64,000 bases of DNA. Origin: Chloroflexota bacterium (GTDB lineage: Bacteria; Chloroflexota; Anaerolineae; B4-G1; DUEL01). Made by a program: the position numbers and the translations under genes. The DNA lies in contig JADBJJ010000023.1 of the NCBI GenBank assembly GCA_014874475.1, positions 314,001 to 378,000 on the forward strand, given 5' to 3'. Below, piece by piece: positions 1 to 64,000 of this stretch. Under the pieces are notes generated by a model. The model worked only from the letters and a program-made list of their open reading frames with translations, searched no databases and was not told where the DNA came from. The stretch's first letter is position 1, and each line of letters begins with the position of its first letter.

Positions 1-315
1 GGCCATCTCTACCAGCGGTAGGTCGGCCCGGTCGGCCAGGAAACAGCCAGCCTCCATATCGGGGATGAGCACGACCTGTCCGGGCTTCGCCAGAATGGCT
101 GCCGTTTCGGCCATAAAATGGACGCCGCAGAAGACGATGAAGCGGGCGTCGGTGCGGACCGCATCCCGCGCCAGTTGCAGGCTATCTCCCCGAAAGTCGG
201 CAAACTGGATGACCTCATCCTGCTGGTAGTGATGTCCCAGGATGACCAGGTCTGGCCCCAACTGTGCCTTCCAGATGGACACCTGTCGTTGCAGTTCTGC
301 GAAATCGTTGCCCAT
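1..315 (-). CDS. nadA: Quinolinate synthase NadA, C-terminus cut off by the window edge
   Basis: NadA condenses iminoaspartate with dihydroxyacetone phosphate to quinolinate, the precursor of the NAD ring, using a 4Fe-4S cluster. Only the first 105 residues lie in the window. They read as the family N-terminal domain: [10 protein letters not shown], then [13 protein letters not shown], then [16 protein letters not shown], whose Cys is the first cluster ligand, then [13 protein letters not shown]. The ATG at 313-315 is chosen because the frame meets a stop upstream at about 427-430 and the homology begins just after it. A GGAG lies very close to this ATG, so the start is not firm. The gene probably follows the lipoprotein gene on the same strand. 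Confidence 0.9.
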
Positions 316-522
316 ATCTCCGACACCAATATGGGAATGGGGTGGTCGCACCAGTGGGGGCTTCTTGCGCTGCCCTTGCTCCGGTTGGGCATGGGAGTCC
401 TTCTGCCTCCTGAATCCCCCTCTCTCCTACCGCTTCGCAGCAGGGGAAAGGGGCATCGGGGGTTTTGTGGTGGCAGTCTCCGGTCGCCGCTCCTCAACCC
501 AACCTCACTTCCCCCGCAGCAG

Positions 523-1497
523 TTATTTCACCGTCATCGCGGCCTGGATTTCCCGCAACAGCGGCGTCGGCGCCTCACGGCCCCAGACGCGCACGCGCAG
601 GAGATAGAGATACCGGTTGGAGCCCTGAAGCAGCAGGGCCTCCGCTGAGCCGTTGGACCACCGTTCGCGGAAAAGAAACCCCGGTCGTTTCCCCCGGGTG
701 ATGCTCTCCACCGAGATGACCTCTACAGTCTCCCCGATGGGAAACGTGGCCTCCTCCAGCATCTGGGCAGTGTCCAGCGTCAGCGCTTCCGCCGGGCCGG
801 GGGCCCACCACAACTCTATCCGCTCATCGTCCCGTTGCCACACCCGGCCTCCGGCGACCCGGTCTCCCTCCTGCCGGATCAGGGCGAACGGTTGCGGCAC
901 CAGCAGATAGACCTCCCCGGGCACCTGTCCCGTCAAATCCCAGAAGGGGAGAGGTTCCTGCTGGAAGCGGAACCAGCGTCCTCCCCGGATGGGAATACCG
1001 GATTGAACTTCAATGAACAGCCGCCAGTCGCCGGGGACCGACTCCAGCGGGAAATGGATGGGCTGGGGGGAGACGTACATCCCGCCTTCGTCCGGCTCCA
1101 GCGGCGATTCCCAGATCGGCTCCCGGGAGCCGGGGGGGAAAACCTGCGCCCATACCTGGGCCTGAGGGTCCCGCTCAGCCAGCCCTGGCAGTTCTACGGC
1201 TACGGTCACATCCTCCAATGCCGAGACCCTCTCCGGAAAGCGGACGGTCAGGGAGACGGGCGGCAGTGGGGTTGGCGTGGGCGTGGGAGTGGGGGTAGGG
1301 AAAAAGGTGGGGGAGGGCATCGGAGACGGCGTCGGTGTAGGGGAAGGGATGAGTCCCCCACAGCCGGCCCCCAGCAGAACCACCCCCGCTGCGGCGACCA
1401 GAACCCGGGCGATCCGACGGAAACGAGAGTGGATCGGCCCGGCACTTCTGAACGTGCCGGGCACGTTTTTATCTCCCAGAGAGCCGCGAGCGCTCAT
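523..1497 (-). CDS. Secreted lipoprotein with Pro/Thr-rich linker, unknown function
   Basis: This 324-residue protein has no enzyme signature that I recognise. After a basic N-terminus (SRFRRIARV) comes a hydrophobic stretch ending LLGAGC, a lipobox-like site with Gly where Leu is usual at -3. A low-complexity linker of Ser-Pro and Thr-Pro repeats follows at about residues 50-75, then a domain of about 240 residues rich in beta-forming segments with many Trp-Arg and Pro-Gly turns. This design (lipid anchor, PT linker, globular domain) is typical of Chloroflexota surface proteins. The ATG at 1497 lies 6 nt after the fprA stop, so translation may be coupled. Longer in-frame starts would overlap fprA and add no signal sequence. 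Confidence 0.75.
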   Translation of the reverse strand: MSARGSLGDKNVPGTFRSAGPIHSRFRRIARVLVAAAGVVLLGAGCGGLIPSPTPTPSPMPSPTFFPTPTPTPTPTPLPPVSLTVRFPERVSALEDVTVAVELPGLAERDPQAQVWAQVFPPGSREPIWESPLEPDEGGMYVSPQPIHFPLESVPGDWRLFIEVQSGIPIRGGRWFRFQQEPLPFWDLTGQVPGEVYLLVPQPFALIRQEGDRVAGGRVWQRDDERIELWWAPGPAEALTLDTAQMLEEATFPIGETVEVISVESITRGKRPGFLFRERWSNGSAEALLLQGSNRYLYLLRVRVWGREAPTPLLREIQAAMTVK

Positions 1498-1502
1498 CCG
1501 GA

Positions 1503-2714
1503 CTACGACCGGGCGGGACTCTGCACCACCTGACGGGCGAAGTTTTCGCCGAACGCCTCGGCCCGCTTCAGGTCCTCCCCTGTGGGGCCGCCCCGGAAGG
1601 CGAGGGAGTCCAGGACTTCCCACTTTAAAGTTTCGGCGATGCGGCGAAACTCCTGCTCTCCGCCGCCGCTCCAGCCGTAACTCCCGAAGTAGGCTGCCTT
1701 GCGGTTCTGGACGCGCTTGCGGACGGCGACGTCCAGCGCGTGGGCCATAGGCGGGAAGAGTCCACCCTCATAAGTTGGCGCGCCCACGATGACCCCTCGG
1801 TTCACCCAGAGGGCTGGCAGGATGTAACTGATGTGGGTCCGGGCCACATCGTAGATTTCCACCGGCACCCCGGCCCGGGAGACCCCCTGGGCTACGGCGT
1901 TCATCACTTTCTCCGTGTTACCGTACATAGAGCCATAGAGGAGCGTCACGGCCGGTTCGCCCTCGCTGGTGGCGTAATTCGCCCATCGGCGGTACAGTTC
2001 TATAATCCGCCCTGGGTCCCGCCGCCAGACCAGCCCGTGGGACGGGGCCACCACGTCCACCGGGACCCCGCTCAGTTTCTCCAGCGCCCGCAGCACTGGA
2101 CGGCTGAAGACGGCCACGATGTTGACGTAGTACCGGAGAGCCTCCCGCTCGTAGTAAGAGGGGTCGGCATACTGGTCGTCGAAAATGGCCCCCTGGAGCG
2201 CGCCGTAGCCCCCGAAGCCGTCGCAGGAGAAGAGCACTCGCTGCGTCGTCTCATAGGTCATCATCGTCTCGGGCCAGTGGACGAAGGGGGTGTGGAAGAA
2301 CTGGAGGACATGGGGGCCCAGCGGGAGCGTCTCGCCGTCTTCCACGGCCCGCACGTTCTCGGTGATCTGGTAGAAAGCGGCCACCATATCTTTTGTCCTG
2401 GCCGTCCCCAGGATGACGGCCTGAGGGGCCAGTTGTCGCAGAATGCTGAGGATACCTGTGTGGTCAGGCTCCATATGGTTGATGACGATGTAATCCAGCC
2501 GGCTCAGATCGGTGACGTCGGCGATCTGGGCCAGGAACTCGTCGGTCTTCAGCCCTTTCGCCAGGTCAATGAGCGCCTTCTTCTCGCCGTTGACCAGATA
2601 GGCGTTATAGGAGACGCCTTCCTGGGTGATGGGCCAGTACCCCTCAAAGAGGTCGGTCGTCCGGTCGTTGACGCCGATCCAGAAAATACCGGGTCGGATT
2701 TCTATAGCAGGCAC
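1503..2714 (-). CDS. fprA: Flavodiiron protein (FprA family O2/NO reductase)
   Basis: Flavodiiron proteins reduce O2 to water or NO to N2O in the cytoplasm of anaerobes and take electrons from rubredoxin or F420. The 403-residue protein has the standard two-domain layout. The N-terminal beta-lactamase-like diiron domain shows INHMEPDHTG (the HxExDH ligand set), the His in HTPFVHWPE, the Asp in SCDGFGG and the His in APSHGL. The C-terminal flavodoxin domain, from about residue 255, has the FMN loop LLYGSMYGNTEK. The start is GTG, preceded by AAAGGAGG with a 4-5 nt spacer. No rubredoxin gene is adjacent. A strong promoter lies upstream at 2764-2792. Confidence 0.95.
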   Translation of the reverse strand: MPAIEIRPGIFWIGVNDRTTDLFEGYWPITQEGVSYNAYLVNGEKKALIDLAKGLKTDEFLAQIADVTDLSRLDYIVINHMEPDHTGILSILRQLAPQAVILGTARTKDMVAAFYQITENVRAVEDGETLPLGPHVLQFFHTPFVHWPETMMTYETTQRVLFSCDGFGGYGALQGAIFDDQYADPSYYEREALRYYVNIVAVFSRPVLRALEKLSGVPVDVVAPSHGLVWRRDPGRIIELYRRWANYATSEGEPAVTLLYGSMYGNTEKVMNAVAQGVSRAGVPVEIYDVARTHISYILPALWVNRGVIVGAPTYEGGLFPPMAHALDVAVRKRVQNRKAAYFGSYGWSGGGEQEFRRIAETLKWEVLDSLAFRGGPTGEDLKRAEAFGENFARQVVQSPARS

Positions 2715-2763
2715 GGTTCCTCCTTTTGGACAATGGTGAATGTCCGAGAATCGTGTTTAGGTT

Positions 2764-2792
2764 ATTATACTCCAGAGATTGGAGAGTGCCAA
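2764..2792 (-). promoter_or_regulatory. Sigma-70 promoter for fprA
   Basis: On the minus strand, TTGGCA (2787-2792) and TATAAT (2764-2769) are separated by exactly 17 bp. The start codon lies about 50 nt downstream of the -10 box. Confidence 0.8.
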
Positions 2793-3042
2793 ACGGCGTG
2801 GAGCCCGAACGCGGCACTCGCTACCCGACGTTCTCCGCGCCAAATCCTGGGGCCTTTCAAGGCGTCATTGTGAGTTCCAGGGGCAGAGGTGCACAGGGTT
2901 CATCTTGCGCTTGCCCCCCGTGCCCGTAAGTTTCTGACCCGAAGGACCGGGCCCCCGGGCAAAGGAATGCGCGCGATGACACCTTTGGGAAACGGTCAGG
3001 CGACTGGAATGCGGAATGGGATTTTTGGCAATTTATCATGGA

Positions 3043-3070
3043 TTGACTTTTTCCCAGCCCGTGGTATAAT
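3043..3070 (+). promoter_or_regulatory. Sigma-70 promoter for the subtilase gene
   Basis: TTGACT (3043-3048) and TATAAT (3065-3070) are 16 bp apart. Transcription from here gives a leader of about 300 nt before the ATG at 3372. Confidence 0.8.
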
Positions 3071-3141
3071 AGAATCACCATATAATCTCCCCCTCTTTCG
3101 GTCAATCTATGTGCACATCGCGAGTCAACGGGACATCTCAG

Positions 3142-3258
3142 GGGGCAGGGGCGTATCCAGCCACCAATACCGGATAGGAATCGCGAGCGAGGGCCGCAGG
3201 GGCGATGCCTCTTCGGCCCTCGCCTCTTTCCTGCCCCGAACGCGCGAAAGGAGGTGAT
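3142..3258 (+). promoter_or_regulatory. Structured 5' leader with a three-way-junction fold and a full-length SD sequence
   Basis: Three stems can be read by eye: GGGGCAGG 3142-3149 with CCTGCCCC 3230-3237; TATCC 3154-3158 with GGATA 3172-3176; and a perfect 10-bp stem GCGAGGGCCG 3187-3196 with CGGCCCTCGC 3214-3223, extended by a further six pairs around a GAT loop. Eleven nt after the closing stem is AAGGAGGTGAT (3248-3258), a complete complement of the 16S 3' end, but no ATG follows it. A 21-codon frame (GTG at 3254 to TGA) could be a leader peptide. I could not match it to a known riboswitch class. Confidence 0.4.
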
Positions 3259-3371
3259 ACTGGACGGGATACGCAACGCGCTTCACGCCTCACATTTCAC
3301 TTTTTACCCTTCCAATCAGTGAAACGTAAACCGTGAATCATCCCCTCACTGCAACTCTCAAGGAGGTAACC

Positions 3372-6300
3372 ATGGAAAGTAGAACCACTTGGCGCTGGTC
3401 CAGCCTACTGGTCGTGCTGGCGATGATTCTCAGCATGGCCGCGGCGACCGTCAGCGCGCAACCGGCACCGGCGCGGCCCGAAGTCTCCTCTGCTGCGCCG
3501 GCCCAGCAACCCCCGCCGCCCAAGCCAGAAATCCCCCCTGAGGTGGAAACCTCCGCCGATGCCGCGTTTCAGAAACTGGCCCCAGACCTGCGGGATCGGG
3601 CAAAAAGCCCCAGCGGCCGCCCCATCCTGGTCAGCGTCCTGATGACCAAAGAGGTCAACCTCAACAGCGTGATGGAGCGGGTAGTCTATGCCAAACCCCT
3701 CAACGGCATCCGCTGGGCCGTCGGCGAGGTCTTGGACTCCAACCTCAAGAAACTGGCGGGCATCCCCGGCGTGCTTTCGGTGATCTCCACCGAGACCTAT
3801 CAGCCGGTGCCGGCGCCGGGGGAGGAAGAGTTCAAACCGGCCCGCCCCAGGCTGACCGGAGAGCAGATCCGGGCCCTCCTGCAGAAGGGCGGTAAGGACC
3901 TCCTGCGCCAGAAATTGCAGGAGATGCGCCCAACGCGGCCGGAGATAGAGAAACCGGATCGCCCCTCGGCCATTCCCAGGGGAGGCATTGCGCCCACCAC
4001 GATCAAGGTTCGCGATATCCACGGCGCCTCGGCCGCCCACACCAAGGGCTACACCGGGACGGGCGTGGTGGCGGCGGTGGTGGATACCGGTGTGGACTTT
4101 GGCCACCCGGACCTCCAGGGCACCCAGGCCCGCATCCCCTCCGGCCCCTACGCCGGCTGGCCCTTCGCTTATAACACCCTCTCAGGTATCTACTATGCTC
4201 TTATGGGGCTAACCATCGGGCCGGACAATTATTGGGATGTGTACGGCTATACCTGGTACGCCCACACCCTGCCGGTAGAGGGGGCTACCTGCACTGCCCT
4301 TACCTGCACCGCCAATCTGAAAATTGACTATGGCTCCGATGCGGGCTGGTTCTGGCCTCCGGTCACCCTGACCTTCATCTTCTCCAACACCTCCAAGAGC
4401 GACCAATACTACTACACCGTGCATCCGGACTACTATCACCTGGAAGCCGGCTATTACCTTGGCCTGGGCTATGCTTCCACCTATGCCGCCCCCGCCGCGG
4501 TTATTGTGGCCGATGAGACCACCGCCGGGGTCTACGACACGGTCTACGTGGACGTGGACTTTGACCAAGACCTCACCACCGAGAAGCCGATGCGCAAAGG
4601 GGATGAACTGGCTGGGGCGGACCTTTACGATGCCGCCGGCTTTCCCGGTACCGATGGGGTCTGGGACCTCTCAGCAGGCATACTGACGTGGATCGCCGAT
4701 GGCAACAACCCGCCGCCGGGCGTCTCGGCCTTGTACGATGGCGTGGCGGTCCCCCAGGCCGGCCGTCTCCTCTCCTTCGTGGGCGACGAGGATAGCCACG
4801 GCACCAACTGCGCCGGCGACATCGCCGCCCAGGGGGTGATCACCGACCCCCAGTGGATGGGGCCCATTAACCCGCTCTTCGCAGGTGGCGGAGACGTCGG
4901 CGGGGTTGGCGGGCCAGTGCTGGCCGGGATGGCGCCGGGGGCCAAAGTGGCCGCCTTCCAGAATGGCTTCTCTCTGCCTTTTGACTCCTGGACTCTGGCC
5001 GCCCTGGGCTTTGATGGCGTTGCCAACTCCGGCGACGAGGCCCAGATCGTGAGCAACTCCTGGGGGGCCAGCGCCACCATCAATGACGGCTGGGATGAGA
5101 CGTCCCGCTTTGCCCACTGGCTCAACCGCAACTACGCCCCCAACACTGCCTTCCTGGTAGCCACGGGCAACGGCGGCCACGGCTACGGCACCGTCACTGA
5201 GCCGGACGGTGGCTCCATCATTGATGTGGGCGCCAGCACCTCCTATGGCTCCCTGATGTACTTTGAGGTGGTCACGCCGACCCAGTTCACTTATGGCGAC
5301 GTCCAACCCTGGTCCAATCGCGGGCCGGGTACCCTGGGCGATGTGGCGCCGGACGTGGTGGCCGTGGGCGCCTGGGGCACCGGGGCCAATCCGCTGAACC
5401 TCTACGGCAACGGCCAGGCTGCCTATGATATCTTCGGCGGCACCTCTATGGCAACTCCCATCGCCGCGGGCAACCTGGCCTTGGTCTACCAGGCCTTCCG
5501 AGAGACGAACGGTCGCTGGCCCACCTGGCAGGAAGCCAAGGGCATCCTCCTCAACAGCGCCCGCGACCTGGGCTACGATGTGCTGACCCAGGGCTCGGGC
5601 AATGTGGACGCCGACCGCGCCACCGACATCGCCGCCGGGTTGAACAAAGGCTACTGGGTGGAGCCGGCCCAGTGGATCGCCGGGAACTATCGGGGCGCCG
5701 AATACCCGGCCTTTCCCGCTATTATGCACCCCGGCGACACGGCGGTCAAGACCTTCACCATCCACAACACCTACGCCGGCACATACTCCGTGAACCTCTC
5801 CGACGCCGTCCTCCAGAGGGTGCATGAAATCACCTTCACCCTTTCCTTCCCATCCTTCTCCCCGCCTCCCTCCACCCGCCCCACATGGGTCACGGACATC
5901 ACCTCGCTGATTGACACCTACGACCCCGACCTGGTGCGGGCGCAGGTGGTCTTCCCGTACAGCGTGTTTGACACGGATTACAACTACTCCTACGAGGACC
6001 ATTGGCGGGTCTTTTTCTACGACTGGACCGACCTGAACGGGGACGGGAACCTGTGGACCGACACCAACGGTAACGGTCGGGTGGATGCAGGCGAGATAGA
6101 TATGGTGCCCGATCCTGTGGTCGGCGCAATCTACGAATACAACCGCTTCACCTACGGCTACCCCTACGGCACCTATCTGGAGGCCAGCGTGGGCCGGGAT
6201 AGCCTTTCCCGCCGCCACGACGGCGTCTTCTTCGGCGTCCAGCGGCGCACGGGCGCCGAAGCGGTCACCCTGCAGGTCCGCATCACCTTCTACCGAAAGG

Positions 6301-8501
6301 CCGACTGGGACTGGCTGAGCCTTTCGGGCTCCAGTGTGGGCCTGCCGGCGAGTGGGGATGCCACCTTCCAGGCCACTATGTCCGTCCCCGCCACCGCGCG
6401 GCCAGGTGTCTATGAGGGCGCCATTTATGTGAGCGGCGAGGTCACCCAGACCATCCCGGTGGTGGTTCACGTGGCGGCGAACTCGCCGAACTTCCAGTTC
6501 GGCGCGGCCTCGCTGGACGAGCCCCTCGGCGACACCCCCTACGACAACGGCCACCTCTTCGGCGGCTTTGACTGGGCCTGGCGCTACGAGGCAGGCGACT
6601 GGAAACTCTTCTACTACGACATCCCCGACGGCACCGCCGGCCCGGGCAAGGCGATGATCGTGGATACTCACTGGATCAACCCGGTGCCTCCTCTGTTCTA
6701 TGAGGAGTTTGAGTCCTGGCCGCCCTCTGGATGGAGCATCATCAACAACACGGGCGATTGCGTGTGGGAGAGTACGGCTACAACCGGGCTTATTAACTAC
6801 ACGGGAGGCTCCGGCTACGCCGCCGATGCCGACTCGGATTGGTGCGGTGATGGCACTACGATGGACACAGAACTCCGCACCCCTGTCCTTGACCTCTCCG
6901 GCCTGACCCAGGCCTGGCTGGCCTTCAAGAGCGATTTCAATGATTTTGGGGGCCTGGACGACGGGTACGTAGACATCAGCACCAACGGCGGCACGACCTG
7001 GACCAACCTCCTCCACTACGACGGCCAGGACTACCGGGGGCCGCGCACTGAGATCATCAACCTGACCCCATACGTCGGCTCGGCGAATGTGGTCATTCGC
7101 TTCCGCTACGTGGCGCCGGGTTGGGACTGGTGGTGGGAGGTGGATGAAGTGGGCATCTACGAGGAGGAGCCGGTTCCTCCACTGCCGTTCCTCCCTACTA
7201 CCGACGTGGACACCTGGATTTACGGCGCGGCGCCGGACTTCTACTCCACCTCCGACCCGGCCTTCTTCGGTCCGCAGAGCGTGGAGCAGGTGGGCGGCAG
7301 CAACAACACAAATACCAGCGCTGGCATCTTCAGATTTGACACCGCCACCGGCGGGCCGCGCGAGGTGGTTGCGGGCGAACTGCGGGATGGCCTGGGCTTC
7401 ATCGCCCTGCATAACGTCCTCTACGCTGGCACCCAGTTCGGCGAACCGGTCGTCGGCCGGGCCTATCAGGTCCAGGCAGCCCCCAGCCCGGTAGAGATGA
7501 CCACCAGCCGGGTGGTCGACCCTTCCCCGCTCCAGTTCGGCGATTCGTGGGTGGAAACTTTCACCACCGGCTACACCATCACCGAGGGGCTGGATCTGCT
7601 CACCTACGGCTTGAGCCAGCCACAGTCCTGGAGCAATGTAAACTTGCCCCCTGCCTCAGGTACGTGTGACTGGTCGCACACCTTTTCCGTAGCCAATGGC
7701 GGGCTGATTGAGGCCACGGCCTGGAGCACCAACATCGCCGACATTGACCTCTACCTCGACGGGCCGGTGAGCGCCTCTTCCACTACGCCCCTGGCCTGGG
7801 AGCAGGTGCGGGTGAAGCGGCCGCCGGACGGCTCTTACGAGGTCTGCGTGGACAACTACACTGGCTCCCCCGGCACATTCAATCTGGTCCTGCGGGTCAT
7901 CCAGGGCAGCGACCTGGTGGTGAGCGGCGTGCCCACCGGGACCATCAACGCCAACACGCCGGTCACCTTCACCGTCACCTTCACCAAGACGGCGATGCCA
8001 GGCACCACGTGGGAGGGTCTGCTATACCTCGGCCCGGCCTCGGCGCCAACAGCGCTGGAAATTCCGGTCACCGTCCACATCATCACACCAACGGTGCTCC
8101 TGAACGTGGATAAATCGGCCAGCACCGAATGGGCGCAGGAAGGGGACGTCTTCACCTATACCATCACCGTGCAGAATCTGGGCACCGACCGGGAGTTCGT
8201 CACCTTAAGCGACCCGTTGCCGGCTAAGGTGGAGTTCGTGCCCGGCAGCCAGCGGGCCAGCCAAGGGACCCTCTTCCTGGACATCATCAACGGAGAAGCC
8301 AGGTGGGCCGATTGGGTGGATGGCGGCGGAACGGTGACGATGAGCTTCCAGGTTCGGGCCTCTAGCGGCCAGGGCTGGGTGGAGAACACCGCCACCATCA
8401 ACGGCACCGTCAGCGCTCAGGTAGTAAGAGATACGGCACGGACCTTTGTGAATCCGTTCCGTATCTACCTCCCGCTGGTGGTACGGAACGCCGGGCCGTA
8501 G
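3372..8501 (+). CDS. Large secreted subtilisin-like serine protease (family S8), multidomain
   Basis: This 1709-residue extracellular protease starts at the ATG preceded by AAGGAGGTAACC. Residues 1-28 form a signal peptide with a probable cut after VSA, followed by a Pro-rich segment and a propeptide-like region. The catalytic triad is visible as D238 (VVDTGVDFGHPDL), H476 (DEDSHGTNCAGD) and S692 (GGTSMATPIAAG). The roughly 240 residues between Asp and His form a long insertion containing an Asp-rich, calcium-site-like stretch (VDVDFDQDL). Later come a DLNGDGN/DTNGNG Asp-rich loop, a jelly-roll-like segment opening FEEFESWPPSGW, a PPC-like beta domain, and a DUF11-like repeat (ITVQNLGTDREFVTLSDPLP). 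It ends in FRIYLPLVVRNAGP, a tail type seen on exported Chloroflexota proteins. Its role is probably extracellular protein degradation. Confidence 0.93.
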   Translation: MESRTTWRWSSLLVVLAMILSMAAATVSAQPAPARPEVSSAAPAQQPPPPKPEIPPEVETSADAAFQKLAPDLRDRAKSPSGRPILVSVLMTKEVNLNSVMERVVYAKPLNGIRWAVGEVLDSNLKKLAGIPGVLSVISTETYQPVPAPGEEEFKPARPRLTGEQIRALLQKGGKDLLRQKLQEMRPTRPEIEKPDRPSAIPRGGIAPTTIKVRDIHGASAAHTKGYTGTGVVAAVVDTGVDFGHPDLQGTQARIPSGPYAGWPFAYNTLSGIYYALMGLTIGPDNYWDVYGYTWYAHTLPVEGATCTALTCTANLKIDYGSDAGWFWPPVTLTFIFSNTSKSDQYYYTVHPDYYHLEAGYYLGLGYASTYAAPAAVIVADETTAGVYDTVYVDVDFDQDLTTEKPMRKGDELAGADLYDAAGFPGTDGVWDLSAGILTWIADGNNPPPGVSALYDGVAVPQAGRLLSFVGDEDSHGTNCAGDIAAQGVITDPQWMGPINPLFAGGGDVGGVGGPVLAGMAPGAKVAAFQNGFSLPFDSWTLAALGFDGVANSGDEAQIVSNSWGASATINDGWDETSRFAHWLNRNYAPNTAFLVATGNGGHGYGTVTEPDGGSIIDVGASTSYGSLMYFEVVTPTQFTYGDVQPWSNRGPGTLGDVAPDVVAVGAWGTGANPLNLYGNGQAAYDIFGGTSMATPIAAGNLALVYQAFRETNGRWPTWQEAKGILLNSARDLGYDVLTQGSGNVDADRATDIAAGLNKGYWVEPAQWIAGNYRGAEYPAFPAIMHPGDTAVKTFTIHNTYAGTYSVNLSDAVLQRVHEITFTLSFPSFSPPPSTRPTWVTDITSLIDTYDPDLVRAQVVFPYSVFDTDYNYSYEDHWRVFFYDWTDLNGDGNLWTDTNGNGRVDAGEIDMVPDPVVGAIYEYNRFTYGYPYGTYLEASVGRDSLSRRHDGVFFGVQRRTGAEAVTLQVRITFYRKADWDWLSLSGSSVGLPASGDATFQATMSVPATARPGVYEGAIYVSGEVTQTIPVVVHVAANSPNFQFGAASLDEPLGDTPYDNGHLFGGFDWAWRYEAGDWKLFYYDIPDGTAGPGKAMIVDTHWINPVPPLFYEEFESWPPSGWSIINNTGDCVWESTATTGLINYTGGSGYAADADSDWCGDGTTMDTELRTPVLDLSGLTQAWLAFKSDFNDFGGLDDGYVDISTNGGTTWTNLLHYDGQDYRGPRTEIINLTPYVGSANVVIRFRYVAPGWDWWWEVDEVGIYEEEPVPPLPFLPTTDVDTWIYGAAPDFYSTSDPAFFGPQSVEQVGGSNNTNTSAGIFRFDTATGGPREVVAGELRDGLGFIALHNVLYAGTQFGEPVVGRAYQVQAAPSPVEMTTSRVVDPSPLQFGDSWVETFTTGYTITEGLDLLTYGLSQPQSWSNVNLPPASGTCDWSHTFSVANGGLIEATAWSTNIADIDLYLDGPVSASSTTPLAWEQVRVKRPPDGSYEVCVDNYTGSPGTFNLVLRVIQGSDLVVSGVPTGTINANTPVTFTVTFTKTAMPGTTWEGLLYLGPASAPTALEIPVTVHIITPTVLLNVDKSASTEWAQEGDVFTYTITVQNLGTDREFVTLSDPLPAKVEFVPGSQRASQGTLFLDIINGEARWADWVDGGGTVTMSFQVRASSGQGWVENTATINGTVSAQVVRDTARTFVNPFRIYLPLVVRNAGP

Positions 8502-8573
8502 CCTCCCCAAGGTAGGTGACGGCCACCTTCAAAAGTGACTGTTACCTGAACCCACCGGGGGCCGGCAAAAAGG

Positions 8574-8601
8574 GGCGGCGCACCTGTTCGGGTGCGCCGC
8601 C
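8574..8601 (+). terminator. Hairpin terminator after the subtilase gene
   Basis: A perfect 11-bp stem, GGCGGCGCACC (8574-8584) with GGTGCGCCGCC (8591-8601) and a 6-nt loop, is followed by CTGTTTGTG. It lies 73 nt after the subtilase stop. Confidence 0.75.
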
Positions 8602-8775
8602 CTGTTTGTGGCCACGGGAAGTTGTCCTAAATCGCTTTGGGTCAATGCTCAGTTGCGCCCACGACGGGCGCCCAGTGCCCCCCAGAAGCCCGATCCCTAA
8701 TCGGCACAGGACGGGAACACCTCTCGCTCCCGCAATGACCCCGTCCGGAAAAGCGGTCATGGGGCTGAAACAGAT

Positions 8776-8829
8776 TTCACACGAGATTCACACCCTCTTC
8801 GCAATTTCTTCACACTTTCCAGATACACT
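8776..8829 (+). promoter_or_regulatory. PhoP/PhoB-like box: four direct repeats at 11-bp phase, plus -10 element
   Basis: TTCACAC occurs at 8776, 8787 and 8809, with a degenerate copy TTCGCAA at 8798, so four half-sites are spaced exactly 11 bp apart. TTCACA-N5-TTCACA fits the consensus known for Bacillus PhoP (TT[ACT]ACA repeats), and 11-bp direct repeats are the general mode of OmpR/PhoB-type regulators. TACACT at 8824-8829 is a plausible -10, which puts the repeats across the -35 position as in class II activation. The cognate regulator is not identified. An OmpR-family regulator is encoded at 45056-45790 but there is no evidence linking the two. Confidence 0.6.
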
Positions 8830-8883
8830 AATGGCGCCAATCGGCGAAGGGCCGGTTGAGCCAGAATTTCACAGGAGGTACCG

Positions 8884-9465
8884 ATGAGTAAGAAAACCCG
8901 AAAAGTGCTGGGGATGGGAACCGCACTGGGATTGGTCGCCCTGGTAGGCCTGCTGGGCCTGCTGATGGCCGCACCCGCTTTTGCCCAGGGGAATACACCG
9001 CCCACCACGCCGACCCCAGGCTTCGGTCAGGGGCTGGGCCTGGGGCGGGGCTTCGGCTGCGGCCGGGGCTTCGGCTGGGGCTTGGGCCGGGGCTTCGGCT
9101 TCGGCGGTTCCTGGGCCGTCTTTGATGCCGTTGCGGAAGCCCTGGGACTCACCCCCGAACAACTCTTCTCCGAGTTGCGCTCCGGCAAGACCCTGGAGGA
9201 GATTGCCGAGGAGAAGGGGGTGGATATCCAGAAGGTCTACGAAGCGGCGCAGGCAGCACGGGTCCAGCAAATGAAGGACGCCATCCAACAGGCTGTGGAG
9301 GACGGGTGGATGACCCAGGAGCAGGCGGACTGGCTTCTGGAAGGGCTGGAGAAGGGGTTTTTCCCGATGGGCCGAGGTTTCGGTCGGGGCTTCGGCCGGG
9401 GCTTCCGCTGCCCGGGCTGGGGAAATAACTTCTCCATCCCCACAACCCCCTCCTCCTCCTTCTAA
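8884..9465 (+). CDS. Secreted Gly/Phe/Arg-rich protein with a central helical domain
   Basis: This 193-residue exported protein of unknown role starts at an ATG preceded by GGAGGTACCG. Residues 1-35 are a signal peptide (a Lys/Arg start, then an Ala/Leu core, with a probable cut after AFA). Two low-complexity blocks of GRGFG units (about residues 48-75 and 161-178) flank a helical segment with LGLTPEQLFSELRSGKTL and IAEEKGVD. That segment resembles the repeat helices found in small DUF2680-like exported proteins of Firmicutes and Chloroflexota. The mature protein would be glycine-rich, aromatic and positively charged, suggesting surface or extracellular assembly. It is monocistronic, bounded by a regulated promoter and a strong terminator. 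Confidence 0.8.
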   Translation: MSKKTRKVLGMGTALGLVALVGLLGLLMAAPAFAQGNTPPTTPTPGFGQGLGLGRGFGCGRGFGWGLGRGFGFGGSWAVFDAVAEALGLTPEQLFSELRSGKTLEEIAEEKGVDIQKVYEAAQAARVQQMKDAIQQAVEDGWMTQEQADWLLEGLEKGFFPMGRGFGRGFGRGFRCPGWGNNFSIPTTPSSSF

Positions 9466-9487
9466 CCGATCATCCCCTGCTCAGATT

Positions 9488-9526
9488 CCCGCGCAGGATA
9501 ACTCCTGCGGAGTTGTCCTGCGCGGG
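9488..9526. terminator. Strong bidirectional terminator hairpin
   Basis: A 17-bp stem (9488-9504 with 9510-9526, one G-T pair, 5-nt loop CTGCG) is followed by TTTAT. It separates the convergent Gly-rich protein gene and the rlmI-like gene. Confidence 0.85.
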
Positions 9527-9527
9527 T

Positions 9528-10721
9528 TTATAGCGCGCGACAGATAAATCCCTTTAGGTACGTCCCCTCCGGGAAGTTCAGAGAGACGGGGTGGTCGCTT
9601 CCCTGGTGCAGATGCCCGAGAATCTGCACATCCCGACCGACGTCCAGAGCGGCACCGAAGAGAATTTTCTGAAAAAGGTCGGCGGACACCGCGCCGGAGC
9701 AGGAGGTGGAGAAGAGGATGCCCCCAGGCCTCAGCAGGTGGAAGGCCTGGAGATTGATGTCCTTGTAGGCACGGGCTGCGCGGGGCACGTCCTGCGCCGA
9801 TGGCGCAAATTTGGGCGGGTCCAGAATGATAAGGTCAAACCGGCGGCCGGCAGCCCGGAAGGCCCGCAGAATCCGCGCCACGTCGCCCTCGATGAACTCG
9901 TGGTCGTCCGGCGAGAGATGATTGAGCAAGAGGTTCTCCCGTACCAATTCCAGCGCCGGTCCCGAGGAATCCACGAACGTCACCCGGGCCGCGCCATGCT
10001 GGGCCGCGTAGACGCCAAAGGCGCCGGTATAGCAGAAGGCATCCAGGGCCTCCGCGCCGGGACTGAAAGGAGCCAGGCGCGCCCGGTTTTCCCGCTGGTC
10101 CAGGTAGAAACCCGTCTTCTGGCCCGTCCGCACGTCCACCCAAAAGCGCAGGCTATTCTCCCGCACCTCCACCAACGGGGGCGGGGACTCCCCCCAGAGC
10201 GGGCCCGCTATCATCGGTAGGCCTTCCTTCTCCCGCACATCCGCATCGGAGCGCTCGTAGATGCCTCGCGGGGAGAGCAGGTCCGCCAGCCGGGAGACCA
10301 GTATGTCTTTCCAGCGCTCTATCCCCAGGGTCAGGGACTGAAGGACCAGAAAATCGCCGTAGCAGTCCACGACCAGGCCCGGCAGGCCGTCGGACTCCGC
10401 ATGGACTAGGCGGAAGGCGGTGGTATCAGGGGAATGGAGGAGGTCAGTGCGTCCCCGGATTGCGCGCTGAAGACGACGCCTCCAGAAGTCGGCGTTCACC
10501 TCTTCGCCCGGATCCCAGCTGAGGAGACGGACGGTAATCTGGGAGCGGCGGTTGAGGTATCCGCGCGCCAGCCACTGGCCCCCTGCGTCCTGCACGTCTA
10601 CGATGTCCCCATCGGCGGGGTCGCCCCGGATGTGGGCGACGGCACCGGAGAAAATCCAGGGATGCCGCCGGAGGACCGAACGCTCCCGTCCTGGTAGCAA
10701 GACCACACTGCTGGATCTGGA
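9528..10721 (-). CDS. rlmI: Class I rRNA (cytosine-C5)-methyltransferase, RlmI family
   Basis: RlmI-type enzymes methylate C5 of a cytosine in 23S rRNA using S-adenosylmethionine. The 397-residue protein has an N-terminal PUA-like domain (LPGRERSVLRRHPWIFSGAV), the central EEHEE-like part and a Rossmann methyltransferase domain with ALDAFCYTGAFGVYAA (SAM-binding loop), FVDSSGPALE and the catalytic-region LDPPKFAPS. Near the C-terminus FSTSCSG matches the family's conserved Cys motif. I place the start at the ATG 10721 because family members begin about ten residues before the PUA motif. A TTG at 10772, 6 nt after the argS stop, would add 17 residues and couple translation. It is the last gene of the operon. 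Confidence 0.88.
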   Translation of the reverse strand, partial: SRSSSVVLLPGRERSVLRRHPWIFSGAVAHIRGDPADGDIVDVQDAGGQWLARGYLNRRSQITVRLLSWDPGEEVNADFWRRRLQRAIRGRTDLLHSPDTTAFRLVHAESDGLPGLVVDCYGDFLVLQSLTLGIERWKDILVSRLADLLSPRGIYERSDADVREKEGLPMIAGPLWGESPPPLVEVRENSLRFWVDVRTGQKTGFYLDQRENRARLAPFSPGAEALDAFCYTGAFGVYAAQHGAARVTFVDSSGPALELVRENLLLNHLSPDDHEFIEGDVARILRAFRAAGRRFDLIILDPPKFAPSAQDVPRAARAYKDINLQAFHLLRPGGILFSTSCSGAVSADLFQKILFGAALDVGRDVQILGHLHQGSDHPVSLNFPEGTYLKGFICRAL

Positions 10722-10778
10722 CATCGGGTACAATACAAGCCACGGCACGCCGCTGCGTTTTGTGCCGTACAAATGAAG

Positions 10779-12458
10779 TTACATCCGCTCCGGGGCCGTC
10801 ATTCCCATCAGGTGGAGGGCGCGGGCCAGGACCACCTTCGCCGCCCGTACCAGCCGCAGGCGGGCCCGGGTGAGGGCCTCATCGGCGGGGTCCGAGGAGA
10901 CCACCCGGCAGTCCCGGTAGAATGCGTGGAAGGCCGTGGCCAGTTCCTGCGCGTAGTAGGGCAAAAAGTGCGGGCTCAACTTCGCCGCCGCCTGTTCTAC
11001 CACCTCCGGCAGTTCCAGCATCTTGCGGATCAGCGCCAGTTCGCTGGGATGACGGAGCAGAGAGAGGTCAGCAGGACGGTCTACCTCCAGGCCCTGTTCC
11101 TGGGCGTACCGGAGGATGCTGGCGATCCGTGCATGGGCGTACTGGACGTAGTAGACGGGATTCCGCTCCGATTGCTCCACCGCCAGGTCCAGGTCAAAAT
11201 CTATCGGCACGTCGGCGGTCCGGGAGAGGAGCATAAAGCGGATGGGGTCCGGGCCCACTTCCTCCAGTAAGTCCCGCAAAGTGACAAATTCGCCGCTCCG
11301 CTTGGACATTCGCACCTCTTCCCCGCCCCGCCACAGGGTCACTAACTGGTAGAGGATAAAGACGGTCCGCTCCGGGTCCAGGCCCAGGGCCTTCGCCGCC
11401 GCGCGCACCCGGGGGACGTCGCCGTGGTGGTCGGCGCCCCAGATGTAGATGGCGCGATCAAATCCCCGCCGAACCAGTTTGTCCCAGAGGTAGGCGACGT
11501 CCGAGGCCAGGTAGGTGGGGCGCTCTGAAGGTTCGGGGACAACCTGGGGGGAGCGGATGAGCACCGCATCCTTCTCCAGGTCGGGGTGGCGGAACCAGAC
11601 GGCGTCGTCATACTCCACCACGTACCCCCGCTGGCGCAGAACCGCCAGTGCCTGGTCAAAGAGGCCCTCTTCGTAGAAGTGGCGCTCGTGCCGCCAGACG
11701 TCAAAGTGGACGCCCAGGTCGGCCAGGTCCTGGCGGATACGGACCAGCATCTGGGCGACGGCCCAGACGGCGACCGCGCGCACGGCCTGACGGCGCTCCA
11801 TCTCCAGGTACCAGCGCCCGACTTCAGCGGCCAGCTGCTCCCCCAGTTCGGTCACATAGCGCCCGTGGTAGCCGTCTTCGGGGAACGGGACATCCTCCCC
11901 CAGCGCCTGGGCGTAGCGGGCAAAGACACTCTCGCCAAACCGGCGCACCTGAGAGCCCGCATCGTTGACGTAGTACTCCCGTTCCACCTGGTAGCCTGCA
12001 GCCGAGAGGACGGAAGCCAAACCATCGCCGAGGACAGCGTTGCGGGCGGATCCGATGGTGATGGGACCGGTGGGGTTGGCGCTAACGAACTCCACCTGGA
12101 CCCGCTGACCCTGTCCGACGAAGATGGCCCCAAAGGACTCTCCGGCCTCCAGAATGGCGTCCACCTGTTGAGCCAGCCACCCGTCATCCAGCCAGAAATT
12201 GATGTAGCCCGGATGGGCAGGCTCCACGCGGCCGATGAAAGGGGCCGGCGGCAACGCGGCAACCACCCGTCCAGCCAGGTCCATCGGAGACGTACCGGCC
12301 TCCCGCGCCATTCGCAGGCAGGCAGAGGTGGAATAGTCCCCGAACTCCGGGCGGCGGGTCCGTTCCACCAGAACCGGGGGGATATCCTCCCTGCCCAGAA
12401 CCTGGCGCAGGGCCCGGGCCACGATGTCGGCAATCTGAGTGCGGATGGGAATCTGCAT
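10779..12458 (-). CDS. argS: Arginyl-tRNA synthetase
   Basis: ArgS charges tRNA-Arg with arginine. The 559-residue protein shows the N-terminal additional domain (residues 1-90), the HIGH-like signature in ANPTGPITIG, the catalytic Rossmann fold with SDVAYLWDKL and WGADHHGDV, and the KMSKS equivalent VRMSKRSG. The C-terminal anticodon-binding helical bundle ends in MTAPERM, the usual ArgS C-terminus, so the protein is complete. The ATG at 12458 lies 14 nt after the add stop. Upstream in-frame codons would run into add and precede the conserved domain. Confidence 0.96.
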   Translation of the reverse strand: MQIPIRTQIADIVARALRQVLGREDIPPVLVERTRRPEFGDYSTSACLRMAREAGTSPMDLAGRVVAALPPAPFIGRVEPAHPGYINFWLDDGWLAQQVDAILEAGESFGAIFVGQGQRVQVEFVSANPTGPITIGSARNAVLGDGLASVLSAAGYQVEREYYVNDAGSQVRRFGESVFARYAQALGEDVPFPEDGYHGRYVTELGEQLAAEVGRWYLEMERRQAVRAVAVWAVAQMLVRIRQDLADLGVHFDVWRHERHFYEEGLFDQALAVLRQRGYVVEYDDAVWFRHPDLEKDAVLIRSPQVVPEPSERPTYLASDVAYLWDKLVRRGFDRAIYIWGADHHGDVPRVRAAAKALGLDPERTVFILYQLVTLWRGGEEVRMSKRSGEFVTLRDLLEEVGPDPIRFMLLSRTADVPIDFDLDLAVEQSERNPVYYVQYAHARIASILRYAQEQGLEVDRPADLSLLRHPSELALIRKMLELPEVVEQAAAKLSPHFLPYYAQELATAFHAFYRDCRVVSSDPADEALTRARLRLVRAAKVVLARALHLMGMTAPERM

Positions 12459-12472
12459 ACCGATGCTCTTTA

Positions 12473-13600
12473 TCAAAGAGGTTTGGAAAGATGGATTTCG
12501 TTCCACTCCGCGAACTGATCCCGCAGCGCCTCCCGCTCTCTCTCGGAAAGGAAGGCGGCCTCCAGAGCATTGAACACCATAGTGCGAATCTGCTCCAGTC
12601 CTAATCCCATCGCAGTTACTGCGACCAGATACTCATCGGTCAATGTGGTATCGGAGATGCTGGGATCGTCAGTGTTCAGGGTGGCCCGCAGGTCCAGGGC
12701 CAGCAAGTCCGGCAGGGGATGGTGGCTGAGGGAGTGGACGGCCCCTGTCAGCAGGTTGCTGGTGGGGCAGACTTCCAGCGGGATGTTCCGTTCCAGCAAC
12801 AGCCGCACTACTTCGGAGTCCTCCAGAGCATGGATGCCGTGGCCGATGCGCTGAGCGTGGAACAGGAAAATGGCATCCCGCACGTTGGCCGCGCCGCCTG
12901 CTTCTCCTGCATGGATGGTGACCCCCAGCCCTTCATAGCGGGATCGCCGGAAGATATGAGCCAGCCGGTGGGCCGGATAGTTCACTTCGTCGCCCGCCAG
13001 GTCCATCCCCACGATTCCCCGCTGCCGGTAAGCCAGGGCCAGTTCCAGCATCTCCTCGGCCACCCGGGGGATTTCATCCCGACCGATCTGAAGGATCAGG
13101 CGCACGGTGATCGGATAGGTCTGCTGAGCATGGGTGATGGCGCCGGTGACCCATTCCACCACGTCTTGCAGCGGGAACCGCTGGGCCCGGGAGAGGGCAA
13201 TGGGATTAAACCGCAGTTCCAGATAGCGGATGTTATCCGCTGCGGCATCGGCGACCACTTCCGCCGCGATCCGCTCCAGGGCCTCCCGGCTCTGATAGAA
13301 GCGACGCAGCAGGCGGAACTTGGCCAGGAATCGATGGTAATCCGGCTGCTCATTCCGGGCCTGAACATACTGGCGCAGGTCTTCAGTTCTGTACGACGGC
13401 AGGTCTATCCCGTGCTCAACCGCGATTTCCGACAGGGTCTGAAGGCGCAGAGAGCCCTCCAGATGCCGGTGCAGGTCTATTTTTGGCATCCGATGAAAAA
13501 AGAGGCGGAGTTCGGAAAGGGACCGATCCCGTTCCGTGCCCTGGGACAAGAAGGCCAGGGAAATTTGGCTGCGATGAGAGTTGCGTTGCAGGATCGCCAT
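12473..13600 (-). CDS. add: Adenosine deaminase
   Basis: Adenosine deaminase converts adenosine or deoxyadenosine to inosine in purine salvage. The 375-residue enzyme has all zinc and catalytic motifs: the HxH pair in KIDLHRHLEGS, the catalytic His-Ala-Gly-Glu in TIHAGEAGG, the His in RIGHGIHA and the Asp pair in LNTDDPSIS. About 37 residues precede the first motif, slightly longer than usual. The start is set at ATG 13600, adjacent to a TTG at 13603, because GGGGAG lies 10 nt upstream. The ATG is only 6 nt past the stop of the preceding membrane protein gene, so translation is probably coupled. Confidence 0.95.
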   Translation of the reverse strand: MAILQRNSHRSQISLAFLSQGTERDRSLSELRLFFHRMPKIDLHRHLEGSLRLQTLSEIAVEHGIDLPSYRTEDLRQYVQARNEQPDYHRFLAKFRLLRRFYQSREALERIAAEVVADAAADNIRYLELRFNPIALSRAQRFPLQDVVEWVTGAITHAQQTYPITVRLILQIGRDEIPRVAEEMLELALAYRQRGIVGMDLAGDEVNYPAHRLAHIFRRSRYEGLGVTIHAGEAGGAANVRDAIFLFHAQRIGHGIHALEDSEVVRLLLERNIPLEVCPTSNLLTGAVHSLSHHPLPDLLALDLRATLNTDDPSISDTTLTDEYLVAVTAMGLGLEQIRTMVFNALEAAFLSEREREALRDQFAEWNEIHLSKPL

Positions 13601-13606
13601 CAATGT

Positions 13607-13960
13607 TCACTCCCCAGTGAGCAACCATGACCAGTAGCGCCATGCGGTGAGGACGCTGATGAAAACCCCGATCAGTAAGGGAAGATGAAAGGCAAACAGG
13701 CTGAAGGTGGGCGAAAGCAAGTGCCGGGCCTCCGGATGACAGGAAAGGGATGCCGCCACCCGGACAATCTGGACCAGAGTGGCCACTCCGACAAACCCTA
13801 TTCCAATGAGAAAACGGCGGTAGTACGGGGGCATACGGTTCACTTCTCCCAGCCTCAAGCTGAGATTGTAATAGACGTCCAGCACAAAGAGGAGACCGAT
13901 CAGGCTTATCGGTCCCAGCGGGGATAGCAGGACTTCAAGGAGACCTTGATAGTTATTCAT
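13607..13960 (-). CDS. Small three-helix membrane protein, unknown function
   Basis: This 117-residue integral membrane protein has three predicted transmembrane helices (about residues 12-34, 50-71 and 90-112) and a cytoplasmic-type positively charged loop (MPPYYRRF). I recognise no family. It starts by a 4-nt overlap with the preceding small membrane protein gene and ends 6 nt before add. The two small proteins may therefore form a pair, perhaps a membrane partner of the KaiC-like ATPase, but the sequence only shows the tight coupling. Confidence 0.75.
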   Translation of the reverse strand: MNNYQGLLEVLLSPLGPISLIGLLFVLDVYYNLSLRLGEVNRMPPYYRRFLIGIGFVGVATLVQIVRVAASLSCHPEARHLLSPTFSLFAFHLPLLIGVFISVLTAWRYWSWLLTGE

Positions 13961-14247
13961 GGTCTGCGCATCATCACTCTGGTCAGGATAAACGTGCCGA
14001 ATATCAAAAGAACTCCTCCTGTCCAGAGCAATCCGTCGGCCAGAGGAATACCAACAAAGTCAGGATTCACGGCGATATACCATCCGGCCCCGCCCAGGAA
14101 CAGCCCCACAATCACCAGAAACAACCAGGCATATACCCGCCGGCCAGAGGAACGCTCGTAGAAACGGGCAATCCGCCAGAGCAGAAATACCAGGAAGAGG
14201 ATTCCCAGCCAGATCAGGGTCGCGAGAACCCGAACCAGAATGTTCAT
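13957..14247 (-). CDS. Small three-helix membrane protein, unknown function
   Basis: This 96-residue protein has three hydrophobic helices (about residues 3-25, 39-61 and 70-92) and a short basic loop (RFYERSSGRR). No family is recognised. The ATG at 14247 has GGGGGACCGG directly upstream and lies 10 nt after the stop of the KaiC-like gene. An upstream in-frame ATG at 14283 would overlap that gene and add no plausible sequence. Its stop overlaps the next start by 4 nt. Confidence 0.75.
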   Translation of the reverse strand: MNILVRVLATLIWLGILFLVFLLWRIARFYERSSGRRVYAWLFLVIVGLFLGGAGWYIAVNPDFVGIPLADGLLWTGGVLLIFGTFILTRVMMRRP

Positions 14248-14257
14248 CCGGTCCCCC

Positions 14258-15019
14258 TCACCGGCGGACGAAAGCCTGGACAAAGGAATCGGCCATCCGG
14301 CGAGGGCTGCCGCTCATGATGCCTTCGTGTCCCTCAAACCGGCTGCGCACTTCAATCCCCCGGCTGGTGATATCAAACTGACGGATGTCCTTATCGTGGT
14401 CGCTGCCGCGCATCTTGAGCACCAGCAGGGCCTTATGGACGGCGCTCTCTATCTCCACATAGCGCAGGATGATGTAGGTGTCAACGATGAACGGAATCCC
14501 GATATCGTGCTCTCCAGGTTCTCCCAGAAGAACCGGGCTCTCCCAGGTCAGGATAGCGGTCAGGCCTTCCCGTTTCAGGCCATTCACAAAGGTGTAGGTC
14601 AGGTGACGCAACTGGAGAGGGTCATGAGTCAGCCGCTGGAAGTGGGAAATGCTATCCACCAGGATGCGGCGGGCGCCCATCTCCCGGGCCAGCGCTTCAA
14701 TTTGCCCGCCTACTCTCTGGAGGTCCTGCAGGGATACTTCCGGACTGGTCATAATAATGCGCAGTTTCCCCTCCTCCTCCAATCGCCGGAAATCCCAGCC
14801 AAAGTTGGCGGCGTCCCGATAGAACTGGCTGGGAAACTGCTCAAAGGTCAGGATAATGCCCGGCTCATCGCACTCTATGATGCCATTGTAGATAAATTGC
14901 ATCCCCAGGGTAGTTTTGCCAGTGCCAGGGGCGCCTTCTACTAGCGTGGTCGTCTGGGGAAGCAACCCCCCACGCAGCATCTCGTCCAGCCCTGGGACTC
15001 CGGTTTTCACGCGCTCCAT
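14258..15019 (-). CDS. KaiC-like RecA-superfamily ATPase (single domain)
   Basis: This 253-residue, single-domain member of the KaiC/RadA branch of RecA ATPases opens with TGVPGLDEMLRGGLL, followed by the Walker A loop GAPGTGKTT. It has a catalytic-Glu region ILTFEQFPSQ and a Walker B strand RILVDSISHF. It ends in a basic tail. Such proteins in bacteria and archaea lacking KaiA/KaiB are thought to be signalling or transcription-linked ATPases, not clocks. The ATG at 15019 is preceded by GGAGGACAA. It follows a winged-helix-like gene by 23 nt and precedes two small membrane proteins, add, argS and rlmI in one apparent operon. The partner and substrate are unknown. Confidence 0.88.
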   Translation of the reverse strand: MERVKTGVPGLDEMLRGGLLPQTTTLVEGAPGTGKTTLGMQFIYNGIIECDEPGIILTFEQFPSQFYRDAANFGWDFRRLEEEGKLRIIMTSPEVSLQDLQRVGGQIEALAREMGARRILVDSISHFQRLTHDPLQLRHLTYTFVNGLKREGLTAILTWESPVLLGEPGEHDIGIPFIVDTYIILRYVEIESAVHKALLVLKMRGSDHDKDIRQFDITSRGIEVRSRFEGHEGIMSGSPRRMADSFVQAFVRR

Positions 15020-15042
15020 TTGTCCTCCTTTCGCCAAGGGTC

Positions 15043-15414
15043 CTACCGCATACCCCGGATGATGTGATAGATGGCCTTCACGCGGAACTGCCGGTCGTTG
15101 GAAGCCTCCAGAAACCGCTGGATGAGACGGCGGACCTCTGGATTGCTGGAGAGGGAGTACACGGTCATCTCTCCCAGCCGTTGCTCCACCAGCACACCCT
15201 GCGCGGCCAGTTCCGCCAGTTCCGCCTGGGTGGCTTCCACGTTACGGCCTGCGTAACGGGCGATGTTCTCTGCCGTGTCGGTGGTGTAGGGGTTTTCTCC
15301 GAAAAACCGGATCAGGTCCCATTTCACGAAAGAATTCACCTGCGTGCGCAGAAAGTTCAGAAGTTCCGGGTCCATATCCGCCATTACCCGGCCCACCAGG
15401 TCTTCACGCTCCAT
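15043..15414 (-). CDS. Small winged-helix-like protein paired with the KaiC-like ATPase
   Basis: This 123-residue protein starts at an ATG with GGAGGACTTCT upstream. Residues 20-90 read as a helix-turn-helix/winged-helix fold: WDLIRFFGENP, then TAENIARYAGRNVEATQAELAEL, then a wing-like QRLGEMTVYSL, followed by a C-terminal helix RRLIQRFLEA. It lacks a ligand-binding domain. Being the first gene of the seven-gene operon and only 23 nt before the ATPase, it is a plausible DNA-binding or adaptor partner of that ATPase. This is inference from position, and no DNA target is shown. Confidence 0.75.
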   Translation of the reverse strand: MEREDLVGRVMADMDPELLNFLRTQVNSFVKWDLIRFFGENPYTTDTAENIARYAGRNVEATQAELAELAAQGVLVEQRLGEMTVYSLSSNPEVRRLIQRFLEASNDRQFRVKAIYHIIRGMR

Positions 15415-15459
15415 AGAAGTCCTCCGATCATTGACGACTGGCGACGGACCAACACTCTC

Positions 15460-15840
15460 CACTATCTTTGCACTTTCGGCCCAGAGACAGATTGAGCGGA
15501 TCAACAAGCCGCCAAATATGGGAGAGCGATCGGTTTCTGAGCCCAGATGCGGTGGGTAGTCTCCCCGCAGAACGTTGCTGAATTCACCACCGCGCAAGAA
15601 AGCCGGGTTTCGTTTGCTAGATAAGGGCAGGCGCACCATCCCAATATCGGCCCCACCCCCCCAGCCCCCCTCCCCCCACGGCTGCGCCGGGCGGGGAGAG
15701 GGGATCGGGGAATAAGGGGGCGATAGGAGCCCCGTCCTGTGTCAGCACAAACTTTGCTGATGAGCCAACAGCGGTATATTTTCAGCAACACCGAAGGAAA
15801 AGTACCGTACGGTGCGCTCCGGCAAAGTGCAAAGATAGTG
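15460..15840. repeat. 17-bp inverted repeat flanking repeat copy A
   Basis: CACTATCTTTGCACTTT at 15460-15476 is exactly complementary to AAAGTGCAAAGATAGTG at 15824-15840. The two arms lie 347 bp apart and enclose repeat copy A. This could be an older palindrome into which the repeat inserted, or the ends of a larger element. The 17-bp arms are absent from the other two copies. Confidence 0.65.
15574..15789 (+). repeat. Dispersed repeat, copy A (216 bp, perfect 9-bp terminal inverted repeats)
   Basis: It begins GTTGCTGAA and ends TTCAGCAAC, a perfect 9-bp terminal inverted repeat. Shared blocks with copies B and C are, in order, CGCGCAAGAA, GCCGGGTT, a GATAAGGGC-like block, GGCCCCACCCC, a C-rich/G-rich hairpin core around CGGCTGCGC, CCCCGTCCTGTG and GCTGATGAGCCAACAGCG. 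No long ORF is conserved. It lies between secA and the operon head. Confidence 0.75.
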
Positions 15841-15916
15841 CTCTCCGTACCACCGAGCCCTTGATCCCAATTCGGTATCGCTCCAGGGCCCTCACCTCAA
15901 AGGGGATGGGCGCGGT

Positions 15917-19321
<3,405 letters not shown>

Positions 19322-19389
19322 ATCCTTCTTTCGTCTTCCCCCAGGACAGCAGGTCATCAGGAGAATCTAATGGCTCAGGCCACAATTTG

Positions 19390-19417
19390 ATTATACCCCT
19401 CTTCCGGCGAAGGGCAA
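19390..19417 (-). promoter_or_regulatory. Sigma-70 promoter for secA
   Basis: On the minus strand, TTGCCC (19412-19417) and TATAAT (19390-19395) are separated by 16 bp. The start codon lies 68 nt downstream of the -10. Confidence 0.7.
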
Positions 19418-19453
19418 GCGAGATACCGACGGTCCCCACATTTCTCCGGTTTG

Positions 19454-19462
19454 TGTTATAAT
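19454..19462 (+). promoter_or_regulatory. Extended -10 promoter for the polyamine operon
   Basis: TGTTATAAT (TG-N-TATAAT) at 19454-19462 is an extended -10 element. No good -35 box is visible, which fits extended -10 promoters. It is divergent from the secA promoter. Confidence 0.6.
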
Positions 19463-19544
19463 ACGCCCGACCGAGCGGCGGGCAAGCGTCTCCGCCCTAC
19501 CGCCGATGCCCGGTTGCAAATCCCTTATAGGAGGCAACATAAAG

Positions 19545-20090
19545 ATGCGTCTTGTTCCTCGCAAGATGTTCTTCACCCGGGGCATCGGGGTCCACAAGCA
19601 GCAATTGACCAGTTTTGAGATGGCCCTGCGGGAAGCCGGGATTGCCCAGTTCAACCTGGTTCGCGTCTCTTCCATCTTTCCCCCTTTCTGTCAGGTCATC
19701 AGCCGGGAAGAGGGGTTGGCGCTTCTGCAGCCAGGCGAAATCGTCTTTGTGGTTCTGGCGGAGATGTCCACCAACGAGCCAGGGCGACGAATCGCCGCCG
19801 CTGTGGGCATGGCCCGCCCAGCCGACCCTACCAAGTACGGCTATCTCTCCGAGCACCACTCCTTCGGGCAGACGGAGCAGGAGGCCGCCGACTACGCCGA
19901 GGACCTGGCCGCGACGATGCTGGCTACCACGCTGGGCATCCCCTTTGACCCGGAGCGGGATTACAACGAGCGCAAAGAGCAGTACGCGATGGGAGGCGAA
20001 ATCGTGGATTCCACCAGCATCGCAATGGCCACCACAGCCGAACCCGGCGGCGTCTGGACCACTGTTGTCGCGGCGGCGGTGTTGATTTGA
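19545..20090 (+). CDS. pdaD: Pyruvoyl-dependent arginine decarboxylase (PdaD)
   Basis: PdaD decarboxylates arginine to agmatine, the first step of the agmatine route to putrescine. The 181-residue proenzyme cleaves itself at a Ser-Ser pair to create the pyruvoyl cofactor. That site is visible as S42-S43 in RVSSIFPP. Other conserved blocks are PRKMFFTRGIGVHKQQL, PGEIVFVVLAEMSTNEP, YGYLSEHHSFG and a Glu/Gly-rich C-terminus. The length matches archaeal and chlamydial family members. The ATG at 19545 has GGAGG 10 nt upstream. The agmatinase gene follows after 65 nt, and a deoxyhypusine-synthase-like gene after that, so the three probably form one polyamine operon. Confidence 0.95.
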   Translation: MRLVPRKMFFTRGIGVHKQQLTSFEMALREAGIAQFNLVRVSSIFPPFCQVISREEGLALLQPGEIVFVVLAEMSTNEPGRRIAAAVGMARPADPTKYGYLSEHHSFGQTEQEAADYAEDLAATMLATTLGIPFDPERDYNERKEQYAMGGEIVDSTSIAMATTAEPGGVWTTVVAAAVLI

Positions 20091-20155
20091 CACAAACGAT
20101 GGACAACGGACAACGGTGGTCAGTGGTCAACGGTCCGTGATCAGGATGGTGATGA

Positions 20156-21037
20156 TTGACCCCTGATAACTTTCTCGGCCTGCCGGAGCCGTACTGCCTT
20201 CTGGAACGGGCGGGGGTATTGGTCCTCCCGCTCCCGCTGGAAGCGACGGTCACCTACGGACGGGGCACCCGGAGTGGCCCGGAGGCCCTCCTGCGGGCTT
20301 CGCAGCAGGTGGAACTCTACGACCGGGAATTCGGGCGGGAGGTGGCGCTGGAATACGGCGTCCACACCCTGCCCGCGCTTCCTCTGCCGGAGGACATCGG
20401 GCTGGCCGTAGAGGCCATTGCAGACGCCTCCGCCCGGTGGGCCGCCACCGGCAAACTGCTGGTGGGATTGGGCGGCGAGCACACCGTCACCCTGGGGATG
20501 GTTCGGGGGATTCTGCGGGCGCGCGGCGGCCCGCTGACCATCGTCCAGATAGACGCCCACGCTGACCTGCGGGCCGAGTACGAGGACAACCCCTACAGCC
20601 ACGCCTGCACCGCCCGGCGGCTGCTGGAGACGCCCGGAGTGGAGCAAATTCTCCAATTGGGCGTTCGCTCCGTCTGTCCGGAGGAGGTGGAGTTTGCCCG
20701 CTCCAATCCCGACCGGGTGCGCATCTGGTACGCCGAGGAGGTGCATGCGGGGGACGGGTTGGAAGAACTGGCCGCGCGCCTGCGCGGCCGCACTGTCTAC
20801 CTGACCATAGACGTGGACGGGCTGGACCCCGCCGTCATCCCGGCCACCGGCACGCCCGAACCGGACGGGCTGACATGGAAGGAGGCGGTAGACATTCTCC
20901 GCCGGGTCGCCTGCGCCGCGTCGGCGGTGGTGGGGATGGACTGTGTGGAACTGGCACCCGTCCCGGGTCTCCATGCTGCCGAGTTCGCGGCGGCAAAACT
21001 GTTGTATAAGGCTATTTCGTTCGGAATGACGAAATGA
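20156..21037 (+). CDS. speB: Agmatinase (SpeB; ureohydrolase family)
   Basis: Agmatinase hydrolyses agmatine to putrescine and urea with a binuclear manganese centre. The 293-residue protein has the ureohydrolase ligand motifs in order: GGEHTVTLG, DAHADLR, the variant SHACTARR in place of the usual SHGT loop, and DVDGLDPAVIPATGTPEPDG. DCVELAP follows near the end. The most upstream start is TTG at 20156, placed directly after an in-frame stop; the SD is weak (AGGATGGTGA). The 65-nt gap from pdaD contains short GGACAACGG/GGTCAACGG repeats. With pdaD upstream, the substrate is most likely agmatine, not arginine or guanidinobutyrate. Confidence 0.92.
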   Translation: MTPDNFLGLPEPYCLLERAGVLVLPLPLEATVTYGRGTRSGPEALLRASQQVELYDREFGREVALEYGVHTLPALPLPEDIGLAVEAIADASARWAATGKLLVGLGGEHTVTLGMVRGILRARGGPLTIVQIDAHADLRAEYEDNPYSHACTARRLLETPGVEQILQLGVRSVCPEEVEFARSNPDRVRIWYAEEVHAGDGLEELAARLRGRTVYLTIDVDGLDPAVIPATGTPEPDGLTWKEAVDILRRVACAASAVVGMDCVELAPVPGLHAAEFAAAKLLYKAISFGMTK

Positions 21038-21077
21038 CCGGATGACCAGGGAATCCGCTTTCTGGTAAAGGAGCCTC

Positions 21078-22058
21078 ATGCAATACGCTCAAGAGGTAAA
21101 ATCTTTCATCCAGCATCACTTTCGCCACTTCAATGCGGCCGCGCTGGTGGACGCGGCCGAGGCCTACCGAAAGTTCATCGCTGAAGGCAACGGCATGTTG
21201 GTCGCCATGGCCGGGGCGATGAGCACGGCCGAAATCGGCCTCTCCCTGGCGGAGATGATCCGGCAGGGGAAAGTCCACGCCGTCAGTTGCACCGGCGCCA
21301 ACTTGGAGGAGGACATCTACAATCTGGTCGCCCACGACTACTACGTCCGTATCCCCGACTATCGGAGCCTGAAGCCCGAGGATGAACTGGCCCTCTGGGA
21401 GCGCCATCTGAACCGGGTGACCGATACCTGCATCCCGGAAGAGGAGGCCATCCGCCGAATAGAACACGCCATCCTGGAAGAGTGGCTGGAGGCGGATCGG
21501 AAGGGGGAGCGGTATTTCCCGCACGAGTTCTTCTACCGCATCCTGCGCAGTGGCAAACTGGAGCCCTACTACCAGATTGACCCGCGCGATAGTTGGGTCT
21601 ACGCGGCGATGGAGAAGGACCTGCCCATCTTTGTCCCTGGCTGGGAGGATTCTACCACCGGCAACATCTACGCCGCCCACTGTATCCGGGGGGACATCCG
21701 CAACGTCCACACCGTCCGCAGCGGGATTGAGTACATGATGGCCCTGGCGGACTGGTACCGGAAAGAGTCGGCCCACCGGAAACTGGGATTCTTCCAGATT
21801 GGCGGCGGGATTGCCGGGGATTTCGCCATCTGCGCCGTCCCGATGATGCGGCAGGACCTGCGCTGGGAAGGTATCCCTCTCTGGAGCTACTTCTGCCAGA
21901 TCAGCGACTCCACCACCAGTTACGGCTCCTACTCCGGCGCGGTGCCCAACGAGAAGATCACCTGGGAGAAGTTAGGGATAGATACCCCGCGCTTCGTCAT
22001 AGAATCGGACGCGACCATCGTGGTGCCGCTGATTTTCGCGTACGTGCTGGCAGCGTAG
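21078..22058 (+). CDS. Deoxyhypusine synthase family protein, probable homospermidine synthase
   Basis: Deoxyhypusine synthase moves the aminobutyl group of spermidine to a lysine of eIF5A with NAD. Bacteria have no eIF5A, and bacterial homologues are generally assigned to homospermidine synthesis, with putrescine as acceptor. The 326-residue protein has the NAD-binding VAMAGAMSTAEIG and SCTGANLEED blocks, PEYYQID-like LEPYYQIDPR, and the active-site segment NEKITWEKL, in which K298 aligns with the catalytic lysine of the human enzyme (SWGKI). The ATG at 21078 follows AAAGGAG. It lies 40 nt after speB, so the operon would convert arginine to agmatine, putrescine and a longer polyamine. The exact product is inferred. 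Confidence 0.88.
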   Translation: MQYAQEVKSFIQHHFRHFNAAALVDAAEAYRKFIAEGNGMLVAMAGAMSTAEIGLSLAEMIRQGKVHAVSCTGANLEEDIYNLVAHDYYVRIPDYRSLKPEDELALWERHLNRVTDTCIPEEEAIRRIEHAILEEWLEADRKGERYFPHEFFYRILRSGKLEPYYQIDPRDSWVYAAMEKDLPIFVPGWEDSTTGNIYAAHCIRGDIRNVHTVRSGIEYMMALADWYRKESAHRKLGFFQIGGGIAGDFAICAVPMMRQDLRWEGIPLWSYFCQISDSTTSYGSYSGAVPNEKITWEKLGIDTPRFVIESDATIVVPLIFAYVLAA

Positions 22059-22135
22059 GAGCCACCTGGCATGGGGGAAGCGCGGGGTATACCCCTACCC
22101 CGTTGGATGATGGGGGGCCCCGTCCCCAGAACATC

Positions 22136-23299
22136 ATGCGTCTCAAAGTCGTCCCGGAAGATTTCTTCGTAGAGGAGCAGATTCGCTTCCCCCCGGGCGG
22201 CGGCCCGTATGCTCTCTACCGGATACGGAAGCGGGAAATCACCACGCTGGAAGTCCAGGCGCGGCTGGCCCAAATGCTCCGCCTTCCGCTCTCCGCCGTC
22301 TCCTTTCCTGCCCTCAAGGACCGGGATGCGGTAGCAGTCCAGTACGCGACGGTGCGCGGGACGGGGCCGGACTATCTGAGCGGGCCGGAGTTCACCGCCC
22401 AGCGGGTAGGCCGGATTTCCCGTCCCCTGACCCCCTCCGACCTGGTCGGCAACCGCTTTGTGGCGACGGTACGCGACCTCTCCCTGTCCGAGGCCGACCG
22501 CCTGGGCGGTCGGCTGCGAGTGGCAGCGGAGGAGGGAATCCCCAATTACTTTGACGCTCAGCGCTTCGGCTCGCGGACGGAATCCGGAGACTTTCCGGGA
22601 CGGCGCATCCTCCGGCGGGACGCCGAGGGTGCCCTGCGAGCCATTCTGGCTGAGCCCATGGTCGGCGACCCGGCAGACGTGCGGGCCTTCAAGCGGGAGG
22701 CCGCCCTCCGCTGGGGCCAGTGGCGGATGCTTCTGGAGATAGCCCCCCGTCCCTCCAACCTGCGCTCCGTCCTCACCTTCCTCTGCGATCACCCCACCGA
22801 CTTCCGCCGCGCGCTCAACCTGGTCACCCCGCGCGTTCTGAGCCTTTATCTGACCGCCTATCAGTCCTTTCTCTGGAACCGCATCGCGGCCGGTTATTTG
22901 CAGGCCCGCCTGGGCCCCCCTTCCGGCTTTGTAGAAGTGTCCGGTGAGATGATCCCTCTCTTCCCCCATCTCTCCACCCGCCTGACCGCCGATGTGACCG
23001 TTCCGCTCCCCCACCACCGCGCTGCCTATGGTGACCCCCTGCTGGCAAAAGTGGTGGAGGAGGTGCTGCGGGCCGAAGAGTTGGCGCTTTCGGACCTGAA
23101 ACCGCGCCTCCTCCGCCGTGCCTATCTTCCCCGGAGGGAGCGGCCACTGGTTCTCCGGCCTGCCGACGCGTCCGCATCCCCCCCTGCCCCCGACGAGCGA
23201 TTCCCCGGACAGCAGAAAGTCACCCTGACTTTCACCCTTCCCCCTGGCTCATATGCCACCCTGGTGGTGCGATCCCTGCTGGCGGCAGGGGAAGAATAA
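22136..23299 (+). CDS. truD: tRNA pseudouridine synthase D (TruD)
   Basis: TruD converts U13 of some tRNAs to pseudouridine. The 387-residue protein shows the family's catalytic motif ALKDRDAVAVQYATV, in which the Asp is the nucleophile, and the conserved NYFDAQRFGSR (usually NYFGxQRFG). A central TRUD insertion domain and a C-terminal segment LPPGSYATLVVR follow. The start is uncertain. ATG 22136 begins nine residues before PEDFFVEE and matches family N-termini. A TTG at 22103 would add 11 residues. It is 77 nt after the polyamine gene, with a GGGGTATACCCC palindrome at 22084-22095 in the gap, so co-transcription is possible. Confidence 0.9.
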   Translation: MRLKVVPEDFFVEEQIRFPPGGGPYALYRIRKREITTLEVQARLAQMLRLPLSAVSFPALKDRDAVAVQYATVRGTGPDYLSGPEFTAQRVGRISRPLTPSDLVGNRFVATVRDLSLSEADRLGGRLRVAAEEGIPNYFDAQRFGSRTESGDFPGRRILRRDAEGALRAILAEPMVGDPADVRAFKREAALRWGQWRMLLEIAPRPSNLRSVLTFLCDHPTDFRRALNLVTPRVLSLYLTAYQSFLWNRIAAGYLQARLGPPSGFVEVSGEMIPLFPHLSTRLTADVTVPLPHHRAAYGDPLLAKVVEEVLRAEELALSDLKPRLLRRAYLPRRERPLVLRPADASASPPAPDERFPGQQKVTLTFTLPPGSYATLVVRSLLAAGEE

Positions 23300-23478
23300 C
23301 CGCTTGTCTGGCTACCCGACGGTAAATTGGGCCAAGCCGCAGCCTTTCCGGGCGGCGCGTGCCCCCTTCCTCACCCCCCAGCCCCTCTCTTCAACGTTGG
23401 CTTTTTGGCCTACGGTTCTCCGCCACAGGCTCTCGTTGATGAGACCCAACGTTCCATTGCAAGTACTGGCAAGTTTTC

Positions 23479-23514
23479 TATTGACAAACTGCCAATAGTG
23501 TGGTATAATTGTCA
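23479..23514 (+). promoter_or_regulatory. Consensus promoter and probable PadR operator
   Basis: TTGACA (23481-23486), 17 bp and TATAAT (23504-23509) form a perfect sigma-70 promoter. It is framed by the inverted repeat TGACAA (23482-23487) and TTGTCA (23509-23514), with a second small inverted pair TATTG and CAATA inside. A PadR dimer bound here would cover the whole promoter, which fits autorepression. The operator role is inferred. Confidence 0.7.
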
Positions 23515-23539
23515 CGAACGCAGGCAGGGAGAGACGGGT

Positions 23540-23932
23540 ATGTACGGGAAAGATCACCGATGGCGCTGGCAGGGGTATTCCCGACGGACGGTGCGGTTTC
23601 TGGAGCCGGCCCTGCTTCTGCTGCTTCACCACGGCCCCGCCCACGGCTACACTCTGCTGGAACGACTGGGCTCCTTTGGCCTGGAGGGATTTGATCCCAC
23701 CATCGTCTATCGGGCGCTGCGGGAGATGGAGAAGCATGGTTGGGTGGTCTCCGCGTGGGACCGGGAGCAGACTCAGGGGCCACCGCGCCGCGTCTACCGC
23801 CTGACCCCGCTGGGGGACGAGGTGCTCCAGTTCTGGGTCCAGGACCTGGAGGAAACCCGCCGGATGGTGGATCATTTTCTGCGACGGTACTATGAGCACA
23901 TAGAAGAGCATCCGATTCAGGAGGAATTATGA
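23540..23932 (+). CDS. PadR-family transcriptional regulator
   Basis: PadR proteins are winged-helix repressors, often responding to small molecules and often autoregulated. The 130-residue protein has the family core: LEPALLLLLHHGPAHGYTLLERL, FDPTIVYRALREMEKHGWV, and the wing GPPRRVYRLTPLG, followed by a C-terminal dimerising helix. The ATG at 23540 has GGGAGAG upstream and lies 31 nt after a perfect promoter with an overlapping inverted repeat. Longer frames would start upstream of that promoter and are rejected. The mrp gene follows after 76 nt, then the ferritin-VIT gene, so PadR may control iron or Fe-S functions. Confidence 0.9.
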   Translation: MYGKDHRWRWQGYSRRTVRFLEPALLLLLHHGPAHGYTLLERLGSFGLEGFDPTIVYRALREMEKHGWVVSAWDREQTQGPPRRVYRLTPLGDEVLQFWVQDLEETRRMVDHFLRRYYEHIEEHPIQEEL

Positions 23933-24008
23933 AGATTGCCGATGTCTGCGATGGGGGTACGGTTATCAGGAGGCGGGAGGCGTGAAACGTGAAGTGGGGG
24001 TGTGGACT

Positions 24009-25064
24009 ATGTTGACTGTTGAGGCAGTCCGTAATGCGCTGGCGCAGGTGGTGGACCCGGAACTGGGCCGGGATATCGTGGAACTGGGTATGGTCCAGGA
24101 CCTGAAGGTAGAGGATGGCACCGTCTCCTTCACTCTGGCGCTGACTACCCTGGCCTGTCCCCTGCGAGAGAGCATTGTGGAGCAGGCCCGCAGGGCTATC
24201 CTGGCTATGGATGGCGTGCGGGACGTTCAGATTTCTCTGCGGGAGATGACCCCGGAAGAAAGGGCCCGCATCTGGCAGCAGCCTCGGCAGCAGGAGCCAG
24301 GCGCCGCCGCCCGGTTCAACCACATAGACCGGGTCCTGGCAGTGATGAGCGGCAAGGGTGGCGTGGGCAAGTCGTCGCTGGCCGCGCTCCTGGCAGTGGG
24401 CCTGCGCCGCCAGGGGAAGCGGGTGGGCGTGCTGGACGCCGACATTACCGGTCCCAGCATCCCCCGAATGTTCGGCCTGCGAGAACCCCCACCCCTGGGC
24501 CCGGTGGGCATCCTCCCCGCCGAAACCCCGACCGGTATCCGGGTGATGTCCATCAATCTGCTTCTCCCCGATGAGGACGAGGCCGTCATTTGGCGGGGCC
24601 CGCTCATCAGCGGTGCCATTCAGCAGTTCTGGGGCGATGTCCTCTGGGGCGACCTGGATGTGCTGGTGGTGGACCTGCCCCCCGGTACCTCCGATGCCGC
24701 GCTCACAGTGATGCAGTCCCTTCCCGTCAACGGCATCCTGCTGGTCACCTCGCCGCAGGACCTGGCAGGGATGGTGGTCCGCAAGGCGGCGCGGATGGCA
24801 GAGCACATGGGCGTGCCGATTCTCGGTCTGGTGGAGAATATGGCCTACGCAATCTGCCCGAAGTGTGGGGAACAGATAGAGGTCTTCGGCCCCAGCCAGG
24901 CAGTGCACACAGCGGCGCTGCTGGGTATACCGGTCCTGGCCCGGCTGCCGCTGGACCCCAAACTGGCCCGTCTCTGCGACGATGGGCAGGTGGAGCAGTA
25001 CACCAGTGGGGACCTGGATGCACTGACGGAAGCAGTCCTCCGGCGAGTGAAACGTGAAAAGTGA
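24009..25064 (+). CDS. mrp: Mrp/ApbC-type P-loop ATPase (Fe-S cluster carrier)
   Basis: Mrp/NBP35 ATPases bind and transfer 4Fe-4S clusters. The 351-residue protein has an N-terminal MIP18-like domain (residues 1-85, DPELGRDIVELGMV), then the MinD-type P-loop domain with the deviant Walker A MSGKGGVGKSS, DADITGPSIPRMFG, the Walker B strand VVDLPPGTSDA, and the CxxC cluster motif ICPKCGEQIEVFG. The start is ambiguous. ATG 24009 begins at the domain. GTG 23982 has a much better SD (AGGAGG, 8-nt spacing) but would add nine residues encoded by a GTGAAAC-type intergenic repeat. It ends by overlapping possible start codons of the next gene. Confidence 0.93.
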   Translation: MLTVEAVRNALAQVVDPELGRDIVELGMVQDLKVEDGTVSFTLALTTLACPLRESIVEQARRAILAMDGVRDVQISLREMTPEERARIWQQPRQQEPGAAARFNHIDRVLAVMSGKGGVGKSSLAALLAVGLRRQGKRVGVLDADITGPSIPRMFGLREPPPLGPVGILPAETPTGIRVMSINLLLPDEDEAVIWRGPLISGAIQQFWGDVLWGDLDVLVVDLPPGTSDAALTVMQSLPVNGILLVTSPQDLAGMVVRKAARMAEHMGVPILGLVENMAYAICPKCGEQIEVFGPSQAVHTAALLGIPVLARLPLDPKLARLCDDGQVEQYTSGDLDALTEAVLRRVKREK

Positions 25065-25078
25065 TGGAGGATGGAGTT

Positions 25079-25957
25079 ATGGAGCGAACTCTGACCCCCC
25101 AGGAAAAACAGACTCTGTTGACTTATCAGCGGACCGAAATCACCGAGCACCACATTTATACCCGGCTGGCGCGGGTGGTCCGGGAGCCCCAGAACCGGGC
25201 GGTCCTGGAGCGCATCGCGGCGGACGAATTGCGCCATTCCCGCCTCTGGGCCCGCTTCACGGGGCAGGAGGTCCGCCCCAACCGGCTCAAAATCTGGTTT
25301 TATACTCTGGTCGGGCAGATCCTGGGCATCACCTTCGCGGTCAAACTGATGGAGCGCGGGGAGGAGGGAGCACAGGACAACTACGCCCGAATGGAGGGCG
25401 TCGTTCCCGATGTCGGGGCCATCGCACAGGATGAGAAAGCCCACGAGGAGGCTCTGCTGGCGATGCTGGATGAGGAGCGGCTCCGGTATACCGGCTCCAT
25501 CGTTCTGGGGCTGAACGACGCGCTGGTGGAGTTGACGGGCGCGCTGGCCGGGCTGACGCTTGCGCTCCAGAACACCCAACTGGTAGCAATGACGGGGGCC
25601 ATCACCGGCATCGCCGCCGCCCTTTCCATGGGGGCGTCGGAGTATCTCTCCACGAAGGCGGAAGAGGACGGGCGGAACCCGCTGCGGGCGTCCCTCTACA
25701 CCGGTGTCGCCTACATATTCACGGTCCTGGCTCTTATCCTTCCGTACCTGCTGCTGGAGAACCCGTACCTGTGTCTGGCGGCCACGCTGACGGTGGCGGT
25801 TCTGATCATCGCCTTCTTCAACTACTACATCTCCGTGGCCCGCGACCTGTCCTTCCGGCGGCGATTCGTGGAGATGGCCGGGCTGAGCCTGGCAGTAGCA
25901 GCGATCAGTTTCGGCATCGGCATCCTGATGCGGATCGTGTTCGGTATAGAGGTGTAG
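25079..25957 (+). CDS. Ferritin-like/VIT1 fusion, probable membrane iron exporter (MbfA-like)
   Basis: This 292-residue fusion has an N-terminal ferritin-like (erythrin) domain with diiron ligands in TEITEHHIY, ADELRHSRLW and DEKAHEEALL. The C-terminal CCC1/VIT1 transporter domain (from about residue 140) has GLNDALVELTGALAGLTLAL, MGASEYLSTKAEED and three further helices. The same layout is known in the rhizobial membrane-bound ferritin MbfA, which exports iron and protects against peroxide. Here it probably senses or oxidises Fe(II) and moves iron or manganese across the cytoplasmic membrane. The ATG at 25079 has GGAGG 8 nt upstream. It follows mrp by 14 nt, linking iron export to Fe-S handling. 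Confidence 0.88.
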   Translation: MERTLTPQEKQTLLTYQRTEITEHHIYTRLARVVREPQNRAVLERIAADELRHSRLWARFTGQEVRPNRLKIWFYTLVGQILGITFAVKLMERGEEGAQDNYARMEGVVPDVGAIAQDEKAHEEALLAMLDEERLRYTGSIVLGLNDALVELTGALAGLTLALQNTQLVAMTGAITGIAAALSMGASEYLSTKAEEDGRNPLRASLYTGVAYIFTVLALILPYLLLENPYLCLAATLTVAVLIIAFFNYYISVARDLSFRRRFVEMAGLSLAVAAISFGIGILMRIVFGIEV

Positions 25958-26368
25958 CGCAGGCAAGCAGGAGGTCAGTTTGGCAGTCCCTACCATTTCG
26001 TCCGCGGCGAATCCGGCATGGAGCCGGACCCGTACCGGGACGATATGTCGCTGGTTCTGGAGACGAGCCGGGGGCTGGTGCTGCTCTGCGGCTGCTGCCA
26101 CGCGGGGCTCCTGAACACGCTGGTTCACGTGGAGCGGGTCTTCGGGCGACCCGTCGTCGCCATTTTCGGCGGCACCCATCTCATCAGCGCCGACGCCGAC
26201 CACCTGGAGCGGGTCCGTCAGAGGTTGCAAGGGCTCCCGCTGCGCCAGGTCTCTCCCAGCCACTGCACCGGGGAGACGGCCTTCCACTTCCTGCGGCAGG
26301 CGCTGGGCCCGGAGGTCGTCCGTCCGTTCCCGACAGGGGCACAGGTGGACCTGGGGGCGCTGTCGTGA
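25958..26368 (+). pseudogene. 5'-truncated MBL-fold hydrolase remnant
   Basis: The frame encodes only the C-terminal half of an MBL-fold protein of the dihydropteroate-synthase-related type: DDMSLVLETSRGLVLLCGCCHAGLLNTL, interrupted here for length, then FGGTHLISAD and SPSHCTGETA. The N-terminal half with the HxHxDH metal site is missing. Similarity seems to extend upstream of the ATG at 26018 (FGSPYHFVRGESG), in the same frame as, and directly after, the mbfA-like stop, which suggests a deletion join. An expressed 116-residue fragment from 26018 is possible, but it could not be a normal enzyme. Confidence 0.7.
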
Positions 26369-26510
26369 TCGTCGCTGTCGCCACCGGCAAGACGACGGTC
26401 GCAGCCACGCGGGCCCACCTGGCCGCCCGCGAACCTCCATCGTCCTGACGGATGCGGATATGGACGCGGCCACCCTGGAACTGGCGCTCTCTCCCGAGCG
26501 TCAGGAGGGC
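26365..26510 (+). pseudogene. Frameshifted fragment of a MinD-superfamily ATPase
   Basis: From GTG 26365 the frame reads VIVAVATGKTTVA, a MinD-type P-loop N-terminus from which the KGG part of KGGxGKTT has been lost, and stops after PPSS. In another frame the expected next segment continues: IVLTDADMDAATLELALSPERQ-like, broken here as LTDADMDAATLELAL, the MinD DAD motif. So a deletion in the P-loop and a frameshift have destroyed the gene, and the rest is gone. Its GTGA overlap with the MBL remnant's stop shows that the two were once an operon. Confidence 0.65.
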
Positions 26511-28951
26511 CCTCGTTCAGAGGCCGGAATTTCTACGTTTCTCACCTCAATCCGGCCATCCCCGGCCCGCAGGCCGTAGCCCGCCGTCGCCAACAGAGCC
26601 AGAAGGTCAAACTTCGGCCCGACCTCCAGCACGATGAGAGTCCTCTCCCCCTGATCCTCCAGACGTCCCCCGAAGAGCACTTTTTTCTTCAGCCCGCGCG
26701 GGGGGACCTCTATCCCGTACCCTTCCCCTTCCCGCCGCAAGGAGAAGGGAACGTAGGCCCCCCGCAGGTATCCCTCCAGTGCCGCGCGCGCTGTCGGAAG
26801 CGGGATGGGGAAAGATAGCCCCAGACGGGCCTTTGTGAAAACGCCGGGGGTGAAATCCTCCACTGGCCCCAGTACCTCTATCCCTTCTCCCAGGGCGGAG
26901 AGGGAAGAGAATACTGCCCGCAGCGCGTCGGTGTCCCAGGCCCGGAGGGCGAAGATGGTCTCGCCGCCCAGGGTGGGAAACTGGCGGTCGTTGGGCGGGA
27001 TGGTGAAGAGCGCCTCCCGCACGCTGAGGAGATTCTCCGTCAGTTCGGGCGCGCATGCCAGTATCTGCCGGAAGACGAGGGCGTTGAGGAACGCTGGATG
27101 GACGCCGGAGAGTGCGGCGTCGGTGCGGAAGCGGTAGTAGAGAGGCCTCAGCCGCCGCTTGCGGCCCACCACGTCCCGCAATTCGGCCAGATATGGCCCC
27201 AGATCGGGGACGCGGATGCGGTGGTGCAGGATGGCCCGCCGGTGTTCCTCGTCTGGGCAGGCGCCGCACCCCCGGCATTGCCCTGGCCCCGCCGCGTCTC
27301 CCAGGCAGTACCCCGGGTCTAAGCCGGCGCGCGCGGCCTGATACTGCCGGTACAGGAAATCCGCCGGGACGTCAGTCTGGACGAATTCCAGCGGGAAGGG
27401 GTAGTCGGGGCCTTTCTCGCCCAGGAACGGGTCGCTCCAGAGGCCGGAGCGCTCCAACCAGGCCCGCAAGGCCTCCCAGTATCCCCGGGGCAGGCGGCCG
27501 TCGTAGAAGTCCCCTTCCCGCGCCCGCGCCACCAGTGGCTCCACCAGCCAGTATCCCCCCAGCGCCAGCACCTGAGTGGTGCCGTACTCGGCCCAGTCAA
27601 AGGCCAGACGGAACTCAAAACCGCTGGTCTCACAGGCCGAGCGGACCGCGCCGACCAGGGGACGCCAGGGCTTCTCCTCCAGGAAGAGTCGGTCGTACCG
27701 GAGCGGGGTGAAGGGCATCCGCACCAGCGGCCCCACACTGAAGATGACCCGGGGCCGGGAGGGAGAGGCTGCCCGCGCCTCCCGTAACCAGCGGACGAAG
27801 GCCCGAAACTCGCTCAGATCGTCCTCTGTCTCGTAGCCGGTGAGGATGTAGAAGAGTTTGATGCGGCGGATGGGCTCCCGCACCAGCCGCTCCAGCAGGG
27901 CGGCCATCTCATCGGTGGGAAGGCTTTTGTGGAGGAATGCCCGCTGTCGCTGGCTGATGCCTTCAATTCCCAGAGTGAACTCCCGCTTCTCCGCTGCCAG
28001 TTCTGCCTCTATCAGGCCGGGAACCCGCCACAGGATGTCGGCCCGCTGGCTCTTCAGGCTTACCCGGTCAAAGAGACGGTGCAGTTCCATGAGGAGGTCA
28101 AAGATTTCCCCGTGGGTGTTGAAGTTGAAACTGTAGAGGCCGATTTCTTCCACGCCCTGGGCTCTCTTTAACTGCCGGGCCACTGCGACCAGGTCCGCCG
28201 CCGGGAGTTCCCGGTAGGGCTTGCGCTCATACCCCTCAAAGCAGAAAGAGCAGAAGGCGGGGCAGCCCCAGGTGATCTGGAGATAGGCTGTATGGGCTTC
28301 GGGAGTGTCCAGGATGGGGTAGACGGTGGGGAGGTCCTGTGGCCGGGGCCGACAGACCGCCTTGACCGTCCGGCGGCGGGTTCCGGCGACCCAGAGGCCG
28401 GGGCCGGAGGCAGCAGCGGCCTCCAACCGCTCCCGCCTTCCGCCGTCCGTCAGCGCCAGGGCCCGAACGATTTCCCCGACCCGTCCCTCCCCTTCGCCGA
28501 AGAAGATGCCGTCCGCCAGCGCGTCGCCGTCTTCCCGGATGATGGCCTGCGCGGCCATAGCGTTGGAGCCGCCCAGGAGGAGGATGGGATCGTCATCCCT
28601 ACGCTCTCCGGCAAAGAGGGGGATGCCGGAGCGGAGCAGGATGCAGGGGAGATTCAGGAGTTCCAGGATGTACGCATTGGAGACCAGGATCAGGTCAAAA
28701 TCTTGCGCCGGACGGCGGGAATGGATGCCCCTCAGGGGAGGGAGGGACTCCCCCACCCGGCCCGATGGAAAGAAGGCCAAGTCCACATCTGCCTCAGGAA
28801 GTGCCCGGCGGACTTCGTGGAAGAGAAAGCGATGAGGGAGGGAGCGATCCACATCTCGCAGGGAGGAGAGGCGCACGACAAGGACCCGATAGGGGGCGTT
28901 TTCAAACGGGGAGCCGGGCGCAGGTTGCAAATCGCAAGGCGCATGTCGCAT
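26501..28951 (-). CDS. Large radical SAM protein with N-terminal B12-binding-like domain
   Basis: This 816-residue protein is of unknown reaction. The N-terminal 190 residues resemble a cobalamin-binding domain (FDLILVSNAYILELLNLP, LLLGGSNAMAA, FFGEGEGRVGEI). Then comes the radical SAM core with the cluster motif CPAFCSFCFEG at about residue 237 and the GIEGISQRQRAFLHKSLP region. A Cys-rich knuckle CRGCGACPDEEH lies near residue 570, followed by a C-terminal domain with FRTDAALSGVHPAFLNAL, which recalls the DUF2344-type domain of TIGR03936/TIGR03960 proteins. It ends next to the decayed MinD fragment. It is the third gene of an apparent operon with acyl-CoA ligase and methylmalonyl-CoA epimerase, though the functional link is unclear. 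Confidence 0.8.
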   Translation of the reverse strand: MRHAPCDLQPAPGSPFENAPYRVLVVRLSSLRDVDRSLPHRFLFHEVRRALPEADVDLAFFPSGRVGESLPPLRGIHSRRPAQDFDLILVSNAYILELLNLPCILLRSGIPLFAGERRDDDPILLLGGSNAMAAQAIIREDGDALADGIFFGEGEGRVGEIVRALALTDGGRRERLEAAAASGPGLWVAGTRRRTVKAVCRPRPQDLPTVYPILDTPEAHTAYLQITWGCPAFCSFCFEGYERKPYRELPAADLVAVARQLKRAQGVEEIGLYSFNFNTHGEIFDLLMELHRLFDRVSLKSQRADILWRVPGLIEAELAAEKREFTLGIEGISQRQRAFLHKSLPTDEMAALLERLVREPIRRIKLFYILTGYETEDDLSEFRAFVRWLREARAASPSRPRVIFSVGPLVRMPFTPLRYDRLFLEEKPWRPLVGAVRSACETSGFEFRLAFDWAEYGTTQVLALGGYWLVEPLVARAREGDFYDGRLPRGYWEALRAWLERSGLWSDPFLGEKGPDYPFPLEFVQTDVPADFLYRQYQAARAGLDPGYCLGDAAGPGQCRGCGACPDEEHRRAILHHRIRVPDLGPYLAELRDVVGRKRRLRPLYYRFRTDAALSGVHPAFLNALVFRQILACAPELTENLLSVREALFTIPPNDRQFPTLGGETIFALRAWDTDALRAVFSSLSALGEGIEVLGPVEDFTPGVFTKARLGLSFPIPLPTARAALEGYLRGAYVPFSLRREGEGYGIEVPPRGLKKKVLFGGRLEDQGERTLIVLEVGPKFDLLALLATAGYGLRAGDGRIEVRNVEIPASERGPS

Positions 28952-28978
28952 AGCGCAGCGCAGTGAGTCTAAAAAACT

Positions 28979-29377
28979 TCACTTCTCGTACAGTTCCAGC
29001 AGGACGCCGCGGGCGGATTTGGGGTGGATGAAGATGTATCGGGTGCCGTCGGCGCCGACGCGGGGCTCCTCGCTCAGCAGGGTCGCGCCAGCGGCCCGCA
29101 ACCGCTCCATCGCGGCGCGGATATCATCCACCCGCAGGCAGATATGGTGCAGTCCCTCCCCGCGTTTCTCCAGAAACCGGGCCACGCCCCCCTCCGGGTC
29201 CAGCGGACGCAGGAGTTCTATCTCCCCCTCCCCCGCGGGGAGAAAGGCGATCTCCACCCCCTCCTCAGGGACTTCCCGGCGCTCTGACACTTCCAGCCCC
29301 AGCGCGTCCCGGTAGAAGGCCAGCGCGGCCTCCAAGTCGTTCACAGCAATGGCGATATGGTGAATGAAAACGGGCAT
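28979..29377 (-). CDS. mce: Methylmalonyl-CoA epimerase (glyoxalase/VOC fold)
   Basis: This enzyme interconverts (S)- and (R)-methylmalonyl-CoA in propionate and branched-chain amino acid metabolism. The 132-residue protein has the two VOC half-repeats. Metal ligands are visible in FIHHIAIAVND, EIELLRP, GLHHICLRVDD and LLELYEK. Conserved EGVEIAFLPAGEGEIELL and RVGADGTRYIFIHPK regions match the family. The ATG at 29377 has GGAGGACGCCCA upstream. The acyl-CoA ligase gene lies 42 nt upstream. No methylmalonyl-CoA mutase is in the window. Confidence 0.93.
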   Translation of the reverse strand: MPVFIHHIAIAVNDLEAALAFYRDALGLEVSERREVPEEGVEIAFLPAGEGEIELLRPLDPEGGVARFLEKRGEGLHHICLRVDDIRAAMERLRAAGATLLSEEPRVGADGTRYIFIHPKSARGVLLELYEK

Positions 29378-29419
29378 TGGGCGTCCTCCGTCTGTGTGGA
29401 ACAACAGCAAGTAGGGGTC

Positions 29420-31102
29420 CTACTCCCTCCCAGCCTCCTGGGCTTTCCGGATTTCCTCCTCCCGCAGTTGCCGCCGCAGGATTTTGCCGATGGCGCTCTT
29501 GGGCAGTTCGGTGCGGAATTCCACCTCCGACGGGACTTTGTAGGGCGTCAGGTTCTGGCGGAAGTAGGCGATGAACTCCTCCTCAGTGGCGGTTTCCCCC
29601 TCCTTCAGGACGATGTACACCTTGATCCGCTCCCCCTTGTACGGGTCCGGGACGCCGACGGTGATTCCCTCTTTCACCTTGGGGTGTTGGTAAATCAGTT
29701 CGTCTATCTCCCGGGGGAAGACGTTGAAGCCGCCCACGATGATGAGTTCCTTTTTCCGGTCGGTGATGTAGAAGTAGCCGTCCTCGTCCATATAGCCGAT
29801 ATCGCCGGTGAAGAGCCAACCGTCCACAACCGTCTTTGCCGTCTCCTCCGGCATTTTGTAGTAGCCCAGCATCACCGTAGGGGAGCGGAGGACAATCTCC
29901 CCCTGCTCGCCTGGGGGCAGGTCGCGCGTCCCGTCCAGGCTGACGATTTTCATATCCACGTCCGGGAAGGGGATGCCGATACTGCCGATTTTGTGCAGGC
30001 CGTGGTATGGGTTGGCGGCGATGGCGGTGACTGCCTCCGTCAGGCCGTAGCCCTCAATCATCCGGCCACCGGTTTTGGACTCAAAGTCTTCCTTGATGGC
30101 GCGGGTGAGGGGCGCGGCGCCCACGAAGATGCCCTTGACGCTGCGCAGGCTGTATTTGCTGATGTCGGGTAGGTTGCTGAGGGCGACGAACATCGTCGGG
30201 ACGCCGATGAAAAAGTCCGGTTTATACTTGTGGATCGTCTGGGCGACCTGGCGGGCATTGAAGCGGGGCAGGATGATGATTTCGCCGCCCGCCAGGATGG
30301 GCGCGTTCATCGTCACGCTCATCCCGAAGCCGTGGAAGAAGGGAAGGACAGCCAGGATACTCTGCTCATCGCTCAGCGCGCCCCAGGCCTTCACCTGATG
30401 GGCATTGGCGACGAAGTTGAAGTGGGAGAGCATAATCCCCTTGGCCACGCCCGTCGTCCCACCACTGTAGAGGAGCGCGGCCATATCGTTCGGGTCTACC
30501 CGCTCGGGCTGGAAGTCCGCCGGGGCGGGGTTTCGCAGCATATCCCGGAAACGGACCCAGGTCAGACCGCCGGGTTTCCTCAGGGCTTGCCGGGCTGCCT
30601 TCCCTTCCCGCAGTCCCTGGATCAGGCTCAGCGGGAAGGGAAGAAAGTCGGCCACGCGGGTGTAGATAACTCGCTTGAGCGGCGTTTTCCCCCCCAGCGC
30701 GGCGACCTTTTCCATAAACATCGGGATGGTGACGATGGTCTCGGCGCCGGAGTCGGTCAGGTGAAAAGTCAGTTCCCGCTCCGTGTAGAGGGGGTTCAGG
30801 GGGACGACGACCGCACCGGTTTTCAGGATGCCATAGTAGGCAATGATGAACTGGGGGAGATTGGGCAGAAGCATGGCGACCCGGTCGCCCTTCCGGATTC
30901 CCAGGCCGCGCAGTCCAGCAGCGAAGCGGTCCGAGAAGTCCTTGATGCGGCGGTAGGTCTCCCGACGACCGAAGAAGCAGGTGCATGGTTTATCGGGCGT
31001 GGCGGCGGCAGTGTCATCCAACAGGCGGTACAAGGGGATGCAGGGGTAGCTTATGTGGTGGGGCACTTCCTTATCGTAGAATTTGAGCCAAGGCCGTTTC
31101 AT
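29420..31102 (-). CDS. Long-chain fatty-acid-CoA ligase (AMP-binding family)
   Basis: The ligase activates a carboxylic acid with ATP to its adenylate and then the CoA thioester. The 560-residue protein has the P-loop LYSGGTTGVAKG, the A5-type EGYGLTEA, the hinge region GDIGYMDEDGYFYITDRKKE, and the catalytic lysine in KSAIGKILRR near the C-terminus. The N-terminal ISYPCIPLYRLLDDTA is typical of FadD-like long-chain enzymes. The ATG at 31102 has a strong GGAGGTGCGAA. It heads an apparent operon with methylmalonyl-CoA epimerase and the radical SAM gene. The chain length of the substrate cannot be told. Confidence 0.92.
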   Translation of the reverse strand: MKRPWLKFYDKEVPHHISYPCIPLYRLLDDTAAATPDKPCTCFFGRRETYRRIKDFSDRFAAGLRGLGIRKGDRVAMLLPNLPQFIIAYYGILKTGAVVVPLNPLYTERELTFHLTDSGAETIVTIPMFMEKVAALGGKTPLKRVIYTRVADFLPFPLSLIQGLREGKAARQALRKPGGLTWVRFRDMLRNPAPADFQPERVDPNDMAALLYSGGTTGVAKGIMLSHFNFVANAHQVKAWGALSDEQSILAVLPFFHGFGMSVTMNAPILAGGEIIILPRFNARQVAQTIHKYKPDFFIGVPTMFVALSNLPDISKYSLRSVKGIFVGAAPLTRAIKEDFESKTGGRMIEGYGLTEAVTAIAANPYHGLHKIGSIGIPFPDVDMKIVSLDGTRDLPPGEQGEIVLRSPTVMLGYYKMPEETAKTVVDGWLFTGDIGYMDEDGYFYITDRKKELIIVGGFNVFPREIDELIYQHPKVKEGITVGVPDPYKGERIKVYIVLKEGETATEEEFIAYFRQNLTPYKVPSEVEFRTELPKSAIGKILRRQLREEEIRKAQEAGRE

Positions 31103-31140
31103 TTCGCACCTCCTCCGATTTCTGAAAGGATGCAACACGA

Positions 31141-31185
31141 GCGGACCAGCGGTCCGCAAAGGACCCGAAGGATTTCGCGAAATCC
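31141..31185. terminator. Two palindromic hairpins between the activase and ligase genes
   Basis: GCGGACC (31141-31147) pairs with GGTCCGC (31151-31157), and GGATTTCGCGAAATCC (31170-31185) is a perfect 16-bp palindrome. They lie between the dehydratase-activase stop and the ligase start. No clear T-run follows on the minus strand, so they may terminate or process the transcript. Confidence 0.45.
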
Positions 31186-31220
31186 CATAAAATCGGCGGG
31201 CATCGGCATTGACTGGCGTC

Positions 31221-32012
31221 CTACCCGTTCTCCAGCGCCAGCAGAGCCGCCCCGTAGGCCCCCATCAGTTGAGGGTGGCGGGGCAGGACGACCCGTTGGC
31301 CGGTCTCCTCCTCCAGCATCCGGCGGACTGCCGGGTTGCGGACGACGCCGCCGGAGAGCATCAGTGGCGGAGTCAGCCCCACGGTGCGGATCATCGCCAC
31401 AACCCGGCGGACCAGCGCGCGGTGGAGCCCCCGCAGGATGGGCCCGACCCCCACACCGTGGGCGATGAGGGAGACCACCTCCGACTCGGCGAAGACGGTG
31501 CAGGTGCTGGAGATAGAGACCTCCTCGGTTGCGGCCAGCGCCTCCTCCCCCATCCGATCCAGCGGGACACTCAGCCGATGGGCGGTGTTTTCCAGGAATC
31601 GGCCCGTTCCGGCAGCGCACTTGTCGTTCATCACGAAGTCCAGCACTTCCCCCCTGGGGCCGATGGCGATGACTTTGCTATCCTGCCCGCCGATGTCCAC
31701 CAGCGTCCCGCCGTGGCCCAGTTCTCGGAAGACCCCGCGGGCATGGCATGTGATTTCCGTGATCCGACGGGTGGCCTGCCGGACCAGTCCCCGGCCGTAG
31801 CCGGTGGCGACCAGAGGCAATCCATCCAGCGGGCCGACGGCCTCCCGCGCCAGGGCCAGGAATCGGTCTACCTGCTCCTCCACCCGCACCTCGGTCGGTT
31901 CCAGGTAGTGCCAGAGCAGGTTTCCCGCGCTATCTACAGCGACGATTTTGGCCGTAGCGGCGCCGATATCTATGCCCAGGGTGCGACAGGGATTCGTCGC
32001 GTTCGGTTCCAT
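31221..32012 (-). CDS. 2-Hydroxyacyl-CoA dehydratase activator (HgdC/BadF family ATPase)
   Basis: This homodimeric 4Fe-4S ATPase injects high-energy electrons into 2-hydroxyacyl-CoA dehydratases or benzoyl-CoA reductases. The 263-residue protein has the ASKHA fold: phosphate-1 loop GIDIGAATAKIVAVD, VDIGGQDSK and the adenosine-side LSGGVVRNPAV. The two cluster cysteines are in NDKCAAGTGRF and SSTCTVFAESE. This is the short stand-alone activator type. No dehydratase subunits are adjacent, so it must serve enzymes encoded elsewhere. The downstream acyl-CoA ligase on the same strand fits an acyl-CoA metabolic role. No clear SD precedes the ATG at 32012. Confidence 0.9.
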   Translation of the reverse strand: MEPNATNPCRTLGIDIGAATAKIVAVDSAGNLLWHYLEPTEVRVEEQVDRFLALAREAVGPLDGLPLVATGYGRGLVRQATRRITEITCHARGVFRELGHGGTLVDIGGQDSKVIAIGPRGEVLDFVMNDKCAAGTGRFLENTAHRLSVPLDRMGEEALAATEEVSISSTCTVFAESEVVSLIAHGVGVGPILRGLHRALVRRVVAMIRTVGLTPPLMLSGGVVRNPAVRRMLEEETGQRVVLPRHPQLMGAYGAALLALENG

Positions 32013-32098
32013 ATCGGTCTTGAGGGCAGAGGAATCGTTGGGCGGTGACTGTTACCTATTTTAGCACGAAATGCCCACAGGGGTAGCGAGAGCCGGAT

Positions 32099-32371
32099 TT
32101 ACAACACCCCCACCCACATTAGGATACCCATCACCACAAAGGCGACGGCGGCCACTTTGCGCAGGATGGCCTCCGGGACAATGGTGGTGAGGGCCTGCCC
32201 GACGACCATGCCCAGCGCGGTCACGATGGCCAGCGCCAGAGTCGCCCCCAGGAAAACGGCCCAGGGGCGGTTGAACTTACACACCTGCGCGATGACAGCC
32301 AGTTGGGTTTTATCTCCCAGTTCCGCCAGTAACAGCAGCCCGAAGGTGGAGAGGAATGCCTTCCAGAACAT
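32099..32371 (-). CDS. GDT1/TMEM165 (UPF0016) family half-size cation transporter
   Basis: UPF0016 proteins exchange Mn2+ or Ca2+ for H+ across membranes. The 90-residue protein is a single repeat unit with three helices and the signature ELGDKTQL near residue 17, which forms the ion site. Full-length eukaryotic proteins carry two such units, so this one should act as a homodimer or with a second half-size partner not seen here. The ATG at 32371 follows GGAGG at a long spacing of about 10 nt. I looked for the manganese-sensing yybP-ykoY element upstream and did not find its conserved boxes. Confidence 0.85.
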   Translation of the reverse strand: MFWKAFLSTFGLLLLAELGDKTQLAVIAQVCKFNRPWAVFLGATLALAIVTALGMVVGQALTTIVPEAILRKVAAVAFVVMGILMWVGVL

Positions 32372-32412
32372 CCTGAAATTGCCTCCTGGAATCCAGAATT
32401 CAGAGAATTTCT

Positions 32413-32439
32413 GCGGCGACGACCTTCAGCCGTCGCCGC
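32413..32439 (-). terminator. Stem-loop upstream of the GDT1-like gene
   Basis: GCGGCGACG (32413-32421) pairs perfectly with CGTCGCCGC (32431-32439), loop of 9 nt. It lies between the longer hairpin at 32457-32512 and the GDT1-like gene. There is no T-run, so the function is uncertain. Confidence 0.4.
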
Positions 32440-32456
32440 CAAAACCGCTTCTCTCT

Positions 32457-32512
32457 TGCAGGAAGCGAGGTCTGGGGCGGTTCTGCCGCCTCAGACCCCG
32501 CTGATTCCTGCA
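32457..32512 (-). terminator. Long 24-bp hairpin after the aminotransferase gene
   Basis: TGCAGGAA (32457-32464) pairs with TTCCTGCA (32505-32512), with a TGA bulge (32502-32504). Inside it, 32465-32480 pairs with 32486-32501 over 16 positions with one mismatch and one G-T pair; the loop is TTCTG. It starts 10 nt after the aminotransferase stop. It is probably a transcript end or mRNA-stabilising structure, without a T-run. Confidence 0.55.
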
Positions 32513-32521
32513 GGCCCTGAT

Positions 32522-33766
32522 TTACGCAAGGGCCTTCTTCAGTGCAACCCCCAACCGCCGGATGCCTTCCACAATCTGATCCGGCGGGGAGAAGGAGAAG
32601 TTGAGCCGCATAGCGTTGAAGCCGCCGTCCCCATTGGGATAGAAATTCTCCCCGGGGACGTAAGCCACCTTCTCCTCCAGCGCGCGGCGCAGGAACTCGG
32701 TGGTATGGATAGAGTCCGGTACCCGCGCCCAGAGGAAGAGCCCACCCTGAGGGCGAGTCCATGAGCACCCCTTAGGCCAAAACTCCGCCAGCGCGTCCAG
32801 CATAGTGTCCCGTCGCTCCTTGTAGACCCGCCGCAGCCGCTGTGCGTGGGGCTTGAGGAAACCGCGCTGGCAAATGTCGTTGGCGACGTACTGGACGAAG
32901 GTGCCGGTGTGGAGATCGGAGCCCTGCTTGGCCATGACGAATCGCTTCATCAGCACCTCCGGACAGACGATCCAGCCCAGGCGCAGCCCCGGTGTGAGCG
33001 TCTTGGAAAAGGTGCTCATATAAATCACGCGCTCCGGGACGTAGGTGCAGATGGGCGGCAGGTCCTCTCCCTCAAAGCGCAACTGACCATAGGGGTCGTC
33101 CTCCACGATGGGGATGTTGAGACGGGTGGCAATTTCCGCCAGTTTCTCCCGCCGCTCCGGGGATAGGGTGACCCCTGCCGGGTTGTGGAAGTTGGGGAGG
33201 ACGTAGATGAATTTGGGCGGACGGCCCGTCTCCTTCACCACATCCCGGTACGCCTCCTCTATCTCGTCCACCACCATGCCCTCATCGTCCAGGGAGACGG
33301 TACGGTAACGGGCGCCATAGGCGTTCCAGGCCTGAATGGCCCCCAGATATGTGGGCCGTTCAGTGATGACGTAGTCCCCTGGTTCCAGAAAGACCTTGCC
33401 AATGAGGTCCAGCCCTTGCTGGGACCCGGCGGTGATGAGGACGTTGTTGGGGACGGCGGGGACGCCGTATTTGTGCATACTGGCCGCCAGCCACTCCCGC
33501 AGGGGGAGATACCCCTCCGTCGTACTGTACTGGAGCGCGCGGGCACCCTCATTCTGAACCACATAACGACAGGCCTCCTCAATCTCCCGCAGGGGAAAGA
33601 ACTCCGGCGCCGGCAACCCTCCAGCAAAGGAGATAACGTCGGGCTGCTCGGTCAGTTTCAACAGTTCCCGGATGGCCGAACTTTTCATCGCCAGAGCCCG
33701 GCTCGCCAGATAGGGCGTCCAATCCAGCACCGGAATCTCCCGATCCAGAGTGAAATTGAAGTTCAT
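32522..33766 (-). CDS. PLP-dependent aminotransferase, class I/II (LysN/AadA-like)
   Basis: This 414-residue fold-type I aminotransferase is most like the 2-aminoadipate/branched-chain/aromatic group (LysN-type). It has the typical SFAGGLPAPEFFP opening, LQYSTTEGYLPLREWLA, the PLP phosphate-binding TAGSQQGLDLI, NFHNPAGVTLS with the Asn, EDDPYGQLRF, and the PLP lysine in TFSKTLTPGLRLGW. C-terminal RLNFSFSPPDQIVEGIRRL carries the substrate-carboxylate arginine. The ATG has GGAGGTGCGCC upstream. The substrate cannot be fixed from sequence. The gene has its own promoter 290 nt upstream and an attenuator-like hairpin in its leader. Confidence 0.9.
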   Translation of the reverse strand: MNFNFTLDREIPVLDWTPYLASRALAMKSSAIRELLKLTEQPDVISFAGGLPAPEFFPLREIEEACRYVVQNEGARALQYSTTEGYLPLREWLAASMHKYGVPAVPNNVLITAGSQQGLDLIGKVFLEPGDYVITERPTYLGAIQAWNAYGARYRTVSLDDEGMVVDEIEEAYRDVVKETGRPPKFIYVLPNFHNPAGVTLSPERREKLAEIATRLNIPIVEDDPYGQLRFEGEDLPPICTYVPERVIYMSTFSKTLTPGLRLGWIVCPEVLMKRFVMAKQGSDLHTGTFVQYVANDICQRGFLKPHAQRLRRVYKERRDTMLDALAEFWPKGCSWTRPQGGLFLWARVPDSIHTTEFLRRALEEKVAYVPGENFYPNGDGGFNAMRLNFSFSPPDQIVEGIRRLGVALKKALA

Positions 33767-33805
33767 CGGCGCACCTCCTGATAGGATGATGGTTGGAGAA
33801 ATATT

Positions 33806-33835
33806 AGCGCCGGGTAACCTCAGTCACCCGGCGCT
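33806..33835 (-). promoter_or_regulatory. Attenuator-like hairpin in the aminotransferase leader
   Basis: AGCGCCGGGT (33806-33815) pairs perfectly with ACCCGGCGCT (33826-33835) around a 10-nt loop. On the minus strand it is followed by AATATTTCTCC. It lies about 40 nt before the start codon, inside the leader transcribed from 34050-34078. It could be an intrinsic terminator whose formation is controlled. I found no T-box or known riboswitch signature. Confidence 0.5.
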
Positions 33836-34049
33836 GGATAGCCGTGCAGAAAGGGCAAGCCCATCATCAGATCCCCCCCAACCCAGCACAACTCCACACA
33901 TCTCTCGCAGTAAAAGTTGTTTGTCATATCCCAGATTGTTTACGGCGAGGGGTTCGCTTACCGCCTTTCGTCGGGAGAATCAGCCAGCCCCTTCGGCCCT
34001 CACCCTAACCGATAGCCCTTCCCTTCTCCTGTGAACTGTCCCACTTTAT

Positions 34050-34078
34050 ATTTTAGCATTGAGCAACGAAACAGGCAA
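34050..34078 (-). promoter_or_regulatory. Sigma-70 promoter for the aminotransferase gene
   Basis: On the minus strand, TTGCCT (34073-34078) and TAAAAT (34050-34055) are separated by 17 bp. Confidence 0.6.
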
Positions 34079-34161
34079 ACGCGGGGACGTTTCATCCCCG
34101 ACGGGAAGGCTCAGACCATCGTCTCCCACCCCATCCCCGGAAGGAGGGAATCAGGGGTTGG

Positions 34162-34184
34162 TAGCGGGCAGCGAAGCCGCCCGC
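34162..34184 (-). terminator. Stem-loop after the MEMO-AMMECR1 gene
   Basis: AGCGGGC (34162-34168) pairs with GCCCGCT (34178-34184), 9-nt loop, 11 nt after the stop codon. No T-run follows, so it is only a weak terminator candidate. Confidence 0.45.
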
Positions 34185-34194
34185 TGCAAAACCG

Positions 34195-35709
34195 TCACTC
34201 CCCAAACACCACCGCCGTGAACGTGTAGAGGGTAGCGCCTTCCCGCCAGCACCCGGCAGGAAGGCCGGCCTTGCGGCATAACCCTTCCAGAAACGCCTCC
34301 CGGTCCCACCCTTCCTCCACCGCGACCTGGGGGAGGAGCAACCCCTGCTGACCGCCTTTGACGATGAGCAGGCCGTGGGTGCCCACTTCTATCTGCGTCG
34401 GATCGGTCAGGCGGCGGAGGGGGGAGAGGACGGAAATCTCCAGGTGGACCCGCTCCAGTTCCTCCCGCGTCAGGGGTGGGAAGCGGGGGTCTTCGGTGGC
34501 AGCGGCCACGGCCATCTCCTGAACCCCACGGTAGAGAGGGGTGTCGGCCCGGAGGTGCCCGATGCACCCCCGCAACTCCCCGCCTTCGCGAAGGGTGACG
34601 AAGACCCCCGACGGGCGCAGGAGATGCGGGTCGTCGGTCTCGTAGGGCGGGAGAGCGCCATCGGTCAGGTAAGATTCCAGCGTCCGGCGAGCCAGCGCCA
34701 GCAGCGCCTCCCGCCGCGCCGGGGTCAGGTCGGGCGGGGCGTAGCGCCAGAACATCACCGCGCCATAACCCACTACCTGTTGAGGGTCGCCGTAGGGGGA
34801 ATCGGCGGAGTTAGCGTAGCGAAGGATGGAGATGGTATCCGCCCCCAGTCCGGCGGCGACCCGCATCGCCACCCGAATCGGCCCCTCCCCACAGGTACAG
34901 GTGACCAGTCCGGGGACGCCCCGCCTCATCATCGTTGCCACCGTCTCCTGCACTCGCGCCGGGTCTCCCGTCTCTATTGCCGCCAGGAGGGCCCCGTCCA
35001 CCGCCCTGGCGTCCTCCTGGGAGGGATAGTGGGAGAGGTCGGAGGAGGCGATGACGACAGCCTTCCGGCCCGGCAGCGCTCTCAGCAATGCATCCGCCAG
35101 GACCTGGACCGTCCCCTCATCGTCGGCACCCATCAGGATGGGGACAATGCGGCAATGGGGACAGACCCGCTGAAGGAAAGGGAGTTCTATCTCTATGGGG
35201 TGCTCCCCCTGGTGGGCAGCGGGGTCAAAAGTGATGCGAGGATCGGCCTGGACCAGGGCCTGGGCCAGGTCGGCGTCCACCGGTATCCGGCCCAGCGGGG
35301 TCTCCCATGCTCCCTCCGCCCAGACGGAGACCAGGCTGGAGAGGGGGGCTTGGTGGTCGGAGGCGATGATGACGGCGACATCGTACTGGCCGTTGCGCAG
35401 TTGGCGGAAACCGGCCGCCGCCACCGGCCCGGAGAAGACGTATCCGGCGTGGGGGACGATGATAGCCAGGGGCGCGCCGTCCACCGGTCCCTCCGCCGCC
35501 AGCATCCCGTCTATCATCTGCGCCAGTTCCTCCGGGTCGGCGGGGTACCAGGACCCGGCAACAGCGGGCAGGCGGATACGGCCAAAGGGAGCGATGGGAG
35601 TGGGGGACGCAGGCGGCAGGGTCTCCTTCACCCCCGGAGACGGAGCGGCGCAGGAGACCAGGAGCGATACCCATACCAATAAGCCATTGACAAGCGCAAC
35701 CCTGTCCAT
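34195..35709 (-). CDS. MEMO1-AMMECR1 fusion protein with lipoprotein signal
   Basis: This 504-residue fusion joins the two proteins of the AmmeMemoRadiSam group. The N-terminal MEMO domain (about residues 45-300) shows AGSWYPADPEEL, VPHAGYVFSGPVAAAG, ASDHQAPLS and ASSDLSHYP. The His/Asp residues correspond to the dioxygenase-like metal site. The AMMECR1 domain (about 330-500) shows GVFVTLREGGELRGCIGHL, DPRFPPLTREEL and LEISVLSPLRRL. Upstream of MEMO is a signal peptide ending LLVSCAAP, a good lipobox, so the protein should be exported and lipid-anchored; most homologues are cytosolic. The ATG at 35709 has GGAGCAAGCCT. The usual radical SAM partner is not adjacent. Confidence 0.9.
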   Translation of the reverse strand: MDRVALVNGLLVWVSLLVSCAAPSPGVKETLPPASPTPIAPFGRIRLPAVAGSWYPADPEELAQMIDGMLAAEGPVDGAPLAIIVPHAGYVFSGPVAAAGFRQLRNGQYDVAVIIASDHQAPLSSLVSVWAEGAWETPLGRIPVDADLAQALVQADPRITFDPAAHQGEHPIEIELPFLQRVCPHCRIVPILMGADDEGTVQVLADALLRALPGRKAVVIASSDLSHYPSQEDARAVDGALLAAIETGDPARVQETVATMMRRGVPGLVTCTCGEGPIRVAMRVAAGLGADTISILRYANSADSPYGDPQQVVGYGAVMFWRYAPPDLTPARREALLALARRTLESYLTDGALPPYETDDPHLLRPSGVFVTLREGGELRGCIGHLRADTPLYRGVQEMAVAAATEDPRFPPLTREELERVHLEISVLSPLRRLTDPTQIEVGTHGLLIVKGGQQGLLLPQVAVEEGWDREAFLEGLCRKAGLPAGCWREGATLYTFTAVVFGE

Positions 35710-35785
35710 AGGCTTGCTCCGGTGATGTTTTACCGCAAAAGCACAGGGGACGCCAGGACAAGACCTCTGCGCCTCTGCGGTGACT

Positions 35786-37843
35786 CTACCCCCCCACCCA
35801 GCGGGCATCCACCGCGACGACGCCCCCGGGCAGGGCGAGCAGCGGGTTAATCTCTATCTCCGTCAGGGCCGGGTTCTCCACCAGCAGGTGGGAGAAGGCC
35901 AGAAGGGCCTCCACCAGCGCCTCCCGGTCCGCCGGGAGACGGCCGCGCGCGCCCTGAAGCAATGCCCTTCCCCGGATTTCCTCTATCATCTCCTCCGCGT
36001 CGGCGCGGGTCAGCGGCGCCACCCGGAAGGCCACATCCCCAAAAATCTCCACAAAGACGCCCCCCAGGCCGAACATCACCACGGGCCCGAAACTGGGGTC
36101 CTGCTTGCCGCCCAGGATGACCTCCACGCCGCCCTCCACCATCCGCTGGACCAGGAAGCGCAGGTCGTGGGCCTCTGGCACGCGCGCCAGGACCCGCGCC
36201 CGCATCGCCTCCGCCTCCCGCCGCACTGCCTCCCGGTCCGGCAAGCCCAGGGCCACCCCGCCCACGTCCGATTTGTGGACAACATGCGCGGAGAGAGCCT
36301 TAAGGACAACGGGGTAACCCAGCCCCTCCGCCGCCTCCGCCGCTCCGTCGGGGTCTTCGGCCACCGCCCAGGGAGCCACTGGGATACCGTACTCCCGACA
36401 GAGGGCCAGCGCGCCGTCCGGGGCGTCCAGGGACAGGGGACGGGCCGGTCCAGGCCGCTCAGAGGGATCCCCGGCCAGGACTGAAAGGGCAGCCCGGCGG
36501 CGGTGCCAGTCCCGCGAGGCCGCCAGCGCGCAGACAGCCTTCTCCATATCCATAAAGATAGGGATGGAGACCTGGCCGATCAGTTCGCGCGCGATGCCTC
36601 CCTCTCCGTAGGCACAAAGGGCCACCGGCATCCCCGTCTCCCGGACGATGCGGTCCACCTGCTGCGCCAGTCGGTATGCCCCCTCTGCCTCGGTCTGGCT
36701 GTAAGTGTTGACCAGAAGGACCGCGTCCGGGCGAATCATCTGCAGCACCTGTTCCACGATGCGGGCGTAGAGGTCAAAGTCAAAAATGACGCCCAGGTCC
36801 AGGGGGTTGGTCGGGGCAATGACATCGGCGCGGAAGAGGGCCCGGACCGCCCCGACGAACGCCTCCGGCAGCGGCGCCAGGCGGAACCCGTACCTCTCCA
36901 CAAAATCGGCGGCAATGACAGCGTGCCCTCCGGAGCGGGAGATGACGACGATATCGTTCCCCCGGACAGGCGGGAGCACCATCCCCTGGGCAATGGCGAC
37001 CGCGTCCCCGAACGTGTCGGCGCGCAGAATGCCGGTTTGTCGGAATGCCGCGCTGACGATGCGGTCGTCGTTGGCCAGCGCAGCCGTATGGGAGCGGGCG
37101 ATGCTCTGACTGGCGCTCCCCCGGTTGGCCTTGTGGACGATGATGGGCTTTTCCGACCGGCGGGCCAGATTCATCAGCCCTCGCCCGTCGTCCACCGACT
37201 CCAGATAGAGGCAGACGATGCGGGTTCCGGGGTCCTCCAGCAGATAGTCCAGATAGTCCGCCTCGTCCAGGTCGGCCTTATTGCCGATGCTGACGACTTT
37301 GTTGACACCCAGCCCGGCGGCGGAGAACATCCCCGCGTAAGTGATGGAGACGCCGCCGCTCTGGGCGACCACCGAGACGGGGCCGAAGTGGAGCGTCTCC
37401 CGGCCGATGGGGGCGAAGGGCAGGCAGACCCCGGCATCCAGGTTGATGACGCTGATGCAGTTGGGGCCCACGATGCGGATACCCCAGCGACGGGCGACCT
37501 CTTTGAGTTGTTCCTCCAGACGACGACCCTCTTCCGAAAATTCGGAGAAGCCGCCGGACTCAATGACCACGTGACGGATGCCCTTCCGTCCACAGGTCTC
37601 CATCAGGCCGGGGACGAGGGGGGCGGGTACCAGGATGACCGCTAAGTCCAGGCCGTCGGGAACCTCGTCCAGCGAGGGGACGATGGGAACGCCGTAGACC
37701 TCCCCGCGCTCCCGCCCCACGGCATAGAGGGCACCGGAGTAGCCGAATGTGCGCAGGTTGAGAATGATGATGCGGGCCAGGTTGTCGGGTTTCTCCGATA
37801 CGCCGATGACGACGATGCTCTGGGGGTAGAAGATGCGGTCCAT
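35786..37843 (-). CDS. ADP-forming acyl-CoA/acetyl-CoA synthetase (single-chain alpha-beta type)
   Basis: NDP-forming acyl-CoA synthetases convert acyl-CoA, ADP and phosphate to acid, CoA and ATP, an energy-saving step in fermenters. The 685-residue protein has a CoA-binding Rossmann domain (IVVIGVSEKPDNLARI), a succinyl-CoA-ligase-like domain with the phospho-His in IARSHTAALA, and a C-terminal ATP-grasp domain (VVLKALSAHVVHKSDVGGVALGL, EINPLLALPGG). Related proteins include protein lysine acetyltransferases that lack the phospho-His. The His is present here, favouring the enzyme. The ATG follows GGAGGCTTC. The MEMO-AMMECR1 gene follows 76 nt downstream. Confidence 0.88.
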   Translation of the reverse strand: MDRIFYPQSIVVIGVSEKPDNLARIIILNLRTFGYSGALYAVGRERGEVYGVPIVPSLDEVPDGLDLAVILVPAPLVPGLMETCGRKGIRHVVIESGGFSEFSEEGRRLEEQLKEVARRWGIRIVGPNCISVINLDAGVCLPFAPIGRETLHFGPVSVVAQSGGVSITYAGMFSAAGLGVNKVVSIGNKADLDEADYLDYLLEDPGTRIVCLYLESVDDGRGLMNLARRSEKPIIVHKANRGSASQSIARSHTAALANDDRIVSAAFRQTGILRADTFGDAVAIAQGMVLPPVRGNDIVVISRSGGHAVIAADFVERYGFRLAPLPEAFVGAVRALFRADVIAPTNPLDLGVIFDFDLYARIVEQVLQMIRPDAVLLVNTYSQTEAEGAYRLAQQVDRIVRETGMPVALCAYGEGGIARELIGQVSIPIFMDMEKAVCALAASRDWHRRRAALSVLAGDPSERPGPARPLSLDAPDGALALCREYGIPVAPWAVAEDPDGAAEAAEGLGYPVVLKALSAHVVHKSDVGGVALGLPDREAVRREAEAMRARVLARVPEAHDLRFLVQRMVEGGVEVILGGKQDPSFGPVVMFGLGGVFVEIFGDVAFRVAPLTRADAEEMIEEIRGRALLQGARGRLPADREALVEALLAFSHLLVENPALTEIEINPLLALPGGVVAVDARWVGG

Positions 37844-38020
37844 GAAGCCTCCGGTGAGGGGATAATGTGGAAATCGGCCCGGATGCCCTACGTACTAGCT
37901 CCTTCGCCGTTCTCAGAATCCGGACCGGAACGCAGAACGGTGACGGCACTCAACACACCTCTAACGGTTTCCGGCATAGTGCCTCTTTATCCGATTCAGC
38001 CGATGCCTCTCGCCGCTTTC

Positions 38021-38049
38021 ATTATCTGACAGTTAGCCTCAAAAGTCAA
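38021..38049 (-). promoter_or_regulatory. Sigma-70 promoter for the acyl-CoA synthetase gene
   Basis: On the minus strand, TTGACT (38044-38049) and GATAAT (38021-38026) are separated by 17 bp. The leader is about 170 nt and has no feature I recognise. Confidence 0.65.
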
Positions 38050-38078
38050 GCATGGCCCGGACGCATCGGGGGTAATTT

Positions 38079-40571
38079 TCATTCCAGAATCAGCACCCGT
38101 TTCACCCGGTCCCCTTTGCGCAGGGGAATGAGAGAGCGACCCTGCGCGGGGCGGTCTTGCCGGAGAATGGAACGGGTGCCCACCAGCCGGAACGCGCCGG
38201 TCTCGGTGAGCAGAGCCAGAGTGGCGCCGGTCGGGATACTGGCCGCGCTCGCCAGCCCGACGCCGGGAGCCGCGAAGCGGGCGGTGATGACACCCTTCCC
38301 GTAGCGGCCCTGAGTCGGGTACTCGCTCAGCGGGGTCCGCTTGCCGCGCCCGTCCTCCGCCACCACCGCCAGGTCCTCGCCGCGCCGGCCCCCGGCCTGC
38401 GCTGGACCGCGCACCACCACCAGCGCCACCACCCGATCCCCCTCCTGCTTCTGGCCTGCCGCCTCCTGCAACTTAACACCTGCAACGCCGCCCGCCGGAA
38501 GCCCCATTGGGCGGACTTCCTCTTCCCGGAAGCGGATGGCCTGCCCCGCGCGGGTGACCAGGACCACCTCATCTGTGCCCGTCGTCCAGGCCGCGCCGAC
38601 CACGGCATCCCCTTCCGCGACGCCGATGACCGTCCCGAAGCCGACGGGGGGCAGGTCTGCTACGGCGATCCGTTTGACCATGCCGCGACGGGTGGCCAGG
38701 AAGAGATATTCGGGGCGAAACGGAGCGCCCTTCTGCTGCGCTTCGTGGCTGACAACCAGCGGAGAGAGAGCCAGCGCAGCGACGGCCGGAAAGGCGCCGC
38801 TCAGGGAGATCAGGTCGCCGATGGCGCGGCCCCCACCCTCCCAGACCGCGCCCTCCGGCAACTGGTGGACGGGGTAGGCGACGAACCGCCCGTCGGCTGA
38901 GAAAACATACAGAATGTCCCGCGTGGACGCCCGGAGCAGGGCCACGGGCAGGGCCATCTTCTCCAGTTTGTCCGGGAGCGCGGGATGCCCGCCCGGGTCG
39001 GCCACGCGAGCCACCCGGCCCGTCTCCGTCACGCCGATCCAGACCGGGACATCCGGGACCAGTTCCTCCACCGAGACGGCCGCTCGCGCTCCGGCGATTT
39101 CGGTTCGGCGCGCGTCGGCGTACTTCCCTTTCAGCGCAACCAGTTCTTCCTTAACGACCTCCCGGATTTTGGCCGGGCTCTTCAATAGCGCCGTCAGATG
39201 GCGAATCTGCTGCTGCTTCTCTTTGTACTCTTCCTGCAGTTTGTGCCGCTCCAGCGCAGCCAGCCGCTTGAGGGGCATATCCAGAATCGCCTGGGCCTGA
39301 ATTTCGGTCAGTTTAAAGCGGCGCATCAGATTGGTGCGTGCTGTCTCCGCCGTCCGGGAGCGGCGAATCATGTCAATCACTTCGTCTAAATTGTCCAGGG
39401 CGGTCAGGAGCCCCTCCAGGATGTGGGCCCGTTCCTTTGCCCGCTCCAGGTCGTAGCGGCTGCGTCGGGTGACAATCTCCTGGCGGTGTTCCAGGTAGAG
39501 GAGCAGGGCCCGCTTGAGCGTGAGCAGACGCGGCTCGCCGTCCACCAGTGCCAGCAGGATGATGCTGAAGGTACTCTCCAGGGGGGTGTGGCGGAAGAGT
39601 TCCGCCAAGACGGCCTCCGGCTCCGCCGTCCGGGCCAGTTCTATCACCACCCGGATGCCCTGGCGGTCCGATTCATCCCGCAGGTCCGTGATACCTTCCA
39701 GACGCCCTTCCCGGGCCAGTTCGGCGATGCGCTCCACCAGACTGCTCTTGTTGACCTGGTAGGGGATTTCGGTGACGACCAGCCGCTGGCGGGCGCGGTC
39801 CATTTCCAGCCGCACGCGGGCGCGGACGGTGATGCGGCCGCGACCGGTGCCGTAGGCCGCCGCCAGCGCGTCCTCCCCCTCCGCCGTCTCCCGATAGACG
39901 ATGCCGCCCGTGGGGAAGTCGGGGCCCTGAATGAAGCGGAGCAGGTCCTCCACGCCGATGTCGTCCAGTCGTTTCCAGTTATCCAGCAGGTAGATGAGGG
40001 CATCGCAGACCTCGCCCAGGTTATGGGGCGGGATAGAGGTGGCCATACCAACGGCGATGCCCGAGGAGCCGTTGACCAGCAGGTTGGGGATAGCCGCCGG
40101 CAGGATGGACGGTTCCTGCAGGGTATCGTCAAAGTTGGGGACGAAGTCCACCGTCTCCTTCTGGATGTCGGCCAGCATCTCGGCGGCGATGGGGGCCAGA
40201 CGGGCCTCGGTGTAGCGCATCGCGGCGGGGCTATCGCCGTCCACGGAGCCAAAGTTGCCCTGTCCGTCCACCAGGGGGTAGCGCAGGGAGAAGTCCTGGG
40301 CCATACGGGCCATAGCCTCGTAGACGGCAGCGTCGCCGTGGGGGTGGTACTTGCCCAGCACCTCGCCGACGATGCGGGCGGACTTTTTGTAGGGCGCGCC
40401 GGGATGCAGGCCCAGTTCGTGCATAGCGTAGAGGATGCGCCGCTGGACAGGCTTGAGGCCATCGCGCACATCCGGCAGCGCCCGCGCGACAATGACGCTC
40501 ATCGCGTAGTCCAGGTACGCCCGCTGGAGTTCATCCCGAATCTCCACTTCACGGATCACACCGACTTCCAT
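38079..40571 (-). CDS. gyrA: DNA gyrase subunit A
   Basis: GyrA cuts and rejoins DNA in the gyrase A2B2 complex. The 830-residue protein shows the N-terminal [26 protein letters not shown], the quinolone region [19 protein letters not shown], the catalytic tyrosine in [11 protein letters not shown], the coiled-coil domain with [17 protein letters not shown], and a six-bladed C-terminal beta-pinwheel. The GyrA box appears as QGRYGKG, two positions away from the QRRGGKG consensus, which still favours gyrase over topoisomerase IV. The ATG at 40571 has GGGAGGAACCACT. No gyrB is adjacent. An upstream in-frame start would add 26 unlikely residues. Confidence 0.93.
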
Positions 40572-40815
40572 AGTGGTTCCTCCCATAGGGAGACGAAGAA
40601 GGGATAAGAGAGACTTGCGGCGGTGACGGCGACACCCCCTTCTATACACCTGTAGGGAGAAGAAAGGGGGCCGGGGGAATGAGAAGGGGGGCAGGACATT
40701 GTCTCCACCTTAACTCGTTATTTGGAGTGGTATAAGGCTTACCCTCTTTTCCCCTGATCCCAGGGGGCGAGCACAACGGCGCAAATTCCGTCTGGGTATG
40801 CGCCCGGATTTGCAT

Positions 40816-40855
40816 AGAAGAAGTGCCAGGGCCTGAGGCGCCTGGCACTTCTTTT
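40816..40855 (-). terminator. Terminator of the tRNA-tmRNA transcript
   Basis: GAAGTGCCAGG (40820-40830) pairs perfectly with CCTGGCACTTC (40841-40851), and the stem extends by about four more pairs to 40816 and 40855. It lies directly at the tmRNA 3' end. A T-run is present on the plus strand too, so it may stop transcription from both sides. Confidence 0.75.
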
Positions 40856-41236
40856 TGGTGGAGATGGCGGGATTTGAACCCGCGTCCGGAGAATTGAGCC
40901 AGAGACATCTACGAGCGTAGTCGGCTCTTTGGTTCTCGTCCGGCCCGTCGCGGCCGACCGCGCGGTGCAGGACCCAGCCGATAAGGCTTAGGCGACCGTA
41001 TCGGCGTCAGGCCGCCGCACACCGACTTTGTCACGCCCGGCCCTCAACCCGCCGGTGAGGGGGTGAGGCGGACGGGGCCGCTCGCTGTGGCGACCCGTTT
41101 TCCCCGACCGCATTACGCGGCGACGGGAATTGCAGCCCAAGTGTTGGCATTCTTAAGGTGCTCCGTTGTTCACGGGGTCAGAGCGCCCCGGCTCGCCGTC
41201 CCTGACCGGCCTTCCCCGTCGAGACCGTTCATCCCC
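40856..41236 (-). ncRNA. ssrA: tmRNA (ssrA), tag peptide ANTWAAIPVAA
   Basis: Transfer-messenger RNA frees stalled ribosomes and tags the unfinished protein for proteolysis. The 5' end GGGGATGAACGGTCTCGAC and the 3' end, a T-arm GGGTTCAAATCCC followed by CATCTCCACCA, are diagnostic. The 7-bp acceptor stem pairs GGGGATG with CATCTCC, and CCA is encoded. The tag frame at 41113-41148 reads GCC AAC ACT TGG, then on to GTC GCC GCG TAA, giving Ala-Asn-Thr-Trp-Ala-Ala-Ile-Pro-Val-Ala-Ala, with the usual Ala start and hydrophobic-Ala-Ala end. GC-rich pseudoknots follow. It is a one-piece, uninterrupted molecule of about 381 nt, 26 nt after tRNA-Arg. Confidence 0.96.
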
Positions 41237-41245
41237 ATGACGGCA

Positions 41246-41260
41246 GGGGCCAAAGGCCCC
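41246..41260 (-). other. Short hairpin between tRNA-Arg and tmRNA
   Basis: GGGGCC and GGCCCC form a 6-bp stem with a 3-nt loop between the tRNA-Arg 3' end and the tmRNA 5' end. It is a possible processing signal or weak terminator. Confidence 0.45.
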
Positions 41261-41262
41261 AG

Positions 41263-41336
41263 TACCCCCGGCAGGACTTGAACCTGCAACCTTTTGGTCC
41301 GCAACCAAATGCTCTGTCCAGTTGAGCTACGGGGGC
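41263..41336 (-). tRNA. tRNA-Arg (anticodon GCG)
   Basis: The cloverleaf is complete: acceptor GCCCCCG/CGGGGGT, D-arm GCTC/GAGC, anticodon stem TTTGG/CCAAA around the loop TTGCGGA, and T-arm GCAGG-TTCAAGT-CCTGC, with discriminator A. CCA is not encoded. The anticodon is GCG, reading CGC and CGU. Most bacteria use ACG (wobble inosine) for this box, so GCG is unusual. Confidence 0.93.
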
Positions 41337-41341
41337 CCAGG

Positions 41342-41430
41342 CGGGGAGGCAGGGATTCGAACCCTGGGTGGAGTTTTGCCCCCACAACCGCTTAGCAGGC
41401 GGCCCCGATCGACCACTCCGGCACCTCCCC
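41342..41430 (-). tRNA. tRNA-Ser (anticodon GCT)
   Basis: The acceptor stem GGGGAGG/CCTCCCC, anticodon loop CTGCTAA and a long variable arm are visible, as expected for a class II serine tRNA. It reads AGC/AGU. CCA is not encoded. Confidence 0.93.
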
Positions 41431-41440
41431 ACTCGCTCAG

Positions 41441-41527
41441 CGGAGGGAGAGGGATTTGAACCCCCGGTGACCATGCGGTCACAGCGGTTTTCAAGACCGC
41501 CGCCATCGTCCACTCGGCCATCCCTCC
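41441..41527 (-). tRNA. tRNA-Ser (anticodon TGA)
   Basis: The acceptor stem GGAGGGA/TCCCTCC, anticodon loop CTTGAAA and a long variable arm (GTGACCGCATGGTCACC) mark a second serine tRNA, reading UCA and probably other UCN codons. It is first in the tRNA-tmRNA transcript. Confidence 0.93.
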
Positions 41528-41562
41528 GAACACGCAGAGGGAACGCTCCCTGCCGCGCTGTT

Positions 41563-41591
41563 ATTGTACCACACCCTTGCTGTCCTGTCAA
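41563..41591 (-). promoter_or_regulatory. Promoter of the tRNA-Ser/Ser/Arg-tmRNA transcript
   Basis: On the minus strand, TTGACA (41586-41591) and TACAAT (41563-41568) are separated by 17 bp, ending about 36 nt before the first tRNA. Confidence 0.8.
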
Positions 41592-41613
41592 TACAAGTAT
41601 GTACCGTCTCACC

Positions 41614-41641
41614 TTGTCCTTTGGGTCAAAGAAGGTATAAT
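41614..41641 (+). promoter_or_regulatory. Promoter of the M24 peptidase gene
   Basis: TTGTCC (41614-41619) and TATAAT (41636-41641) are separated by 16 bp. It is divergent from the tRNA promoter, and the two -35 boxes lie about 23 bp apart. Confidence 0.7.
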
Positions 41642-41671
41642 TAACACAGGCAACACCGCAGAAAGGAGCCT

Positions 41672-42868
41672 ATGGAGACTTTCGCCATCGTCCAAGAGAA
41701 ACTGGACCAGGCCGTAGAAGTCCTGCAGGAAAAAGGGCTGGACCTCTGGATCACGTTTGTGCGGGAGACCAGCCAGGTCCGCGACCCTTGCCTGGACCTC
41801 ATCCTGGGGCTGGACCTGACCTGGCAGTCGGCGCTGATGATCAGCCGGACCGGGGAGCGCATCGCGATTGTGGGCCGGTACGATGTAGATAACGTCCGCA
41901 ACATCGGGGGGTACACGACGGTCATCGGGTACGACCAATCCATCCGCGAGCCGCTCGTGGAACAGGTTACCCGCTTGAATCCCCGCCAGATTGGCCTGAA
42001 CTTCTCCGAGAGCGATCCGGCAGCGGATGGGCTGACCCACGGAATGTTCCGCGTCATTGCGAGCATCCTGGGCGGGACGGAGTATTCGGCCCGGCTGACC
42101 TCGGCGGAGGAAGTCATTGCGGCCCTGCGCGGGCGCAAGACCGCCACCGAGATTGACTACATCCGTGCCGCCATCGGGGCCACTGAGGGCATCCTGCGGG
42201 AGGTAGAGGCTCTGGTCCATCCCGGTATGACCGAACGAGACATTGCCACCTTCATCCATCAGACGACCCAAAAGCGGGGCCTGACGCCGGCCTGGGAGCC
42301 CGAATATTGCCCCGTCGTCTGCGCCGGGCCGGAAGGGACCTTTGGCCACCGGATGCCCGGGGACTATCAAACTCAGCAGGGGGCCCTCCTCCAGATAGAC
42401 TTCGGCGTTCGTCGGGAAGGCTTCGTCTCCGACCTGCAGCGGACGATGTACTTCTGCCGGCCTGGGGAGGAGTCGCCGCCGGAGGAGGTGTTGCGGGCAT
42501 GGCGGGCCGCCCGGGCGGCACTGGAGGCTGGCCGAGCCGCCCTGCGCCCCGGCGCCCGGGGCTGGGAAGTGGATGCTGCCGCCCGCCAGACGCTGGTGGA
42601 GGCTGGCTACACTGAGTACCTCCACGCCTTCGGCCATCACATCGGCCGCACCGTCCACGATGGCGCCACCGTCCTGGGCCCGAAGTGGGAGCGCTACGGC
42701 AAGAGCATTGAGGGCGTCATTGAGGTCGGGAACGTCTTCGCCATTGAACTGGGTGTCTGGGTTCCCGGCTACGGCTATATCGGCTGCGAGGAAGACGTGC
42801 TGGTCACTCCAGAAGGGGCCGAATATCTGAGCGAACCACAAGAGGAAATCTGGTGCATCCATAAGTGA
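41672..42868 (+). CDS. M24-family metallopeptidase (Xaa-Pro aminopeptidase-like)
   Basis: M24 'pita-bread' enzymes include aminopeptidase P, prolidase and methionine aminopeptidase. The 398-residue protein has a creatinase-like N-terminal domain and a catalytic domain with all five metal ligands: Asp in LLQIDFGV, Asp in FVSDLQRTM, His in AFGHHIGRTVHDG, Glu in FAIELGVWV and Glu in GCEEDVLVT. The proximal His region differs slightly from classical PepP, so the substrate is not certain. The ATG has AAAGGAGCCT. Uridine kinase follows after 20 nt. Confidence 0.9.
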   Translation: METFAIVQEKLDQAVEVLQEKGLDLWITFVRETSQVRDPCLDLILGLDLTWQSALMISRTGERIAIVGRYDVDNVRNIGGYTTVIGYDQSIREPLVEQVTRLNPRQIGLNFSESDPAADGLTHGMFRVIASILGGTEYSARLTSAEEVIAALRGRKTATEIDYIRAAIGATEGILREVEALVHPGMTERDIATFIHQTTQKRGLTPAWEPEYCPVVCAGPEGTFGHRMPGDYQTQQGALLQIDFGVRREGFVSDLQRTMYFCRPGEESPPEEVLRAWRAARAALEAGRAALRPGARGWEVDAAARQTLVEAGYTEYLHAFGHHIGRTVHDGATVLGPKWERYGKSIEGVIEVGNVFAIELGVWVPGYGYIGCEEDVLVTPEGAEYLSEPQEEIWCIHK

Positions 42869-42888
42869 GCCATTCGTAGGAGGTCGGC

Positions 42889-43545
42889 GTGATCAAAAGG
42901 CCCGTCATCATCGGTGTCGCCGGAGGGACCGGCTCCGGCAAGACAACGGTGGCGATGAAGATTCTGGAGCGAGTAGGTACAGAACATATCGCCTATATTC
43001 CCCACGATGCGTACTATCGGGACCTGAGCCACTTGCCCCTGGAAGAGCGCACCTGCATCAATTTTGACCACCCCGATTCGCTGGAGACGGAACTCCTCAT
43101 CCAGCATCTCCGACAACTCAAGGCCGGACAGGCGGTGGAAATCCCCGTTTACGATTTCACCACTCATACCCGCACCGCGCAGACCCGACGGGTGGGCCCG
43201 GCGCTGGTCGTGCTGGTGGAAGGTATCCTGGTCTTCGCGGAGCCGGCGCTGCGGGAACTGTTTGACGTCAAACTCTACGTGGACACCGACGCCGACATCC
43301 GCCTGATTCGCCGCATCCAGCGGGACGTCCAAGAACGAGGCCGCTCAGTGGAGTCGGTCATTCAGCAGTATCTGAACACTGTCCGCCCGATGCATCTGGA
43401 ATTTGTGGAGCCCAGCAAGCGCTACGCCGACGTCATCATCCCGGAGGGGGGGTATAACGAGGTAGCCATTGAGATGGTCGCCGCGCGTATCCGGGGGCTG
43501 CTGGAACGACGAGCCGGAGAGGAGGACTGTGGGGCCTCCGCCTGA
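42889..43545 (+). CDS. udk: Uridine kinase
   Basis: Uridine kinase phosphorylates uridine and cytidine in pyrimidine salvage. The 218-residue protein has the P-loop GVAGGTGSGKTT, the substrate-binding HDAYYRDLSHLPLEER and FDHPDSLETELL blocks, PVYDFTTHTR, and the Walker B-like VVLVEGILVF. The lid region RIQRDVQERGRS is present. The start is GTG at 42889 with GGAGGTCGGC upstream. Its last 17 nt overlap the epimerase start, so translation is coupled. Confidence 0.94.
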   Translation: MIKRPVIIGVAGGTGSGKTTVAMKILERVGTEHIAYIPHDAYYRDLSHLPLEERTCINFDHPDSLETELLIQHLRQLKAGQAVEIPVYDFTTHTRTAQTRRVGPALVVLVEGILVFAEPALRELFDVKLYVDTDADIRLIRRIQRDVQERGRSVESVIQQYLNTVRPMHLEFVEPSKRYADVIIPEGGYNEVAIEMVAARIRGLLERRAGEEDCGASA

Positions 43546-44521
43546 ATCCCGCCCCGTTCTGGTGACCGGCGCTACGGGCTTTGTGGGCCGTACCCTCTGT
43601 CCCTACCTGGCCGAAAAGGGGTATCGGGTCCGAGCACTGGTCCGTCGGACTTCTGACCACGGCTTTCTGGATGCGCTGGGGGTGGAGAAGGCATGGGGGG
43701 ACCTCCGCGACCCGGCATCGGTGGCAGCGGCAGTGAAGGGATGCCACGCCGTCATCCACGCCGGGGCCGCCTTTCGCTTCTGGGGACGACGGGAAGAGTT
43801 CTGGGCTGTGAACGTACAGGGAACCCGAAATACTCTGGAGGCCGCCTGTCAGGCCGGAGTGGACCGGTTCGTCCATATCTCCACCATTGCCGTTGTCGGG
43901 AAACCTCCGGCTGAAGGACTGATCACCGAAGAGACCCCCTGCCAGCCCCAGGATGCCTACCAGGAGAGCAAACTGGAAGCAGAGCGACAGGTTCTGGCCT
44001 TTGGGCGGGAATCTGGCCTCTCTGTTATCGTCCTGCGCCCCGGAGCCATCTACGGTCCCTGGAGCCACTACGCCTTCAACCGCCTGTTCGTGGAGGACCC
44101 CCTGCGCGGGCTGGCCTTCCGGGTCCACGGCGGACACCACATCACCTTCCCGGTCTTTGTGCGGGATGTGGCGTGGGCAGCGGAGGCGGCGCTCACGCGC
44201 GGCCGTTCTGGCGAGGTCTATCATATCTGCGGGTCGTGCGTGAGCCACCGGGAGGTCGGGGAGGTGCTGGAGCGGCTGATCGGTCGGCGCATCCGCTGGA
44301 TCCCTGCCCCAGCCTGGGGAATGGTCGCGCTGGCGCGGGTATGGACGGCCATCTCCCGCTGGACCGGACGGGAGCCTTATTACCCCATCGGCCTCTACCC
44401 ATACGTCTTTTACGACTGGCGGGTGAGTGCAGAGAAGGCGCGACGGGAGTTGGGCTACGAGCCGACGCCGCTGGAGGAAGGGTTACGGCAAACGCTGGAA
44501 TGGTACAGGAGCGGGAAATGA
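43529..44521 (+). CDS. NAD(P)-dependent epimerase/dehydratase (extended SDR)
   Basis: This 330-residue extended short-chain dehydrogenase has the nucleotide-binding VLVTGATGFVGRTL, WGDLRDPASV, the catalytic YQESK (YxxxK, in DAYQESKLEAE) and LRPGAIYGPWS. It resembles the group of NAD-dependent sugar epimerases and 3-beta-hydroxysteroid dehydrogenase-like enzymes, and the substrate is unknown. The start is GTG 43529 with GGAGG 4 nt upstream, inside the udk end. A more upstream ATG lies deeper in udk and is less likely. A terminator hairpin follows the stop directly. Confidence 0.85.
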   Translation: MGPPPESRPVLVTGATGFVGRTLCPYLAEKGYRVRALVRRTSDHGFLDALGVEKAWGDLRDPASVAAAVKGCHAVIHAGAAFRFWGRREEFWAVNVQGTRNTLEAACQAGVDRFVHISTIAVVGKPPAEGLITEETPCQPQDAYQESKLEAERQVLAFGRESGLSVIVLRPGAIYGPWSHYAFNRLFVEDPLRGLAFRVHGGHHITFPVFVRDVAWAAEAALTRGRSGEVYHICGSCVSHREVGEVLERLIGRRIRWIPAPAWGMVALARVWTAISRWTGREPYYPIGLYPYVFYDWRVSAEKARRELGYEPTPLEEGLRQTLEWYRSGK

Positions 44522-44525
44522 TGCA

Positions 44526-44548
44526 GACGGCGGCCTTCGGCCGCCGTC
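44526..44548. terminator. Convergent terminator hairpin
   Basis: GACGGCGGCC (44526-44535) pairs perfectly with GGCCGCCGTC (44539-44548) around a TTC loop, between the convergent epimerase and GTPase genes. A few T residues follow on the plus strand. Confidence 0.75.
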
Positions 44549-44552
44549 CGCA

Positions 44553-45059
44553 TTATTCCAACAACCCAGCGAGGCAGGCCAGAACAGAGTGGGCGCTGGC
44601 CTTCTGGCGGGGATCGCAGGCGACAACCCGCTGGGAAGCCACTCCCAGCAGCCGGGCAATCTCCTCCAGGGGCATGGGGCGGTGCCCGTCCTGTTTGGTC
44701 GCCACCACCAGATAGGGAGTCCGCCGACGGGCCAGACGCCGCAGGAGTTGGCGGGCCAGCGTCAGGGTGGAGCGGTCGGTGCTGTCCACCAGGATCAGCA
44801 GCGCGTCCGCATCCCGGGCCAGAATGTCCCACATAAAGTCAAAGCGCGGCTGGCCCGGAGTGCCATACAGGTGGAACAACCACGCTCCGACCGTCGTTTG
44901 CCCGTAATCCATCGCCACCGTAGTGGTCTCTTTGACCCGAGACAGGTCATCGGTGATAGGCTTTTCCGTGCTGACGACCGCGATATCGGAGGCCGTCCGG
45001 ATAAATGCGCTTTTCCCCGTGTTGAATGCCCCGGTGATCACGACTTTGCAGAACTTCAT
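44553..45059 (-). CDS. Small Ras-like GTPase (MglA/conservon type)
   Basis: This 168-residue stand-alone G domain has G1 [14 protein letters not shown]3 [14 protein letters not shown] and G4 VVATKQDGH, followed by a short C-terminal helix. It belongs to the prokaryotic Rab/Arf-like GTPases that work in signalling or polarity, often with roadblock proteins and sensor kinases. No roadblock gene is adjacent. Its ATG overlaps the stop of the OmpR-type regulator by 4 nt, so both are made from one message. A regulator-GTPase pair suggests that phosphorylation-dependent transcription and a GTP switch belong to one pathway. That link is inferred. Confidence 0.88.
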
Positions 45060-45790
45060 TGGGTTCTCTCCTCCGTATCCCGACGGAAATCCACAAAGCG
45101 ATACCCCACGCCACGCTCTGTGAAGATGTAGCGCGGATTGGATGGGTCCGGCTCAATCTTCTGCCGGAGATAAGCGATATAGAGCCGCACGTAGTGGGTC
45201 TCGTCCCGGTATTCAGGCCCCCAAACCTTCACCAGCAGCGTCTCCTGAGGAACCACCCATCCGGCGTTTTCAATCAATACGCTCAACAGGCGGAACTCGG
45301 TGGGGCGGAGTTTAACCCGTTTTCCCTCCACGATGGCCTCTTGAAGGTTGAAATCCACACTGAGATAGTCATCAATCTTCAGGATAGCGGATTCCGGAGG
45401 GGCCATCGGGCGGGCTCGCCGGAGGACGGCATGGATACGGCTGACCAGTTCCCGCACGCTGAAGGGTTTGGTCATGTAGTCATCGGCTCCCAGCCGCAGC
45501 CCGCGGACGATATCATCTTCATCGGACCGGACGGTCAGCATAATGACCGGTACATCAGAGAATTCGCGCAGGAGCCGAAGGGTTTCAAAGCCGTCTATAT
45601 CGGGCATCATCACGTCCAGCAGGACCAGGTCCGGATAGGCGGAACGGACACGCTGGAGCGCTTCCAGACCGGAGGTCGCGTTGATGACCCGGAATCCTTC
45701 CAGTTCCAGGTTCATTCGCACAAAGCGAAGGATCTTTTCCTCATCATCTACCGCAAGGATCAGCGGGCCAGAAGACTTTTTGCTGCTCAT
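45056..45790 (-). CDS. OmpR/PhoB-family response regulator
   Basis: This 244-residue two-domain regulator has a receiver with the acidic pair VDDEEK, the phospho-acceptor Asp in [13 protein letters not shown], the Thr of IMLTVRSDE and the Lys in YMTKPFS. A C-terminal winged helix follows, with [18 protein letters not shown] and the wing [10 protein letters not shown]. The closest known type is KdpE/PhoP-like. No histidine kinase gene is adjacent. It follows an 80-residue unknown protein by 3 nt and overlaps the GTPase gene by 4 nt. A promoter upstream of the 80-residue gene (46075-46102) probably serves all three. Confidence 0.94.
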
Positions 45791-45793
45791 CCG

Positions 45794-46036
45794 TTATTCT
45801 CGCACAAACGTCACAATCTCCTCTTCCTCACCGGTAGGCAGAATCTCCACGCAGTGAATACGGTGCCAGGGCAGAATCAGGGAGCGGACTTCGGGAAGCA
45901 AATAACTCACCTCCCGCCCATCCCGTCGGCGGGGGTTCTCACAGATCAGGAACTGATCCGTAGTTTCGGGAATGCGATCGATTTCGGCCACAATGGGGTC
46001 TTCGTTCATCACATGAATCAGGACCGTCATTGGCAT
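45794..46036 (-). CDS. 80-residue conserved-looking protein of unknown function
   Basis: I do not recognise a family. The protein has no signal or membrane segment. It begins with a beta-strand-like MTVLIHVMNED, has a basic turn NPRRRDGRE in the middle, a Trp-His pair (LPWHRIHCVEILP) and an acidic end. The ATG at 46036 has GGAGGTCTTAG upstream, and the next gene (response regulator) starts 3 nt after the stop, so the gene is clearly real and co-translated. It may be an accessory or allosteric subunit of the regulator-GTPase pair. Confidence 0.75.
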   Translation of the reverse strand: MPMTVLIHVMNEDPIVAEIDRIPETTDQFLICENPRRRDGREVSYLLPEVRSLILPWHRIHCVEILPTGEEEEIVTFVRE

Positions 46037-46074
46037 CTAAGACCTCCTGAAGACGGAGTTTTGTTGCGACGGTG

Positions 46075-46102
46075 AAGATACAAAACCCGTCCTTCCTGTC
46101 AA
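46075..46102 (-). promoter_or_regulatory. Promoter before the 80-residue protein, regulator and GTPase genes
   Basis: On the minus strand, TTGACA (46097-46102) and TATCTT (46075-46080) are separated by 16 bp, just after the FHA gene stop. This makes the last three genes an independently expressed unit. Confidence 0.55.
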
Positions 46103-46113
46103 TGGGTCTGGTT

Positions 46114-46641
46114 CTACTCTATCTCCTTACCTGCGCCAACCGTGATATGGAGGCGCAATCGGCCCAACTGGACCTCGGACTCTTGGGGCAGAGGATACGG
46201 CAGGTAGGGGGTCAGGCGCTGACCGTTCAGGAAAGTGCCGTTGGCACTTCCTACGTCTTCAATGTAGGTCCTCCCTTCCCGCTGGACGATTTTGGCATGG
46301 CGGCGGGAAACGCCCATTTCCAGTCCCTTCTCCGCGCCCAGGTCCAGATGAGGAAAGATGCCATGGGTGGGGTCCAGCCGCCCTAGCAACAGTTCAGGTA
46401 GCGCCGGGAGCACAACCTCCCGTCCGGTATCCAAGATTCGCACCCGGATGACAGGCGGTGCCTTCCCCCGCTCATCACCCGGCAGTTCGGTCTCCCAGGC
46501 CGCTGCCCGTGGCATAAGGAGTTCATCGGTGGGGAACGGTTCTGTCCGCAGTGTTTTCATAGTGGGGAGATAGACGCCACACTCGGTGCAGAAAAGAGTA
46601 CCCAATCGGTGTTTCTTTCCACAAGACGGACACTCTATCAT
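46114..46641 (-). CDS. Zinc-ribbon plus FHA domain protein
   Basis: FHA domains bind phosphothreonine peptides. The 175-residue protein has an N-terminal zinc ribbon (CPSCGKKH, then CTECGVYL) and a C-terminal FHA domain (about residues 65-165). The latter has LLLGRLDP, GVSRRHAKIVQR (the Ser-Arg and His of the phosphopeptide site) and IEDVGSANGTFLNGQ. It is encoded directly after the J-domain-VWA gene (4-nt overlap) and close to the kinase and phosphatase. The natural reading is that it reads out threonine phosphorylation by the neighbouring kinase. There is no membrane segment. Confidence 0.92.
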   Translation of the reverse strand: MIECPSCGKKHRLGTLFCTECGVYLPTMKTLRTEPFPTDELLMPRAAAWETELPGDERGKAPPVIRVRILDTGREVVLPALPELLLGRLDPTHGIFPHLDLGAEKGLEMGVSRRHAKIVQREGRTYIEDVGSANGTFLNGQRLTPYLPYPLPQESEVQLGRLRLHITVGAGKEIE

Positions 46642-48104
46642 GGCCCCCTCCCTTTTATACCCAGGCTTCGGGTCCCGTAACGAAGCATCTTCTGCCCCTT
46701 GCCGGACATATGGCCTCCCTGGGCAATGCGACCCGCTTCCAGCAGCGCCACATGCGCCAGTTCTGTCTCCCCCATATCCAGCAGGCGGGTTGCAATCGTC
46801 TCCAGCCGTTGTCGGGCATCTTCAATATGACCTGTATCCAGGGCTTTCCAGACCTGCTCCTGCATCCGGAAAATACTGAGTCGGCTGAGGATATTGACCA
46901 GAACCGGGGAGACCGGTTCTTCCACGGCTTCAGAGACGAACTCCCGTTCCAGGTCAAAAACCAGATGCTCATGCCGTTTAAAGGTGGGAACATAGGCACT
47001 CATTTCCAGTTGGAGCAGAGGGTGGAACCCCAGCTGGCTCCCCCGGACGACAATCTCAAAGAGAACCTGCGTAGCCTTTCCGGCCAGCAGATTGCCCAAA
47101 TGGTACACTCCTTCTTTCGGAGCGCACCGCTCCATAAAGGGTGCAACCCGGAAACAGTTTTCCACCCACGCCCGCTCGGTCGTGCGAACCGTCAATTGGA
47201 CATCGCGGGCCAGCAACATCGTCAGCCGCTGAACCAAGTCCCGCATAACCTCGCGAACCTGCTGCGGATGGGCGATGTAACCGGAGGTCCCGCCAGCCTG
47301 ACGAGCCAACTGATCCAGAAAGGTATCGTTCCAGTCTTCGCCGATGCCCAGCACGCTGATTTCAATCCCTTCCAGTCCGGCCCGACGGGCCTCCGCCAGG
47401 CACTGCTCTTCGTCCCCATATGTGCGCCCATCGGTCAGCAGAATCAAATGACTGATGCCCTCTTCTTTGTGATGACGCCGGATCTCTTCCAGGCCGGCCC
47501 GCAACCCTTGTAGAATTTCCGTGCCCCCGCTGGCCCATATGGAAGAAATCCGGGCATGGATCCGCAGCGGGTCTGTCAGCGGCTGGCTAGGGTACATTAC
47601 CGTTGCCCGATCGTTGAAGGCGACTACCCCGACCACATCCGTCTTCGTCAACTCGTCCACAATCTGGTGGGCCGCCGCTTTGACATGGTCCAGCCGGTCA
47701 CCGTCCATAGAAGTGCTCTGATCAATGACCAGGCACAGATTCAGCGGGATCCGTGTGAAGGAGGTTCTTCCGGACGGTTTTAGATCCACCAGGAGATAGA
47801 GCATCTGCTCATCCGGCAGGGCCTGGAGTTGCTGGCGGCTGACCAGAATGTCCCAGGCCAGGGCCACATTCAGGTCTCGCCCCCGCTCCGACCGCTGTCG
47901 GTCGTAGGCTTGCCGCCGGGCCAGGTCACCCAGGACCCGGTAGGCTTCCTGAACCTCCTGGAATCGCTCGGCCGAAGCCTCGTCCGATCCACTATCAGGA
48001 TGAAACCGGCGGACCAGTTTCCGGTAAGCGTGCCGGATTTCTTCCTGAGTAGCCAGAGGAGAAACTCCTAAGACGGCGTATAAATCCTTTTCTTCCCCCG
48101 GCAT
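46638..48104 (-). CDS. J-domain plus von Willebrand factor A domain protein
   Basis: This 488-residue fusion has an N-terminal DnaJ-type J domain (about residues 7-68, with the HPD motif in RFHPDSG) and a VWA domain (about 115-300) with an intact metal site: DQSTSMDGD, the Thr region, and LLTDGRTYGDEE. A beta-rich and then helical C-terminal part follows, with helical repeats at the end. A J domain would recruit Hsp70, and the VWA would bind a client or partner in a Mg2+-dependent way. The ATG at 48104 is preferred over GTG 48110 because GGAGG is 7 nt before it. It overlaps neighbours on both sides, so it is translated with the PP2C and FHA genes. Confidence 0.9.
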   Translation of the reverse strand: MPGEEKDLYAVLGVSPLATQEEIRHAYRKLVRRFHPDSGSDEASAERFQEVQEAYRVLGDLARRQAYDRQRSERGRDLNVALAWDILVSRQQLQALPDEQMLYLLVDLKPSGRTSFTRIPLNLCLVIDQSTSMDGDRLDHVKAAAHQIVDELTKTDVVGVVAFNDRATVMYPSQPLTDPLRIHARISSIWASGGTEILQGLRAGLEEIRRHHKEEGISHLILLTDGRTYGDEEQCLAEARRAGLEGIEISVLGIGEDWNDTFLDQLARQAGGTSGYIAHPQQVREVMRDLVQRLTMLLARDVQLTVRTTERAWVENCFRVAPFMERCAPKEGVYHLGNLLAGKATQVLFEIVVRGSQLGFHPLLQLEMSAYVPTFKRHEHLVFDLEREFVSEAVEEPVSPVLVNILSRLSIFRMQEQVWKALDTGHIEDARQRLETIATRLLDMGETELAHVALLEAGRIAQGGHMSGKGQKMLRYGTRSLGIKGRGP

Positions 48105-48106
48105 TC

Positions 48107-49012
48107 TCACCCCTCCAGAGAATTCAATCCGGTTTCAGGGATTTCCGGAGGAGCCGCAATGATGATGCTGATGTTATCTTTTCCTCCTGCCTGGTTGGCC
48201 TTCTCCACAAGGACGTCACATGCCTCTTGCAGGGAGGAGGAGGTGCTTACAACATGAGCGATTTCCTCCTCACTGACCATTTCCCAGAGTCCATCGGAGC
48301 AGAGCAGGAGCGCTCCTTCTGCCGGTATGTGGCAGAAAAACGTATCCACCTCCAGCGGCCCTTTTTGCCCCACTGCGCGATACAGGATGTTTCGTTGCGG
48401 GTGATGGGCCCTCTCTTCTACGGTCATCTGGCCCAATTCTACCATAATATCCACAATGGAGTGATCGCGAGTAATCTGACTGCAACCGGTAGATGAGACC
48501 AGATAAGCCCGGCTATCCCCGACGTTGGCAATATAGGCCCGGTTCCCCAGAATCAGGGCGCACAGGAGCGTGGTTCCTCCTCCCGGCACGCGCTCAATGA
48601 CCAGTTCGTTGGCTCTCTGAAAAGCCTCCATCAGCAATTCTTTCAGCGAGGGTTCGCTGGCGCTGCGCTCGTGCAGGGGGAGTGGAGTCAGGTAGGTGTG
48701 CAGGATATGCCGAGCCGCCGCCCGGGCCGCCAGCGTGCTGGCGACCTCACCAGCGAGATGTCCACCCATCCCGTCAGCCAGAACCAGGAGAGCAGTGAGC
48801 AGTGCGCCGTGATAACCCGCCTGTTCTAACTCTATCACCAGCACCGTATCTTCATTATGACTCCGTTGTCGCCCGACGTCGGTGGCCCATCCCAGCCTCA
48901 TACGCGGGGACGGGCGCCGTATCGGCGGGGCTGGTGGAGAGGGCTCGACAACCTTTGGTTGTTCCTGCTGTCCTGCTCTCCGGAAACAGCGAATCCAGGA
49001 TTTCCAGTTCAA
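48107..49012 (-). CDS. PP2C-family protein phosphatase
   Basis: PP2C enzymes remove phosphate from Ser/Thr using two Mg2+ or Mn2+. The 301-residue protein has a Pro-rich N-terminal stretch, then the catalytic domain with SHNEDTVLV, LADGMGGHLAGEVAS, NVGDSRAYLV, LCSDGLWEMV and GGKDNISIII, so all metal-binding Asp residues are present. The start is TTG at 49012, supported by AAAAAGGAG 8 nt upstream; an ATG at 48901 would remove the Pro-rich part. It lies 63 nt downstream of the kinase gene and overlaps the J-domain-VWA gene. It is the obvious antagonist of the kinase. Confidence 0.93.
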   Translation of the reverse strand: MNWKSWIRCFRRAGQQEQPKVVEPSPPAPPIRRPSPRMRLGWATDVGRQRSHNEDTVLVIELEQAGYHGALLTALLVLADGMGGHLAGEVASTLAARAAARHILHTYLTPLPLHERSASEPSLKELLMEAFQRANELVIERVPGGGTTLLCALILGNRAYIANVGDSRAYLVSSTGCSQITRDHSIVDIMVELGQMTVEERAHHPQRNILYRAVGQKGPLEVDTFFCHIPAEGALLLCSDGLWEMVSEEEIAHVVSTSSSLQEACDVLVEKANQAGGKDNISIIIAAPPEIPETGLNSLEG

Positions 49013-49075
49013 CGCCTGTGCTCCTTTTTAGTTTAGAGCAACTCCGCAGGATCGCTCTGTATAAAATTAAATAAA

Positions 49076-51115
49076 TCAAATTGGTAGCGCGTACACGTTG
49101 TGGTCCAGCGAGCCGACATACACGATGTCGTTCTCCACCCTGGGGCTGGAAACAACCGGCCCGCCGGTCTGGAACCGCCATCGCAGTTGCCCCGTCTGGG
49201 CGTCCAGCGAATAGATGTATCCATCCACTGACCCAACGTACACCGCACCCTGATAGACAGCAGGCGACGAGGTGACCTGTCCGCCGGTCCGATACCGCCA
49301 GGCCAGATAACCATTAGTGGCATCCAGGGCGTACACATATCCATCCGCCGAACCAATAAAAACGGTGTCCCCTGCCACTGCTGGGGATGAGACAACGGAG
49401 CCATCGGTCCGATACCGCCAGACCACCCAGCCGGCGCGCAGGTCCAGCGCGTAGATATACCAGTCTTGAGAACCGATGTACAGGAGGTCCCGACTGATTG
49501 CGGGAGATGAGGTAATCGCCCGGCGGGCGCGGAAGCGCCAAATCAAACGGCCGTTAACCCCGATGGCGTGAAGAACTCCTTCCTCATCCCCAAAGTAAAT
49601 GGCATCGGGCCCTGTGGCAGGTGTAGAGCGAACGGCCCCTTCCGTCTCAACACTCCATGCCATTCGCCCGGTGATGGTATTGATCGCGTAGAGATGCCGG
49701 TCGTCCGACCCGATGAAGACGTGCCCGAATTGGATCCGGGGTGAGGAATAAATGCGCCCTTTCGTCGGATACGTCCACATTAACCGCCCGGTTTCCGCGT
49801 TGAGGGCGTACAGGGAGCCATCGGCGGATCCGAAGAAGACCCGCCCGTCCCCCACCGCGGGAGAAGAGGCTATCCCGCCTTCGGCGGCATACTTCCAGAG
49901 AAATTTTCCCGTTTCAGCGTCCAGCGCGTAGAGATTGTTGTCATACGCGCCGATGTATAGAATTCCCTCGTGGATACAGGGGCTGGAACGGACCTCATCC
50001 TCGCAGGCAAACTGCCAGATGACCTTCAGCGCATCGGGAAGGATTCCTTCAGGGGTCGGCATATAGGCGGTGGCCGTCAGCCCCCGGGCGGATTTCAAGG
50101 AGAGAAGCGCCCGCTTCATCTCCTCGGCTGACCCGAATCGTTTCTGGATGTCGTATTCCAGCGCCCGGCCAATAATCTCCTGCAATTCAGCGGAAACGGC
50201 AGGATTGGATTGATGAATAGGGCGCTTGTGAAAAGTGAAGGGCGGTTCCAGTCGGGGGTCCTGTTTGGTCAGCAGATGGTGGAGCGTCGCCCCCAGCGCA
50301 TAAATATCCCCGCGAGGTTCGGCGATTCCCCGATACTGCTCCGGCGGAGAGTAGCCTTCCGTGCCAATCATCGTCCCCCTCTCCCCACTCTGGAAGACCT
50401 TCGCGATGCCAAAATCTACCAGACGAATCCGCCCCTGATCGTCCAGCATCAGGTTAGAGGGCTTCATATCCCGGAATACGATGGGCTGGGGCTTCCGGGT
50501 ATGGAGATACGTCAGCACATCGCAAATCTGGATAGCCCATTGGACCACCTGGGTCTCGGGGAAAAAGCCATCGGTCTCGTTGAGAAGAGCCTCCAGGTCC
50601 TTTCCCGAAATCAACTCGGTGACCAGATAAGCTCGGTCGCCCTCGGTGAAGTAATCGTAGACCTGGGGGATGGCCGGATGGCTCAGTGTTGCCAGAATAC
50701 TGGCCTCTCGCTCAAAGTTCTGCATCATCAGCGACCGAACCCGGGGGTCGGTGGCTGTGTTGAGCATTTCTTTCACCGCACAGAAGCGCTGGACCTTAGG
50801 GAATCGCAGGTCCTGGGCCTTGTAGACAGTGCTCATCCCCCCTGCGCCCAGGACGCTCAGGATGCGGTAACGGCCCTGGAGAACAGTACCTTCGGCCAGC
50901 CGCCCCGATGCCGGTTTCGGATGCGCGTGGACCTCCTGTTTCGCCCCTTCGAGGGAAGGGACAACGGGCTCTGCCGGCGCCGGGGTCGGAGGCACCCCAC
51001 TCAGGCCTGTACCCATCCGCCGCGCAGCCAGCCCTGGAATCACGCGGGTGCGCAGGTCCTCTCCGGACGGCTTCCCTTTGCTTTCTTCCGGGTCTTTATC
51101 CTGCTGCTGTACCAA
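49076..51115 (-). CDS. Soluble Ser/Thr protein kinase with C-terminal PQQ-type beta-propeller
   Basis: This 679-residue protein has a low-complexity N-terminus (1-75) and a Hanks-type kinase domain (about 80-345). The kinase shows the glycine loop LGAGGMSTVYKA, the ATP lysine in FCAVKEML, the catalytic loop FRDMKPSNLML (Phe in place of the His of HRD), VDFGIAK and GTEGYSPPEQY. From about residue 365 to the end, eight repeats of about 40 residues with the YALDAETG/SSPAV pattern form a PQQ-like propeller. There is no transmembrane helix, unlike PknB-type kinases. The TTG start at 51115 lies inside the miaB end, with GGAGG 9 nt upstream. The propeller probably senses a ligand or binds targets. 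Confidence 0.93.
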   Translation of the reverse strand: MVQQQDKDPEESKGKPSGEDLRTRVIPGLAARRMGTGLSGVPPTPAPAEPVVPSLEGAKQEVHAHPKPASGRLAEGTVLQGRYRILSVLGAGGMSTVYKAQDLRFPKVQRFCAVKEMLNTATDPRVRSLMMQNFEREASILATLSHPAIPQVYDYFTEGDRAYLVTELISGKDLEALLNETDGFFPETQVVQWAIQICDVLTYLHTRKPQPIVFRDMKPSNLMLDDQGRIRLVDFGIAKVFQSGERGTMIGTEGYSPPEQYRGIAEPRGDIYALGATLHHLLTKQDPRLEPPFTFHKRPIHQSNPAVSAELQEIIGRALEYDIQKRFGSAEEMKRALLSLKSARGLTATAYMPTPEGILPDALKVIWQFACEDEVRSSPCIHEGILYIGAYDNNLYALDAETGKFLWKYAAEGGIASSPAVGDGRVFFGSADGSLYALNAETGRLMWTYPTKGRIYSSPRIQFGHVFIGSDDRHLYAINTITGRMAWSVETEGAVRSTPATGPDAIYFGDEEGVLHAIGVNGRLIWRFRARRAITSSPAISRDLLYIGSQDWYIYALDLRAGWVVWRYRTDGSVVSSPAVAGDTVFIGSADGYVYALDATNGYLAWRYRTGGQVTSSPAVYQGAVYVGSVDGYIYSLDAQTGQLRWRFQTGGPVVSSPRVENDIVYVGSLDHNVYALPI

Positions 51116-52487
51116 TTTTCGCTTCCTCCCTCTCTCCTATTTCCCCCATACTCCCGACTTCCCCAATCAGCGACCACGGCCCGGCCCAGGTGATATGAAC
51201 CATCACCTGCTGACCGGTCAGGTCGCGCGGGGCCTCAAAGAAAACCAGTTTGTTGGTACGGGTGCGCCCCCACCAGCGGCCCTTCTTCCGACCTTCCACT
51301 AGCACTTCCACCGACTGTCCAACCAGACGGGCGTTAATCTCTCCAGCGATGCGGGCCTGCAACTCGTCCAGCGCCTTGCGGCGGCGTTCCTTCTCCTCCG
51401 GCGGGACATCGTCCGGGTAGCGACGGGCTGCCAGTGTCCGAGGACGGGGAGAGTAGCGGGCGATGTGGGCCTTATCCAGCCGCAGTTCCGCCAGCAGGTT
51501 GTAGGTGCGCATAAACTGGGCTTCCGTCTCCCCTGGAAAGCCAACGATGACGTCAGTGGCGATAGAGACATTGGGGATGAGGGACCGGGCCCGCGCGATC
51601 AGGCGGCGGTAATCATCGGCGGTATAGCCGCGGCGCATCCGGGCCAGGACCTCATCGTCTCCGGCCTGGACCGGCACCTCCAGATGCTCACAGACTTTGG
51701 GCAGGCGGGCCACCGTTTCCAGCAATTCGTCCGTCATCCAGGACGGGTGGCTGGTGAGGAAGCGGATCCGCTCCAGGCCCGCTATCTCGTGAAGTCGCTC
51801 CAGCAACCCTGCCAGGGGGGGACGGTGCCAGTCCGGAAAGAGATCGTAACCGTACCGGTCTACAATCTGTCCCAGCAGCGTGATTTCTTTCACCCCCTGG
51901 GCAACCAGCGCGCGGGCCTCCGCCAGGATGTCCTCTGCTGGCCGACTGCGCTCTGGGCCCCGGCGGTAGGGAATGATGCAGTACGTGCATGCGTGGGAAC
52001 AGCCCAGCACAGCCGGGACATATGCGGTGACCCGTCGCCCCTGCTCGGAGCGCGGAAGCAGGAAGGGAGCGGGGATACAAGAGGTAGCATCTTCAGCCTC
52101 CAGCGCTCGCCCGGCATCCACCACCCCCTTCTCCACCAGATGGTCCAGCAGAGGCCTCGGGTCCGACGGCGGTGCGAAGACATCTACCCACGGGAACCGC
52201 TCCCGCAAGGGCGCCGAATCCCGGCGGTCCACCAGGCAACCCATCAGGCCAATCACCAAATCCGGTCGGCGATCTTTCAAAGGACGCAGGGAACTCAGGC
52301 GCCCGTATACTTTATCCTCTGCTTGCTGTCGGACCACGCAAGTGTTCAGAACAATCACGTCGGCTTCTTCGGCCCGGCAAACCGGCGCATATCCCAGCCG
52401 CTCCAGAGCCGCCGCCAGCCGTTGAGAGTCAGCCTCATTCATCTGACAGCCAATAGTCCAGATATGATACCTCATCGGATATTTCAT
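51096..52487 (-). CDS. miaB: tRNA-2-methylthio-N6-dimethylallyladenosine synthase MiaB
   Basis: MiaB adds a methylthio group to i6A37 of tRNAs reading UNN codons. The 463-residue protein has the N-terminal cluster cysteines C14 (TIGCQMN), C50 (LNTCVV) and C84 (LMGCLVD), the radical SAM motif CSHACTYCIIPYRRG, ERSRP, and a C-terminal TRAM domain ending near LTGQQVMVHITWAG. Two starts, ATG 52487 and ATG 52475, are possible; neither has a strong SD. The Asn-Glu-Ala-Asp after C14 (MNEADSQ) is typical of MiaB as opposed to RimO or MtaB. Its 3' end overlaps the kinase start by 20 nt. Confidence 0.94.
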   Translation of the reverse strand: MKYPMRYHIWTIGCQMNEADSQRLAAALERLGYAPVCRAEEADVIVLNTCVVRQQAEDKVYGRLSSLRPLKDRRPDLVIGLMGCLVDRRDSAPLRERFPWVDVFAPPSDPRPLLDHLVEKGVVDAGRALEAEDATSCIPAPFLLPRSEQGRRVTAYVPAVLGCSHACTYCIIPYRRGPERSRPAEDILAEARALVAQGVKEITLLGQIVDRYGYDLFPDWHRPPLAGLLERLHEIAGLERIRFLTSHPSWMTDELLETVARLPKVCEHLEVPVQAGDDEVLARMRRGYTADDYRRLIARARSLIPNVSIATDVIVGFPGETEAQFMRTYNLLAELRLDKAHIARYSPRPRTLAARRYPDDVPPEEKERRRKALDELQARIAGEINARLVGQSVEVLVEGRKKGRWWGRTRTNKLVFFEAPRDLTGQQVMVHITWAGPWSLIGEVGSMGEIGEREEAKIGTAAG

Positions 52488-52526
52488 CCAGCATCAAATC
52501 TTCCCAGCGTAAGACCTTCTCCTAAA

Positions 52527-52554
52527 ATTATACACGCTTTCAGCAAGGAAGCAA
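52527..52554 (-). promoter_or_regulatory. Promoter for miaB and probably the kinase cluster
   Basis: On the minus strand, TTGCTT (52549-52554) and TATAAT (52527-52532) are separated by 16 bp. The miaB start lies about 40 nt after the -10. Confidence 0.7.
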
Positions 52555-52627
52555 TTTTGTAAATCTGCCAGATAGGTTTCAATTCTGTGACAAGTCGCTA
52601 TCTTCCGACGTGCTGGGCTCATAAAGG

Positions 52628-52825
52628 GTTACTGAATCTTCACCGCCGCGCAAGAAGGCCGGGTTCCGTTTCCTGGATAAAGGCGGGCGTACTATCCAGC
52701 ATATTGGCCCCACCCCTCTGCCCTCCCTCCCCCGCCCGGCTGCGCTGTGCGGGGAGGGGGCACTAAAGGCCCCATCCTGTGGCACCAACTCGGCGATGAG
52801 CCAACAGCGTTATCTTTTCAGCAAC
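52628..52825 (+). repeat. Dispersed repeat, copy B (198 bp)
   Basis: It begins GTTACTGAA and ends TTCAGCAAC (8 of 9 inverted). It shares with copy A the blocks CGCGCAAGAA, GCCGGGTT, ATTGGCCCCACCCC-like sequence, the CGGCTGCGC hairpin core and GATGAGCCAACAGCG. It sits between divergent genes, in the same orientation as copies A and C. Confidence 0.75.
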
Positions 52826-52963
52826 CCTCAGGAGAGAGATTACCGGCTGGGGGTGGTGGCAAGGAACCGCGCCGATGGCTCGTCCGAGGCGCCGCTGGGG
52901 GGTAAGGTGAGAAAACGGCCCGCCGGCCCTCTGTCCCAACTCGTGTCTGAACCTCGGGCCGGC

Positions 52964-52991
52964 TTGACAATTACCGGAAAAGGGCTATCAT
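52964..52991 (+). promoter_or_regulatory. Promoter for the acyl-CoA ligase gene at 53084
   Basis: TTGACA (52964-52969) and TATCAT (52986-52991) are separated by 16 bp. Confidence 0.7.
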
Positions 52992-53083
52992 AAAAATATC
53001 CTCCTGCCGCGTCACCGGTCTCTTTCCCCGACCGGTAGAATTTTTTAAAGGTTCCGTCCCATCAGCCAGAAAGGAGGTCTATC

Positions 53084-54703
53084 ATGCCCGCATATAACTT
53101 CCAACTGCTGCTGAAGCACATCCTCAACTACGGCGTCGCCTGGGCCCCCGATCAGGAAATCGTCTACCGCGACCTGGTTCGCCACTCCTACACCACCATG
53201 TACGGGCGGGTGCTCAAACTGGCCGGTGCCCTCCAGGCCCTGGGCGTCAAGCCGGGCACCCGGGTGGGCGTCATTGAGTGGGATAGCCACCGCTACTTGG
53301 AGATGTACTTCGCCATCCCCGGCATCGGCGCCGTCCTCCACACCATCAACCCCCGCCTGGCCCCCGAAGACATCGCCTACACAATGGCCCACGCCGAGGA
53401 CGAGGTCCTCATCTTCCATGAGGACTTCTACCCCCTGGTGGAGCGTCTCCGACCCCGCATCCCCTCCATCCGCAAGACCATCCTGTTGACCGACCGGAAG
53501 GAGAAGCCGGACATCAAGACGGATGCGGAGTACGAAGAGTTGCTCTCGGCGACTATCCCGCTGGACGAACTGCCCGACATAGACGAGAACACGCTGGCGA
53601 CGATGGCCTATACCACCGGCACGACCGGCCTGCCAAAGGGTGTTTATTTTACCCATCGGCAACTGGTCCTGCATACGTTCTCCATCGGTCTGGCGGTGGC
53701 GGCCTTCGGCAACTTCGGCGGCGTGAGCAAGAACGACGTCTACATGCCCCTCACGCCGATGTTCCACGTCCATGCCTGGGGAATCCCCTACATGTCCACC
53801 CTCTTCGGCGTCAAGCAGGTCTACCCAGGCCGGTATGAGCCGGAGATGCTGATGCGACTCCTCCTCACCGAGAAGGTCACCTTCAGCCACTGCGTTCCCA
53901 CCATCCTCCAGATGATTGTCACCTCTCCGGCAGTGCGCGGGCTGGACCTGAGCAACTGGAAGGTGGTCATCGGCGGGGCGCGGCTGCCGAAAGGGCTGGC
54001 CCTGGAGGCGACCAAACTGGGCATCAAGGTCTACGCCGGGTACGGCCTCTCCGAGACCTGCCCCGTCCTCACCCTGGCCCACCTGAAGCCGCCCATGCAG
54101 GCCTGGAGCCCGGACCAGCAACTGGACCGGCAGATTATGACCGGCTTCATCGCCCCGCTGGTCTACCTGCGAGTGGTGGACGCGGCCGGGAACGCTGTCC
54201 CGAAGGATGGGCGCTCCACCGGCGAGATTATCGTCCGGGCCCCGTGGTGTACCCAGGGCTACTACAAGGAACCGGAGAGGAGCGAGGAACTATGGGCCGG
54301 CGGCTGGATGCACACCGGCGACGTCGCCTACATGGACGAGTATGGCTATATCCAGATTGTGGACCGGCTCAAGGACGTCATCAAGAGCGGTGGCGAGTGG
54401 ATTGTCTCCCAGGAACTGGAGAACCTGCTCAGCCTGCACGACGGGGTGCTGGAGGCAGCAGTCATCGGCATCCCGGACGAGAAATGGGGCGAGCGCCCAC
54501 TGGCCATCATCGTCCCGCGCGAGGAGTACAAGGGGAAACTCACGGGGGATATGCTCCGCGCCCACCTCAGCCGTTATGTGGAGGAGGGCTTGATCACCGA
54601 TTGGTCGGTGCCAGAGCACTACACCTTCGCGGATGAGTTGCCCAAGACCAGCGTGGGCAAGATTGATAAGAAGGTGCTGCGGAGCCGCTTCGGCGCGGTG
54701 TAG
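53084..54703 (+). CDS. Fatty-acyl-CoA ligase (AMP-binding family)
   Basis: This second acid-CoA ligase in the window has 539 residues, with the P-loop [22 protein letters not shown], the [11 protein letters not shown] motif, [20 protein letters not shown] and the catalytic lysine in SVGKIDKK near the end. The long insert before the P-loop and the FHVHAWG motif recall medium- and long-chain fatty-acid ligases (AlkK/FadD3-like). The ATG follows AGGAGGTCTATC. It is monocistronic between its own promoter and a terminator hairpin. The natural substrate is not determined. Confidence 0.92.
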
Positions 54704-54724
54704 ATGGTCACTGGCCGCTACACG

Positions 54725-54759
54725 ACGGCGCACCGGGGCGCTTCCCTCCGGTGCGCCGT
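54725..54759. terminator. Terminator hairpin after the acyl-CoA ligase gene
   Basis: ACGGCGCACCGG (54725-54736) pairs perfectly with CCGGTGCGCCGT (54748-54759), 11-nt loop, followed by TGTGTT. It lies between convergent genes. Confidence 0.75.
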
Positions 54760-54789
54760 TGTGTTCCCGCCCCCGCCTACCCCACCCCT

Positions 54790-55578
54790 TTATGGCCCCC
54801 CGAGCCACTTCTGCCGCAAGCGGGGGAGCGTCCCATCCTCCTCCATCGCCGTCAGCGCGCCGTTAATGGCGCGCAGAAGCGCGCCATCCTCCCGGCGGAC
54901 CGCGACGGCGTAGAGTTCATCCGTCACCGGGTCGCCGACGACCTCCAGCGGCATCCCCTGCCCAATCCCGGCCAGCGCCGAAAGGTGGTCCACCAGTGCG
55001 GCGTCAGCCTGGCTTGAGGCGACCCGCGCCAGCGCTTCCGCCGCCGTCGGGCAGGGCAGGACGGTCAGGCCAGCCAGCCGCCGGGCCCAATGCCGGGCGA
55101 TCACGTCCCCTTCACTCCCCCATTCAACTGCCAGAGTCCGTCCCGCCAGATCGGCCATCCCTGAAATGTCCGCTATCTCCGCCTGCACCACCAGCACCTC
55201 CCCGGCATTGAAATAAGAGCGGGAGTAGGCGAAATCGGCCATCCGGGCCGGGTCCACGTACAGAGCGGAAATCACCACGTCCACCACGTCCGCGGTCAGC
55301 GCGTCGTAGAGGCCGTCGTAAGAGAGATTGGCGACGAAGTGGGCCTCCACTCCCAGCCGGGCCGCCAGTTCCCGCCCCAGATCCACGTCCAGCCCGACCA
55401 GGTTTCCCTCCTCCAGATACTCAAAGGGCGGGTAACTGGCATCCATCCCCACCCGCAAGACTCCCGCCTCTAGAATCCGGTCCAGACGGTCAGCGGAGCA
55501 GGCAGCAAGGAGCAGACAGCAGGAAGCGAGAAACAGGGCGCAGGTCGCATAGCGCAAGTGGGCAAATCGCGGGGTCAT
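54790..55578 (-). CDS. Solute-binding lipoprotein of an amino-acid-type ABC transporter (family 3)
   Basis: This 262-residue extracellular binding protein has a signal peptide ending LLLAACSAD, a good lipobox, and the SBP family 3 pattern: LRVGMDASYPPFEYLEEGNLVGLDVDLG, VDVVISALYVDPAR and LAVEWGSEGDVIA. It probably binds a polar amino acid. No permease or ATPase genes are near, so it works with components elsewhere or has become a stand-alone sensor protein. Its ATG lies 4 nt after the stop of the glycoside hydrolase gene, in a small ATGAC repeat that supplies both codons. Confidence 0.88.
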   Translation of the reverse strand: MTPRFAHLRYATCALFLASCCLLLAACSADRLDRILEAGVLRVGMDASYPPFEYLEEGNLVGLDVDLGRELAARLGVEAHFVANLSYDGLYDALTADVVDVVISALYVDPARMADFAYSRSYFNAGEVLVVQAEIADISGMADLAGRTLAVEWGSEGDVIARHWARRLAGLTVLPCPTAAEALARVASSQADAALVDHLSALAGIGQGMPLEVVGDPVTDELYAVAVRREDGALLRAINGALTAMEEDGTLPRLRQKWLGGP

Positions 55579-55582
55579 TGGG

Positions 55583-56716
55583 TCATTCCGTCATCGGGGC
55601 ATTCCCCGTATATTCCTGTACTGCCAGATAGACCGGTTTGGGGCGGAAGTCGTCGGTGACGAAGGTGTAATAGTCCTGAAAGTTACGGAGGGGGGCGGGG
55701 TAGCGAAAGGCCCAGAAAGCGACAGCCCGGCACCAGGGCCAGTTCTGGCGGGCCCACTCGTAGGCGCCGACGGTGTAGGCGACGCGCTGGGCCGGGCGGA
55801 CGGCGCGCGCCCAGCGGGGATGGTCATTCCATCCCCCTTCGGTGATGTAGACGGGTTTGTGGCCGTCCCCATGGGCCTCCATAACCGCCCGCAGAAGTTC
55901 AGTCCGACGGAAGTTAATGACGTCCGGCGCGGGGTCGGCCTCCGGCGGGAATCCCGTCCCGTAGGTATGGACGGCCAGGGCGTCAAAGTACGGCGCGGCC
56001 CCGGCGGCGTACATCCCCTCCAGATAGTCCAGGTCATTCAGGCCCACCGGGCTCCCCGGCGGTTCCAGGGTGGGAGCCAGGGCCCCCGCCAGCACCACCG
56101 CGTCGGGGTTGGCGGCATGGGCCGCCGGATACACCACCCGCAGCATCTCCGTGTAGGCGCGGGGGTCCACCGGGCGGTAGCCCCATTCCAGGCTCAGGTT
56201 CGGCTCGTTCCAGATGATGACGTGGTTCACTTCCCCCCGGTAGCGGGTGAGGAAGGCGGCGACGAAGGCGGCGAATTCATCGTAGAACTCGGGGTCAATG
56301 TAGTTGAAGGTGGTGTCTTTCGGGCGCGCCCAATCGGGGACAAAGCCCAGCCGGGCGATGACCGTTAACCCCTGAGCGCGGGCATGGCGGATGACCATGT
56401 CCGAATGGGCCCAGTCAAACTGGCCCGGACGGGGTTGGATGTAGGGCCAGGGGAAGAATTCCACAATCCAGGGCGCGCCCATTTCCCGCACCATCTGAAG
56501 GGTGCGTTGAATTTTCCACTCTTCCACCTCATCGGTGAGGCGGGTGTGGACGCCAACCAGGGGGTTGGTAGTGTGCACCTCCTGGGGCGAACCGACCACC
56601 ACCAGGGCGCGCGGCGGGCGGAGGCTCCAGAGGATGAGGAGGAACAGAGCCAGACGGAGGAAAAGCGGCCAGCGGATCGCTCTTGCCTGGAATATTTTAC
56701 CCCAAAGGGCGCGCAT
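55583..56716 (-). CDS. Membrane-anchored or secreted clan-A glycoside hydrolase (GH39/GH5-like)
   Basis: This 377-residue protein has a hydrophobic N-terminal helix (about residues 17-33) that serves as signal anchor, followed by a TIM-barrel. The acid/base glutamate is visible in HVIIWNEPNLS and the nucleophile in PVYITEGGWND. FPWPYIQPRPGQFDW matches the barrel start of cellulase-like and GH39-like proteins. The substrate (a plant or microbial polysaccharide, or an oligosaccharide) cannot be told. The binding-protein gene follows directly. Confidence 0.82.
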   Translation of the reverse strand: MRALWGKIFQARAIRWPLFLRLALFLLILWSLRPPRALVVVGSPQEVHTTNPLVGVHTRLTDEVEEWKIQRTLQMVREMGAPWIVEFFPWPYIQPRPGQFDWAHSDMVIRHARAQGLTVIARLGFVPDWARPKDTTFNYIDPEFYDEFAAFVAAFLTRYRGEVNHVIIWNEPNLSLEWGYRPVDPRAYTEMLRVVYPAAHAANPDAVVLAGALAPTLEPPGSPVGLNDLDYLEGMYAAGAAPYFDALAVHTYGTGFPPEADPAPDVINFRRTELLRAVMEAHGDGHKPVYITEGGWNDHPRWARAVRPAQRVAYTVGAYEWARQNWPWCRAVAFWAFRYPAPLRNFQDYYTFVTDDFRPKPVYLAVQEYTGNAPMTE

Positions 56717-56725
56717 GACCCCTGA

Positions 56726-58237
56726 CTACACTCCAGCCTGTGCCATGTTCTGCGGACGACGCAGCACCTGCTCTTCGCAGACCCGGCGGAAGTGGAAACC
56801 GTAAATCGCCAACGTCACCGCCATCGGGAACGAGCGCGGCCGGTGGAGCAGTGTCCACAGGAGTAGCCGCCAGTAATGTACCCGCTCCACTCCCCGAAGC
56901 CCCAAATGATAGAGAGACCGTAAGAAGGCCAGAATGGCTTCTCTGTCCACATAAATCCGGAGGCGTGGGGGCCGATACTCCCTCAGAAACGTGCGCACCC
57001 GCTCATAATAGGCAGCGGGGGAATAGATGTGCTTCAGGAGTTCCCGATACCCGTCCTTCAGCACTTCCAGCCCCATTTTCGGAATGATGTTGGTGAAATC
57101 CACCACGTTGTTGCCCGACGGTTCCCCCGCCAGCCGCCCTTCCCGCTTCAACCGTTCGTAAAGTCGGGTTCCGTAGGGGGCCTGCAGGAGCCCCACCATC
57201 GCCGCCGCGATGCCGCTCTGCTGGATGAACTCTATCTGACGGCGAAAGATGGACGGCGGGTCGCTGTCAAAGCCAATAATGAAGCCCCCTTCCACATGCA
57301 TCCCCGCCCGCTGGATGCGCCGGACGCTCTCCAGCAGGTCTCGGCGGAGGTTCTGGGCCTTGTGGGTTTCCAAGAGGCTCTCCTCGCAGGGTGTCTCAAT
57401 GCCGATAAAGACGGTCGTGAACCCGGCCTCCACCATCTGGCGCAGCAACTCCTCATCGTCGGCCAGGTTGATGGAGACCTGCGTGCTGAAGGTGACGCCG
57501 ACTTTGTCTTTCCGCCACTCGGTCAGCGCGGGGAGAAGTTCGTTCTTCACTGCGCGCCGGTCGCCGATGAGATTGTCGTCCACGAAGAAGACACTTCCCC
57601 GCCATCCCAGGCTGTAGAGATGGTCCAACTCGGCGATGACCTGCCCGGCGCTTTTGGTCCGGGGCGTCCGCCCCAGCAACGCGGTGATGTTGCAGAACTC
57701 GCAGTCAAAGGGACAGCCCCGGGAGAACTGCACCGCCATAGACGCGTAGCGACGCATATCAGCCAGTTCCCAGAGCGGTATCGGCGACTTTCGCATATCG
57801 GCGAAGCCATCGGCCCGGTAGACCCGCTGGGGCGTTCCCCGCTCCAGGTCGGCCAGAAAGCGCGGCAGTGTCAATTCTCCTTCATCCAGGACAAAGTAGT
57901 CCACCTGGCTGAACTTCTCGTACTCTTCGGTGAAGAGCGGCCCCCCGGCGACGATAGTTCGCCCGGCGGCCTTGCAGCGGGCGATGACCTGGCGCGCCGA
58001 CTCCCGCTGGATGCCCATCCCGCTCACCAGAACGATATCGGCCCATTCCAGGTCGGCGGGGCGCAGGTCAGTCACATTCAGGTCCACCAGCCGCTTCGGC
58101 CACTCCCGGGGCAGCATCGCCGCCACAGTCAGCAGCCCCAACGGTGGCCCAAACGCCGCCTTGCGAATGAACCGCAGTGCATGTTTGAAACTCCAGAAGG
58201 TATCCGGAAATTGGGGGTAAATCAACAGAACGTTCAT
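56726..58237 (-). CDS. B12-binding radical SAM protein with DUF4070-like C-terminus
   Basis: This 503-residue class B-type radical SAM protein has an N-terminal cobalamin-binding domain (LLIYPQFPDTFWSFKHAL, DIVLVSGMGIQ, IVAGGPLFTEEY), the radical SAM motif RGCPFDCEFCNITALLG, VDDNLIGD, FIGIETPCEESL and GFIIGFDSDP. A C-terminal helical region carrying the DUF4070-like pattern follows. Related proteins include methyltransferases such as the hopanoid C-2 methylase HpnP, but the reaction here is unknown. The ATG has GGAGGACC. A promoter lies at 58305-58332. No hopanoid genes are nearby. Confidence 0.85.
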   Translation of the reverse strand: MNVLLIYPQFPDTFWSFKHALRFIRKAAFGPPLGLLTVAAMLPREWPKRLVDLNVTDLRPADLEWADIVLVSGMGIQRESARQVIARCKAAGRTIVAGGPLFTEEYEKFSQVDYFVLDEGELTLPRFLADLERGTPQRVYRADGFADMRKSPIPLWELADMRRYASMAVQFSRGCPFDCEFCNITALLGRTPRTKSAGQVIAELDHLYSLGWRGSVFFVDDNLIGDRRAVKNELLPALTEWRKDKVGVTFSTQVSINLADDEELLRQMVEAGFTTVFIGIETPCEESLLETHKAQNLRRDLLESVRRIQRAGMHVEGGFIIGFDSDPPSIFRRQIEFIQQSGIAAAMVGLLQAPYGTRLYERLKREGRLAGEPSGNNVVDFTNIIPKMGLEVLKDGYRELLKHIYSPAAYYERVRTFLREYRPPRLRIYVDREAILAFLRSLYHLGLRGVERVHYWRLLLWTLLHRPRSFPMAVTLAIYGFHFRRVCEEQVLRRPQNMAQAGV

Positions 58238-58304
58238 GGTCCTCCTTTCACAGACCAGTGGTCAGATTGGGCCTTTGCCCGATGGTCTCCCCCTATCACA
58301 GTGA

Positions 58305-58332
58305 ATTATAGAACAAATTCTCCGCATTGCAA
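58305..58332 (-). promoter_or_regulatory. Promoter for the B12 radical SAM gene
   Basis: On the minus strand, TTGCAA (58327-58332) and TATAAT (58305-58310) are separated by 16 bp. Confidence 0.65.
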
Positions 58333-58493
58333 ATTCCGGGGGCATTCCAGGAAAAGAGAGGTTTGGGGGCAGCATCCTCTGTCCGCCGCCACCCAACCCT
58401 CTATCCCCTCTCCCCTGGGGGAGACATTCTGAAAGCAACGCCCAGGGCGGCGCCTCTCGCTTCCCGAACAGCAAGTTGATATGACGTATTGTT

Positions 58494-58520
58494 TGTATCG
58501 GCAGCGTCGCCGCCGATACA
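58494..58520 (-). terminator. Hairpin after the epimerase gene at 58530
   Basis: TGTATCGGC (58494-58502) pairs perfectly with GCCGATACA (58512-58520), 9-nt loop, 9 nt after the stop. There is no clear T-run on the minus strand. Confidence 0.55.
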
Positions 58521-58529
58521 ACAACCTTT

Positions 58530-59567
58530 TCACAGGGCCGGCGAGGGCTTCTGTGGAGAGGGCTTCTGGACCGGCCGCGCGCGGCGGGCCCGTCGGGCCT
58601 CTTCCCGTCGCTGTCTCCAGTAAGGGGATTGCCGGAGAAGCCACCAGCGCACCAGCGGACGGAAGAGCCGGATCAGATGCCGCCGGAAACCCAGAACGGC
58701 AACCATATCCCGGAGATAATCGTCCAGTGTCCGCTGCTGATACTGCAGGAGGCGCTGGCTCTCTTCGGTGTCCAGCCAGTCGGTGCAGAACGGTACGGTG
58801 CTGAAGGCCTCCTTCGGCAGCATGCCCACGCCCATCGCCTCCAGAATCCGCGCCGCCATTTCCCCAAAGTAGAACTGACAGCGCGGCCCACCGCCGATGA
58901 GCAGGACCTTCCCCCAGACCTCGGGGTGGCTCACCGCGTTGGCAATTGCCAGGCCGACGTCCCGGGTATGGACGAACTCCATGCGGTTGTCCAGCGGGAC
59001 ATCAAACATCCCCGGGTCGGGACGCATGGCGAGAGGAAAGACCGCACCGAAACGCAAGATAACCCACTCCAGGCCCGACTCCCGAATTATCTGCTCGCAG
59101 AGGACTTTATGGCGGGAGTAATGCTCCAGCGGGTAGAGGGGGTCGTCGGCCCGGCGGGGCGGGCTCTGGTCCTGGGTTCGCCCGTAGACATGCAGCGAAG
59201 AGGAGAAGACCAGACGGGGAGGCCGGGGCTGGGCTTTCATCGCCTTTATCAGGTTGCGGGTGCCCTCCACATTCACCTGATAGGCCAGGTCGGGCTGAGC
59301 CTCAGATTCTACGCCCGTGGCGGAGAGTTTGGGGGTGATAAAGGCCAGATGGACGACCACATCCTGCCCCTCCACCGCCCGGGCGACCTCTTCAGGGCGG
59401 CGCAGGTCGCCCCATATGACCTCTATGCGGTCGCCGTAGCGGCGGGCCGCCCGCTCGTTGGCCTTCGTCCGCAAGTCAAAACAGCGGATCCGATGCCCCT
59501 GGCGGAGCAGTTCCTCCAGCGCGCTCTGCCCGACGTTGCCGAAGGCTCCAGTCAGCAGCACTTTCAT
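58530..59567 (-). CDS. NAD-dependent epimerase/dehydratase (extended SDR)
   Basis: This 345-residue extended SDR has the nucleotide loop VLLTGAFGNVGQSAL, IEVIWGDLRRPEE, VVVHLAFITP, FSSSLHVYG, and YSRHK as the YxxxK active site. The C-terminus is very basic (RRREEARRARRA-type), unlike typical soluble epimerases, and may contact membrane or nucleic acid. The ATG at 59567 has AAAGGAGTCCC. The TetR gene lies 10 nt upstream, so the pair forms an operon controlled by the operator at 60205-60222. The substrate is unknown. Confidence 0.85.
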   Translation of the reverse strand: MKVLLTGAFGNVGQSALEELLRQGHRIRCFDLRTKANERAARRYGDRIEVIWGDLRRPEEVARAVEGQDVVVHLAFITPKLSATGVESEAQPDLAYQVNVEGTRNLIKAMKAQPRPPRLVFSSSLHVYGRTQDQSPPRRADDPLYPLEHYSRHKVLCEQIIRESGLEWVILRFGAVFPLAMRPDPGMFDVPLDNRMEFVHTRDVGLAIANAVSHPEVWGKVLLIGGGPRCQFYFGEMAARILEAMGVGMLPKEAFSTVPFCTDWLDTEESQRLLQYQQRTLDDYLRDMVAVLGFRRHLIRLFRPLVRWWLLRQSPYWRQRREEARRARRARPVQKPSPQKPSPAL

Positions 59568-59577
59568 GGGACTCCTT

Positions 59578-60189
59578 TCAACCGGATAAATTTTCATGAG
59601 TGCACCGCATTCCATCCAGGAGCATCCCCACACTTTGCTGCACGACCTGTCCCCAGTCGGCCCCGTCGGGGTCTACGGTCGCTTGAAGGACCAGCCCGAT
59701 GGCCATGGAGAGAAGCGCGTTGGCCGCCACGTCGGGGTCTACCCGGCGCAGACTTCCCTCGGCGATGCCGGCCTCTATCATCCCGGCAAAAAAGGCCCGG
59801 TAGCGGCGGTATGGGTTGATTGTCGCCTGCCAGACGCGAGGATCGCGGGCCGCCTGGCCCATGAATTCCAGGAAAATCGGGAGTTTTCCGCGCGCAATCT
59901 CAAAGACCTGCTGGGCCGTCCCTGCCATCTGCATCAGAGCATCAGGGACGGTGGCAGCCCCAAAGCGCAGCGCGGCCAACCGCTCTCCCAGCCCCGCCAG
60001 CCACCGCTCCAGCAGTTCCAGAAAGACGGCCTGCTTGGTGGGGAAGTGGTAGAAGAAGGCCCCCTTGCTGACCCCGGCCTGCTCGCAGATTTCGGCCACG
60101 CCAGTGGCGTCATACCCCTGGCGGGCAAAGCACTCCTCCGCTGCCGCCAGGATGCGCTCGCGCGTTTCCTCGGCCCGTCCTCGCATCAT
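59578..60189 (-). CDS. TetR/AcrR-family transcriptional regulator
   Basis: This 203-residue repressor has the N-terminal helix-turn-helix of the TetR family (RERILAAAEECFARQGYDATGVAEICEQAGVSKGAFFYHFPTK, read in two parts around residues 9-30 and 31-52). A C-terminal ligand domain with IFLEFMGQAARDP and FFAGMIEAGIAEG follows. The ATG at 60189 (with a second at 60186) has GGGGGAGAA. A perfect 18-bp palindrome lies just downstream of the -10 box of its own promoter, so it probably represses itself and the following epimerase gene. The inducer is unknown. Confidence 0.93.
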   Translation of the reverse strand: MMRGRAEETRERILAAAEECFARQGYDATGVAEICEQAGVSKGAFFYHFPTKQAVFLELLERWLAGLGERLAALRFGAATVPDALMQMAGTAQQVFEIARGKLPIFLEFMGQAARDPRVWQATINPYRRYRAFFAGMIEAGIAEGSLRRVDPDVAANALLSMAIGLVLQATVDPDGADWGQVVQQSVGMLLDGMRCTHENLSG

Positions 60190-60204
60190 TTCTCCCCCTT
60201 TTAT

Positions 60205-60222
60205 ATACCGACCGGTCGGTAT
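60205..60222. promoter_or_regulatory. TetR operator, perfect 18-bp palindrome
   Basis: ATACCGACCGGTCGGTAT is a perfect palindrome of the type bound by many TetR-family repressors. It sits 2 bp downstream of the -10 box, over the expected transcription start, and 16 nt before the tetR start codon. Confidence 0.85.
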
Positions 60223-60224
60223 TT

Positions 60225-60253
60225 ATTGTACCATGAAGGCGATAATGTGTCAA
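60225..60253 (-). promoter_or_regulatory. Promoter of the tetR-epimerase operon
   Basis: On the minus strand, TTGACA (60248-60253) and TACAAT (60225-60230) are separated by 17 bp. Confidence 0.8.
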
Positions 60254-60271
60254 GTTCTATGCCGACGGTCT

Positions 60272-60440
60272 ATCCAGGCTGAGTTCCATTTCCTGGATAA
60301 GAGCGGACGCGCCATCCGCCATATTGGCCCACCCCGCTCCCCACTCTCACAGCCGCGCCGTGCGGGGAGAGGGCGCTAAAGACCCCGCTCTGTGCCAGCA
60401 CCAACTTGGCGATGAGCCAACAGCGTTATATTTCGGCAAC
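60272..60440 (+). repeat. Dispersed repeat, copy C (5' end degraded)
   Basis: Homology to copies A and B starts near CCAGGCTGAGTTCC (GCCGGGTTCC in B) and continues through CCTGGATAAG, ATATTGGCCC, the G/C hairpin core, CGCTAAAGACCCCGC and GATGAGCCAACAGCG, ending TTCGGCAAC. The left terminal repeat is not recognisable. Confidence 0.7.
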
Positions 60441-60464
60441 GCTCAGGAGGGGGATTGCCTCCAT

Positions 60465-60493
60465 TTGCGTAAATGCAGAAGTGAGGGTAGAAT
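60465..60493 (+). promoter_or_regulatory. Promoter giving a probably leaderless mRNA
   Basis: TTGCGT (60465-60470) and TAGAAT (60488-60493) are separated by 17 bp. The ATG at 60503 is only 10 nt past the -10, where transcription should start, and no SD precedes it. Confidence 0.55.
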
Positions 60494-60502
60494 AAAGACG
60501 AC

Positions 60503-60844
60503 ATGGACGAACAACGGGTCAACCAATTGGTCATTGCGACGGTGGCGGGCGGACAGGCCGGAGATGTAATCCGGACTTTGGTGGAAGAGGGGTTCTACGT
60601 CACCCGGATAGATTCCACCAGCGACTTGCTGCAGGAAGCAACCGTCTCTCTGCTGATCGGCCTGGATCGGGCCCGTCTCCCCCACCTGCTGGGGCGGCTT
60701 CGGACACTCTGCCGCTCCTATACCCGGTACCTCCCCGTGCACCTGGAGGTCACGATGGCAGAGGTGCAGCCAATGATGATTGAGACCCAGGGCGGGGGGG
60801 CAACCATCTATGTCCTCAACGTAGAACGGTTTGAGCAGGTGTAG
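60503..60844 (+). CDS. Cyclic-di-AMP receptor-like protein, divergent copy
   Basis: This 113-residue protein resembles the PII-like c-di-AMP receptor family (DarA/PstA, PF06153). It has a strand LVIATVAGGQAGDVIRTLVEEGFYVTRID, then SLLIGLDRARLPHLLGRL, and the C-terminal strand GGGATIYVLNVERFEQV. Relative to its neighbour and to B. subtilis DarA, the STGGFLRRGN loop that contacts the nucleotide is replaced by STSDLLQEAT, so binding may be lost or changed. The ATG is probably leaderless. The second paralogue begins 3 nt after its stop. Confidence 0.8.
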   Translation: MDEQRVNQLVIATVAGGQAGDVIRTLVEEGFYVTRIDSTSDLLQEATVSLLIGLDRARLPHLLGRLRTLCRSYTRYLPVHLEVTMAEVQPMMIETQGGGATIYVLNVERFEQV

Positions 60845-60847
60845 AGG

Positions 60848-61111
60848 ATGAAACTACTCATCGTAATCCTGCAAGACGGGGATGCGGGAGCCGTTATGGA
60901 ACGGCTGATAGGGGCGGGGCACCGGGTGACCCGGATTGCCAGTACCGGGGGATTTCTGCGGCGGGGAAATGTCACGCTGCTGATCGGGGCCGAGGCCACG
61001 GAAGTGGATGAGATGATAAACCTGCTCCGCCAGATTTGCGCGCCGCCAGAGCCGGGCCAGCACCGGGCAACCGTATTCGTGGTGGACGCGGCCCACTTTG
61101 AGCAGGTTTGA
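60848..61111 (+). CDS. Cyclic-di-AMP receptor (DarA/PstA family)
   Basis: This 87-residue PII-like protein closely follows the DarA/PstA pattern: MKLLIVILQDGDAGAVMERL, TRIASTGGFLRRGNVTLLIG with the conserved nucleotide-contact loop, EVDEMINLLRQIC and RATVFVVDAAHFEQV. It is shorter than B. subtilis DarA (109 residues), lacking most of the large B-loop, and probably works as a trimer in the cytoplasm. GTAGAGG precedes the ATG. It is translated right after the divergent copy, so the two may form mixed trimers. No c-di-AMP cyclase is in the window. Confidence 0.88.
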   Translation: MKLLIVILQDGDAGAVMERLIGAGHRVTRIASTGGFLRRGNVTLLIGAEATEVDEMINLLRQICAPPEPGQHRATVFVVDAAHFEQV

Positions 61112-61150
61112 CGCTGCAGGTCCGCCGGGCTCCAGGGCCTGGCAGGCCTT

Positions 61151-61894
61151 TTATGAATCTCTGCAGCGGGCCCGCGCGGCCGCCCAGCCCGCCAGTCCCC
61201 CAGTCACCCCCCAATGGAGCAGAACGCTCAGCCAGAGGTTCGCAATCTGCAGGTAACACGCCGCACTGAGGACAGCCATACCGGCGCGAATCAGGGTGAG
61301 AGGGCGCTTCTCCGGTTCCCGTAGAGATTCCCACCACCAGGGGTTCAGGATGGCTTCCAGCGCGATGATTCCTAACCCCATCCAAGCCCCCCAGTAGTTC
61401 CCCAGTACCACTGAGGGCCCATTCCGGTAGAACATCCAGTGGGTCTCCTGAAAAAAGGCCTCTCTGAGAGCACTGGGAATGGAAAGGGGAAGGCGAACAA
61501 TATCCCCATCGCTCCGACGCCCGGCGGCCCACCAGATGACTGCCAGGATGGCCCATGCCACCGCCCCCAGGAGAACGACCCAACCCAGACCGCGCACCCC
61601 GTCCATCCAGAGTTGCAGACGCTCTTCGGGGGTGATGGCGGGGCCCAGCAGAAGAGGCAGAGGGGCCAGGCCGAACCATCGCTCTACCACGGCGTCATGA
61701 CCCCAGAGCAGGGCGGCAAATGGCCCGCCAATGTAGTAGAGAAATCGGACCAGTTGGAGCAGAGGGGAAAAAAACGGCGATGCCCTCAGCCTTTGGGCCC
61801 AGGCCTGGCGGCGAAGGAGCCAGGTCGTCCAGGTGCTCAGCAGGGCGATCAGTACGGAGCCACCCAGCCAGAGCCATCGGTCAATCAAGGGCAT
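61151..61894 (-). CDS. Polytopic membrane protein, possibly CPBP-protease related
   Basis: This 247-residue membrane protein has about six hydrophobic helices. QETHWMFYRNGP and the C-terminal NLWLSVLLHWGVTGG recall the Glu/His motifs of CPBP (Abi/CAAX-type) intramembrane proteases. However, the paired Glu-Glu is reduced to Gln-Glu and the match is partial, so the assignment is tentative. Its start overlaps the end of the histidine kinase gene by 14 nt, so the two are co-expressed. It could be a membrane partner of that sensor. Confidence 0.6.
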   Translation of the reverse strand: MPLIDRWLWLGGSVLIALLSTWTTWLLRRQAWAQRLRASPFFSPLLQLVRFLYYIGGPFAALLWGHDAVVERWFGLAPLPLLLGPAITPEERLQLWMDGVRGLGWVVLLGAVAWAILAVIWWAAGRRSDGDIVRLPLSIPSALREAFFQETHWMFYRNGPSVVLGNYWGAWMGLGIIALEAILNPWWWESLREPEKRPLTLIRAGMAVLSAACYLQIANLWLSVLLHWGVTGGLAGWAAARARCRDS

Positions 61895-63653
61895 ACCTCT
61901 CTTTAAGTGGAACCTCCAGCCGTACAGTGGCTCCTTGGCCCGGGGCGGAGATGATGGTCAGATTGCCGCCAGCCAATTCGGCCCGCTCCCGCATATTCAG
62001 CATTCCCAGACTGCCGCGCTCTTCGTATCCCTGTTCCAGGACGCGCGGGTCAAAGCCCACACCGTCGTCCACCACCTCGGCGACGAAGAGGTTCCCCCGG
62101 TTGTACATCCGCACCCGAATCTGGCTGGCACGGGCATGCTTGCGGGCATTGCTGATGGCCTCTTCTATGATATAGAAAATTGTGCCCTGCTGGTCCTTAT
62201 CCAACCGGCTGTCCACACCCTCCGGCGCTTCCAGATGAATGGGCAGCGGGTCCGTCTCCATTCGTTTGGCGATGTATTGCTCTATGGCCGCACGCAAGCC
62301 GTGCGTCTCCAGTATGAGAGGCCGAAGGGTAAACAGCATGTGGCGAATCTCTTTCGTGGTGCGCCGGGCCAGTTCCTCAATGCGCGCCAGTTCCATCTGG
62401 ACCTCGTCGGGTCGTTCTTTCAGGAGCATCTGGACGTAGTTCACCCGCATAGCGATGGCAGCGATGGACTGGGTAGGGCCATCGTGGAGGTCGCGGGCCA
62501 GTTTTTTCCGCGCCTCCTCCTCCACGGCAACAATCCGCTCCTTTTCCTCCATCAGGCTCTGGTAGAGGCGCGCGTTCTGGAGAGCGACGACGCCCTGGTT
62601 GCAGAGGGCGCTGAGGAGATCCTGATAGTCCGAGGTGAACAGGCCGGTCTTGGGACTGCCGAAAATGGCAAGGCCGAAAGTCTCAAAGCCAGCCCGGAGG
62701 GGCACCGCGACCGCCTCCCGGCACTGGTGAAGGGAGACAAATCGGCCCAGTTCCGGGTCCTCTCCTGGAGCCAGACAGAGGGCCGGTTCCGCCGTCCTCA
62801 GCGCCTGAGCCACGATCCCTGACTGCCCCTCCAGGGTCACCTGCTGGTCCCGGCGGGGAGTATGGCGAGAGGCTGCGACCCTCAATCGGTCTCCCCGGAA
62901 GAGCAGGATCAGACCTACCAGAGGAACCTCCTGTCCCGCCAGTTCTTGCAGGCCGATTTCTGCTACATCCAGAATGGCTTCCAGAACCCGCTGGTAATTC
63001 AGCGTCGCGCTGAGGGTACTGGCCAGTTCAAAGATGAGGCGGGACTGCTGATGACGGGCGCGCAACCGGCGCAGTTCATCCTCTTCTTCCTGCTGACGGA
63101 TAAGGGCAACCCGCCGCTTCATCTGCCCACCGATCAGGGCGGTGACCACCGCGGCCAGCAGGATGATGACGACGTTCCCGATTTTGGCCAGCAGTACGTC
63201 TACAGTGAGGGAGGTGGGTTCCAGAAAACCCAGGCTCAGATAACCGATTGCGATGAACAGCGCTACCGCCAGGCTGGTCAGGAAGGAGAAGCGAAGGGCC
63301 GCAGTGATAATGGGGAACAGGCTGAAAAACAGAAGAGGACTATCCACCCCCCCAGATACGGCCATCAGACCAACTGCCAGAACCGTATCCACCATCAGAG
63401 CGAGAGTGGAGAGAAGAGGGGGGAAACGATGAACGGCTAACAGGAGGGTCAGCGTCAGATTATAAGCCACAGCGATACCGATGAGCAGGCTGAGGGGAAG
63501 AGAGAGCGGGCTGCTGAAACCGTGCGCGGGGTCCAGAAATCCGACAAGAAGAACTGCCAGCAAGAGAAGCCAGCGCAGATTGCTGATCACCCAATCCACT
63601 TCCAACCTGCGCCGGGGATTTTCCTGGATCGCCCGGGAAGTCTGTTCTTTCAT
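61881..63653 (-). CDS. Membrane sensor histidine kinase with GAF domain (NarL/LiaS type)
   Basis: This 590-residue sensor has an N-terminal region with five or six transmembrane helices (about residues 25-190), a short coiled coil (RQQEEEDELRRLRAR), a GAF domain (about 205-370), a HisKA_3 dimerisation box with the phospho-His in LARDLHDGPTQSIAA, and a HATPase domain (EEAISNARKHA, DDGVGFDP, SLGMLNMRERAELAGG). Such kinases normally pair with NarL/FixJ-type regulators. None is adjacent; the only regulator in the window is OmpR-type and not the expected partner. tRNA-Val lies 68 nt upstream. Confidence 0.93.
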   Translation of the reverse strand: MKEQTSRAIQENPRRRLEVDWVISNLRWLLLLAVLLVGFLDPAHGFSSPLSLPLSLLIGIAVAYNLTLTLLLAVHRFPPLLSTLALMVDTVLAVGLMAVSGGVDSPLLFFSLFPIITAALRFSFLTSLAVALFIAIGYLSLGFLEPTSLTVDVLLAKIGNVVIILLAAVVTALIGGQMKRRVALIRQQEEEDELRRLRARHQQSRLIFELASTLSATLNYQRVLEAILDVAEIGLQELAGQEVPLVGLILLFRGDRLRVAASRHTPRRDQQVTLEGQSGIVAQALRTAEPALCLAPGEDPELGRFVSLHQCREAVAVPLRAGFETFGLAIFGSPKTGLFTSDYQDLLSALCNQGVVALQNARLYQSLMEEKERIVAVEEEARKKLARDLHDGPTQSIAAIAMRVNYVQMLLKERPDEVQMELARIEELARRTTKEIRHMLFTLRPLILETHGLRAAIEQYIAKRMETDPLPIHLEAPEGVDSRLDKDQQGTIFYIIEEAISNARKHARASQIRVRMYNRGNLFVAEVVDDGVGFDPRVLEQGYEERGSLGMLNMRERAELAGGNLTIISAPGQGATVRLEVPLKERYALD

Positions 63654-63721
63654 TTACGGATGGAGGCCTCAAAAAACACGCGCCCGAAGAGCACCTTCGG
63701 GCCGTGACCATATAGTCTGTG

Positions 63722-63795
63722 TGGGCGCGAAGGGATTCGAACCCCTGACCTCCACAATGTGAGTGTGGCGCTCTAACCAGCTGAGCTACGCGCCC
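63722..63795 (-). tRNA. tRNA-Val (anticodon CAC)
   Basis: Acceptor GGGCGCG/CGCGCCC, D-arm GCTC/GAGC, anticodon stem CCACA/TGTGG with loop CTCACAT, T-arm CAGGG-TTCGAAT-CCCTT (one G-T pair) and discriminator A are visible. It reads GUG. CCA is not encoded. Confidence 0.95.
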
Positions 63796-63801
63796 ACGTG
63801 T

Positions 63802-63829
63802 ATTATAGCATCATCTTCCAGAAAAGCAA
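63802..63829 (-). promoter_or_regulatory. Promoter of tRNA-Val
   Basis: On the minus strand, TTGCTT (63824-63829) and TATAAT (63802-63807) are separated by 16 bp and end 7 nt before the tRNA 5' end. Confidence 0.75.
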
Positions 63830-63857
63830 GCAGGCATTCGTTCGCCGGCGCGCCAAC

Positions 63858-63886
63858 TTGCCTATCCTTCGGGGCAGTGCTACAAT
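63858..63886 (+). promoter_or_regulatory. Promoter of the gene at the right edge, probably leaderless
   Basis: TTGCCT (63858-63863) and TACAAT (63881-63886) are separated by 17 bp. The ATG at 63896 lies 10 nt past the -10. Confidence 0.6.
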
Positions 63887-63895
63887 TACTGAGAG

Positions 63896-64000
63896 ATGGC
63901 CCAACACATCCACTGCATCCTCTGCGGGCGCTCCGATTTGACGGTCGCTTCTATCCTGGGCGTCTGTCGCGAATGCATCCGGGAGCGCCGTCCGGAAGCG
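63896..64000 (+). CDS. N-terminus of a probable radical SAM protein, cut by the window edge
   Basis: Only 35 residues are in the window. They show a zinc-ribbon-like pattern with two CxxC pairs (HCILCGRS, then GVCRECIRERRPEA). The same layout, including the LGVCxxCIRERPEEA phrase, opens a group of uncharacterised radical SAM proteins as I recall them, but the radical SAM core itself lies outside the window. The promoter spacing suggests a leaderless message. Confidence 0.5.
   Translation, partial: MAQHIHCILCGRSDLTVASILGVCRECIRERRPEA

Follow-up and report, generated by a model that had tools for sequence, protein, structure and literature searches.

MITE-type elements are a known kind of mobile DNA (PMC10969869; PMC6382973). 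The nearest parallel to the repeats described here is MITEAba12 of Acinetobacter, a short gene-less element that has only its ends in common with a coresident insertion sequence, ISAba12 (PMC6382973). According to that report, MITEAba12 is 111-114 bp long and mostly uniform, has the ends GGCTTTGTTGCACAAA and makes 9-bp target duplications, which are present at 40% of its copies (PMC6382973). Our family resembles it in being gene-less, in the sharing of ends and in having duplications at a fraction of copies, and differs from it in that copies retaining both ends span 133-292 bp and many copies are eroded. The same source describes an ISAba3-related insertion sequence of the IS1 family, with 24-bp ends GGTGGTGTTTCAAAAAGTATGCTG, that bounds the composite transposon Tn6645, around which there are 8-bp duplications (PMC6382973); the ends of our Anaerolineae elements differ from these IS1-family ends after the first bases. 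There is also a likeness to REPs as described in PMC3733652, for the element's central hairpin is a short G/C-rich palindrome and similar ones stand alone in congeners. REPs differ from this family in that what is dispersed here is the entire element with its terminal inverted repeats and target duplications. We found no description of this family or of its partner among the matches listed for literature searches by topic and by end sequence. The kind of mobile DNA is ordinary; the hairpin that fills it is unusual.

The window, by which we mean the whole 64,000-nucleotide stretch of DNA analysed here, holds three repeats of one family. A preliminary description had claimed that they share ordered blocks in the same orientation, and this was borne out by an alignment of copies A, B and C, all on the + strand, with a mean column identity of 77%. 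It had also reported inverted repeats at the ends, and here it was right about the repeats and wrong about the boundaries: the true ends lie about 20 bp farther out, and the sequences GTTGCTGAA/TTCAGCAAC that had been taken for the ends are really the inner part of an inverted repeat of about 28 bp. The features in the window are as follows.

15547..15554: left target duplication of copy A (probable), ATGCGGTG, equal to the right one at 6/8 positions, read by eye
15555..15806, + strand: copy A, full element, 252 bp (nhmmer match G000:C21:329555-329802, corresponding to window 15555-15802)
15555..15582, + strand: 5' terminal inverted repeat of copy A, GGTAGTCTCCCCGCAGAACGTTGCTGAA, differing from the class-wide end pattern at 1 position
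15665..15703, + strand: G/C-rich hairpin core of copy A
15781..15806, + strand: 3' terminal inverted repeat of copy A, eroded, ending in ...GTACC
15807..15814: right target duplication of copy A (probable), GTACGGTG, read by eye
52609..52844, + strand: copy B, full element, 236 bp, with an eroded 5' end (8 mismatches) and no target duplication (2/8)
52721..52760, + strand: G/C-rich hairpin core of copy B
about 60276..60459, + strand: copy C, 5'-truncated element, its 5' end missing
60338..60372, + strand: G/C-rich hairpin core of copy C

Copy A is flanked by the 3' end of secA on one side and, on the other, by the 5' end of an ORF on the minus strand that has no Pfam match. Open reading frames cross the copies, and the one tested (15043-15639) had no Pfam match. 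Copy B lies between divergent radical-SAM/TRAM and AMP-binding genes and copy C between divergent TetR and cyclic-di-AMP receptor genes.

A BLASTN search with copy B against this genome (G000; 3,015,132 bases in 32 contigs) returned at least 42 matching pieces, 40 of the 74 candidates having been scored. We then count the family at 36 or more places in the 3.0-Mb genome. Of the 36, 12 retain both ends, 14 keep just the 5' end and 8 just the 3' end; the other 2 are internal pieces, one of which (C2:18655) consists of the core alone. This count comes from a profile of ten two-ended copies that gave 43 raw places, from which six opposite-strand self-overlaps were dropped and one split copy was joined by hand; since the profile was run on 37 loci rather than on the whole genome, 36 is a lower bound. 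Further copies thus exist genome-wide, and the earlier worry that matches might be limited to the low-complexity core is answered by the places that match at one end only. Aligned in one orientation, the copies have the true ends GGTAGTCTCCCCATAGAGGGTTGCTGAA (5') and TTCAGCAACCCTCAGGAGGGAGACTACC (3'), which are inverted copies of each other except for a four-base spacer and scattered changes. When up to 3 mismatches are allowed, the genome has 21 matches to the 5' end pattern and 8 to the 3' one, and none to the reversed control patterns. In a full copy, a central G/C-rich hairpin and two non-coding arms stand between terminal inverted repeats of about 28 bp (GGTNGTCTCCCNNNNGAGNGTTGCTGAA), and there is no gene. 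As a separate observation, one 5'-only copy, in L025 (1490-2123), lies just upstream of an RNase P RNA gene (Rfam RF00010, 1666-2123).

Better ends and target duplications had been named as a check on the mobile-element reading, and both were found, the duplications being 8 bp long. We compared the flanks of 35 two-ended elements. This genome supplied 16 of them, namely 14 members of this family, another short element and a full-size one; the other 19, of which 7 are full-size, belong to relatives. The poorly ended L003 and L091 were kept in the set. At fixed boundaries, a perfect 8-bp duplication was present at 9/35 elements and at 0/1190 mispaired flanks, and at least 6 of the 8 positions were equal at 11/35 as against 5/1190. 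When the boundary was allowed to shift by up to 4 bp, identical 8-mers were found at 11/35 elements and 1/1190 mispaired flanks. Within this family, perfect duplications stand at fixed boundaries around 2/14 copies, L006 (GGCAAAGC) and L012 (GATCTTCC); with the shift, L020 (ATGAGGTC) and L021 (CAAGCGCG) bring this to 4/14, and none of the other 10/14 has a perfect one. The pair around copy A is eroded: the agreement of 6/8 read by eye becomes 4/8 by script, with the right end placed 2 bp farther, and 6/8 again with the shift. Perfect 8-bp duplications also surround short elements with other interiors (L142, L151, L152, L198 and L199).

Further support for insertion comes from orthologous sites. 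The A and B regions were compared by BLAST with loci from six congeners, and the flanks were found there and the element was absent. All five congeners with both flanks of copy A on one locus are without the element, the distance between flank matches being 11 bp in G003 and 213-506 bp of other sequence in the others (465 in this genome). Both congeners that have the two flanks of copy B also lack it, with 130 bp (G003) and 71 bp (G004) between the matches. Because of divergence in the intergenic DNA around both copies, these absences are not base-exact empty sites. The clearest case is the well-preserved copy in L006: it lies inside a hairpin loop, and in G004 the corresponding hairpin runs without interruption. 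In G001 and G003 the host hairpin is not preserved in that form. A target preference for hairpin loops was considered and set aside: L006 scored 12 against a background maximum of 6, and as one of 15 sites it makes no rule (the L028 row of that test was mis-delimited). Copy C presents a different picture. On its right, homology to four congeners begins at 60461, 2 bp past the 3' end of the element, and the flanks of the copy lie on different contigs in 5/5 congeners where both were found, a break in synteny (60233-60461). We infer that copy C may mark a point of rearrangement or large insertion, which would explain its missing 5' end.

In the IS1 family, ends begin with GGT and duplications measure 8-9 bp, and in IS1 a frameshift at an A-run joins two ORFs. 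Elements of about 1.2 kb with an IS1-related transposase carry the same ends as our repeats, and one of them, degenerate, is in this genome; the transposase gene with matching ends that the preliminary description had suggested looking for thus exists both in the class and, in decayed form, here. Their likeness to the IS1 family lies in the GGT-start ends, the 8-bp duplication, an N-terminal zinc-binding domain and the match to an IS1 model. The element at L131:1501-2699 is 1199 bp long and has both ends (GGTAG/AGTAG) and a perfect duplication, CACTTTTG; that of L168 also has both ends (GATAG/GATGG, a one-base departure from GGT) and a duplication, CGAACGAA. The first ORF of L131 matches the NCBIfam IS1 transposase model (E 1.3e-18) and an IS1/IS1595 zinc-binding domain, and in a further search the N-terminal part of the transposase matched the IS1 model with E 2.6e-21 and 5.2e-16. 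These scores are below the curated cut-offs (76.5 vs 100 bits for NCBIfam NF033558; 20.6 vs 24.1 bits for Pfam PF03400). Neither C-terminal piece, of L131 or of L163, matches an IS1 model, and one of them has a weak IS256 match (E 4.6e-4). IS1 is the best family match of a transposase that we therefore call IS1-like and do not count as a member of IS1. It also differs from IS1 in size, with 380 aa in the one-frame L172 against the 199 positions of the IS1 model, which it matches below the cut-off. Structure prediction gave too low a confidence to be of use (mean pLDDT 51.1), and a sequence search of solved structures with the transposase gave just weak zinc-finger matches.

The full-size elements that share the MITE ends mostly have interrupted transposase frames. 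Five of the nine elements read (L131, L163, L164, L165 and L167) have an A7 run at the change of frame between ORF A and ORF B, and in the remaining ones the ORFs are fused or the A7 run is absent; L172 alone among the nine has one long frame. The A7 frame change resembles the A-run frameshift of IS1, and its presence in five diverged IS1-like elements may reflect programmed frameshifting. L131 has a second frame interruption downstream and so is probably broken too.

Matches to the ORF A piece of L131 occurred in 44 of 298 class genomes, this one included. The best homologue in this genome (74% identical, G000 C11:2925-3374) belongs to element L163, which is 1182 bp long and has both ends. 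L163 has eroded ends and no target duplication, its transposase departs from the others at a conserved motif, and by our own count only about 20-21/28 bases of its end are common to the MITE end. The genome's four other homologues (36-59% identical) have no end within 5 mismatches. With these four lacking ends and L163 seemingly inactive, no intact partner was found in this genome. Near homologues with at least 50% identity, an end within 6 mismatches was found at 17/19 loci, both ends at 8 of them, as against 1/11 for weaker homologues; a reversed control pattern was found at 1/19 and 1/11, respectively. This co-occurrence indicates that the ends go with this IS1-like transposase. An end-like stretch with 6 mismatches, GGTGGTCACTCCCTTGAGTATTGATAAG (L194 567-594), lies by a weaker IS1-like homologue of this genome (41% identity) and may be a more divergent form of these ends.

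The ends themselves are found beyond this genome. With few mismatches allowed, the end pattern was present in 31/396 class genomes and in 9/199 relatives, this genome included in each case, against two control matches in all for the former and one for the latter. At many of the loci compared just one end was seen, and fourteen other short elements of 100-191 bp, one of them from this genome, could be delimited with both ends. This genome's second short element, L192 (C12:544-708, 165 bp), has the same IS1-like ends and an unrelated interior. Genome G216 has 21 matches to the end pattern, and of the 10 places listed at least 4 are no more than 150 bp from the end of a contig, as though the assembly had been interrupted by repeated elements. 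The exact form of the pattern was found in five stretches of GTDB genome contigs, four of which are from Chloroflexota: an Anaerolineae MAG has two, and another Chloroflexota MAG and Candidatus Thermoflexus tengchongensis have one each. The fifth, in a Bathyarchaeota MAG, was set aside as probably due to chance, since it comes from another domain and departs from the full 28-bp pattern at 2 positions; no second end was found for it, which is equally true of the four Chloroflexota stretches at that threshold. Five viral contigs share one sequence that resembles the end pattern and is without the outer end bases.

Taken together, the copy number, the ends, the target duplications, the absence from orthologous sites and the full-size partners point to a MITE family. 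The repeats are short, multicopy and without coding capacity, with inverted repeats, a duplication of constant 8-bp length and ends common to a full-size element, as bacterial MITEs are. We are highly confident that they are an old MITE family with IS1-like ends that would have been mobilised in trans by an IS1-related transposase, and the early suggestion of a MITE-like small mobile element is upheld by the added copies, the improved ends, the duplications and the matching transposase. A full-size element with the same ends would make the transposase, which would bind the terminal repeats and insert the gene-less element; host repair would then turn the 8-bp stagger into a direct repeat. Judging from the shared ends, the MITE was probably mobilised by the IS1-like enzyme, and the partner transposase is now decayed in this genome. 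The family looks old since most copies are one-ended or eroded and the genome's own partner is eroded, without a duplication and altered at its motif. Movement of the copies is read from sequence comparison.

A search of 98 relatives with a whole copy matched the core only, in 8 of them, every match listed falling within query 96-151; no more than 8 candidates were scored for each genome, so that the absence of arms there is not exhaustive. We read 12 core loci (11 from congeners and 1 from another genome of the order), of which 11 show arm-less hairpins, CCCCTCCCC...GGGGAGGGG, and the twelfth is cut by a contig end. Conversely, two-ended copies of 133-170 bp are without the core (L023, L021 and L017). 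Arm-less hairpins in congeners and core-less copies here thus mark the core as a separable, REP-like part. Something of the kind, more loosely, may apply across the class, where interiors tend towards palindromes. The interiors of the fourteen other short elements match one another beyond the ends only within three small groups. Strong folding (interior z of -3 or lower) was found in 9/15 well-delimited elements against 2/66 neighbouring control stretches, L106 and L142 being left out as wrongly delimited; some of the 15 interiors are related (three are copies of this family, one with z +0.85), so there are fewer independent cases. A scan of 263 records found no stand-alone copies of the 14 other interiors, and the interiors of this family matched, away from any nearby end, the congener core-hairpin loci L061, L062 and L081 as well as L003/L027, which is a single copy of the family that has lost its 5' end. 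We tentatively raise the idea, itself somewhat doubtful, that one IS1-like system across Anaerolineae repeatedly packages unrelated palindromic repeats within one and the same pair of ends, the MITEs being modular carriers by which REP-like hairpins spread and not shortened insertion sequences. If this were true, short palindromes could spread without a transposase of their own.

A strong hairpin core beside genes could also bring to mind a regulatory RNA or cis-acting leader, in which copies upstream of genes are kept since the folded RNA controls expression. Copy A does fold well (z -3.86), as does L017 (z -5.01), and the three window copies are intergenic beside genes, with one further copy just upstream of RNase P RNA. 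Yet copy B folds no better than its shuffles (z 0.53), and over 10 copies the RNAalifold covariation term is +1.47, which is unfavourable, with changes on both sides at 6/39 pairs. Beyond the ends, the arms are not old inverted copies of each other either, 1222/2000 shuffles scoring as high. Promoter scans of the surroundings of copies A and B found no promoter-like match around A and four around B, all outside the element; the sole strong one at B (52964-52991) is kept in G003 and G004, which have no element there. Rfam recognised in the window only one tmRNA and four tRNAs. The regulatory role that had been proposed from the hairpin and the position is thus very unlikely. A passive effect of insertion on neighbouring genes is possible, as with any insertion.

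The core hairpin also recalls a REP/REPIN family, moved by a RAYT (Y1) transposase, in which the G/C hairpin would be the functional unit and the arms its passengers. It resembles the stand-alone hairpins of congeners, and GTAG-type REPs have been reported in Chloroflexi, according to PMC3733652. What is dispersed here, however, is a unit with terminal inverted repeats and 8-bp target duplications. Single-strand transposition of the RAYT type is not expected to yield such duplications flanking terminal inverted repeats. Moreover, the two-ended copies that have lost the core retain their duplications in L021 (8/8 with the shift) and L023 (7/8), and we consider an origin of this kind extremely improbable. 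As for the enzyme, the ends might belong to another DDE transposase family such as DDE_Tnp_1 or ISL3, the two searched for in this genome. There are 6 DDE_Tnp_1 matches in the genome, but none of these loci has the ends (the only matches there have 8 mismatches), no ISL3 transposase was found in it, and across the class the ends track the IS1-like transposase, which makes this the least probable of the readings weighed.

Under the reading as an IS1-like MITE family, an anonymous repeat is now tied to a recognisable type of transposition machinery. The rules for ends and targets can be used to annotate similar non-coding repeats in Anaerolineae. The same rules may account for part of the intergenic spacing, for spurious upstream extensions of ORFs, as inferred at copy A, and for some rearrangement points, as copy C would seem to illustrate.

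Two further repeats deserve mention. A perfect 17-bp inverted repeat, CACTATCTTTGCACTTT / AAAGTGCAAAGATAGTG, encloses copy A (15460-15476 and 15824-15840, about 350 bp apart); it is absent from all other loci compared except L009, which is the same place, and it may represent an older, second element or a pair of terminators. L122 1370-2489 is occupied by a different insertion sequence, which has the ends GGCTTTGGTGCA and whose flanks have CTTTCCAAT in common; an end-like stretch similar to its ends lies near the IS1-like element of L163.
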